A stretch of 64,000 bases of DNA, from positions 4,216,001 through 4,280,000 of the forward strand of contig OZ004588.1 of assembly GCA_963924555.1 (NCBI GenBank), read 5' to 3'. The stretch's first letter is position 1. The number at the start of each line of letters is the position of its first letter. A model generated the notes under the pieces. That model was not told the origin of the DNA, did not search any database, and was given only the letters and a program-made list of their open reading frames with translations. A program made the position numbers and the translations under genes. Below are positions 1 to 64,000 of the stretch, piece by piece. This DNA is from Crambe crambe. Its lineage: Eukaryota; Porifera; Demospongiae; Poecilosclerida; Crambeidae.

Positions 1-1902
1 CCATAAAACTAAGTAAGTCAGGAGCAACCAAATGATAGCAATAAACAGTGTCTATCATCATAAAGCAGAGTTTAATGTATGAATGCAACCATAGAGTTTA
101 TTGGAACATGAGTTAGTGATTCATATATCTATCAATACAAATATACTATTGTTATGTAAATGTTTTGTGTGCAATTATCAGACATTAAAACAACTTTATG
201 ACAGACACTATCAGAATATTACCATAGGCATCAAAGCAGGCTATCACCACACGAGGTTGGTTTCATGGTGTTGTTTGTGGTCCTCGGTGGCAATTTTTCA
301 TTATTGGTACACTATCAATGCCACACACCCACAAAATTTGACCTTCCTACTATCTCTATGCTGCATATGCTACTTCCATGCTTTATGCATGTGCTGTGCA
401 TACACATAATCGTGGTAAGTGCTGATTTGATTCTTCAGTTCTGAACCAATCTTTAATTCACTAACCCACGTTTTTTTTGTTCGTTTATTTTTTGTTCATA
501 TCATCAGAGAGCGCAGTAGCGCTCTCTATGTAGGGATGACCTATGACCCTCCATAGGGCTAATACAAAATGAAGTTGGATCTTCTCAGAAAACAGTAAGT
601 TGTAGCTGCTATGACTATATACCCTGTCTTTTATGCACATTCTTATCATGCAGGAGAATTTTGGAGGCTGAAAGACTCAACACGGAGGAACAATAATAGT
701 GCACTTTTTTATTCTTCAGGTTCTTAATCATCATCATATTCTTCATAATGGCACAATCTGGAGAAAAATTGGGCCGCACTTGGGCCATGTTCTATATATG
801 AATCTGTTCCATTTTACTCGGACCAGGTCCACGTCCTATCAGTTTAGCCTCTAGTTCACTCAGAAAAAAAGCCGCTATCTTAGTACAGTCAACTATACGA
901 AGAAGCCATTAAACATAACGCGCATGCGTAAACAATGAAGTTGCCATGATTCTAGCTCTCTATTACTCACAAAACTTAAAGCCATTTCTTCTGAGATCAG
1001 AATAAAAATCAGCTCTAAGATAAGGCTATCTGTACTAAGGACAGCATTTAAACTTTGAATAGTGAGTAACGCTCGAGCTCCCGTGAGGTGTGCATTATTT
1101 AGAAACGAAAGCTAGCCGGCAGATTGAGCAGCTCAGCTGTATCTTTAGAACTGAAGGCTTTAGTCTCACTAAATTGTTTACCAGGCTTGATTGTGATCCA
1201 ACATTGCAACACAAGACCTATGAATCTCATGAAGCAAGAATAGCTAATTGAACTGCAGCTCTCCCACTACCACTTGTATTAGCCTCATCCCAGGCCTGAG
1301 ACTACACTCTTATGAACTTAATGGTATAACTGGTATGTGTAGTTAATTTAAGAAAAAAAGAAGCTATAGATGTACAGCACTGACCACCTCCTGCAAAAAG
1401 AAATCACAAAAATAATGGGCCTGGCATAACAAGTAGCTAGCTATAATGGGTCACAAAAAATATGAAAGAAACAAGTAAAGAAAAATCATTTATTCAAATA
1501 AATGAAGGTGATGTAGGGATGACTATAGTTAACTGGTCAAAAAAGAGATGAACTGAATAAATGAGATCATGCAAGGATGAAGTCTAATCCGGGTGCAGTC
1601 ACTAGGTGTGACGTACCCACATTCGACTTTATCCTTGCATAATCTCATTTATTCAGCTCTTGTTTCATCTCTTTTTTGACCAGTTAACTATAGTCATCCC
1701 TACATCACCTTCACTTATTTGAATAAATGATTTTTCTTTACTTGTTATAATTAGAGCAAGCGGAACCAGTTTGCCTCAGGCATAATATTTCCAACCATGT
1801 GACATCAATTGAGGATGTTGGCTACTAGCAGGTTCCTCCGTTATAATAACACTCATACCTGAGATTACACACCCATACAATTTAAATGATTCCACTGCAT
1901 AC
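1..1902. other. DARS1 intron sequence at the left edge
   Basis: The sequence left of the last DARS1 exon in view reads as intron. The codons for the missing C-terminus (class II motif 3, GGGIGLER in animals) were looked for on the minus strand and not found, so they probably lie before position 1. The stretch holds one large hairpin element (1471-1745), and I see nothing else codable in it. Confidence 0.6.
1471..1745. repeat. Palindromic MITE, 275 bp
   Basis: Two long inverted arms (about 1471-1573 and 1632-1745) flank a short non-palindromic centre. The ends read ACAAGTAAAGAAAAATC on the left and its complement on the right, and the arms contain TGTAGGGATGAC. The same terminal word occurs at 20732-20982 and, in related form, at 29691-29995 and 36984-37207, so this is one copy of a dispersed non-autonomous family. 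No ORF lies inside. No clear target duplication was identified. Confidence 0.8.
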
Positions 1903-4900
1903 CTATATTGTGATGCTTGGCTCTTTCAGTGAGAAGTTCAGGATCATGGATTCGCTGGGCTCCAGATAAAATTTCCTCCCCACGCATGAACATATCATAA
2001 GAATTGGACCATTTCTACATGAACAACAATTTCTGAGTTGATGATAAAAACTGTGATTTGATTTTATAACAATCATGTTTGATGTATAGTCGACTCACAG
2101 GATCATGAGGGTCAGGCATAGTGTAGAAGGGACGAACAGCCAATGGATACTTATCCAACATATAGAAATCAGTACCATACTATAAACGGCATAAAAGAAA
2201 TGGTAAGTACACAAACCGAAATCAGGACCATACTATAAATGATATAAAAGAAAATGGTAAGTACACAAATCCAGTTGTCAGATTTTATTTTTTTTGAACA
2301 TACTCAAAGGTGTAAGGAGCCTTCATGAGATATTATATAACACTACCTGTGGACTGATCTATTACTACCTGTCCATGACCTAGATACCTACAGTGTATGG
2401 CATATTAAGTTCTAAGGTCATTTTCACTCCATCCAAACTCAATACTTACCAGGAGCAAGGATCATTACAACTCTTTATCCTATGTGTCAAGCCATTATAC
2501 TAGGCTAGTGAAATGAATATGCACATGGAGTACTATCAGATCTATCTATGAATAAATATCAACAATGATATTTCTGTCGATGCACACTTAACCACTTGGT
2601 GCCATTTAAGAGGAATAGCAGTGCCTTTCTCCTTAAATCAGATTAAGGCCAGATTCCAACCACACTCTTGACAAAACTTTGGTAACCACACACTAGTTAT
2701 ATCTTCTGACAGTCAGATTATAAATTTATCCATATTTTTAAGTTACTATCACATTGACCTCCTTCCCTAATTCATTAAACTCTAACCACACAGTCATGCA
2801 AGCATGCATTTTAGATTCATTTCTTCATAATTCTCAGTTAGCTTCCTCACTCCAGGTTATGACCTTTCACTGATTAATCAGGCAGCTACCAGTGATATCA
2901 TCAATCAGGTTTCAACAAGTTATAGGAGAGTCTGAAGATATAAGTATTACAGAAATTATACCATTTATCCACTGCATAGTTCATGGCCATGATAACATAT
3001 TACTGGTATGTTGCAAGCATGCCAGTAACTTATCATGCATGCATGGGTTATATAGTCACATTATGAATATTCAATCCATAAGTAGCTGAGCAACTCCATC
3101 AATGTGATGCATTACTGACTTGTCTTCACGCCCATTTCCTATATAGTTATTCTAAAGATAGTATTTGAACAGCAGGACACACTTTCCAGTTGAAACTGTC
3201 AAGTTATGTCCTGTCATAAATGATATGCTCCCATTAAGCCCAGATAAACCAGGACATCATATCTTAAGACTAGATATCAATGTACAACCTTTTCTTTCAC
3301 TAGTCTCCCAAGCAGCTTCTCATTAGGAGTGCTAAAATAGAGAAAAAATATTCATTATCAGTTTGCCAGTCCATTTAAAACACTTCTCTCCTGGTACATG
3401 TGTTGAATCATCAGTGTTCTCTTAAGCATAGGGACCCATTATGTCTTCAGTGCATCTGTAATTAACCACAAATACCCTTTGATGTGTGAAACCACCCTAT
3501 TCCTTTAGGGAGAACACTGATCATTAAGAGTTGGAGCTCAATGGGCCATACTGAAATGAGATGCTCCTTTATTGATCACTTCCTAGAATCCTAGAAGCTA
3601 TACATGTGGTAAACAATATGGCTGCTTTGAATGAACAATAGTAGCTAAACAGGCTAATTCTTCCCAACATGGCCCATTGAACTTTACCCTATCTACAATC
3701 ACTAATAGAAAAAAAAGTCACACATGGTCACTTGTGTCTCTATCTTTTGGTTTCTCATAGAAATGTTAAGGGTGGTCTGACATAGGTCGCATCTGAATAG
3801 GTGCTGATTGATATCCCACTTAGAATTTCAGATAGCAAGCTCATAGCTATAACTATAGCTTCTTGTAGAGAATAGTGTTAGTTGAAATAAGCAAGTGATC
3901 GGAGCTTCATATTTCAGGTAAGAATTATTCATTCCCTTCATGTTTGGCATGTGTGGTAGTCTTATAGAATTCTGTGGAGTTTCAAGTTCTTTTATAGAGA
4001 TTAGCTTGTTTGGCGACCATGGTGGGCGGGGATGTCAGACCACCCTTAAAGCTAAACTGGGGAGAGGGAGAGAGTGCCAAGATCCTATACATGCAGTTCT
4101 CAGCACCTATACACAGTAATCATTATACCATGACTGCATAACAGCATCATGAACATAAATACTATGAATACAGGCAGGCTGCACCTGAGATCGTCTTCAT
4201 CCCCCATTTCCACTCCATTTGCACGAAGCATCTCCACACCCTCAGGATAAGTAAGAATAAGGCTGCAGCATGAAGAAATGAAATAAATGAAGCAGAGCTG
4301 CAAAAGAAGAGAAGGAGAAAAGGAGGCGTATTTGCTTCCTCCCTGAGTTAGAAAAACACCCCCTCAAACGCAAGCCTTCATTTTTTTTATTAATCCATTT
4401 CTACACTAGTCAGTACTAACTGGGTAATTTGGCTACCTCCTTCTAATTAAATTACATGAAGGGCTATTAGTACATTCTTTAACAAGAAATATCTTCCTTC
4501 TCAAGAAATGCTCTTGAGGTATCCTTAAAGTTCACCTCCACACTTCCCGTGGCAAGATGAATACAATATAATTCAACCATAGACTCAAACAAGTGTGTAA
4601 GAGGACAGGAAAGACAGGGTGTTATGTGATTGAATTAGTCAAATGAAGTATACTACATCATTTCCTAGATGCTACACAGATCCTGTACTTAATACAACAC
4701 ACAGGTCCTGTACTTGATACAACACACTGTACGGTAGCTGTACATAATGGCACCTTGTTATTATGTGGGTATTCTGTATACACACCGAGTAGTTTACTTT
4801 GGTTTATATATTATACTGTGCACATTACTTGTATTTTCAAACTAATGGTCCAATACCTGGTTCTAATGAAGCTTGCACACCCACCTGACAATGCTCATAA

Positions 4901-7900
4901 CACTTGTGTCATAGATGTTTTTTTTCAGGGGAAAAGAATACAAGTTCATAAACTCAGCCCAAATACAGTTACATGGTTGCCAACTGTCCAGTTTTTTGCA
5001 GCCCCTCAGTTTTATATTTCTCTAAATGTTTTTTATAAGAAAGTGAGATACCTAGAGACTGAGAATATTTAGAAACTTGGGCTATAGTAACCTGAATCCA
5101 GCAAGCAAGGGCTATTAAGGGGCCAAAGGTTTCTAATTACCATAGATTCCATTAATAATTAACTATTATAATGTTATGTTACCAAGCAGTTAACCACAGA
5201 GACTAAGCTTACTAAGTCATGATTACTGACTGCTCTAGCAGGTATAGACACTAAGACTGAAGGATCAAAGGCCACTGCGAACATACCAGGGGTGCTAGAT
5301 TCTTTGGTCAATATGTCTAATTTAGAACAGCCATAGATAACAGCTCTTTGGAGGGCACAAGTCCTCTAACTGACCAATCTGAATTGCTCTATTTAGTTCT
5401 AATCACATACTTAATCCCATGATGAAATTCATTATTTGGTAATTTAGGTGGCTGTGTTTCCTTATTAGCCTAATTATCAGCTATGTTTCACCTATCCCTG
5501 TACTCATGATGAGATTCATTACTTAATTGGTATGGTGGGTGTGGTTTATCATGTTGGGGCCACAACTTTATCGTTTCTTTCACACCAAACCAACTTCAAA
5601 CACGAACATCACAGCTGACTTTTCTGTCACTTATGCCAATCAACGATACAGCACTGATGCAAATAATATCGAGTGAGCTGTTAGTGTATGAGTAACTGGA
5701 CAGGTGTATACCTGATTATCAAACTGAATCTGATCATGAACAGCAATGTTAGTATGGAATCCATTTGCAAACAGTAGCCATATAATTTTATAGCTTGTAT
5801 GTGTGGAGCATGCACATTTCATAGGATTGATATTATATTCAACTGGCTGGCTATCAAGGGGTGCCCATAAAAAATTGAGGAAAAACTTTGCGATGGAAGA
5901 AAAAAATTACAAGCAAATCTTGTAAGTTGTTTGGAGGATTCAATGAGGTAAGTGATTAGTTTTAAACAAAATCTATTATACATTAGGCCACCACAACAAT
6001 AAACACTTGCAAGACCAGAATAAAGATTCCCAGATGACTCACAGCTGTACCAAAAGAGAATGAAGCCACTCAAGAAGTTATGTCATGCATGAATGGGAGA
6101 TAATGAAATCATCAAGGTAGGAGGCATTCCTCTCTTTAATGCAGCCAATACCAGATGTGCATTAATAAATTAGGACTTGGGACCTCAGTTAACTTCATCA
6201 CTCTCTCTATAGAAACTTCTTGGGCTCATAAAAAGAAAAGAAACAGAGCTGATCTCTTGGTTAAATAAATTATAGCTCTTGGCTCCCAAGTTCAAGGAAC
6301 AATTATACCTGCTATGACCAATGGAATCAGTGATCCAAAATTTTTGTGGCTTGGACTATATTTCTTGCTGTGTCAGTATTAGACTATATGCCACTTGTAA
6401 TTTGAGTGTCCCAATAGATCACTGTATACAAACACTAGTATCTCATTTCATTTACTTCCTATAATTACAAAGTTGGGTGGAATTATTACTTGCAGTATTC
6501 CCTCCAAAAATACATTGCCTTCTACGGCATGGAATAGTACAGAAAATATGCCTTCAGAAATACAACGAACTACCAATACTTGTAACCAGTCACCTTGGAG
6601 ATTCATACTACATCTCTATTTTCTGCTTGGGGAAATCTATATAAAACGTGGACCTAAAAATCTCTAATGGTATAGTGAAAAAGTTCCCTTTCGTAAGTCC
6701 TAGCAGGGGAAATGGCAGGCCATGCATGCACTGGAATGACAATTTTACCGCTCATATAGCTCGTATATACATGTAGCTAACTAGGTATGCAGTAAGCTGG
6801 TTACACAGGTAAAGTCTAGCCTGCTGTGGTCTAGCCATGACACACAAGCTATACCTAAAATACGATGAGCTAAGAGAACTGGTAACTTAACCAGACTTGC
6901 AGTCTAACCCTTACAAACTTCCTCTGGTCCAGTTATTCTAGGAAATTAACAACATTCATAAGCAGTTGCCAATTGCTTAACTGGCAAATATTTCCAGGAA
7001 ATAGTCTAAATAGAGCCAGTGCACACCCAGTATATCCTTACCATGAAGTTATACAAAGTACTACCATTATAAAGTAGCATCCTCAATGCATCCTCAATAC
7101 ACAATGCAATTACAGTTATGCTTGCTGTACCTAGCCAAATGATTCATGAAATAATGTTTCAGGGAAAAACAACATTACCTATATAATTTTCTAAGAAGCG
7201 CTATGAAGTTAGCATGTATTCCTGTTTGTAAGTACCCCATGCTCATGTAGTGCATGGCCAGGGCCAGGGCTAAAAGCATTCTTTTTCTTTATCCGGGCAG
7301 CAATCAGTCTATACAAGCCAAATACTTCTGACTTATACCACACTATGCCATAATGAAGGTGGCATCATATTACTCTCTCAGTACAGTCATATATCACAGT
7401 CTTAATTATCTTATCCCAAGGAAGCAGTCAAGTATAGCACACCATGCATAACTAGACTAATGTCACTGTTTCCTTAGCAAAACAGAAGGTGATCTTTGGT
7501 GGGCATCATTAGAATGGCAACAAACCTTGGCTCCAGGAATTTAAAAGGCTCAGCAGGGAACTGTTTATTGATGGTTGCAATCTCCTCAGCACATCTACAG
7601 GTTATAATAATATATGGTAAAAAGGTCAACATGAACAGAAAACACAGTTGCAGTACATTACATCGACTGAGTGCATATAAAGTGCTTACTGCTCTTGTAA
7701 TCCTTTGAATAAGTTGACAAACATTCCACCAATCATCTCTAGTACCTATGAAAAGAAATACCAATTAGAACAGGCTCATGTACAGCCATAAAATGCCATA
7801 GTCACTGCAAAGTTTGTTTTTTTTTTTTCGCCCTAATGGAAAAGATCTTCTGTTGTGTGAGTCCATACATAATTATTAGCGGCACCCTTGCTTAACATGT

Positions 7901-10900
7901 CAGACACATTCGAGTTCATCAACCTTCAGCAAGGTCTTACATACATGAGTCCTTCCAAAGTGATTCTGAGACTTTACTAAATTATCAGTATTAAGTAGCC
8001 AGTTGTAGCTAGCTCAATTATAAAGAGGTGGCCTGCTAACTCAGGTTGAAATATACACTTAAAAGCCCTCTTGGGACTTGGGACCCCTGGCTGTTATAGA
8101 GAGGTGACCTGCTTATACAGTGACCATAGCTAACCAGGTTCTAATGATTGCCAGCTAGAAATTTATCAAGCCACCAAGATGGCAACTGATGTACATAGAA
8201 TTCAGTTGCTGCAGATCACATCCCTGCCACTAGCACTTAATAACAAGGAGATCAAATAATAGTGTACAAAGCCACCAAAAATCAACAGTCAAGCTGAAAT
8301 CTGGTGACACACTGTAGATTGGGCCTGCACATTAGGGGCTGAAACTTCAAAGACCATAGAATGTGCACTCGTTCCATGTCTGAGCTGGCTGAAGAAACCA
8401 TTCTGCTACTTTTGAGCTGTATTAAAGGAGAGTGCTACAGCTATCCAAGCAGTGAAAATGAAGAAACATATCACATTGGGTGGAGCATTCAGACTTGCAT
8501 CACTTGCAGACTAATTACAATAATTGGCATTCTTGTTGGATAAGCGCTTAAAAAGCAAGAGGATATAAGGATTCATGCTCAGTTCACCCAATGGTTGTCA
8601 CAGGAATAAACTACAATATTAGGACAAACAGCTTGCTTGTGTGGGGTTAATCTCATACCCAGGTCCTGGTTTTTTTTGTGGGGTGGTGAGGTTCACTACC
8701 TTAAGAAACTATGAGCTTCACTAAGCTCCACCCCACATCCCATTCAAGGAAGGTATGTTGCATAAAAAAGTCTCAAGTGCAACACCTCAGTCTTATTGCA
8801 TCAAGATCCTATAGGTTATATACCAAGGACATTTATGCCATGGCCATAAGCGTACAAAACAGTTCAACTATTGGTCCAACACTATGCCCTGAGGAATAGT
8901 TTGCTATATCTCTCCAGGAGATTGAATATAGGAATCAATCATTGGACAGATACAAACAATGGGGTCATCACAATTGCCAATTATGAATACTTCATTCAGA
9001 AATTCATTTGAAGAGCAAAGTGAGACTTGCTTATTCCACAACAGTATCATTGAGCAAGCTTGATCTCTCAGCTCTGCCTCATCTGGTAAGTGGTCATCAT
9101 TATTTAAAAAACCTTGCTAGTGTAACTGGTAAGTGGTCATAATAACACTGAAATTCAGTGCACAATTAACTAAGCCAACATTTACGGTGTATCATGGCCA
9201 TTACTTTATGTAATAACATCCAAGCTAACTCTAGAGAAATACGAAAGGAGAGACACTAAATAGGAGTAGAAACACTAAATGGGAGGAGCTACAGGTAACT
9301 CAATACTCAATACTCACAAATGAGCACCTGTTTATACACACAAAAAAATTGATAGACACAACTCCATATGATTGATTACAGCATTTAACACTGCTCTAAT
9401 TGAACAAACCATAGAAATTACAGTAAACATCCTCTAATTATAGACATCATAGAATCTGTTCATACACATATTATTATTAAGCATCTTATTAAGAAACACC
9501 ACAATTAACAGTGTTTCGATTAATCTTAAAGCATGCTGAGGCTAGTCTGGTACAGAATCGTCACAAAAATTATGCCTGGGTGCTAGCTAGCTACTCATAG
9601 CACTTTGAATCTCATACAAGTAAGGCAATGTGCAACATTTGAGTCACACCGAGTGAGTGAGCAAGTATTCCTATAGGCTTTTTGAACTGATATTTATTCA
9701 TGCTTCAACTCCTCAGAAGATCTGCTGTTGAGTTATGTAATTGGCAGGCAGCTGCATACATAGAAAGCTTCCTAGTGCCTAGAGCCTACTACCAAAAGGC
9801 TGTAATGCAAATTACAATTGGAGACTGTAGGTATGCCTGGGGCATTTTGGAAGTGTAGACCTACATATATATTATATATATATAATACCTACAATTTCAA
9901 TGAGTCATGACCTGAGAGTCGGCTCTCGCTGAATAAAACCATGGGAGTTGTGTGGCAGTCTATTTTGATTTAGTCTGCCAGCTTTAACATGCGAAATAAT
10001 GTATATACCATAGCACCGACAGATAAATTGTTATGACCACACCCATCACCCCCGTCCCATCATAAAGAGAGTATGTATCACATTAGAAAATGTATCCAGT
10101 ATGTGTGCCTGTATCAACTAAGCCCCACCCCCAATAGAGCCACTTGATTGAGCCCTTTTGTAAAATTCATTGAGTCCTTTGGTATCATTTATAACATCAC
10201 TGTTCGTATGTGGGTGAGTTAGTGCTTACGTGGTAATGTATAATGAATACAAGAACAAACTTTCTCACCTCATGGTAATGTTCATAAAAGCACATTTCCA
10301 GGTCCATACCGACAAACTCACAGAGGTGACGGTGTGTATTGGAGTCTTCAGCACGAAACACTGCATACAATAAGTATATAAAAAATAGCAGTGATGCTCC
10401 AGTAAGACACCTGGCAATCAGATCCCAATGAGATCATAGTTGCTATGACTGATTGGTTAGAACAATTACTTTATTTCCTGCCTAGATCTAAGGCTTCTCA
10501 TGCAAAGAGTCAAAGCTTCATGACTTTATAGAAATACCAAATGCAAATGCATTCTTCTCAATAGCAGTTACCCGCTTGGTGAGGTTATAAAATGCTTTGC
10601 ACCATAATACGCTAGCATTCACTTGTTTTATAGAATAATAATTTAGTGTGATAAGAACATATAGTCAATCCATTGCAAGAGGCCGGTGAACGAGGTCAGG
10701 GTTCAGTTGAATGATAAAAATATTTAAAGATGAAAATGTGTGCACTCCAACTGGAGGAGTGAATTACGAACACCTGCAGAATCCTCAGACATTTACTTTC
10801 GTATTAAGAGCTAACATGAAGTTAATGTATTACAAGCAATTGAATAACACAAGATAGTAAATTTTTGTGAGCAATAGGTTGATTAGAGTTTCCAGTGCTG

Positions 10901-12764
10901 CTTAGAAACACAATGCTATGAATCTATTACCATTGGTGTTTATACATCATTAGCACCTTCTCTCCCTCCCTCTCTCTCTCTCTCTCCCTTCACAAGTATT
11001 ATATGAAAATGATTCACTGCCAATCCTTCCTCAAGCTAGCATCTATGCATCAGCTAATGCCAACAGCTGTACATAATTGGAATTTACATAGCTATGGTGG
11101 CAACTTATTTCCATCAACAGCTCCTTAAGCACCTTTAGATCAAATTCATAGTGGGGCATAGAATAAAAATGAAACAGTTGAAGACATAATTCTGTTTGGT
11201 TGACAACACATGCATGACTATTATACTCCATGCCATTTCCTGTAAGCACAGACTAAATAAACGACTCAGTTATCACCAGCTGAACACTTTTTTTCAACAC
11301 ATCAACAATAAAAGTTAATGCTGGTAAGAAGTTATATTATTATTGAGTCATCCCCCACTAGTTTATTTTTCAAAAGTTTACTTAATAGTAATCTTTGTAG
11401 GTAGTATACATACACAATATTATCTTGTTTCTAACTTCATCTGTTATTCATCCTTGTATCAAGGTAATAGCTGATAACAGCTGCAACATGTCAGGCAAAA
11501 ACATGATTATTTGCTTCAAAATAAACTCTGTTATTCATTTCTAACTCAGTATTACAGCATATTATAATAATCAGGTTATATCACATTACAAGCTCACTCC
11601 GAAAACCAACTGCACAAAATTTTCTATATACGTAAATGCTCCATAAACAGCTCTAATCACACTGCACACACCTGATTATTATACCTATTGCCCAGCTCTG
11701 ACATGCAATGCATGAAGTGCAGTATGCTCCGCCCCCTCTTCCCAGCTGAACACTTCATGATCTGCTATGCATCAGTGGATGAATGTATTACTATAAACTA
11801 AACAGTTACTTTCCTCCCACTCCCTTTAGTATGTGGTTAAGGAGTGCAATATAATTGATTATCAAGATCAATATTTTCGTGTGTGTGTGTGGGGGGGGGG
11901 GGGGGGGGGGGACTGTCATATTTTCATTGGGGGGAGGGGGGAAGGAAGGAGTGGGATAAAAACATTATTAGTAAACGCCACTTGAACAGGGGATGAGACA
12001 AGACCTTCTAGTCATAATTACTCTCTCTCTCTCTCTCTCTCTCTTGGCAGTATAATGCATCATTTAGGTTAGTAGTTTGAACTTCTGAGTGCACTTGAGA
12101 AGAATGCAAGCACCTCACAGTTCAAGTTCAAAGCATAGACGCAAGGGATAAAGCAGAATGGACTAAACCATACCAAAACCACATCCATCATAATGATCAT
12201 GGGTATGTACAATACCAAACACCTTGAGGGAATGCTTATCGGGTGGAACTCCATCTAATAAGGGTAGTACATCTTAGAGGTGGTTCCTACTGACTGCTAA
12301 ATGATAAGTACAGAGAGGAAGAAGAAATTAGTCTCTGACCAAAACAAATTACAAAGAGTAGTTTAATTTTGATGCAGTTGACAATTCAGCATTATTTTAT
12401 CCAAAGTCATTTTTACCTGCTCCAATTGTGAAGACACGCTCAAAATCAGCACACAGAGCCATTTGCTTGTATAGCTGAGGAGATTGTGCTAAATAGGCAA
12501 AACCTGCAGGGAAGAACATGATCAATGATACCAGTCATGGGAGCAAAGTATCACATGAATTCTCTGAAGTAGACTTGTAGCAACCTCCCCTGTGACAAAG
12601 CCATGCACCCAAGCAACATGACGCCTAAATATTACATAATCAAAATTAAATGCGTGACATTGTGGTTGGTGAAATGGAGACACTTCCAGACTCGGCCACC
12701 GCTATTCTAGTACAGTTGATTTAGAGAATCCACAGAAAGAAAAATACAATACTAGCAATTGATT

Positions 12765-12825
<61 letters not shown>

Positions 12826-15800
12826 GACACAGCTATAAGGTTGGTAAACTCTTATAGCCAACCACAGCTATAGGCACATGATAGAAGATCAGGAGTTCAT
12901 AAAATTAATTATGTCCAGAATACACGTCCAGTCAAAGTTAAAGTGTCAGAACACTATAAAAGCTCTGGACCTTGATTACTTCACCCCATGCTGTGTGCAT
13001 GCATGCAATTAGGTAGTAAATAAGAGAGCAAAACTTATTTGGTTGTGTACAGTTAGTTTTATTACTTCTGCATGGCCAGGGGACTTGACCACTTCTTAAA
13101 ATGGCTGAGCTATTTCTATCTGTCCTTAATAATGTACCTAATTTCCATACACAGTAATAAAGGAAACTACATAAATAGGGCTAAAGTCTTATTAGTACAT
13201 ATTTACCAATTATGCAATGCATATAATATCCCTCTGCATATCAATGGGTGCAATGCTACATGATGATCTATCTTTCTGTGCAGCATAACCATTACATTAC
13301 ATGCAATGATATAAGAAAAAGGTACACAGTTGTGCACTAGCATAATTATAATGCAAACAGAAGAAACACAATAAAATTTCTATCAGTGCAGTGGCTTCTA
13401 ACAAATTTCTGCACAAGGATTTTGATTAAGCAGTAGCTAACTGCACAGGAAAAATTACACTTGACTATGCTATAAATTTCTTTACTTTTAAAGTAGCTGA
13501 CTTCAAAGACATTAGCTCCACCTTCACTTGCAGCTGTGGAAATAAAGTAGGGTGCAAATTTCAATGGTACATACTATATCTTACATACTATACCTATATA
13601 CTTAAACTATGTGGTAGTACACCAGTTGAAGCATGCATGCATGCGTGCATGTCATCACCATTAGCACATAACTGCATTGATATATTTTTTTGTTGTTTGT
13701 TGTTAATGTAATCATCACATGACCTTGGTATGCTTAATATTATTATGAAATAAAACCAGTCTAGACATGTGCAGCTAACCACACTCAACTGCCTGCTTGA
13801 GTTATTCTATATTATGCAAGTCAGATGTCTAGCTCCGTAAAATACAATAGATCCTTGTGTTTGACGTCATAGTCCGTAAATTGCAGTAAACCCAAGTAAT
13901 TCATTGAACACTCCCCGCACTCTTTGCCATTCAATATTTATGGCAGTGACGTAGAATATCAAGAATCATAATCCGATTCGTCATGTCACACTCCAAGTTA
14001 CCCTCTAGCACTAAAAAATGGCTGATTGGTGGACTGGCCCGCATAGTGGTACGTGACCATAGCATTTACTTACAGCTAGCGCACCGCCCTTGCACACCTC
14101 TTAACTGCCTTGCACCATTTGGAAGGCACCGTAAGAAAGAAGTGAACTCGACAGTGTAAGCTCAAGTGCACCTAGCTAGCTACTCGAGATATTCGTGCAG
14201 CTATGAATGGAGATAGAACAATTACCACTACAGCAAGCGTTTTCCAAGAAGGCGACATTACACCAGAAAGCGTGATCTCTGATTTTTTCCGTAAGCTCAA
14301 CTTAGCTCTTAGTCTAGCGACAACTGCCATGTGCTGATTCAGCACTTCACTTGTATTATGTGTTGTTGAGTAACCACAGTCATTTAATTTTTATTTTCAA
14401 TTAAAATATACACTAATAAAAAGAGTACATAACTGGCCTTCCAAGCTCATGCAATGTTAGAGCAACTTATAAGTGCTGGCCATCACCTGCAACACAGTGA
14501 CTTTAGAATGTCTTGTACACAGGCTAACAGCAACATCTGCTATTATTCTGAGACCTTTTGTCTTGGTATGCAAGATAGCAACATTTCTAGTAGTCTTCTG
14601 TACCTGTTAGCTAGCAGTGTACTGATGTTGTTGTCTGTATGCAGGACCTGTGGCTACAACTCTTCCTCAGTGGGATCAAGGATCATCTCAAGTAACTAAC
14701 TACAGTAATGTCTCTATGAGTTCAAATCATGAGGACAGTTCTCAAGGATCTGCATTAAAAAATGACCATGATACTCATTCAGGTAAGCACTCTCTGTAAC
14801 TATACAATAGATTATCATATCTACAGCCTAATTAAGAGCAATTGATATAATTATCATGTCACTATTCTATGATTACTGATTACCAGGTGATAATGAGTGT
14901 TAATTTTACAGTGAACAGTAGTGAGCACTATGAATCTTACAATGGATCAGGAAATGGAGAGGATCAAATGTTTCCTATAACACCCCCTAAATCAGATCAA
15001 GCAGGAGTGGAATCTGACCAACATGATGATTATTCTGAAGGCCCAGCACGAAAGAAGGTAAAGTAATAGCTCTCATTGCATGCAGACAGCTTTTGGGACT
15101 ACGAGGTGTCCTCACTTCATTGTATTATAGCTACTGTCCTTGCAGCCATTTCAGATTGATAGGTTCCATTACATAGTCATAAAAGAAAACAATAGAATTA
15201 CATGCAGACTATGCATTGACCATTTTAGTGTGTATCTATTGTGTTTCTTTATATCCCTAGTTTTAATTTAGTTTGGCAAGTGCAAATGCTGCAGTTTGTT
15301 ATTAGCTATTTGTATCTGCACAGAGAGTACCAGTTCCAGAAGAAAAGAAGGACACTAAATATTGGGATAGGAGAAAGAAAAACAATGAAGCAGCAAAGAG
15401 GTCTCGCGACATAAGAAAGAGGAAGGTTGAGGATGAAATAAAGATAGCCAGAGAAGCAATAACAGAAAATCAGAAACTAAAACAAGAAATTGATGTAAGT
15501 TGATTAGCAGTCTATTTGGTCACAACTTATACCTGCATTCCTGCATTTTTTACAGGTATTAAAAGCAGAGATCAATAGCTTGCGCAGATTACTAAGAGAT
15601 GCCAACATGACCTTATCATTATGGATCAGAGCAAGACAAGCATCAGAACCAAATACACAACTTCCTCCAATGCTGCGAGGGTCAAATGTTTCATTTGTAA
15701 ACTTTCCAGTTACTACTAACATGTAATCAATACTACTCTTTTTCTGCACCAAGTGGATTCTTCATTCTTTATTTTTCTTCTTTCACTCTGAAAAATTCTT

Positions 15801-18800
15801 GTCTGTGCACATTAGTTCATTCACAATGATTTCAGAAATGATTTGTGACTCCTTGATTGATTGAAATATAACCTTGAAATCTTTCCAGATTGTTTTGAAT
15901 TTAATAAACAGGAGCCAGCAGTATTTCTTACTATTACCATAAACCAAACCGGATGTATAACTAAGTTAGAAGCCATGTAATATCTAGGTAAATCTGCAGA
16001 GTGGAATTGGTGGCAAGTTGCATAATGAATGTACTTATTTGCTATCTAGATGATAAATATTGTGGGTGCACTGTTCTATATTATTGTTTGAGGTTACTCT
16101 TACACCACTAACCCACTACATGCATATATAGGTTGTTTATCATAAACAGTTATGCTAACTACTTCAAATCAAGACCCAAATTTTACCACCATAGTGGCTA
16201 ACTCCAATGTCACTTCCATACCAGCATGGTGATCACTTGTCACATGCAAACTAGGAATACTCTTAATGTTGGTCATTGAATTCACTATGACATGATTTGG
16301 CTCATATTGATTCCTAATTATTGTGGATGCTATAGCTTCTGATCTGTGCTCCATGAACCTGAAATAAATAAAGACACCTTTATGGTCCCAAAAGTGTCTG
16401 TATTAAAAGAATTTACCTAGTAATTCCAATGAATGCATACACCAAGTGTCTGAATTTATTTACTGAAGGAGCTGATGCTCTACTTATCCTATCCCACCAT
16501 GGCCTGGGGCTATGTGGTACATTAATATTGTAGCTTATATAGCTACCCAAGTCATGTTCACAGAAATATAAGTTACCTCTGGTTATGTAATAGTATACCT
16601 GGTCCGCAAAATGATCCACCAATGCATGTCCGGTCTGCTAATGAGGTAGCAGTGAAAAAGTAATTGCTTACCTCAGTCAACTGGAGTATTATCCAAGCCA
16701 AGCCATTAGTGATAAAAGTCAACATCACAACTTGGTTAAGTCAAATAGTAATTACAATGACTCGATAATGACTCAAAAGCATCTTGCAAAAAATTAGCAC
16801 CCACAGTTTGAATATTCAAGATCAAGAAATAGAGAGGACACCTATTATGAACCTAGAGGCCTCAAAAATAGCCATCATGGTCTTCAAGTTGTAACAACCA
16901 GCACAATATTGATGAGATCATCTATTCATACATACTGAATAGACAAGCATATGAAAATACCATAAAGCTATAAAGGAGCACGTGATCGATTCCAAGTGGT
17001 AGTATAAAGATACTCACAATTTATCTCCTAAAGACAGCCTGGTACACCAGGATTCAGTCCCAGGTTTTAGAGAATTATGCATTTGAAGTCACTGCAGATT
17101 CTGAAGCTCTGAATGTGTCACCCTCTTCTTTGAAATAGCATACACTAATGTCATAACTAATTTTATGAGACCCTAAAATCTATTTCTGCAACTGTCTCAA
17201 TTGTAACCTACCCATTTCACTGCTGCTCTCTTACCAGATATGATTTTTGGAGTGTGAATCTCCACAAACCCTTTGTGAGTAAGGTATTCCCGAAAGAGAC
17301 GACAAACAGCTGCCTCCACACGGAAAATGGCTTGGTTAGTAGTTGTCTGAAAGCATGCAAAATAAAAATATGATTTCACAACTTCAGCTCTACTACAATG
17401 GGTTTATTTATTTGTTTACACTATAGCACATAAACATAAGAAAGCAGTCATGGTCGAGCTAAACTACCATGCACAAAACAAAGACTAGGATTCACCACTG
17501 AATCAGATGCACATTTATATGCCATCTTCATATATACTGAGATGAACTTGTTCACCAGTAAGCAAGTGGAAGGTTTCAATGAAGTATCACTTATTATTAA
17601 AGATATTCCCTTCCCTCTTCTCGTAATTTTATGCAGTTAATTTGATTCCCAGACCTACCCGCAGGTCAATTATACGATTATCCAGCCGTGTGTCTTGGTT
17701 AACTCTTCCTTGAGGTCCATCCTACATAATTAAAGTACCAAATGAATTAACTGATAGGTCCCTATACTAGTAACTATAATGAAGGGAAATTTCACACCTG
17801 CACTCCTGTCCATGAATATTTAACCCATACTTATTGCATGCACATCATATATGCCAGCTGCCACAATGCAAAGATTTTCAGATAGTGGGTAGAGTTTCAA
17901 AAGAAGGTGTAGCTTCTTGTTTTCAGACATTAGTATAAACCATGCACAGCCCACGGAAAAACTTAGTAAGTTCATTGTTCATTTGGTCCTGGAATAAAAT
18001 GGATCATGTTTCTGCAGCAACATGTACTCAAAAAGGATACTGATTCAGCAAGCAAGCTCATAACTCATTGAAAATGTAGATATATATCTAAGTCATGCAC
18101 CAGGCGCTAGGTATAAATACGCATCCTCCATTAATACTGTAGCATTAGTAGCACCATGCATGTGCATATTGCACATGCATGTTTTCTATAGCCAACTTGC
18201 AGAGATTTGAAACACAAACGAGTTGGAGCCTGCTATCAAATGTCAAGCATTGCCCTAGTTTATTGTCCACAAATTAAATTTTACACTATAGAATACACAC
18301 TCTGGAAAGAGCAATGAGCCAAGTTGGTGGTGCTGGATTTATATTTCATTCTAAAAGAGTGGCTTCCTATTGTGATGACCACTTACCATATATACAACAG
18401 TGAGTGGAAATAGCGCCAAAACACTTAAAGTAGTGGTCACAGATCGATAACTTCATGCTCAAGGTGTGAAGGAATTTATTTATAGGTGTGGTTAACACTC
18501 ACTATTAGCTTAATGCACTTCAAAATGAATAACTTTGAGACCACAGTATTGTTCTGGGCCCATTGTTTGCATGAATCTATTATGAGGTTAAGGAAACAAA
18601 GTAAGCTTACTCAACCTCATAATAGTTGCTGGATTTATGGTGTAATAATGATCTGAAATGGCCCTGTTTAGTTATGATCTAGCTCACCATAATCATTTTT
18701 TACATGGAATGCAAATGGCTGGATACTGTACAACTATATGCACAATTACAGGTTGCCTCAGTTCATTTTTGGCATAACAATAGCATCTTTAGGCTCCAAT

Positions 18801-21800
18801 GAGTCAGACCGTTTTTACCTGCTCCTATTTGCAATATAACCTCCTATACTTATAGTTATGCATACATCCTGTTGCTCTGGCCTCATGGCATCTTCAATTT
18901 GCAATGGGAGTTGAGGGACTGACTTGCTCAAGCAGAAAATCTGTGTTAGATAGACAGAATAAATATTACTCAATGGAGAAGGAGGGGAGAGAGAAAGAAG
19001 CTTAATGATTAGATCAGAACACCTAAGTACCATTTATCCTCTAAGCTAAGGTAGGACCAAATACAGATTAGAGCAGATACTATAGTTGCTCTCAGGATGC
19101 AAAAACTGGACCAGGATGCAAGAGCTATGTTCTCTAGGTTGGAGCAGGATGCAAGAGCTATTTTCTCTAGGTTGGACAAGAGCTATGTTTTCTAGGTTGG
19201 AGCAGGATGCAAGAGTTATGTTCTCTAGGTTGGACCAGGATGCAAGAGCTATGTTCTCTAGGTTGGACCAGGATGCAAGAGCTATGTTCAGGATGCAAAA
19301 ACTGTAGTTGCTCTAGATTAGAGCAGGATGCTTGAGCAGAGTAGGCTGAGTTGACTAGTGGGGCTACTATTTTCTGTTTCTGCACTGGCCTTGGTGACTT
19401 GAAGTTCAACATCCTGTTGTGTACATCCAGTTATCTTCTCCGGAGCAGCAGAAACCACACCCACCACATCAACAATAGACTCCAGATATAAACTGTACAA
19501 AGACCACACAACAGAGGAATGACAAAAGAATTTAGTGCAAACTGCATGAGGTACACTTACTCAGTGGCATAGCGCACCATCTGTTTACTGATTACATCAG
19601 AGACAGAGAGTACAGCTTGTACTGTATGATACCGTTGTCGGAGGACAAGGAAACACAGTTTTCCTGTGCAGATATAATTCGTAGTGATATCTTGCCTTAT
19701 GATTATCTGCACTCACCTGCACCCCTCCGATTATGAACCCGAGCTCTGATCAACACACTCTCCCCTACTTTACCAGAATCCAGTTCTTTCACTGGAGTCC
19801 ACACTCGATCTGCAGGTCATTTTTATGTACATATAAGATCAGAGGATCCAAAGAAAGGACTTAGCCCACATCTATACACTCCCTCACAACTCAGAATGAT
19901 GTCTATCATGTACATAATAATGTAGCAACACCTATTATGATTTAAATTTGTCTGACAAACTCATCTGCCCACAAATCTTGTAGAACCATTAAAATCTCCC
20001 ATCAATACCATCTGCTCCCACCCACCAATCTCAATAAAAAGCACCACCACAAATCTGCATCCACTCCCACTCAAGCAGAAACTACTAATACTATGCACTA
20101 AGATTTCCAAAGCTGGACTCACCAGTCTTTTCTGATGACGTAATAAGGGGAGCATCACCATACTGACCTTGGGAGCAATCCTATAAGTATCGAGGGTTAT
20201 ACAGCTTTGAGAATCATAAAACAAGTAAATCCCCAGGTTAGCCCACCAGCAGAAATAGACTGAGCATGAATTATACTGGGAGATACTTATTAATATCAAT
20301 CCCACTGTAGGGGCACTCATGTCTCAAAAAAGTAAGACATGATTACAGTTGTTCAATTTGGACTCATAAGTTAGAACTGCATTAGATTGATAAATCTCCT
20401 AGAGAGATTGATAATCAGGTTGATAAAATCAATGGTATAAACTCAGGCCTATGGCCCTCGGTGTGTAGCATACCTAGCAAAGATCCAAAGAGTTATCTTA
20501 CTCAAATGATCAAGTAATGGGTGAGATCAACCCCATAAAAATTAAGGGTAACCTTCAGTAATAGGTGCGAGATTATAATAGCACAATCATGATAACTTAC
20601 ATCAGCTTTTCTTGAAGCTGCTTCGGCTTCCTGTTAAAATAATGAGGTCTATTAATAGTATTCCATTACAGTGTAGTAAGTCAGTCCTAAGTCTCCACTA
20701 AATAGTATCAAATCATGAACAAATAAGTAGTACAAGTAAAGGAAAAAGGGATGGCTGTGTGCGGTTCAAAAAAGTTCAGCAACAAGAGAGTGAATAGTCA
20801 AGTAACCCCTCACCCATCATCAATATTACCTAACTATTCCTACTTCACTCCCATGACAGGCCAGGATGAGATATAAAGGGAGTGAATAGCTCGTATTTTG
20901 GTGATGGGTAAGGGGTTACTTGACTAAAGTTCACTCTTGTTGTGAACCGCATAAAGCTTCTTTTTTATTTTCCTTTACTTGTTCATCAAATTATTTATTA
21001 TAGGCAACTGGATGCTGTGATCCTGCTATCCAAGTTAATTGTAGCTATGTACTTCATTGGAGGTTTTTTAAAAAGCTTCTGATGAGTTAGATAGTGGTGT
21101 TCTCATCTGACATGTCTTGAGTTACGTTTCTGGTGAACACTGTGCAGGGTATGATGAGTACCCTGTGACACAGGAGGATGCACTGGAGCCTTCCTCCTGT
21201 TCTCAAGAAGGCACCACCCTAGCTCCTGGCATAACACATATCTGTCCTCCAACCAACATCTGGTCTTGCTGCAAAACCTTGAATCCGTTCTAGTTGATCC
21301 ACTCTTACATCATTCCACAATGATGTGGATCCCAAACAGCAGAACAGTACAAGACAACACAGGCATGACTGAAACCCCTGTACAGGGCAAACCTTAGTCC
21401 CCAGTGCTCCAAGTAGTTGAAAGATGAGACCTGTTGGATGGCTATCCCATTGATGGTAAGACAAGCCATGCATTATTACAAGCCATAATGTGATAATGCT
21501 TGTTTTAGTTGAGTCCATTTCTCCTTTCCTATAGGTAGCCATGCCAAGTTGCTATAACAACTTACTATCTGTGTCTATTTGTCTACTATTTAACCTGAAG
21601 CAAGTGATTACTAACCAGTGGAACACCAGTGTAGCCCCATCCCTGGTCTAGCACAAATTACAGAAGAGCACCTATGGTCATATATTAGGTGTGTAGAAAG
21701 TGGGCGCAGTTTACTTCTGTATGAACCCAGTGTTTTAAAATTCAATGAATCCCATGCCCAATGTTTCCTTTTCACTCAATGGAGGAGGCTCAGATCATAA

Positions 21801-21981
21801 TATCATTACTTACAAGTCGTGCCGCAGTTTCAGCCTTTTTCTTTGCTTTTTCTGCTTCTTTTTGTTGCTTTTTCATAGCCTTTTTGGATAGAGGCTCCTC
21901 ACCACTAAAAGTAATAAAGGAGTTATGCAGGTAGCAGCCACATTATATTCTAACTGTTAATTAAACTCACACAGTAGCCAT
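1903..21981 (-). CDS. DARS1: Aspartyl-tRNA synthetase, cytosolic (C-terminus outside window)
   Basis: This class II aminoacyl-tRNA synthetase charges tRNA-Asp in the cytosol. Exons in transcription order: 21971-21981, 21814-21904, 20601-20630, 20123-20162, 19717-19809, 19561-19663, 19390-19492, 18867-18941, 17659-17721, 17235-17346, 13486-13533, 12417-12503, 10269-10360, 7690-7745, 7526-7594, 4185-4262, 3289-3331, 2099-2179, 1903-2014. Phases agree across every junction, giving 462 codons. The start at 21981 (MATV) leads into a Lys/Glu/Ala-rich N-terminal extension as in animal AspRS. The anticodon-binding OB-fold contains [10 protein letters not shown]. Catalytic-domain landmarks are [15 protein letters not shown], motif 2 [35 protein letters not shown] and [20 protein letters not shown]. 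Motif 3 is missing because it falls beyond the window. The donor after 19390 reads GC, not GT. A bZIP gene is nested antisense in the intron between 13533 and 17235. Confidence 0.95.
2165..2272. repeat. Tandem duplication across a splice acceptor
   Basis: Two direct copies of about 53 bp (2165-2217 and 2218-2272) share the words ACCATACTATAAA and GGTAAGTACACAAA. The first copy contains the true minus-strand acceptor and the first 15 bases of the DARS1 exon 2099-2179. The second copy therefore carries a second acceptor-like site with a near copy of the same exon start. Confidence 0.75.
4263..7525. other. DARS1 intron, about 3.3 kb
   Basis: The sequence is AT-rich and without recognisable coding content. 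The short open frames here (for example 4755-5072 plus and 5819-6073 minus) lack a protein-like composition and paired splice sites. No clear repeat with ends was resolved. Confidence 0.4.
7746..10268. other. DARS1 intron, about 2.5 kb
   Basis: The sequence is AT-rich intron. It contains a TA-rich palindrome near 9868-9886 and a T tract near 7818. Nothing codable was recognised. Confidence 0.4.
10361..12416. repeat. DARS1 intron with microsatellites and a G tract
   Basis: The intron holds a (CT)n run near 10970-10988, a GT run going into 22 consecutive G (11890-11911), and a (CT)n run at 12021-12044. The next intron downstream in plus coordinates has a longer (TC)n run at 12767-12825. No genes were seen. 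Confidence 0.7.
13862..13869. promoter_or_regulatory. Palindromic CRE (TGACGTCA) upstream of the bZIP gene
   Basis: A perfect TGACGTCA octamer lies about 340 bp before the bZIP start codon, in DNA that is otherwise DARS1 intron. CREB/ATF-type bZIP dimers are known to bind this octamer. Use here is inferred from position only. Confidence 0.4.
14203..15726 (+). CDS. PAR-type bZIP transcription factor (HLF/TEF/DBP-NFIL3-like)
   Basis: The gene has five exons: 14203-14290, 14645-14782, 14912-15057, 15324-15494 and 15556-15726. All junctions are GT-AG and in phase, giving 237 residues. The acidic, Ser/Asn-rich N-terminal half carries PITPPKSD, a possible proline-directed phosphosite. From about residue 134 the bZIP reads [18 protein letters not shown], the signature of the PAR/NFIL3 basic region. 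A leucine zipper follows ([19 protein letters not shown]), split by the last intron. The gene sits wholly within a DARS1 intron on the opposite strand. An AATAAA signal follows at 15903. PAR versus NFIL3 subgroup, and any circadian role, cannot be decided from this sequence. Confidence 0.9.
15903..15908 (+). terminator. Polyadenylation signal of the bZIP gene
   Basis: A canonical AATAAA lies 177 bases after the stop codon, in the expected orientation. Confidence 0.6.
19095..19331. repeat. Minisatellite, unit about 33 bp
   Basis: Roughly six to seven imperfect direct units contain AGGATGCAAGAGCTATGTTC and TCTAGGTTGGA. The array lies in the DARS1 intron directly downstream of the exon with the unusual GC donor. 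The overlapping open frames on both strands (19086-19307 plus, 19167-19412 minus) are products of the repeat and are not genes. Confidence 0.85.
19961..20120 (-). pseudogene. Possible LINE endonuclease fragment
   Basis: A minus-strand open frame ends with VLMGDFNGS, preceded by a hydrophobic stretch. This resembles the GDFN core of the endonuclease/exonuclease/phosphatase domain of non-LTR retrotransposons. The rest of the frame is not convincing. A better-supported LINE remnant on the same strand lies about 1 kb away at 21245. Only the motif is seen; identity is inferred. Confidence 0.3.
20732..20982. repeat. Palindromic MITE, 251 bp
   Basis: The inverted arms begin ACAAGTAAAGGAAAA and end TTTTCCTTTACTTGT. 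Inside are GGATGGCTGTGTG and an AACAAGAGAG word that also occur in the element at 36984-37207. It lies in a DARS1 intron. It has no ORF and is non-autonomous. Confidence 0.8.
21245..21465 (-). pseudogene. Degenerate LINE (non-LTR) reverse transcriptase C-terminal fragment
   Basis: Reading the minus strand gives [17 protein letters not shown], then [20 protein letters not shown]. After a frame change comes [13 protein letters not shown]. This order (strand-forming GIxIxxVSSFxYL, then YCSxVWDPH, then LERIQxxAAR) is the familiar C-terminal part of CR1/L2/RTE-type reverse transcriptase ORFs. A stretch normally present between the first two blocks is missing, and there is a stop and a frameshift, so the copy is dead. 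It is embedded in a DARS1 intron. Confidence 0.7.
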
Positions 21982-22132
21982 ATTGACTGTGTCACTTCCC
22001 TAGATATAAACTATACTAACACGTGGGTTCAATAACCCTTTACCACATTGGTACCATAATTATTATAGCGCATGCGTGGAGCGTTAAAAAAGAAGATTAA
22101 TATTTTCAACAACAGAGCAATAAATATAAGTA

Positions 22133-23908
22133 CTATATTTCTTCCCATGTATTTTCAGCATTGTTTGTTATCTGTGATTGGCTAGTATTGGATGAAGAAT
22201 GTACCACTTGGTAAGTCAAAGTACTAGCAACAGAATAGTCATCTGAAGATGTATACGTCATTAATTCATCCAGACCCAGAGGGTCATCAGCAGCACCAGG
22301 ATAGGAGTGAGGGCTACTGTGGTTGGAGTACGAAGGAGGTAAAGGGCTACTTGGACTCGAAACCCTGTTATTCGTGAGAGGAGGAGGAGATAAACTTGTA
22401 TGAGAAGACAAAATAATACTGTTGGGACCAATGCTTGTAGGATGCAGCAATGGTGATGGTACATAACTCTCATTCTCCAATTTTCGATTAGTGATAGGAG
22501 TCAAGCTGGGAACTTCGTAGGAATGAGATTTTCTAAGAGGAGGAAGATGTGCCTTCAGTGGGGATACAGGTTCTATTTGAGAATAACCCCCCAATGAAGC
22601 AGTCATGGGAGAAAGAGCGTGCGTCATGTGTTCGTATCCAGTGGACGGATAGAAAGCATTGTTGTTATAAACACCTAAGTGAGGAGGAGGATGGGGATGA
22701 TGCAGCTCAGGGCAACCACTGATGTCGGAATATCCATGTGTCAAATAAGGAGACATTCCACTAGGATAACCATGTGGAGGAGGAAGACCTGACCTTGAAG
22801 GCAAAAGATGACCATGCATCATGCCCAAAGACATTGGACCCTGAGCAACAAAGCATGGGTCTTTGTTGATCAAACTGCAAGCTGTAAAACCATGCTGACT
22901 CTGATACTCTGAAGTTGCATGCTGTGCACTCTGGGGCATGGGCTTTAGCTTTGGCCTGGAATCGGAATTTCCTATGTGCTTGTACATCAATTCTGGGTCA
23001 ATGCAGAATTGGTAGACATACCGTTCCCCCGATATTTTACGAATGATTCCTTTATCATAGTAGTATCGAAGGGAGCGACTAAGTTTATCATAGCTCATAT
23101 TCTTTTTGTTCTTGTGTTCGCCCCACCATATAGCAATGGCTTCAGGTTCTAGCAGACGAAACTCACGGGAAAGATTATTAGCCGTCCACTCAATTAGTTT
23201 GTTATACTTTCTATCTGGATCATTCAAAAGTGCATAGAGAAACTGCCAAAGCTGCATACCACCTTTTCCTGTCAAAGAATAGCATGAAATTGTCACTACG
23301 TTACTAAAAATTTAACAGTTTTAGCTACTCACTTTGTGGCAATTTTACATTTTTTGGCACATTCTGCCCCTGGGATGGTACACTCATTTCATCCTCACTT
23401 CCAAGCTCCTTGTCTGCAGGACTCCCAGCAGCAGTATTTTCAATATCTTTCATCTTTGCAATGGATTTATTCACGTCACCAGAACAAATGCTATTTGGAG
23501 ATGAAACTGGGCTCTCTTCAAGTGAGGAACCTTTGATATAAGAATCGCTGGTTGCAGAAGCTGGGAGCTGCGGTGAAACACACGTCGAAGAACCGTGGGA
23601 GGATACTGGAGAAGTGTTTGCACACTCTGGTGGCGGTGTGGGCATCGCAATTGCGTGAGGAGAAATGTCAATATTTTCTATCGGATCTTGCTCAAGTATA
23701 GTTCCTTGCTCCTGAATCGCATCTCCACCGAAGGGTGACGGCATGTACGCATTCGTTTCCTCTGCCTCAGCAGCGAAAGGGAAAACTACAAAATCCTATT
23801 GGAATATTATTAAAATAAAAATTAATATAGCTATAATAATTTTTGTATTTTTAATAATACCTTCTTGTTTTTTCCTGAAATCGTAAGTTTTTTAGTGTTC
23901 ATATCCAT
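22133..23908 (-). CDS. ETS-domain transcription factor, PEA3/ETV1-4-5-like
   Basis: Three exons (23861-23908, 23333-23795, 22133-23268) join in phase into 548 residues. Residues 1-170 are acidic and Ser/Pro-rich, with several SP and PTPPPE sites. The ETS domain starts about residue 172 (GGMQLWQFLYALL) and contains AIAIWWGEHKNK and the DNA-recognition helix YDKLSRSLRYYYDKGI. The end GERYVYQFCIDPELM, followed by RPKLK, most resembles PEA3-group proteins (YKFVCDPEAL, then RPALK). A long Pro/Ser/His-rich tail follows. No Pointed/SAM domain was seen. The stop codon is about 150 bp from the DARS1 start on the same strand. The exact ETS subfamily would need a tree. Confidence 0.92.
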
Positions 23909-24175
23909 TTAGTAATCTCTCGCGAGGAGTTAGCTGAGAGTTAGCTGAAAGTATGAATCCACTTCTGAGTCAACAGAATTGAACGCCTTTCGGCTGCAGC
24001 TCGGTTATTTTTATACTCAAATTCCGCGTGGGTGTGCGCACTGCGCATGTGAAGTTAACAATAACCATCCCTGGGCCCTCAAACCTCAAAAAAAAATTTA
24101 GTATTGGCTTGGGGAAGTCCCTAATTTCATTCCCTAATGCTATAAATTAGTTAACAGCCTTTATCCTGCTCAAAA
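23909..24175. other. Spacer between the ETS gene and PSMA2
   Basis: This is upstream DNA of the ETS gene and downstream DNA of PSMA2. No gene was seen. It holds the ETS 5' leader and presumably its promoter; no single site stands out. Confidence 0.4.
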
Positions 24176-24181
24176 TTTATT
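24176..24181 (-). terminator. Polyadenylation signal of PSMA2
   Basis: AATAAA on the minus strand lies about 46 bases after the PSMA2 stop codon. Confidence 0.6.
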
Positions 24182-24226
24182 ATAAATAGCAGGCGCTAGG
24201 CTAAACTATGCAAGTAGTTGATTCTG

Positions 24227-40039
<15,813 letters not shown>

Positions 40040-40213
40040 AGTGCACTCTCTTCACTTTAATATGAGACTCAAATAAGGCTCTATCTGTGCTATAAAGCCT
40101 TTAAACTGTTTCTGCTGTGTTGTATGACGTCATAGGGAAGGCCATGTGAGTGGAGGAAAGAAAGAAAGAAGTTCCTTTGCAAGGCATACGTAGCATTAGT
40201 CTCGCGCGCCCGC
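40040..40213. promoter_or_regulatory. Divergent promoter of PSMA2 and SNX4 with palindromic CRE
   Basis: Only 174 bp separate the two start codons, which point away from each other, so one region must serve both genes. A perfect TGACGTCA lies at 40125-40132, near the middle. The SNX4 side ends in CpG-rich CTCGCGCGCCCGC. No TATA box is evident. Co-regulation is an inference. Confidence 0.6.
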
Positions 40214-43200
40214 ATGGAAGAGGAGAAAGAGGCCAAAAGTCCCAGTGGCAAGGAGTCCAGGGAGGAAGAGAAACCTGAATACCTTAGAGAGGTATCTGAT
40301 TTCAAATTTTTGAATATATCCATCAAAGGATATGAGAAAAAGACTGTATCCTCTGGATTCTCTAAGGAGGAGTTCTATGCTTATCGAATTGTCTCCATGT
40401 AAGCTTTTTGCAGATCTCTTTCTCATGATAGCAACTAATATGCTTGATAAATATTGACCCTCTGATGTTGACATGGACATGGGAGAATCAGCTCTCGCAT
40501 AAACCACACCCACAGATTGAGATTTGTTAGCTGTACCAAATAAACACTGAATGCAGTTTAGCACCACTTCAGATATAGCTACCAGATATATCATGATTTT
40601 TCCCCCTAGCCTGACAAGTACAGAATTAGAGTCACTTGAAGACACTTCAACCAAGGATGATTCTACCAAGAAAAGACACGAAGTATGGCGGAGGTACAGC
40701 GAATTTGAAGCTCTAAGACACTTTTTATGTGCAGTTTATCCTCACATTGTGATCCCTCCTCTTCCTGAAAAGGCAGTAAGTAAAAGTATCATGTCTTCTT
40801 ATCATGTCTTCTTATCCATATCCTCTCAGTATTTTTCGAATGATCTCTCTCTCTCTCTTTCTTTTATATAGATCAAGGGAAGTTCTGGTCTCTTGAGCAA
40901 GATTACTTTTTCTGGTGAAGATCATGACTTTCTCTTAAAAAGGCAACAAGCTTTGGAAGTATGTTACTATTTTACCACAGTCCTTTATTATAAAAGTCCT
41001 ATTCCCCGAGAATTAATATGTCCCTTATATAGAAGTGTAAAGATTTAGCTGTATTCTGCCTGTCAGGGTTCTCCTAAATGTTACATTATTCTACTTGCTG
41101 GCCTAATGAATGAAACAGACACCAATAGCCATCAATCTGTGGTGTCCAGTCTACACTAAGACCCACTATAATTGGGTAATCAGGGATGTACATTATCAGC
41201 AACCACAAAACAAACCTGTTCTAAGACATGAATTATGGTGCACCGCGAAATTCGCAGTGTCATCACAGTGCCACACCCACCAATGATGTTTCTAGGCACT
41301 GCTTTGAAAGGAGATGAGCCAGAGCACTGTTTTGAGAGGAGATGAGCCAGAGATATCTCTAATTCTGAGTTACCATGGATAATATATGGATAGTATAATA
41401 CTATAGTATTGAGGTCAGGGATGATGTCATCCAAAAATGAAGTGCCACTGTCCTTTTGCTGCACGTTGCACAGTCTACTGAAAATTGGGAAAATGGACAG
41501 AGAAGAAGAAGGCCATGTAGCAAGGATGTTATAAGCCTAAAGCCATTAGTTATAGAGGGCCAACTATAGTATGCAGTGATACTAGTGGGTCTAATCTAGA
41601 CTGCTGTGGAGCTATAAAAGATTTGAAGTTAGTTTTGAGTCTAGAACTGCCTCGTTTTTCAATGGATACGTCATTTAAGCATTTCGTGAAATGAAAAAAG
41701 ATGTTTGGATGACCAGTGCTCAAAAAAGTAAGGAAACAAGAAGGATGGAAATGGGATCAATCTTTGTTCTGTATATCCAGCCAACAATCCCTATTATTTT
41801 TGTTGTTATTGAAATAAAAAACGATAAAATATGATAAAATGAAAGTTATGGTATAAAAAAATAGACACTGAATGAGCAAAACATGTCACTAGATCTCTGT
41901 TCATGTGTTCTTTGGTATGGGTGAGCCCCACACTAGTGAGTTGGCTGAGATTTCCTATGTATGTATTTCATACGTACATTCTTTGTGTTTTTTCCTGCAA
42001 CAACCACAGTATAAATGTGCATGTGCACAGATAATTATCTTCATTTTCTGCACAGTTCATTGGAAGAAAAATATGATTTAAAATTACAAACCATGCCACA
42101 CCCAGAACCTTCTCAGTAAACTAGCAATTATTGATTGGGATCATCAGGCTTGCCCCGCCCCACAATGCCCTGCATTTCTCTAGATAGTATAAGGGGGGGG
42201 GGGGGGGAAACTTGTCGTACTAGTATGTATGTATGTATGTATGTATGTAGCAGTATGGAATGATAGCGTCAATTGAAAGTACCCATAATGTAGACTTTCT
42301 GTAGGTGAATATTATGATGTGGCTTTTTCCTTAGCTTTTCATGGTACGAGTATCTCGTCATCCTCTGCTCTCCCGTAATTACTGGTTCCACCAGTTCATT
42401 CAGCAAATTGGCTGGAAAGAATCTGCTAGTCAGACTGGTTATGCAGCCAAGTCTGAAACACTGCTGCAATATATTACCCACACGTTATCTAAACTCAAAC
42501 CAGATCAGTAAGAGAATTTTATTTTCTGTGTGATATCGCTCCTCTAGAAAGATTCGATTTTATGTTCAACCTCTCTTTATTAGGCACTTTCAAGATGCTA
42601 AGGAGTATTCTGATGATCTAGAGCAATCATTTAGAGCTCTGTTAGAAATAAGAACTGTAAGAAGTTAGGATATGTATTCTGCTACAGTAAATTACTCCAA
42701 TTTTGATCAGAAAATGAATGCCTCGTTGAAAGCTGTTTATAAGATTCATTCCAACTATGGAAGAATATTCAGGTTGGCTTCAATAATTTATTTTAATGTA
42801 TATAACTTGATGTTTTTTGCTTTTGTTTATTTTTGTTTTTTTGTTATTTTTTGCACAGTGAATGGAGTGAACTTGAAGATAAGCTTGGTACACCATTGCA
42901 AATAGCAGGAGGCTGCATGGACAGGTTAGAGGTGCACAGAAGGGGGAATTTTATGTAGTAGGAATCAGAAACGATCTGGTCAATAGTGTCCAGTTAGTGG
43001 TGCATAGTGTTGTCCAGAGATGAGCATTAAAAAGATTTGTTTTATGTGTAGTTATGCAGATTCCATAGATGTATACTTTGAAGAAGAAGAGATACGTTAC
43101 CTTCTACCTCTGAAGGAGTACATTGCATACTGTGATTCAGTGAGGTAAGATCTCTTCTCTAGTACATGTGCTGGTACATGAGCATTCACATGCAATGAAT

Positions 43201-44082
43201 TCCAGTGTTTGCTCTTTATAATACTATGCTCCCAACAGTTAAAACCCAAACCAGGTGCCCAGAAGGTTGGTGGAAAGCTAAGGACCTAGGTGGAGTGACT
43301 GTGCAGTTCAACAATTATTCTGCCATTTTGTGTTAGCCACTTTTTCTATATCATAATTACAGAACTGTAGTGCGGAGGCAGGAAATCCTTCAGAAACATG
43401 TGGAAAAGTGTGAGGATATCCTCTCTGCAAAAGCCGAGGCTAAGGAAAATTTGGCCAAGGAGGTAGGGAGTAATTACTGAAATGCCATCCTGCTCATTGT
43501 GGCAATGTTCATACATGCAGAATCCCGACACAGGAGGTAGTGGGGGCAGCAGATTTTCTTTTAAAGTTTTGTCAACTCGTTTGAAAGGTGGAGATACATC
43601 CTATTTTGGTCGGATTTCTCAGGCCACAAGAGAATTGCAGGAGGCAGAAGATAATGTCAAGCAAGCTCAGAATGATTTAGAGTAAGCTTAGATTTGTGTG
43701 ATTCATTCTGTCATTCAGAGTCACATTATTTGTTGTTGGACCCTATGATTATGTATGACGTCAAAGCTATGGACACCTACCATATAATTATTATTATACA
43801 TCTTTGCATACATAATATCTTTTTTGCTCCCCATTTGACGATGACTTCTGTAATTACTGCAGGCTATTTACCAGAGATGGAATTCATGAATTAAAACGTT
43901 ATAATTATCAAAGATTATCTGATTTCAAGAGCATTCTAATCAATTATGTTCAGCTTCAGATGCATATTCATAAAAAGGTAAAGAATGTGGTAACCATATA
44001 ATAGATGTGTTATTCAAGAGAATTGCTACATGTGTAGGGTATAAACACTTGGGAGAGAATGAAGCAAGGATTCGATACATAA
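40214..44082 (+). CDS. SNX4: Sorting nexin 4 (PX-BAR)
   Basis: SNX4 is a phosphoinositide-binding PX-BAR protein of endosome recycling and autophagy. Twelve exons: 40214-40398, 40610-40775, 40872-40958, 42335-42507, 42584-42656, 42711-42772, 42859-42924, 43052-43144, 43363-43462, 43521-43681, 43863-43977, 44038-44082. All phases agree, giving 441 residues against 450 in human. The acidic N-terminus is followed by the PX domain, with WRRYSEFEALRHFL and YPHIVIPPLPEK (phosphoinositide-binding core). The BAR region follows: YSDDLEQSFRALLEIRT, VYKIHSNYGRIFSEW, then long helices to the conserved end KKGINTWERMK. The intron between 40958 and 42335 holds three repeat fragments. The gene is complete and apparently functional. 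Confidence 0.95.
41682..41795. repeat. Truncated copy of the 29691-29995 MITE
   Basis: CGTGAAATGAAAAAAGATG, GGATGACCAGTGCTCAAAAAAG and TTGTTCTGTATATCCAGCC align with one arm of the intronic hairpin near 29.9 kb in inverted orientation. The partner arm is absent. Confidence 0.75.
41920..42156. repeat. Smaller relative of the 32350-33012 TIR element
   Basis: GTGAGCCCCACACTAGTGAG at the left and CAGGCTTGCCCC...CCACAATGCCCTGCATTTC at the right match the ends of the 663-bp element, with mismatches. The interior is unrelated and short. A 15-G tract (42193-42207) and a (GTAT)n run (42224-42249) follow. Confidence 0.6.
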
Positions 44083-44861
44083 CTGTCGACATAGATACTG
44101 TGTGATATTTGTGTGTACAATACTGTAATTCACTGATTTTTAAATTTTTTTTATTAAATTAATTTTTTGTTTGGTACATTACCAAAAAAAGAAATATCAA
44201 AATTAATCCCGGCCTACTTTTTAAAAGTAGGCCTGGCTAACTCATCCATACAATGCAAATTGTAACTTTTTGAACCTCGTCCCCACTTTAATTTAAAATA
44301 GTAGCTAAGATTCTAAGTGTACATGGACACTGTGTATGTGTGTGTGTGCATTGGTGTATGATTCAGTTTAGGAATGCCACAGCTAGCTAGAGGTGGACAG
44401 CTCCCCTTGTCCTTTAGAAAGTCAGGGGGTGAGATCAAGGAGCTTATATTCCCAAAACCCCAGTGTCCACACACAAACTGAAGCTAAATACTGACATGAA
44501 TGAGTTCTTTGTTTCTAGGCTTCCTTGGTAGCTATAAGACAATAAGTACAAGTTTGGTTACAGCTGAATTCAATGAAATTGGTCATAACAAGGGCGTATC
44601 GACCCGCCGAAGGCGGGTCGATACGCCCTTATGTATACTCTAGCCTTGGCCCCAGGCCCTTCTAGTAAAGGAGGGGCTGGGTCAAGTAGCTACTGCCTAG
44701 CTATCCACAACAGAGCAAAAAAGTAGCTAGCTATGACAGCAGGAAATGTCTTATTTACCATGATTAGGAAAGGAGAAGGTAGAATTTGTGTGAAAAATCT
44801 ACTGTTTTTCAAAGCATGTATGGTCAACCGTGGTCATAACTGAAAGACAAGTAAGCATTTA
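44083..44861. other. Intergenic stretch after SNX4
   Basis: No gene was seen. It holds a TG run near 44335, a perfect short hairpin at 44590-44630 and otherwise AT-rich DNA. Confidence 0.5.
44590..44630. repeat. Perfect 19-bp stem hairpin
   Basis: AAGGGCGTATCGACCCGCC, a GAA loop, then the exact complement. It is GC-rich in AT-rich surroundings, with no T tract and no adjacent gene end other than SNX4 500 bp upstream. Function is unknown; it could be a tiny hairpin element. Confidence 0.8.
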
Positions 44862-45820
44862 AAACAATTGCACGCGAAGGTACCTAAAACGGGTGTGGGA
44901 TTCACCTTTTTTAGCTCATAATTTCTATAATTCATTTAGTTAAGGTCTACAATCTTGAATATTTCTTCCACTAGCATTAGTATCACCTCTACAGTTCTCT
45001 TTGCCACTCTAGCACAAGGTAGGTTTCCACAATATTCAAGAGAAGCTGTTTTTTCTTCATATTTTTAGGTCCAAATGTGTTTAGATCATATTTTGTCCAA
45101 ATTGAAAAGCATGTCCAGCTAGTGTCCAGTTTACATCGCTCCAAAAATCGAGTTCCATCCTTCAACGGTTTCTGCGTTACAGCTGTGTTTGTCGCTAGAC
45201 TGGAGATCGAGCAACGAATCTGTGACGTCACAAGCACCACGTGGCCTCGTTAGTTTGCCGCCATTTTCCCACTGTAGCCTTACATGCAGCTAGAGATCTG
45301 TAAAACGATGGCAATCGACATGTTAGCAATTTTTTTAAGCTAAGACAGGGGTCTGCAACTTATATTTTCTTTCTACAGGTCTGCAAACTTACAGCGGGAA
45401 AATGCTAGTGAGGCCGGCACGTGGTGCTTGTGACGTCATGATTTGTTGCTTTTACTCCGGTCTAGCGACAAACACAGCTGTAACACAGAAACCGTTGAAT
45501 GGTGGAACTCTATTTTTGGAGCGATGTAAACTGGACACTAGCTGGACATGCTTTTCAAATAATGAATCTTAACTACAATATTTGGACAAAATATGATCTA
45601 AACACATTTGGACCTAAAAATATGAAGAAAAAACAGCTTCTCTTGAATATTGTGGAAACCTACCTTGTGCTAGAGTGGCAAAGAGAACTGTAGAGGTGAT
45701 ACTAATGCTAGTGGAAGAAATATTCAAGATTGTAGACCTTAACTAAATGAATTATAGAAATTATGAGCTAAAAAAGGTGAATCCCACACCCGTTTTAGGT
45801 ACCTTCGCGTGCAGTTGTTT
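44862..45820. mobile_element. Giant palindromic (foldback/MITE-like) element, 0.96 kb
   Basis: Inverted arms of over 400 bp (about 44862-45275 and 45385-45820) share the end AAACAAYTGCACGCGAAGG, then TACCTAAAACGGGTGTGGG. They differ by scattered bases and a roughly 25-bp extra segment in the right arm near 45560. The centre is about 110 bp. The open frames 44989-45240 and 45499-45693 are the same DNA read from each arm and give the same peptide end, so they are not genes. No certain target duplication was found. Confidence 0.85.
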
Positions 45821-46230
45821 ATAAACAATACGGTTTCATTTTCAACATTGATATTTGTAATGTAGTGAGAGTGATAGCTGATTTATATCCTTGCTGAGTT
45901 TCAGACCCCTCTGACCTGTAGCTTAGAAAATATAAACTCTGGAACACAGAAACATGAAAAATACAAAAGTTCTACTCTTTAAGCCTGTGGCATGCACTGT
46001 ATGCAAAGATTATAATTAGCTACCCCCTCATTACGTCAAACTTCCTGCTCTTTCTGTGACATTTGATTCTCCTCTTTTCCATGATTGACTGTTCATATTT
46101 TGATTCTCCTCTGCACTAGCTATTAGCTAATGGTGATATAGCTACTATGTGACCACACGAATGAAACCTCATAGCCAATAATCAAGTATCATGAATAGTC
46201 GGTAAAAATAGCTAGTTAAAATCTTGCTAT
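45821..46230. other. Downstream flank of the kelch gene
   Basis: This is AT-rich DNA between the palindromic element and the kelch stop codon. No gene was seen. It should contain the kelch 3' untranslated region (minus strand). Confidence 0.4.
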
Positions 46231-46305
46231 TTACAACGGAACATTCAAGTTTACTGTTGCCATCGCATCCTTAGTGAGAGAGCCCATCCAATTGCTGGGT
46301 TTCAC
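46231..46305 (-). pseudogene. Displaced 3' coding end of the kelch gene
   Basis: After removal of the P-like element and one GTTTCAC copy, the kelch frame at 51775 continues here without a break for about two dozen codons (SNWMGSLTKDAM within it) to a TAA at 46231-46233. In the present arrangement this piece is 5.5 kb from the rest of its exon and is cut off by a stop inside the element's end. The exact in-frame rejoining is the evidence. Confidence 0.8.
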
Positions 46306-46338
46306 CATAGATAAAAGAAGGAGAAGGGATTGGCAACG
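46306..46338 (+). repeat. Left terminal inverted repeat of the P-like element
   Basis: 33 bp, identical to the complement of 51735-51767. It begins CATAGATAAAAGAAGG and ends GGATTGGCAACG. Read from the kelch strand, its partner copy supplies the TAG that terminates the interrupted kelch frame. Confidence 0.93.
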
Positions 46339-46867
46339 CGCTATTGAATGATGTCATTTCCGCGAGGGAGGCTGGTTTCTCATGAATAATTAATAAGGAG
46401 GCTGTAGATGCGTACTTTGTATTATGAGAGTGGAGAAGTATGCATTCTGCCACCCACCTTACGCAGGCAGATTGGGCTCTAAATAGAGAATCACCTAAAG
46501 TGGTTGGAAAGTTAGTTGTCGTGTTGTTTTCTTGCTTGAGTATCTCGATAGGGTGAGTTTGTAGTTTTTAGTGAGAGATCTAGCATACAAAGGGACTTTA
46601 GGGTGGATGTATAGTTGCTTCAGTCTCCAAGGTGTGGTTCTGAACATGTGGAATTTTGTTGAAAGAGAGTTTAGCTGAAATGCTTATGTTCCTATGGATG
46701 TCGTACCATGGGTATACTCTGGGGATTTTATAAGTGTGACTAGATGACTAAGACACCATTTAAAGGTTTGAATGGGTAGTTGGATGCCTAGAGAATGGTT
46801 TGGATGTGCATTTAGTCCTGTTAAATATTTCATTTCTTGGTGACATCTGTACTGACATTCTACAGGG

Positions 46868-49800
46868 ATGGGTCGGCGTAAATTTGTTCTTGGGCGTATA
46901 CGGAAGAATTTTGAGAAAAAGCGTCAGGAAGTAAAGGGCAGAAAACCTGGACGTCCCAGGAAGAATAAAAAGGTATACCATAAAGTATTACAACCACTTG
47001 ATTGTGACCCAGTAGAGCTAGTTTTCTATGTAAAAGGATCACCTCCTTATCTTCTTATTAATTTTGTGACATGGTTGGAGATTTCAAATTATTTGATTGG
47101 GTTGGATGGTATGAGAGATAACCTCTCTCCTTTCCTATAGCAGATTAATCCTCCTAGCACTGGAGTGCCCGACATGTCATTTTCTGCTTCAGCATCAGTT
47201 TTGGCACCCAGCTCTGCCTCTGCTACAGCATCTGTTTCTTCTTCAGTCATGGCACCCAATTCTGTTTCTGCTACGGCATCATTTTCTTCTTTTTCAGTAA
47301 TGGCACCCATTTCTGTCTCTGCTACAGCATCAGGTTCTTGTTCAGTTTTGGCACCCACTTCTGTCTCTGCTACAGCATCAGGTTCTTCTTCAGTCGTGGC
47401 ACCCAACTCTGCCTCTGCTGGTTCTTCTTCAGTTGTAGCACCCAACTCTGCCTCTGCTGGTTCTTCTTCGGTTGTGGCACCCAACTCTGCCTCTGCTAGT
47501 TCTTCTTCAGTTGTGGCACCCGACTCTGTCTCTGCTAGTCCTTCAGTTGTGGCACCCAACTCTGCCTCTGCTAGTCCTTCAGTTGTGGCACCCGACTCTG
47601 CCTCTGCTAAAGCATCGTTTTCTTCTTCAGACGTGGCACCCAACTCTGTCTCTGCTGCAACATCATATCCTTCAACTTCTTCCATTTCTGCTACACTTCC
47701 TTTCAATTCCTCCCTACCAATGTCACAATCTTCAGTGACAGAATTGCAGAAAATGTATGATTCGTTGTTACATCTGAATCTTCCATGGAATATTCAATTG
47801 TCAGGGGAGCTTCATATTTGCAAAATTTCTACAGAAGCATGTTCCTCTCCAATCATTACTCATTCTATTGTGGTGCAAAGAGATTTATCTTGGGCAGTAT
47901 TTATTCATGGCCATAAGCTTTCTGACACCTGTACATTTTCATCTATTCCTCATATTGATGTGAGCTCTCTTCCTGGCCTCATGAAAGTTATCAGTGAAAA
48001 ATCTGTATGTCCTGGAAATGCAGATAAGCATTTCTTAGCTATGGCAGAATCCAAGTCTTTCTCATGTGGATCAAAAGCCTATATGGAAAAGTCTCCTGTC
48101 TGCACTATTCGAACTACTTTGTGTACTCTTTTAGTGCTTGAAGGTCATCGGTGTAAAGCCTGCAGTGAATACCGTCCTCAGTTGAGGGCAATGTATAGCC
48201 GTTGGCAAAAGAAAAATACCAGTAAATCTCCAAAGAAGTTTGCTAACAATAGGTATCTAAGTACCCCCCAAAGACAAAAGAAGCTCAAGATACTACAGTC
48301 TAGAGCATACAATGCAGAAAGGGAAGTACACAGGTTAAAAGAAAAGATTAAAATGAGTACTCAAAGAAAAGGAGTCATGTTAGGCAAAGAATTTAGTGAT
48401 GATCTTATGCAGATAATGAAAGAAAGTGATTCTTCCATAAAGAAGCTCTTCCCTGAGGGTAGTTTCAGGCATCTATTTTGGACACAGCAATTGCAAGCTA
48501 CTAAAGCTAAAGATGCAAGACAGATGCGCTGGCATCCATGCATGATCCAATGGTGTCTAAACTTGAAACTTCTATCATCAAGTGCATATCATTCTCTTAG
48601 AACCTCTGGTTTTGTCCGACTACCATCTGAACGTACGCTCCGTGACTATACCCATTTTATTAAGTCCAAGCCAGGATTTTATCCAGATCTCGACAGTTAC
48701 TTGAGGGAGGAAGCACAATTGAAGAAATTACCTGAGTGGAAGAGGTATGCAGTCATAGCCTTGGATGAAATGAAACTCAAGGAAAGTCTCGTTTATGATA
48801 AACATGAAGCTGAAGTGATTGGTTTTGTTGATATAGGAGACATTAATAACAGGTTAACAAAGTTTGAGCGAGAATGCTGTGATGATAAACAAAGCTTACC
48901 CATTGCCACACACATGTTAGTGTTAATGGTAAGGGGGATCTTTACGGGTTTACGATTCCCTTATGCTCACTTCCCTACTTCAAATCTTACTGGTGAACAT
49001 CTTTGCTCCATTGTATGGGAAGCGGTGGAGAGACTTGAACACCTTGGTTTTAAGATCATTGTTATATCAGCAGATGGAGCATCTACTAATAGAAAGTTTT
49101 TTCGACTCCATGCAGAAGAGGCTCAATCCTCTCCATATAACCCACTCTATAAGACTGAAAATCTGTATAGTAGTGAGAAGAGGGAACTATTTTTTATGTC
49201 TGATGTTCCTCATTTACTAAAAACTACCAGAAATAATTGGTCCCATTCGTATGGTCATGGAAGAACAAGGAAACTGTGGGTAAGTAAACTGAAAAAAAAA
49301 TTGATCATGTTGCTTATTGAATGTGTGTTTTAAGGTTAATGGAAAAGATATCAGTTGGCAACATCTGGTGGATCTGTACGAAGCCAAGATGGGAGTGGGC
49401 AAACGGTCCAGTGGTCTATTCCTCCTACAGAAGCTTAGGCTGGAGCATGTTGAGCTTACATCGTATTCAAGGATGAAGGTCAATTTGGCAGCACAAGTAT
49501 GTCTTAGTACTTGGAGGGGGAGGGGGGCATTAATTAAAGACCAATGTACTGCCATAGGCATTAATTAAAGAGCAATATAATAATTATAGGGGAGGGCATT
49601 AATTTATACTCCTGTAATAAATAACTGCCACTGGGACCAGTCAAAGTGTCCTTTCTTTCTAGAGAGGCTAAGGAATTAAGGTGGCAGGGGTGTGTATTGC
49701 TGGAAGGATATTTCATTGCTAGTTTCTTTAGGTGCTGAGCCAGACTGTTGCCAATGCATTAGACCTGTATGGTAAAAGTGAAACAACGGAGACAAAAAAA

Positions 49801-50593
49801 TTTGTTGAAATTTTCAACAAATTCTTCGACTGTCTTAATGTCAGAAGCTTGGAGGAACACCGGAGAAAGAAGAACCCCAATTTGAAGCCTTATAGAAGTG
49901 CTACTGATGAAAGGCTTGAAGTAAGCACTTGTCACACACACACACACACACACACACAGACTGTAAGAGGACAAGGAGAGTGTACAACCATCATTCTGTA
50001 TAAAAATAACCTCTGAAAACTCTAATGACAAACATGGAAAAGGCTAAATATGCTGTAATGTTATATCTTCAATGTAAACTCCTGTAGTGGCTTGAAAAGG
50101 ACTTCCTTGGATATCTCGAGCAGTGGAAGGAGAGCGTGGATAAGCGAGAAGGTTTTACCGATGGGGAAAAGGCAGTAATGTGTTTGAGCACAGAAACTTT
50201 GGAAGGACTGCACATGTCAGGTAGTAACAATAATGGTAACCAAGTGCTTAGTAGTTTATTTTTTCTATTTTTGTATTAGTCAGGACATTTGTTGAAGTGA
50301 CCCGCTTTCTACTTACTCTGCCTGGAGTCACTGGGCAATACATACTGAGCGAGGTTTTCAGCCAAGACCCCCTCGAGAATTATTTTGGGCAAGTCCGTTC
50401 ACGAGGTGGGTGGTGTGACAACCCTACAGCAAAAAGCTGTTTAGAATCTGCCCAGTCATTGCGAGTGCAAGGTTCCATGGCAATGCAGCCAATCAGAGGG
50501 AACTCGAGCCGAAAGAGACGGCTCTTCCAAGACCAGGAAATTATTAGCACTAAACCCCTTCCCAAGAAGCCACGTCACAGAAAGAACAAGTGA
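46868..50593 (+). CDS. P-element-like (THAP9-type) transposase
   Basis: Six exons (46868-46972, 47141-49279, 49335-49496, 49732-49920, 50088-50220, 50280-50593) join in phase into about 1013 residues. The N-terminus is basic with an AT-hook-like KGRKPGRPRKNKK; I see no THAP zinc finger. Residues about 45-200 are a Ser/Ala/Val repeat array. Next come a Cys-containing block (EGHRCKACSEYRPQL), a coiled-coil stretch, and the conserved P-type core: MRWHPCMIQWCLNL, LPSERTLRDYTHFI. The RNase H-like catalytic acids fit D577 (ALDEM), D680 (SADGAS) and E942 (DPLENYFG). SDVPHLLKTTRNNW matches the conserved block in the GTP-binding insertion region. The tail is basic (KKPRHRKNK). A possible 5' untranslated intron runs from a GTGAGT near 46552 to the CTACAG at 46860-46865. 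All parts needed for activity seem present. Confidence 0.93.
47165..47660 (+). repeat. In-frame Ser/Ala-rich coding minisatellite
   Basis: Units of about 30-48 bp built on GTGGCACCCAACTCTGCCTCTGCT recur more than ten times inside transposase exon 2 and encode VAPNSASA-like repeats. They keep the frame. The antisense open frame 47089-47706 is a shadow of this repeat. Confidence 0.9.
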
Positions 50594-50675
50594 TTGTGAT
50601 TGTTGTTTACTGAAATAATGATGAATGAATGTGTTTTGTTTGATGCAGTAAGTTCTTGACAAGCGATCTAATTAT

Positions 50676-51623
50676 TTATTTAACTTGTGATGACTTTGAT
50701 TTCTTAGCCTGTGCCTTTGATGCCTTTACCAATTTCTTAGCCTTGGCTGATTTCTTTTTAATTTCTTTTCTGAGACTCTTCTTCCCTTTGGTCACTTTTT
50801 TCTCTGAACGCTTGTACTCTTCCAACCACATGGATGTTAGTGAAAAACCACGGATCTTAACCCAATGTTCAACGACAGTCCTCAATAATTCAGCAGAGTG
50901 ACTCTCTTCCTGTATGTCTACTGACTGTAGCAACCACTGGAATTGTACATCATCATCTTCTATAATCTGGTTGAGAAGTATATCTTTAGAACTAGTAGAA
51001 GACTGGCTCTGGAGATGACTTGACAGGCATAATTGAGTTTTCAACTCAACAGTTCGAAAAAATAGAAAAGTTGACTCACTTATGCAGAACAGACCTCCTC
51101 TATTTACACGACTGATCCATTCTTTCGTATATGAATAGAAACTAGACTCTTCACCACAATGAGCCATTTGTGATAGACAATTAACAAATTGAGCTGCCTT
51201 TTGAGTATTTTCTTTCTCAAATATTCTCATCACCTTCAAAGCCACATATCCACCTGCATATCTTACTGCATTCTCTTCTTCAAAACACATTGTTGGGTGC
51301 TTATGGTTCAGAAGTGTCTTGGCTGAAGCTCCTTCGTAAAGTACCTGGTTTAGCAGTAGCCTGTTAATAGTTTGAGAAATCAATGGCTTCACAGTGGGTA
51401 TTCCAAGCCTTGTGCACAAGGCTTCCCACAAGAATGGAAGAGCTTTCATGCTCAACTGATGAAAATTTCTTACAGATGATCCTGAACGAAGTAAGTCTAC
51501 AATATCCACACAAAACTGTCCAAATATTTGTTCTTCAGATAATTTTAGTAGTCTTGTGAGATCTTCACTGGCTCCATAAGTATTTATAGCTGTGTGTACA
51601 GCAGACAAGACTGCATCTGACAT
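50676..51623 (-). CDS. Second gene of the P-like element, unknown function
   Basis: One intact 315-codon exon lies wholly inside the transposon, convergent with the transposase. The start at 51623 (MSDAVLSAV) lies about 110 bp from the right terminal repeat. The middle contains ENAVRYAGGYVALKVM and YTKEWISRVNRGGLFCISES. The first block recalls the Y-A/G-GYV-K motif that follows the catalytic region in several transposases. The last 40 residues are extremely Lys-rich (KKVTKGKKSLRKEIKKKSAK), a likely nuclear or nucleic-acid-binding tail. No zinc finger or enzyme motif was recognised. I have the impression that similar uncharacterised proteins occur in sponges and cnidarians, but could not check. 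It may be an accessory factor, regulator or repressor. Confidence 0.85.
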   Translation of the reverse strand: MSDAVLSAVHTAINTYGASEDLTRLLKLSEEQIFGQFCVDIVDLLRSGSSVRNFHQLSMKALPFLWEALCTRLGIPTVKPLISQTINRLLLNQVLYEGASAKTLLNHKHPTMCFEEENAVRYAGGYVALKVMRIFEKENTQKAAQFVNCLSQMAHCGEESSFYSYTKEWISRVNRGGLFCISESTFLFFRTVELKTQLCLSSHLQSQSSTSSKDILLNQIIEDDDVQFQWLLQSVDIQEESHSAELLRTVVEHWVKIRGFSLTSMWLEEYKRSEKKVTKGKKSLRKEIKKKSAKAKKLVKASKAQAKKSKSSQVK

Positions 51624-51734
51624 TCCGCGTGAAAGAAAGGGTTAAAATAACGAGGTCAAAGTGCATTGTGACATCATATAGAGAATTGATCAGAGTTAAT
51701 TGCGAAACGCGCCTATTTCAATTGGTGGGATAGT

Positions 51735-51767
51735 CGTTGCCAATCCCTTCTCCTTCTTTTATCTATG
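51735..51767 (-). repeat. Right terminal inverted repeat of the P-like element
   Basis: 33 bp, exact complement of 46306-46338, followed directly by the GTTTCAC target copy (51768-51774). Confidence 0.93.
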
Positions 51768-53801
51768 GTTTCACATACCCTCCAATGATTAAAATTTGAC
51801 CTCCTTGTAAAACTGCAATAGAACAAGAACTCTTTGCTGAAGGCATTTCTCCAAGAACAGACCATTTCTCTGCTGCAGGATCGAAGCTATGTACTGTGGT
51901 GGTAATTTTCCCAGATTGATTCTGCCCACTTGCAATGATTAACTTTCCATTAATTACTGCTGCACCAGATCGGAAATAAGGAGAGTCAGTAATAACTTTC
52001 CAAACTTTCCTTGTTTGATCACTTGTTATCAGCTCAGAAAGAGAACAGCTGTATACTGACTGCATAGCTCCATCAGCTTTCAATCTGCATGTCAAATAAC
52101 TTTGCTCTAAAAAAGAAATTTAACCTAGCTATAGCTAGCTAGCAAGCTCTAAAAACAGTAGCTAGCTAGCTACACTTCAAAAAGTAGGGTTGACACTCTT
52201 TTGATTATGAATAGCACCATCACAATGGACTGTAGTTTTAGAGCTAGTATACTATACTTGCTCCAGCACCTATACTATATGGAAAACCGACGATGCCACC
52301 AGATTGAGCCAGAAGAAGGTACATATAGTAGCACCCTTCATTAGACTCCCTCGCTTCACTTGCCAATAATATTTACCATAATAATTGTCAAGAGTACTGC
52401 ACATACATCTCTTACTCATTAAATTGACCTTTATTATTGGGTATGTATGGCTATGGGGCCCAATCTCTACACCTTTGATGTACCATTGGTATGTGGCAGT
52501 GCAGTACTAATGGTTAATGGTCTATTCTGTGTATCATGTCCCAGAATCTGTGGAATAGTGTTCAGTGAAGAGTGCCTCTAGCTAAAAATTACCCATTACT
52601 GTAACTAGTCATGTTTTTAAGGATATTATTGTCTTTTACTTTCACACAAATTTGTGTCCATTCCAGCCTAGCAGTCACTATCACATGACTTTATATGGCA
52701 TGAAAGCAGTGACACTCTTAGTAGTGCTACATATAAGCACAAATAAGCATGACAACATAAAGAATCCACACATAACTCATCTTAGATTCAAATTGAGCAA
52801 TAGTATGATTAGCCAGTTGTGTGTGAAATCAACACAAGAGTGTATACAACTAGGCAAAGTCACACAAGGAAATATATATCATATTTTAATAGGAATCTGT
52901 ATAACAACCCCAATCTAGGGTTCGTATGATTGGAATCATAGCCTGAGAAGTATATAGCTAGGTTTGTGTCACACGATAACCAACAAAAAAACAACAACAA
53001 CAACTCATGCAGTATTGTCTGTAACCCTAATTCACTTACCCTCCTAACAAATATATTTGTCCTGTCAAATTGCAAGCTGCAATGGACATAAAGGTTACTG
53101 GTTGTGGAAGTGGACACACTACACTCCATTCCATTGACGAAATATCAAGAACCTCAACCACACTTACATAGACATCATCATCAGATATTCCCCCAGCAAC
53201 AACAACATGGGAACTTGTAGAAACTGCACTTGAAGCACTCCGCTTAGTTAACATTGGAGGAAACTTTACAGACCATTTTTTGGATCCATCTTCATAACTG
53301 GTTAGGACGTCACAAACACAAGCAGTAACTATACTATGTCCCCCGATTATTGTCACCAATCCTTTAATCAGAATCATGCTGAATGTATAATAAGCTGTGA
53401 TCGGAAGGGAAGTCCAAATGTCGGTTGCAATATCATATTTCATGACTGTCCTTGTGAATTCCATCTTTCCTGTATTTCCACCACCAACATACACATTGTT
53501 ACCATGAGTGACAATATGAGGACGAACCATACCACAGGGCATTGGTGAGCAGCCTCTCCAAAGAAGATGGGCTCGATAAATATCCTGTAAAAAAATTCCA
53601 GAGTTGATTAGAGCATTAGTTTTTTGGACCACATCTGTGACTTATGGTATTATATAATACAAACTATGCAATGCAAGAACATGCTGATATGTGACTCCTA
53701 AACATCTGCAACTGAATTTTATAGCACTTACAGGTAAAGTCTTTTGCAAATGATCTATCTTTTCTTGGAGAAGCTGCACTTCAAGACCTTCTTTATTCAT
53801 A
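51768..53801 (-). CDS. Coiled-coil/kelch-repeat protein, interrupted by the transposon
   Basis: Exons seen: 53732-53801 (MNKEGLEVQLLQEKI, a short coiled coil, ATG at 53800), 53040-53584, and 51768-52104 (or 52106). Kelch blades are marked by NVYVGGG, LVTIIGGH, VVVAGGI, IYLLGG, LIIASGQ and ILIIGGY, each followed by a Trp-containing strand (WTSLP, WSVKFP, WSVVCPL, WKVITD, WSVLGE). That makes about six repeats, a full beta-propeller. The join 53040 to 52104 does not fit in phase, so a micro-exon is probably missed. No BTB/BACK domain is in view; upstream exons may exist. In this haplotype the frame runs over the target duplication and stops at a TAG in the transposon end, losing about 21 residues after the last GGY. 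Confidence 0.85.
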
Positions 53802-55209
53802 CTAAGTAGAATTAAGTTTACTATCATTATAGTATCACTCAGTATAGTCCAACCCTAGCCCTAGCCTCCTTATAGTATGCTGATGACGATAGTGGGAGGT
53901 GCTAATTTGATGACTTGATCGTTGCCTCAGGAGCACAGAAGAAGAGGCTGTCAGTATTCTCTGTACCAAAGTTCTCCACGAGGCTCTTTTCAAAACCAGT
54001 CAGCAGACAGACAAATACTTCATAGACAGACCTGATGGCCAAGCTCTACATGAGGCAAGCCCAACATCTCCATAGCTGAAGCTGGAGCTGGAGAAACACT
54101 TTCAGCAGTTGCATTGTTTACTACAAACTAGTTGTCATAGAAACAAGGCCCTACCCAATTATCGTGATACTTAAAATTACACAAATTCATGAAAAACCAG
54201 TGCCTGCACAAGCAGAAGATACCATATAAGGCCTGGGTACGAGGCTAAGTCCAACCCATTTGAGTAACCTCCCTCCCTATCAATGACTTCAGCATTGCAG
54301 TGTTCAGTACTTCAGCATTGCAGTGTTCAGTACTTCAACATTGCAGTGTTCAATACTTCAGCAAAGCTATTTTAGCTAGGCAATATCAAGTCTACCAAAA
54401 AGTAGTGACCCCTTTAATGGTCGTTGTGGCTAAAAATAAACAGGTAGCTAGCTATAGGTGGCAAAAAATTGTGATTTGAAAGGAGAACAATATAAGTGAT
54501 GTAATTAAGTAGGTCTGGCCTAATGAACACTACAGGATGCTTATTGGATGCTTAATCACATCACCAAGGTGAAATTGTATTCTCCATGCCCTTGATAGTT
54601 TATCATCACTGTAATTATTGATGCAGAAGAACACAATTACTCAACTTGCCCATGGGATATAAACAAGGAAACTATAATACTGCTAAACCAGCTTTCTTAC
54701 TATTCATGAGATTATGCAACTATAATAATGCTGAACCAACTTGTAATTTATACATGCAGTGCATACTATAGCTTCAGCAAGTGAGAATATGCATACAAGT
54801 TCCACATGTGGGCTACCTAGCTTGAGGACGACAGACAGCTATGCTATACTGGAGATGGTCTAATAAAAGTTTCAGCTAATCCACCGTGATGTAGGTCATC
54901 ACATGCTCTCTGATTAAATTTTGTCCCTGTAGCCTTTGTTCACAGGGGACAACTTTTTCACTTTGAGGAATCATCCCACATTGTATTCAAGCAGATAGCT
55001 TCACCCACAGTTGAAATTGGTTGATTCTAATCTACAATAGCTACATTGGTTCATAGCCAAATTGATAGTACTCCCAATAATTCATACCTCATTTTTGCAG
55101 AGTACTCAGCTCATAGTCTGGATCCCAGAGTACTACTCAGCTCAGTTCACCGAGTCTGTACTGTAAAGGAAGCAAGCCACAAAGGTTCGAAATTCCACCC
55201 TTCCCTTAG
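53802..55209. other. Intergenic region between the kelch gene and the secreted orphan
   Basis: It holds a 47-codon open stretch after a CAG acceptor near 53930 (see rejected), the repeat-like word GGCCTGGGTACGAGGC near 54231, and a 23-bp tandem repeat (54286-54360). No gene was recognised. Confidence 0.5.
54286..54360. repeat. 23-bp tandem repeat, about 3 copies
   Basis: The unit ACTTCAGCATTGCAGTGTTC plus AGT is repeated three times with one or two mismatches. Confidence 0.85.
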
Positions 55210-55244
55210 GGAAAGTCCCTCGAGCTGCTTGCAGAGTATATAAG
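55210..55244 (+). promoter_or_regulatory. Promoter with canonical kappaB site and TATA box
   Basis: GGAAAGTCCC (55210-55219) is the exact complement of the canonical kappaB decamer GGGACTTTCC. It stands 17 bp upstream of TATATAAG (55237-55244), which is 84 bp upstream of the start codon. The spacing suits an inducible core promoter. Function is inferred from the motifs. Confidence 0.5.
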
Positions 55245-55327
55245 GGCTTGAAAAAGCATTCAAGACATTCAAATCGCACCTTCACTCGATCTCAACACAA
55301 CTCCATTCTTCATTACATAGCTATAAA

Positions 55328-55966
55328 ATGGCAGCTATTGCGGCTTATGTACCTTTCATCTTGTTATGGACTTTAAATGGCTACAATTTGTACTACTCGT
55401 CAGTTTCTGACATTTTTGCAACTTACATTATACCCACAGAAGGTATGTAGCTAATAGCTATAGCTAACTCCGCATTCGAAAAAATTTAAATGATATTTTT
55501 TATTTTTGCAGGATACAAAAATCATACATTGTATGCTGAAGCAGAAACTAGGTTCTTCAGCACCACCAACTCTAATGGCAGCAATTTAATGGATGATGAC
55601 CTATACATTCACCTAGAAGAGGCCAAGATCTTTTTAACAATTGATGGCATCAAAAAATACTTCAAAGTCAATACAACCATTGAACTAGTCCAAACTACAA
55701 CAGATATCAATGAAGCATCAATCTTTACACTAAATACAACACCAGAAGATCACAAAGTAGGAAATTTCTTCATACAGTACACAACCAGCGACCAGGAAAA
55801 TACGTCACTAGAAAGTTTCACCACTTACGATTTAATCATGAAACTCACTGATCGAACAATAGGACCATATCACCTGGCACTATGCAAACATGGTGACAGC
55901 TGTAATGGCATATACTTTGATCTTCTTGGACATGGCTCTTCACTACCAAGATTTAACCCTCAATAA
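55328..55966 (+). CDS. Small secreted glycoprotein, lineage-specific, unknown
   Basis: Two exons (55328-55442 and 55512-55966, in phase) give 189 residues. The N-terminus (MAAIAAYVPFILLWTLNGYN) is a good signal peptide, and no other membrane segment follows. The mature part has several N-glycosylation sequons (NHT, NGS, NTT, NTS) and only two Cys, both near the C-terminus (CKHGDSC). The alternating hydrophobic pattern suggests mostly beta structure. I do not recognise the family. An AATAAA overlaps the stop codon. The gene is convergent with MTHFD1, about 200 bp apart. With a TATA box and a kappaB site it could be an inducible secreted effector, for instance in defence; that is a guess. Confidence 0.75.
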
Positions 55967-56107
55967 ACTTTATAACTATGGTCATTCCAATGAACACAGG
56001 TACTAGAATCAAATTGAAAATGTCAGCTACTACAAATTATTGTTTTATATATTTATTCAGCATATATATATTTATTCAGCATCATTCAGTCTAGTCATGG
56101 AGTTATA

Positions 56108-56113
56108 TTTATT
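56108..56113 (-). terminator. Polyadenylation signal of MTHFD1
   Basis: AATAAA on the minus strand lies about 50 bases after the MTHFD1 stop codon. Confidence 0.5.
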
Positions 56114-56161
56114 TTTATAATAATAATAATTTTTAAATATTTTTTCCCAATGAAATTCAAA

Positions 56162-59100
56162 CTAAAATAAACCACTAATCTCTTCAGTATCAGGGTCAAT
56201 ATCTATGTCATAGAAGCATGGACGTGTTGATAGACCAGGCATGGTGCTGATGGAACCCACTAGGGGATATATAAATCCAGCGCCAACACTTGCACGAACA
56301 TCTCTAATAGGAACAACAAATCCAGAAGGCCTTCCTTTTAGTGCTGGATCATGTGAGAGAGATAAGTGAGTTTTAGCCATGCAGATAGGTAGTTTGCCAA
56401 AGCCAAGTGACTCATAGCATTCTAATTTCTGCCTGGCTTCATCCATCAATAAGATATCATCAGCCCCATAGACTTGACATGCAATGGTCTTGATTTTCTC
56501 TTCCAAGGAGAGGTCAAGATTGTAGAGAAATTGAAAATTTGTCTCAACACTACAAGCTGATTTAACTGCTTCTGCAAGTTGTACTGCTCCTTTTCCTAAA
56601 AACACACAACAAAAATGATTATAATGTACCTCTATACTGGGTAATAATCATGCAGGAGCAGATATTTTAAGGTTAATAAGAAAGCTGCACTCTTTATACT
56701 GTCAGGTGTTTTGCCTGCATCATATCATCATGCATCACATGAAAACTGCAGCTACATCCTGCATGTACTTCAACCTCATAATTATTATTTGATCAACTAA
56801 AGGTATGAACAAAAGAAGCACGTTACTCAATACCAATAACTATGTCAACATGAAGCCAGTCAGGATGCATCTACTCCGTGCCATGTTCACTCAGATGATT
56901 TATGCGAACTCAGCATTCCATGGTTCAGGCTTTAACTCACCCTCAGCAGCAAGCTTCCCAACTATGATGATTTCCCCACTCATGCCTTAATTATACACAT
57001 TATTACTTACAAAGGTAGAATATAATGATATTTATTTATAAGAAGAGTGTGATACAAGGTACTATACAACTGTATATCTATGCATACTATTCATGGCTCC
57101 AAAATGAACTGATGTACCTATGGCACACATGATGAAATTGTTAAAGCACGAGCTATTCTACTTCAAACACTTAGGGAAGGCTACCAGTCCTCCTTGTGCT
57201 TCTCACTCTCGCTGTCCAAGCAATGTACTTAGTTAGCTAGTTAGTACTATCATGAGTTAATGGTTAATGCTCTCTCAAACTTATACAAATGCTACAACAA
57301 AAGGTTACCATGCAGTCTTTTCACTTCTTTCTTTTCATTCTTTCTCTCTTTCTCGGCTTGATAGTTTCATGCAGTGTAAATCAACTGGTTCAACTAGCTG
57401 ATCTACACTACGCACATATAAATTACAGCTACCAGGAAAAATCTAGCCTTGCTACTCGTTATAATCATGGGTCAAAGGTGAGCTAACCAAGGCAAGTTCA
57501 TGTTCACAAGCTGGAAGCATTAAAAATATTTATTGTGTGATCAAGTTTCAATGAAGCTTAGTAGCAAATTATATACCAAGTAATAATGTAATGATGTGAC
57601 ATTTTTGCTCTCTAGAGCTATATTCTTCTAGCCAAAGCTAAATACCATCTTCTAGTTTTCAATGAGGCCAGCTGGACACCATTTTGGTACGTATTGTGCA
57701 ATTTGAACCTACAATCCTAACAAAGTTTAGAGCTTTGGCTCACTTCAAATATATCGAACCAAGCTAACTGCACTATACCTTCAATATTGCTCTTCTGAGG
57801 CTTAGTTGTAGTGCCAGGGAGCAAAAAACTCTAGCTCTGACTTGACTCTAGTTTGGAACTCTGCCCCTTGCACAGGCATGACCGGAAACCGGAAATAATA
57901 TTCAAGACATGTTGCTTATTCAGCTTGTAAAATTAAAATATCAATATCATTTTTCTACTTGGTATAAAGTTTGAAAAAGAAAAAAAATGTGGCCTGTTGC
58001 TGCACCCATGTTGAAGAACTCAAATTTAATTCTGTAGGTGTACGTGTGTGATAAATGTTGTAAGTTTATGCTTAATTTTAGACCTAACAGGATAAGGGTC
58101 AAGCCAGCCATGCCAGACATATGTAATAATTACTTCATTTATACAGACTGCAGTACCCAAGCTGCTATAGTCACTGGCACTCAACTACTTCTCATATTGG
58201 ATGTATGTATAGAATGCCAGAAGGTGGGTGACCTCATTTCAGGGGTGGATTTGTATTATGATGCATATATTATTGGGACTTTTTAAAGTGTCCTGAATAC
58301 AGGGGTGGCGGGTCCTGATTTGAGGGAGTTCACTGTATTAACTAGCTAGCTAAAACAGAATGGTAGGGTCGTACCCAGACCATATTTTCGAAAGGGGGAG
58401 AAAGGTCTAGATCTTGTACATGTCATTTGCGCATGCACCAGACCTTCCCGGAATTCCGGGTCATTATATCATTTGTGTACAGCCTAGGCTAGTACATAAT
58501 GGAATGGGTGTGGCTTATCAATGTAGAGACTAGGCTTCCATTTGATTCCGGGAATCCTTCCATATTCAGGAGCATAAAAAGAAGGCTTTCAGAAAAGTAA
58601 ACTCAGCCACATCATGACTATATTAAACAGGCGGGATCCTTTGTGGTCGTCATAGCTAGATGGTCTCTGATACTCTAAAATGGCAAGAAACAGCAGCAAC
58701 AAAACAATAGAAGTATCAGCTAGCTAGCTAGCTTATTATCGATCAGTCAATCTAGCTGCGCAGCTGGGGTTTTGTGCAAAGAAACACTAGAATGTGAGTT
58801 TTTTTAAAAAGAGAGGTTTGATGGTGGAGAGAAAATGCCTTATAGTGAACATAAATTTACATTAAATATTTGTAGTCACCTTCCACTACACAAACACTGG
58901 TTGTAACCAAGAAAATTATAAACACAAATTATTATCACTTGAAAATTTCCCTTACAATTTGCATATATAATCGAGCAAGACAGTATAATGCAAGCAACAC
59001 TTGACCTGAATCTGCTATCACTGAAATCTCAATACATGTTCATAATTATTTCGAATAGAAACTATAAGAGCCAGCATCACCACAACTAAAAGAGATGCCT

Positions 59101-62100
59101 ATCGCAATCCAATCAATGTAGTCAGAATAGACAGACAGACAGACAGACAAAGAGACAGACAAGGCAGGCAGACAGAGAAATGACTCTTTAACCTTCAGGT
59201 CCATGCACTGAGGGTTAATAACTGGTCACTCGTCATTGGAAATGATCAAACTAATTGAATATGGGAAGTAGAACTTTTGGATTACAAAATACACTCGTCC
59301 AACACAGGATGAATAAGGTAAAACATGAAAGAAGAGGAGGCTACTCCACAAAAGATGACTCAAAATGAGTCAATATTAATATACACTGAAGCCTAAGTAT
59401 GTTAACTTCCAATGGAACAATACTATTTGTACTTCCTTCATGATGGGGGTGCAAGAATGCTTTAGATGAAATCATGATATCCTTTAACCACTGGGCACCA
59501 TGCTGGTCACCACTATCACTTAAAATGCTCCAGGTGGACCAGCTAAAACACCATTTAATCTCAAGGATTCATTTAAGGGTCAATTTGCAACCAAAAGACA
59601 GGAAAGATAAATATTACATATATATACACATACAGCAGCTATATTATTGTTTAGATTTGTTGCCTTTATCTGATTCATAGTGGAGTTGCAATATTTCAGC
59701 TCATTGGGCATTTTAAGAAATCAATGTGATTTGCCTACATGATTCCTGCTCATATATACAAAATCTGAGTCACTCTCAACTGTTAGGATATTTGCATACA
59801 TGATTATACTAGCACTGTACCTCCTTGACTCCAGTGATTACAGATGATAGCATCAAATGCACCTGCTTGCCTGCTTAGCCTCTGGACAAGTTCACACTCC
59901 TTGTCAGAGTCAGTAGCAAATGAATTAATAGCCACCACTACAGGAATACCAAACAGCTTGATATTCTCAATGTGTTTTTGGAGATTCACAAAACCAGCTT
60001 CCACCAAAGGAAGATTTTCCTGCAAGCAGAAGTTTAAAGTAAACATCCTACACAAAATGAATGGATGTAAAAAAAACAACAACAGCAAATATGGTAGTCG
60101 ATGGGAATCCGTAGAAAATCACTAGACAAAACAAAAGTTTTCATGGCCTCCTTATATTTATGACGTATTGCACATGCATACCAAGTAGCTATTACACTTA
60201 ACGTTTTAGGGCAAGATACACATACAAAGTGGTATGCTATTAAGTATTAGCTTTCAGTGTGAGAGCCTAAAATAACGGAAACCTTAATAAACACATCAGT
60301 GTTTATAAACAGATTCTCTCATACATCATAATTATATAGAAGTGTTACTACACCAGCTGGCTCGTGCTCAGTTATTGGGATTCCCCATGCTGTATGAAAC
60401 TGAACATACTTGGAGGGAGTTTCCCCATGCTACATAAGGCTTTGATTTCCTGACTACATTCTTGTCTACCGTTTTGTATCCCCAATATAGAAGAGATGCC
60501 ATGCAGTAAGTACCAAAATCATTAAAGTTCATTTCGAAAACTACCAAAGTGAAACTGATATATTGTTATTTTGGATGTGATAACACAGCCAGAGGTTAAG
60601 TGTCACTGGCCAGTATTTGATTCCTTCCTTATGGAGTCAAACGTTGGGTATGAGTGGGTTGAGATTTGTCCACCCTGGTGATCCAGACATCAGACCCCGT
60701 CACACAGTATGTGAGTCAGTGGGGAAAAGTTGGCAGGCGAGATGTATCCCATCGGGATAGAGATAGCTAATTAACACTGCTCTATGGACATACTATAATC
60801 ATCTCTGCTTCTAGATGGTGTATACATTGCTGAGTGCTCCTTGGCTTCCTGTTTTCGTGCTGCCACATCCTTGGCTTTCCTTAATTAATAGTCAGGGTTT
60901 TATACAGGATTTTTTTCGTAGAGGGGGAAATGACTGTGTGGCCATTAGGCTACAGCGAGGGTGTGGGATGGGGCACATGCAGAGCGCAAAAGAAAATTCT
61001 ACTTGTTTTTGGAGGACTCATTGTTGCTACCATGAGTATCAGCAAATGCCAATGTTGCAGTTTATTTTTTTAACATGATTCTTTGGGGGGGGGGGGGGGG
61101 GGGGGGGAGGGGGGAATTTTTCTTGGATGGGGAAATCCCAGGTTTCCCACCCCCCCATGAAACCCTGATAGTATTAGCATAGCTTGAGCAGGGGAATTTG
61201 ACATCCTGCCAAATAGAAAGTGGAACTAAGACTTTAGGAAGCCATTCTATAGTTACAATATGCTGTAGGACCCCATGACTGCATGTGATAACTATATAAT
61301 AATGAACACTGAGGCCAAGGGATCTAGAAACCTGAAGGCCCTGGGCTGTCGTGTCAGCCCAAGCATAGCGAGGACTATGGGCCTGAAGATTTCTAAATGC
61401 TGTAGATCCTGTTGGTCAAGGTGTCTAACTGATTTAGAACATATACTATTTCCAAGCAGCTGAGTGAGGGTACCAAGCTTAGCAGCTCTGTGCCCTGAGA
61501 GGGAAGGCTGCTAAGCTTGAGGCCACTATGGCCCTCTAACTGACCAATCAGATTGTTTTATTCAGCAGTTATGTTTTGATTTTGTCATTGTTGTTTCAGC
61601 AAGCAGGCTATTATGTAGATAGACAACTGCAATTTTCTACTGTTTCTCATGGGTCTATTTCTTCAGCCCCAGGACCAGTAAAACTCGTGTTTTGCAGTGT
61701 TTTTGTCGAAAGTTTCATATCACACGATTACTTCACTCAATAGAACATGTGGTAAAAGCTGTAGAAATGTGGATGTTGCATGATTTATGTAGTAGCGTGG
61801 CTGTGAATGTGGCAATACTCATTACAGTATAAATCTATACTGACTGGTGGTTCAAAGGTCAATTGCTACATATGCACATGTGTTACTCATTGCATGGCAA
61901 CATGTAACGATGTAGGCCAGAGCAAGGAAGGGCAAAGCAGCTCAATACACCCAAGTGCTCGAGCTTCTAGCCAGGGTTATTTCAAGGGGGCAAGGGGGGG
62001 CGTCTGAACGATGGCTTGCCCCCCCTAGGATTTTAGCTAGCTTTCGTAGAATTCCACATACATGTACTGGTTTGTAGTTGCCCCTCTTCAAATTTTTTCA

Positions 62101-63258
62101 CTAGGCATTTGACCCCCCCCTCGAGGAAAATCCTGAATTAAACCCTGCTAGCTATGGGCTTGAGTCAACGATGAACTAGGTTTGACACTCTAAAAGTCCA
62201 ACAAAGAGGAGAGAGAGACCAAGAAGTACAGTTCAAAGGTCAGTTGCTACGTAGAAAGCAACATGCAAGGCACCAAAAACTGCAACTAGGCCATGCAAAA
62301 CAAGGTGCTAGAGACTAGGCTGGCAAAGAGAGCAACAAGCAAGGAAGCAGTGAGCCCAGACAACAAGAAGCAAGGTGCCAGAGACTAGCCCCACTGGGAA
62401 AAAGAGCACAGCTTAGGCTTAGCTAGAAGAAACAACTCAATAGCATGCAATTTCAAATGTTGCCACAGATTATCTGCGGGTGCAGGCCAGTACACTTTGA
62501 ATAAGACTATCCATACCTGTGTATATGCAGCATCTAATGGTTGACCAGATGTGACAGTAGGTCCCCCACCATGCATCTTCAAGGAGCGAATAGTGGCCAC
62601 CAAAACAGCACAATTAGGAACTAGTCCTGCATAAGGAAAGATCACCTACATGTCAGCTTATTCATCATACTTAAACTTATGTAGTTGAGGTTAAGCAAAG
62701 ATTTGTATTATGATCCACACCTGCTGCTTAAATGGTATCTTTATCCTTCTCCCCCCCCCCCCCCCCCCCCCCCCCCCCCGTTAAAAATTTGTGGATAAGG
62801 CTAAGGTATGCATATGGCTGCCACCACAGAATACATGATGATACAACTCAGGAATTTTATTTCAATTAATGAGTAGAGTAATGATGAAATCTACTTGTTC
62901 TGGCTGGTTACCATTGGGATATAGAAAATGAAAGGGTTCTGTGTGTTCTTTACTTAGGTTTCATAAAAATACCAAGTCCTATGAATACTTAACCATTTAG
63001 GTCAGTAGTTTTGAAGTCATACATACGTAACCTCATGAAAGGTCAGACCACAGCTAAATTATTATGGAATCTTACCACTGTATCTGCACTTAATATTGAA
63101 GAATTTCTCCATACCAATATCTGCACCGAACCCTGCCTCAGTTATTACGAAACCTTCAGGTCCCACAAGCTTCAGGGCTATCTTGTCAGCAAGGATGGAG
63201 GAGTTTCCGTGAGCAATATTGGCAAAAGGACCAGCATGAACAAATACAGGAGTTCCCT
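56162..63258 (-). CDS. MTHFD1: 10-formyl-THF synthetase domain of MTHFD1 (5' part outside window)
   Basis: The formate-tetrahydrofolate ligase domain makes 10-formyl-THF from formate, THF and ATP. Exons in view: 63076-63258, 62517-62626, 59821-60019, 56162-56595, all in phase, about 308 residues to the stop. Conserved blocks are [58 protein letters not shown]-type sequence, [46 protein letters not shown] and [19 protein letters not shown], ending GLF. Details ([15 protein letters not shown]) favour the cytosolic trifunctional MTHFD1 over mitochondrial MTHFD1L, but the dehydrogenase/cyclohydrolase part needed to decide lies beyond 64000. Confidence 0.93.
57310..58286 (+). CDS. Candidate small secreted protein nested in an MTHFD1 intron
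   Basis: Three stretches with consensus splice ends, all in phase 0, join into 163 codons: 57310-57477, 57616-57690 and 58038-58286. The start [20 protein letters not shown] is a strong signal peptide. The rest ([18 protein letters not shown], then [15 protein letters not shown]) has no recognised domain, and exon 3 has several Cys. A further donor (GTATGT at 58203) would give a longer product. The strand is opposite to the host intron. It is supported only by splice-site and frame consistency. Confidence 0.35.
58287..59820. other. MTHFD1 intron
   Basis: It contains a run of TAGC words near 58720 and a (GACA)n run at 59130-59149. No gene was seen. Confidence 0.5.
60020..60892. other. MTHFD1 intron
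   Basis: AT-rich intron DNA with short open frames only. Nothing was recognised. Confidence 0.4.
60893..61167. mobile_element. CAGGGTTT-ended element, 275 bp, ATAGT duplication
   Basis: The left end is CAGGGTTTTATACAGGAT and the right end is the complement of CAGGGTTTCATGGGGG. ATAGT flanks both sides (60888-60892 and 61168-61172). The interior has a G tract of about 25 (from 61086). There is no ORF. It is the same family as 61972-62147, and probably as the single end at 38079. Confidence 0.75.
61972..62147. mobile_element. CAGGGTT-ended element, 176 bp, CTAGC duplication
   Basis: The left end is CAGGGTTATTTCAAGGGGG and the right end is the complement of CAGGGTTTAATTCAGGAT. CTAGC flanks both sides (61967-61971 and 62148-62152). 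Two copies with 5-bp duplications support real insertions by one transposase type, which is not present in the window. Confidence 0.75.
62751..62779. repeat. 29-base C tract
   Basis: An uninterrupted run of C (with C/T just before it) in an MTHFD1 intron. Length is uncertain in any read-based assembly. Confidence 0.8.
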
Positions 63259-64000
63259 CTGCAGACATTAAATAATACAGATGCTATGTTAATGGCAGAC
63301 ATGAGGCATAGCCTGTGGGGCTTCAGGTTCCAAAAATCATGTACACATTAAATTTAGCAACTATTGATTGTCAAAGAAACTATTTCTCATGGTATTTAAT
63401 ACTATCTGGTAAGGATATAGCCACTCCTGAACAGTCACCCTCATGGTGATGTAGACTGGTCATACCTCATAGACTAAAGTAACTGGAATAGGCACTTGTT
63501 GTATTTTAAAATGGGCAATATGTGTTGCATAGCAACTGAAAGGAAATAAATTTTATAATAGATGAATAAGAAACTTAATTCACTGATCAAAAATTTTCTT
63601 ATCATCTGTGCATTGAATTTAGCAATTTATTAATCATCCACATTTTACAATGAACTTACGTCCCTCTAGTTTATTCTCCTTTTAGAAATGTAAAGAAGGG
63701 ACACACTATTCATTACTGAGAATGTCGAAGTTCACCTAATAGAGGCTTATTGGTGTTAGTGTATTATAACTACTAACAGTACAACGGCTCAGGAAATAGC
63801 AATTTCTGATTTGTATCAATGGTATGTGACATATAATTTTTTTAAAGGCATTTTGTTCTGCTGGCCTCACTAAACTATCAGTGTAGAGAAGATGGCATAT
63901 AATCTGAGATGGGAAGAATGAAGCTCTTGAGTGCATGTAAGAGCAGAAACATTTATTTATTTACATAATTTTCTTCTTGATATGTAATTTTTTGGCTTGC
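63259..64000. other. MTHFD1 intron at the right edge
   Basis: No further MTHFD1 exon was recognised up to the window end, so the next upstream exon lies beyond 64000. Nothing else was seen. Confidence 0.5.

What the first reader, a model, noticed from the sequence alone, without database searches (positions are those of the whole stretch)
46306..51767. Complete, probably active P-like transposon in a non-insect animal
The sequence shows perfect 33-bp inverted ends beginning with CA, a 7-bp flanking duplication, and a full-length transposase whose six exons stay in frame, with D577/D680/E942 in the expected P-type motif blocks. P elements are best known from Drosophila, and vertebrate THAP9 is a single-copy relative. 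An element with intact ends and frames is uncommon and would be a useful active-element candidate.
Basis: partly seen in the sequence, partly recalled or inferred. Interest (0 to 1): 0.85.

Follow-up and report, generated by a model that had tools for sequence, protein, structure and literature searches.

The report
Two-gene P-type jumping element
An animal genome carries a P-type DNA transposon, with many diverse relatives, in which the tail domain of the transposase appears to be a separate, convergent gene on the opposite strand, so the cut-and-paste machine may need two proteins.

Summary
In detail: 46306-51767 is a 5462-bp P-superfamily transposon with perfect 33-bp ends, a 7-bp target duplication and a splice-compatible transposase gene with the DDE residues and all eight GTP-contact residues. 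A second copy, identical over 5462 bp, has a different 7-bp duplication, so transposition was recent. It is not rare here: at least 165 transposase matches, and 935 matches to the terminal motif against 0 in a control.

A 321-aa open frame (50676-51641, minus) runs convergently; 44 of the 60 best transposase matches have a relative of it in that place. Its codons show purifying selection. Two conserved blocks match, in order, the C-terminal domain (CTD) of Drosophila P transposase (score 52.4; none of 20,000 shuffles reached it; best in 235,008 decoy residues 23.9), while transposases read end about 70 aa after the catalytic Glu, without a CTD. No THAP domain is present.

Best reading: a split P transposase whose CTD is supplied in trans. 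The homology is shown moderately (two blocks; a third failed; no usable fold); the mechanism is inferred. Eight searches of an open-access paper library listed no description.

The parts
46299..46305 (.). target-site duplication, left copy (GTTTCAC)
46306..46338 (+). left terminal inverted repeat, 33 bp, CATAGATA...GGGATTGGCAACG
   Evidence: motif shared genome-wide
46868..46972 (+). transposase exon 1; start ATG and a basic, AT-hook-like GRKPGRPRK stretch (name recalled, no Pfam match)
47141..49279 (+). transposase exon 2: Ser/Ala-rich repeats, CxxC stretch, RNase H N-terminal domain, start of the GTP-binding insertion
48764..48766 (+). catalytic D577 codon
   Evidence: sequence, numbering
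49073..49075 (+). catalytic D680 codon
   Evidence: sequence; aligned to D303 of Drosophila P transposase
49335..49496 (+). transposase exon 3 (GTP-binding insertion domain)
49732..49920 (+). transposase exon 4
50088..50223 (+). transposase exon 5 (alternative donor after 50235)
50280..50593 (+). transposase exon 6; catalytic E943 at 50375-50377; the protein ends 71 aa later without a CTD
50676..51623 (-). second gene (ORF2), convergent, 315 aa from the first ATG at 51623; the open frame extends to 51641 (321 aa, stop at 50676-50678). Basic tail; CTD-like protein
51234..51272 (-). ORF2 block 1 (NAVRYAGGYVALK), matches AMEYIAGYV of the Drosophila P CTD
51042..51122 (-). ORF2 block 2 (WISRVNRGGLFCIS...E), matches YVDEVSHGGLIKPS...E of the Drosophila P CTD
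51735..51767 (-). right terminal inverted repeat, 33 bp
51768..51774 (.). target-site duplication, right copy (GTTTCAC)

Best explanation
A cut-and-paste transposon of the P superfamily with a split transposase. Gene 1 (plus) makes the catalytic subunit: an N-terminal region without THAP, a helix-turn-helix region (weak match), and an RNase H fold interrupted by the GTP-binding domain. It stops 71 residues after the catalytic Glu. Gene 2 (minus, convergent, its start about 110 bp inside the right inverted repeat) makes a 315-aa protein carrying the C-terminal domain that in Drosophila P is the tail of the same chain. I infer that the two proteins assemble on the ends: gene 1 cuts and joins with GTP as cofactor, and gene 2 supplies in trans the CTD that holds the displaced transposon strand and presents a basic tail to target DNA, leaving 7-bp duplications. 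Shown: anatomy, copy and end census, recent mobility, conservation and co-occurrence of gene 2, two-block similarity to the CTD, absence of a CTD from gene 1. Inferred: splicing, assembly, and the need for gene 2.
For: Pfam domains. 6p5a_A match E 4.4e-14; all 8 GTP-contact residues named in PMC7776569 (K385, K400, V401, S409, F443, D444, N447, D528; passage) are identical in that alignment, read by eye. Second copy identical over 5462 bp with a different duplication. 23 of 27 elements have a 7-bp duplication, 1 has 8 bp, 3 have none. ORF2 is convergent in 44 of the 60 best transposase rows, 997-2212 bp downstream; no row has it downstream on the same strand only. ORF2 pN<pS in 10 of 10 family pairs. 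The CTD is a separate chain, 6p5a_B. The ORF2 blocks score 52.4 on it: 0 of 20,000 shuffles reach this; 0 positions in 235,008 decoy residues, best 23.9. hhalign score 31.0 against a best of 27.6 in 200 shuffles. Of nine transposases looked at, eight end 67-76 aa after the Glu (the ninth, L036, closes after 33). The ORF2 profile finds nothing in the spliced transposase. The CTD is helical, joined by a disordered linker, and lies between domains of another subunit (passage), so supply in trans is plausible.
Against: Homology to the CTD rests on two blocks. A third block (RGF...YK) scores no better than chance (12,445 of 20,000 shuffles as good). phmmer with the CTD alone does not separate ORF2s from shuffles. 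hmmsearch gives 10.0 bits, exceeded by 1 of 1000 shuffles. hhalign probability is only 27-31%. I chose the blocks knowing the CTD motif, though they hold invariant columns of the ORF2 alignment. Both AlphaFold models of ORF2 are poor (pLDDT 42.5 and 45.8) and the fold searches gave no signal. 16 of the 60 transposase rows have no convergent ORF2 detected; of the 15 with none nearby I read one, which is cut off before the last exons. Synonymous differences are near saturation (pS 0.71-0.86). ORF2 is about 180 aa longer than the CTD. No RNA, protein or activity data.
Confidence: 0.6

Rival explanations
1. ORF2 is CTD-derived but is a regulator (repressor, target selector or assembly factor) that is not needed for cutting and joining; gene 1 works alone.
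For: Drosophila P itself makes a truncated protein that represses (PMC7776569, passage). ORF2 carries about 180 aa beyond the CTD.
Against: ORF2 is kept in 44 of 60 transposase rows and between families with about 25% ORF2 identity; the transposases read lack a CTD of their own (8 of 9 end 67-76 aa after the Glu, one earlier), which a mere regulator would not explain.
Confidence: 0.22
2. ORF2 is an accessory protein unrelated to the CTD, as RAG2-like is to RAG1-like in convergent RAG-like transposons; the two-block likeness is chance or convergence.
For: Third block at chance level, phmmer not significant, no Pfam or NCBIfam match. Convergent two-gene animal transposons exist (PMC7204232, abstract start).
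Against: 0 of 20,000 shuffles and 0 positions in 235,008 decoy residues reach the score; the blocks are in order with matching internal spacing; the CTD is missing from gene 1.
Confidence: 0.12
3. An ordinary one-gene P element; ORF2 is a non-functional antisense frame or captured host gene.
For: No transcript evidence; no family in Pfam.
Against: At least 125 matches in the genome, same place and strand, pN<pS in 10 of 10 pairs.
Confidence: 0.03

Closest known systems
Drosophila P element (transposase 6p5a/6pe2)
   Same: RNase H with GTP-binding insertion, DDE residues, eight GTP contacts; ends beginning CA (recalled); CTD blocks present in the element
   Different: No THAP domain; CTD in a second, convergent gene; 7-bp instead of 8-bp duplications
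Zebrafish Pdre2 / THAP9
   Same: P-type transposase; ends begin CATA (13-bp CATACCTGTCAAC, PMC10983969 passage)
   Different: THAP and CTD in one protein, 13-bp ends, 8-bp duplication (PMC10983969 passages and section 5)
Galileo (Drosophila, P superfamily)
   Same: 7-bp duplications (PMC3573991 passages)
   Different: Very long inverted repeats, THAP-bearing transposase (search-listing titles and abstracts); 'second ORF' does not occur in the paper's main text
RAG-like transposons (RAG1L/RAG2L)
   Same: Element with two convergent genes (PMC7204232, abstract start)
   Different: Different transposase; the second gene is not a piece of the transposase (recalled)

Membership tests
P superfamily of DNA transposons | RNase H transposase with GTP-binding insertion domain (PF21787, PF21788, PF21789) | tested here: met
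   86.5, 67.2 and 35.9 bits, all over the curated cut-offs
P superfamily of DNA transposons | DDE catalytic residues and GTP-contact residues of Drosophila P | tested here: met
   D680/E943 aligned to D303/E531; D577 to D230 in a weak stretch; 8 of 8 GTP contacts identical, read by eye
P superfamily of DNA transposons | Terminal inverted repeats with 7- or 8-bp target duplications | tested here: met
   33-bp ends; 7 bp in 23, 8 bp in 1, none in 3 of 27 elements
Canonical P element / THAP9 type | N-terminal THAP domain | tested here: not met
   No THAP in the transposase; of 30 THAP and 150 PF21787 matches listed, the closest pair is 9.1 kb apart
Canonical P element / THAP9 type | C-terminal domain in the same polypeptide | tested here: not met
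   The window's transposase ends 71 aa after the Glu; 8 of 9 read end 67-76 aa after it, L036 after 33; no ORF2/CTD profile match in the spliced transposase; CTD-like blocks lie in ORF2
Canonical P element / THAP9 type | 8-bp target duplication | tested here: not met
   7 bp in the window, in its twin and in 23 of 27 in all
P transposase CTD family (as a protein family for ORF2) | Two conserved blocks AxxYxAGYV and V..GGLxxxS...E in order | tested here: met
P transposase CTD family (as a protein family for ORF2) | Likeness over the rest of the CTD | tested here: inconclusive
   Third block at chance; both tails basic
P transposase CTD family (as a protein family for ORF2) | Same fold as 6p5a chain B | tested here: inconclusive
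   AlphaFold models too poor
Active transposon | Transcription and transposition today | not testable with these tools
   only identical copies with different duplications

The most novel reading that the evidence does not exclude
A deep branch of P-superfamily transposons works with a two-subunit transposase: the strand-holding, target-facing CTD is a separate protein from a convergent gene. In this genome the arrangement is seen in two divergent groups with unrelated ends (the CATAGATA clade, and the L106/L035 group, where relatives of the convergent protein carry a DRGGL block), so the split may be ancient and the fused insect and vertebrate form only one of two designs.
Probability: 0.5. 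Interest if true: 0.78.

Novelty: new variant of a known kind. Interest (0 to 1): 0.62.

Why it matters
P transposase is a model for GTP-using transposition, yet its CTD joins the catalytic core by a disordered linker and stands as a separate chain in the solved structure. A natural element in which the two parts are separate genes would give a direct way to ask what the CTD does, and whether the fused form is ancestral. It also shows that P-type elements without THAP, with a second gene, can be abundant in an animal genome, so surveys that look for THAP9-like single genes could miss or misannotate them.

Tried and rejected

Relatives in public prokaryote and virus collections: none for ORF2 (12 candidate stretches in genome contigs; 28 in viral contigs). 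Solved structures by sequence: nothing useful for ORF2 alone (one hit, E 0.96) and none for its alignment.

Third CTD block: at chance. The lead that the 383-aa convergent frame of L035 is an ORF2 was not supported on its own (8.9; 1168 of 5000 shuffles as good). Relatives of it carry the DRGGL block: L103 scores 36.4 against a best shuffle of 30.0 in 5000; L104 scores 28.7 and its best shuffle of 5000 ties to rounding. Profile alignment of that group with ORF2 is colinear but weak (probability 3.9%), and with the CTD it shows nothing (0.1%).

Empty site: joining the flanks restores a kelch-repeat frame for 21 further codons, but the other matches to that gene end are kelch relatives at 26-38% identity, so there is no independent empty site.

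First decoy run was spoiled by degenerate ORF2 copies among the decoys (7 positions at or above 52.4; the six top rows shown come from loci fetched with an ORF2 query); repeated on the window and 14 loci chosen by hand as free of ORF2. A first pair count of 41 of 60 kept only one hit per transposase row; one search gave 44 of 60 but used only part of the ORF2 rows; one search repeats it with all 125 rows (43 of 60) and with 92 of the 135 rows added, small fragments left out (44 of 60).

Papers: eight searches listed no description of a two-gene or split P transposase. The library lacks most subscription papers, and Repbase could not be searched.
Full report
OBSERVATION. The window is G000:C11:4216001-4280000 of a 143,139,886-bp genome in 119 contigs. 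The inverted arms 46304-46338 and 51735-51769 are 35 nt and fully complementary. The outer 2 bp arise because the duplication begins with GT and ends with AC; comparison with another copy fixes the element at 46306-51767, 5462 bp, with 33-bp ends and a GTTTCAC duplication. Five GT..AG introns give one open frame of 1014 aa; a second donor in the fifth intron gives 1018 aa.

COPIES AND AGE. The copy at C16:6173760-6179221 has 0 differences in 5462 bp and another 7-bp duplication, GTAGCAC. So both moved recently, from each other or from a common source. A third left end on C16 (6190265) has the same flank and lies in a 7.9-kb duplication 99.94% identical; it is not a separate insertion. L028 (C6:3932300-3938999) holds an older, interrupted right part, 95-96% identical. 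Joining the window's flanks restores the frame of a kelch-repeat gene on the minus strand for another 21 codons before its stop; the element's own end supplies an in-frame stop there (sequence).

A LARGE CLADE. The transposase core has at least 165 matches in the genome and PF21787 at least 150. The motif CATAGATA N(4-24) GGGATTGGNAACG occurs 457 times forward and 478 in reverse, against 0 and 0 for the pattern read backwards. I compared the two flanks of 27 elements: the window, C16, five from loci L025, L026, L027, L029 and L030, and 20 end pairs picked by hand from the part that was listed (C1-C3). 23 have 7-bp, 1 has 8-bp and 3 have no duplication; the 7-bp sites favour T at position 2 (17 of 23) and A at position 6 (17 of 23). 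PMC7776569 and PMC10983969 give 8 bp for Drosophila P and zebrafish Pdre2 (passages); Galileo copies are flanked by 7 bp (PMC3573991 passages).

THE TRANSPOSASE. Pfam: RNase H N (86.5 bits), GTP-binding insertion (67.2), RNase H C (35.9), all above cut-off; the P helix-turn-helix model is below cut-off (14.7 against 23); no THAP. Against Drosophila P transposase 6p5a_A: E 4.4e-14; all eight GTP-contact residues named in PMC7776569 (passage) are identical in the printed alignment (read by eye). THAP occurs elsewhere in the genome, 30 matches; the nearest to any of the 150 PF21787 matches is 9.1 kb away.

THE MISSED GENE. On the minus strand, 50676-51641 is an open frame of 321 aa, 315 from its first ATG, with no Pfam or NCBIfam match. 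It has at least 125 matches in the genome. I took the first 60 of the transposase rows (of at least 165; not the rest) and asked for ORF2 rows within 5 kb. With all 125 rows, 43 of 60 have one downstream on the opposite strand; with 92 of the 135 rows added, 44 of 60, 997-2212 bp away, median 1218. One row has an in-frame, same-strand fusion upstream; 15 have none. Of those 15 I read one, C5:8388845: its downstream 2.3 kb shows neither the last transposase exons nor ORF2, so it looks like a truncated copy. Across five families, pN is below pS in 10 of 10 pairs for ORF2 (pN 0.37-0.55, pS 0.71-0.86, near saturation) as for the transposase; identities of the two proteins correlate (r 0.73 over 10 non-independent pairs). 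ORF2 is therefore a conserved protein gene of the element.

WHAT ORF2 IS. I looked at the end of nine transposases. Eight (window, L025, L026, L027, L029, L030, L035, L106) end 67-76 aa after the catalytic Glu; in the ninth, L036, the frame closes after 33. The ORF2 profile finds nothing in the spliced transposase of the window. In Drosophila P a helical CTD follows, joined by a disordered linker, lying between RNase H and the GTP domain of another subunit, touching transposon and target DNA, with a basic end (PMC7776569 passage). In the Protein Data Bank it is its own chain, 6p5a_B, 135 aa. Invariant columns of the six-sequence ORF2 alignment (E122, N124, G131, W175, RGGL 181-184, E199 among others) lie in two blocks that match that chain: ENAVRYAGGYV / EDAMEYIAGYV, then WISRVNRGGLFCISESTFLFFRTVE / YVDEVSHGGLIKPSEKFQEKLKELE, with the same GGL-to-S and GGL-to-E spacing. 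A matrix made from seven ORF2s gives the CTD 52.4; the best of 20,000 shuffles is 34.3, the best of 52 other open frames 11.4; the best in 235,008 six-frame residues chosen as free of ORF2 is 23.9. hhalign: score 31.0, E 5e-4, against a best of 27.6 in 200 shuffles. Weaker or negative: hmmsearch 10.0 bits, 1 of 1000 shuffles higher; phmmer from the CTD alone not significant; third block at chance; models useless. The ORF2 tail is basic (20 K/R, 2 D/E in the last 44 residues), as is the CTD tail (8 and 1 in 25).

A SECOND GROUP. PF21787 also finds a divergent group (L035-L037). L035's transposase ends 72 aa after its Glu and faces a convergent 383-aa frame. A relative, L106, is a 5.05-kb element with 46-bp ends unrelated to CATAGATA and no obvious target duplication, a minus-strand transposase (44% to L036's core over 84 aa) and a convergent plus-strand protein with YLDRGGLTF. 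The block score of this protein group is beyond 5000 shuffles for L103, tied with the best shuffle for L104, and not significant for L035's own protein. So the two-gene layout is seen in both groups; the homology of the second protein there is probable, not shown.

MECHANISM. Best-supported: gene 1 binds, cuts and joins with GTP; gene 2 supplies the CTD in trans (0.6). The trans step is inference; that the CTD in the solved complex works between subunits makes it plausible. Rivals: CTD-derived regulator (0.22), unrelated accessory protein (0.12), non-functional frame (0.03).

FILING. It is a P-superfamily element by transposase, ends and duplication. It is not a canonical P element or THAP9: THAP and an attached CTD were tested and not met. 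Eight paper searches listed nothing that describes a two-gene P element; Repbase and most subscription journals were out of reach, so this is not proof of novelty. The host species is not known to me; a sponge is my guess from memory of such sequence, untested.

Noticed in passing
G000:C16:6171000-6196000 (L006-L008): A 7.9-kb segment is repeated about 11 kb away at 99.94% identity and carries the first 2141 bp of the element; either a recent duplication or an assembly artefact.
   Followed up: partly
L031 3424-4623 (G000:C5:4464423-4465622): One 400-aa open frame fuses the N-terminal third of an ORF2 in frame to the transposase RNase H region (32% and 47% identity); chimera, rearranged copy or possible host gene.
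   Followed up: partly
listing, e.g. G000:C1:2807098-2808203: Many listed end pairs lie about 1.0-1.1 kb or 2.2 kb apart with nearly identical ends: probably short non-autonomous families riding on the clade.
   Followed up: no
L029 6105-7780: A 1676-bp, probably internally deleted element with its own 7-bp duplication (ATTCGAG) and a leftover last transposase exon sits beside a two-gene element.
   Followed up: partly
L106 1110-6162: A two-gene element with 46-bp ends unrelated to the CATAGATA type; its transposase is only distantly related to the window's.
   Followed up: partly
L030 246-375 / 6535-6664 and 600-704 / 6196-6300: This element lies inside longer perfect inverted repeats (130 and 105 bp), suggesting insertion into another palindromic element.
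   Followed up: no
window 51763-53641 (-): Host kelch-repeat gene whose 3' end is interrupted by the element; the genome holds many kelch relatives (42 further matches besides the two at this locus).
   Followed up: partly
window 47190-47640: Repeated Ser/Ala-rich units in the transposase N-terminal region; the reverse strand of this stretch is also part of a 234-aa open frame.
   Followed up: no
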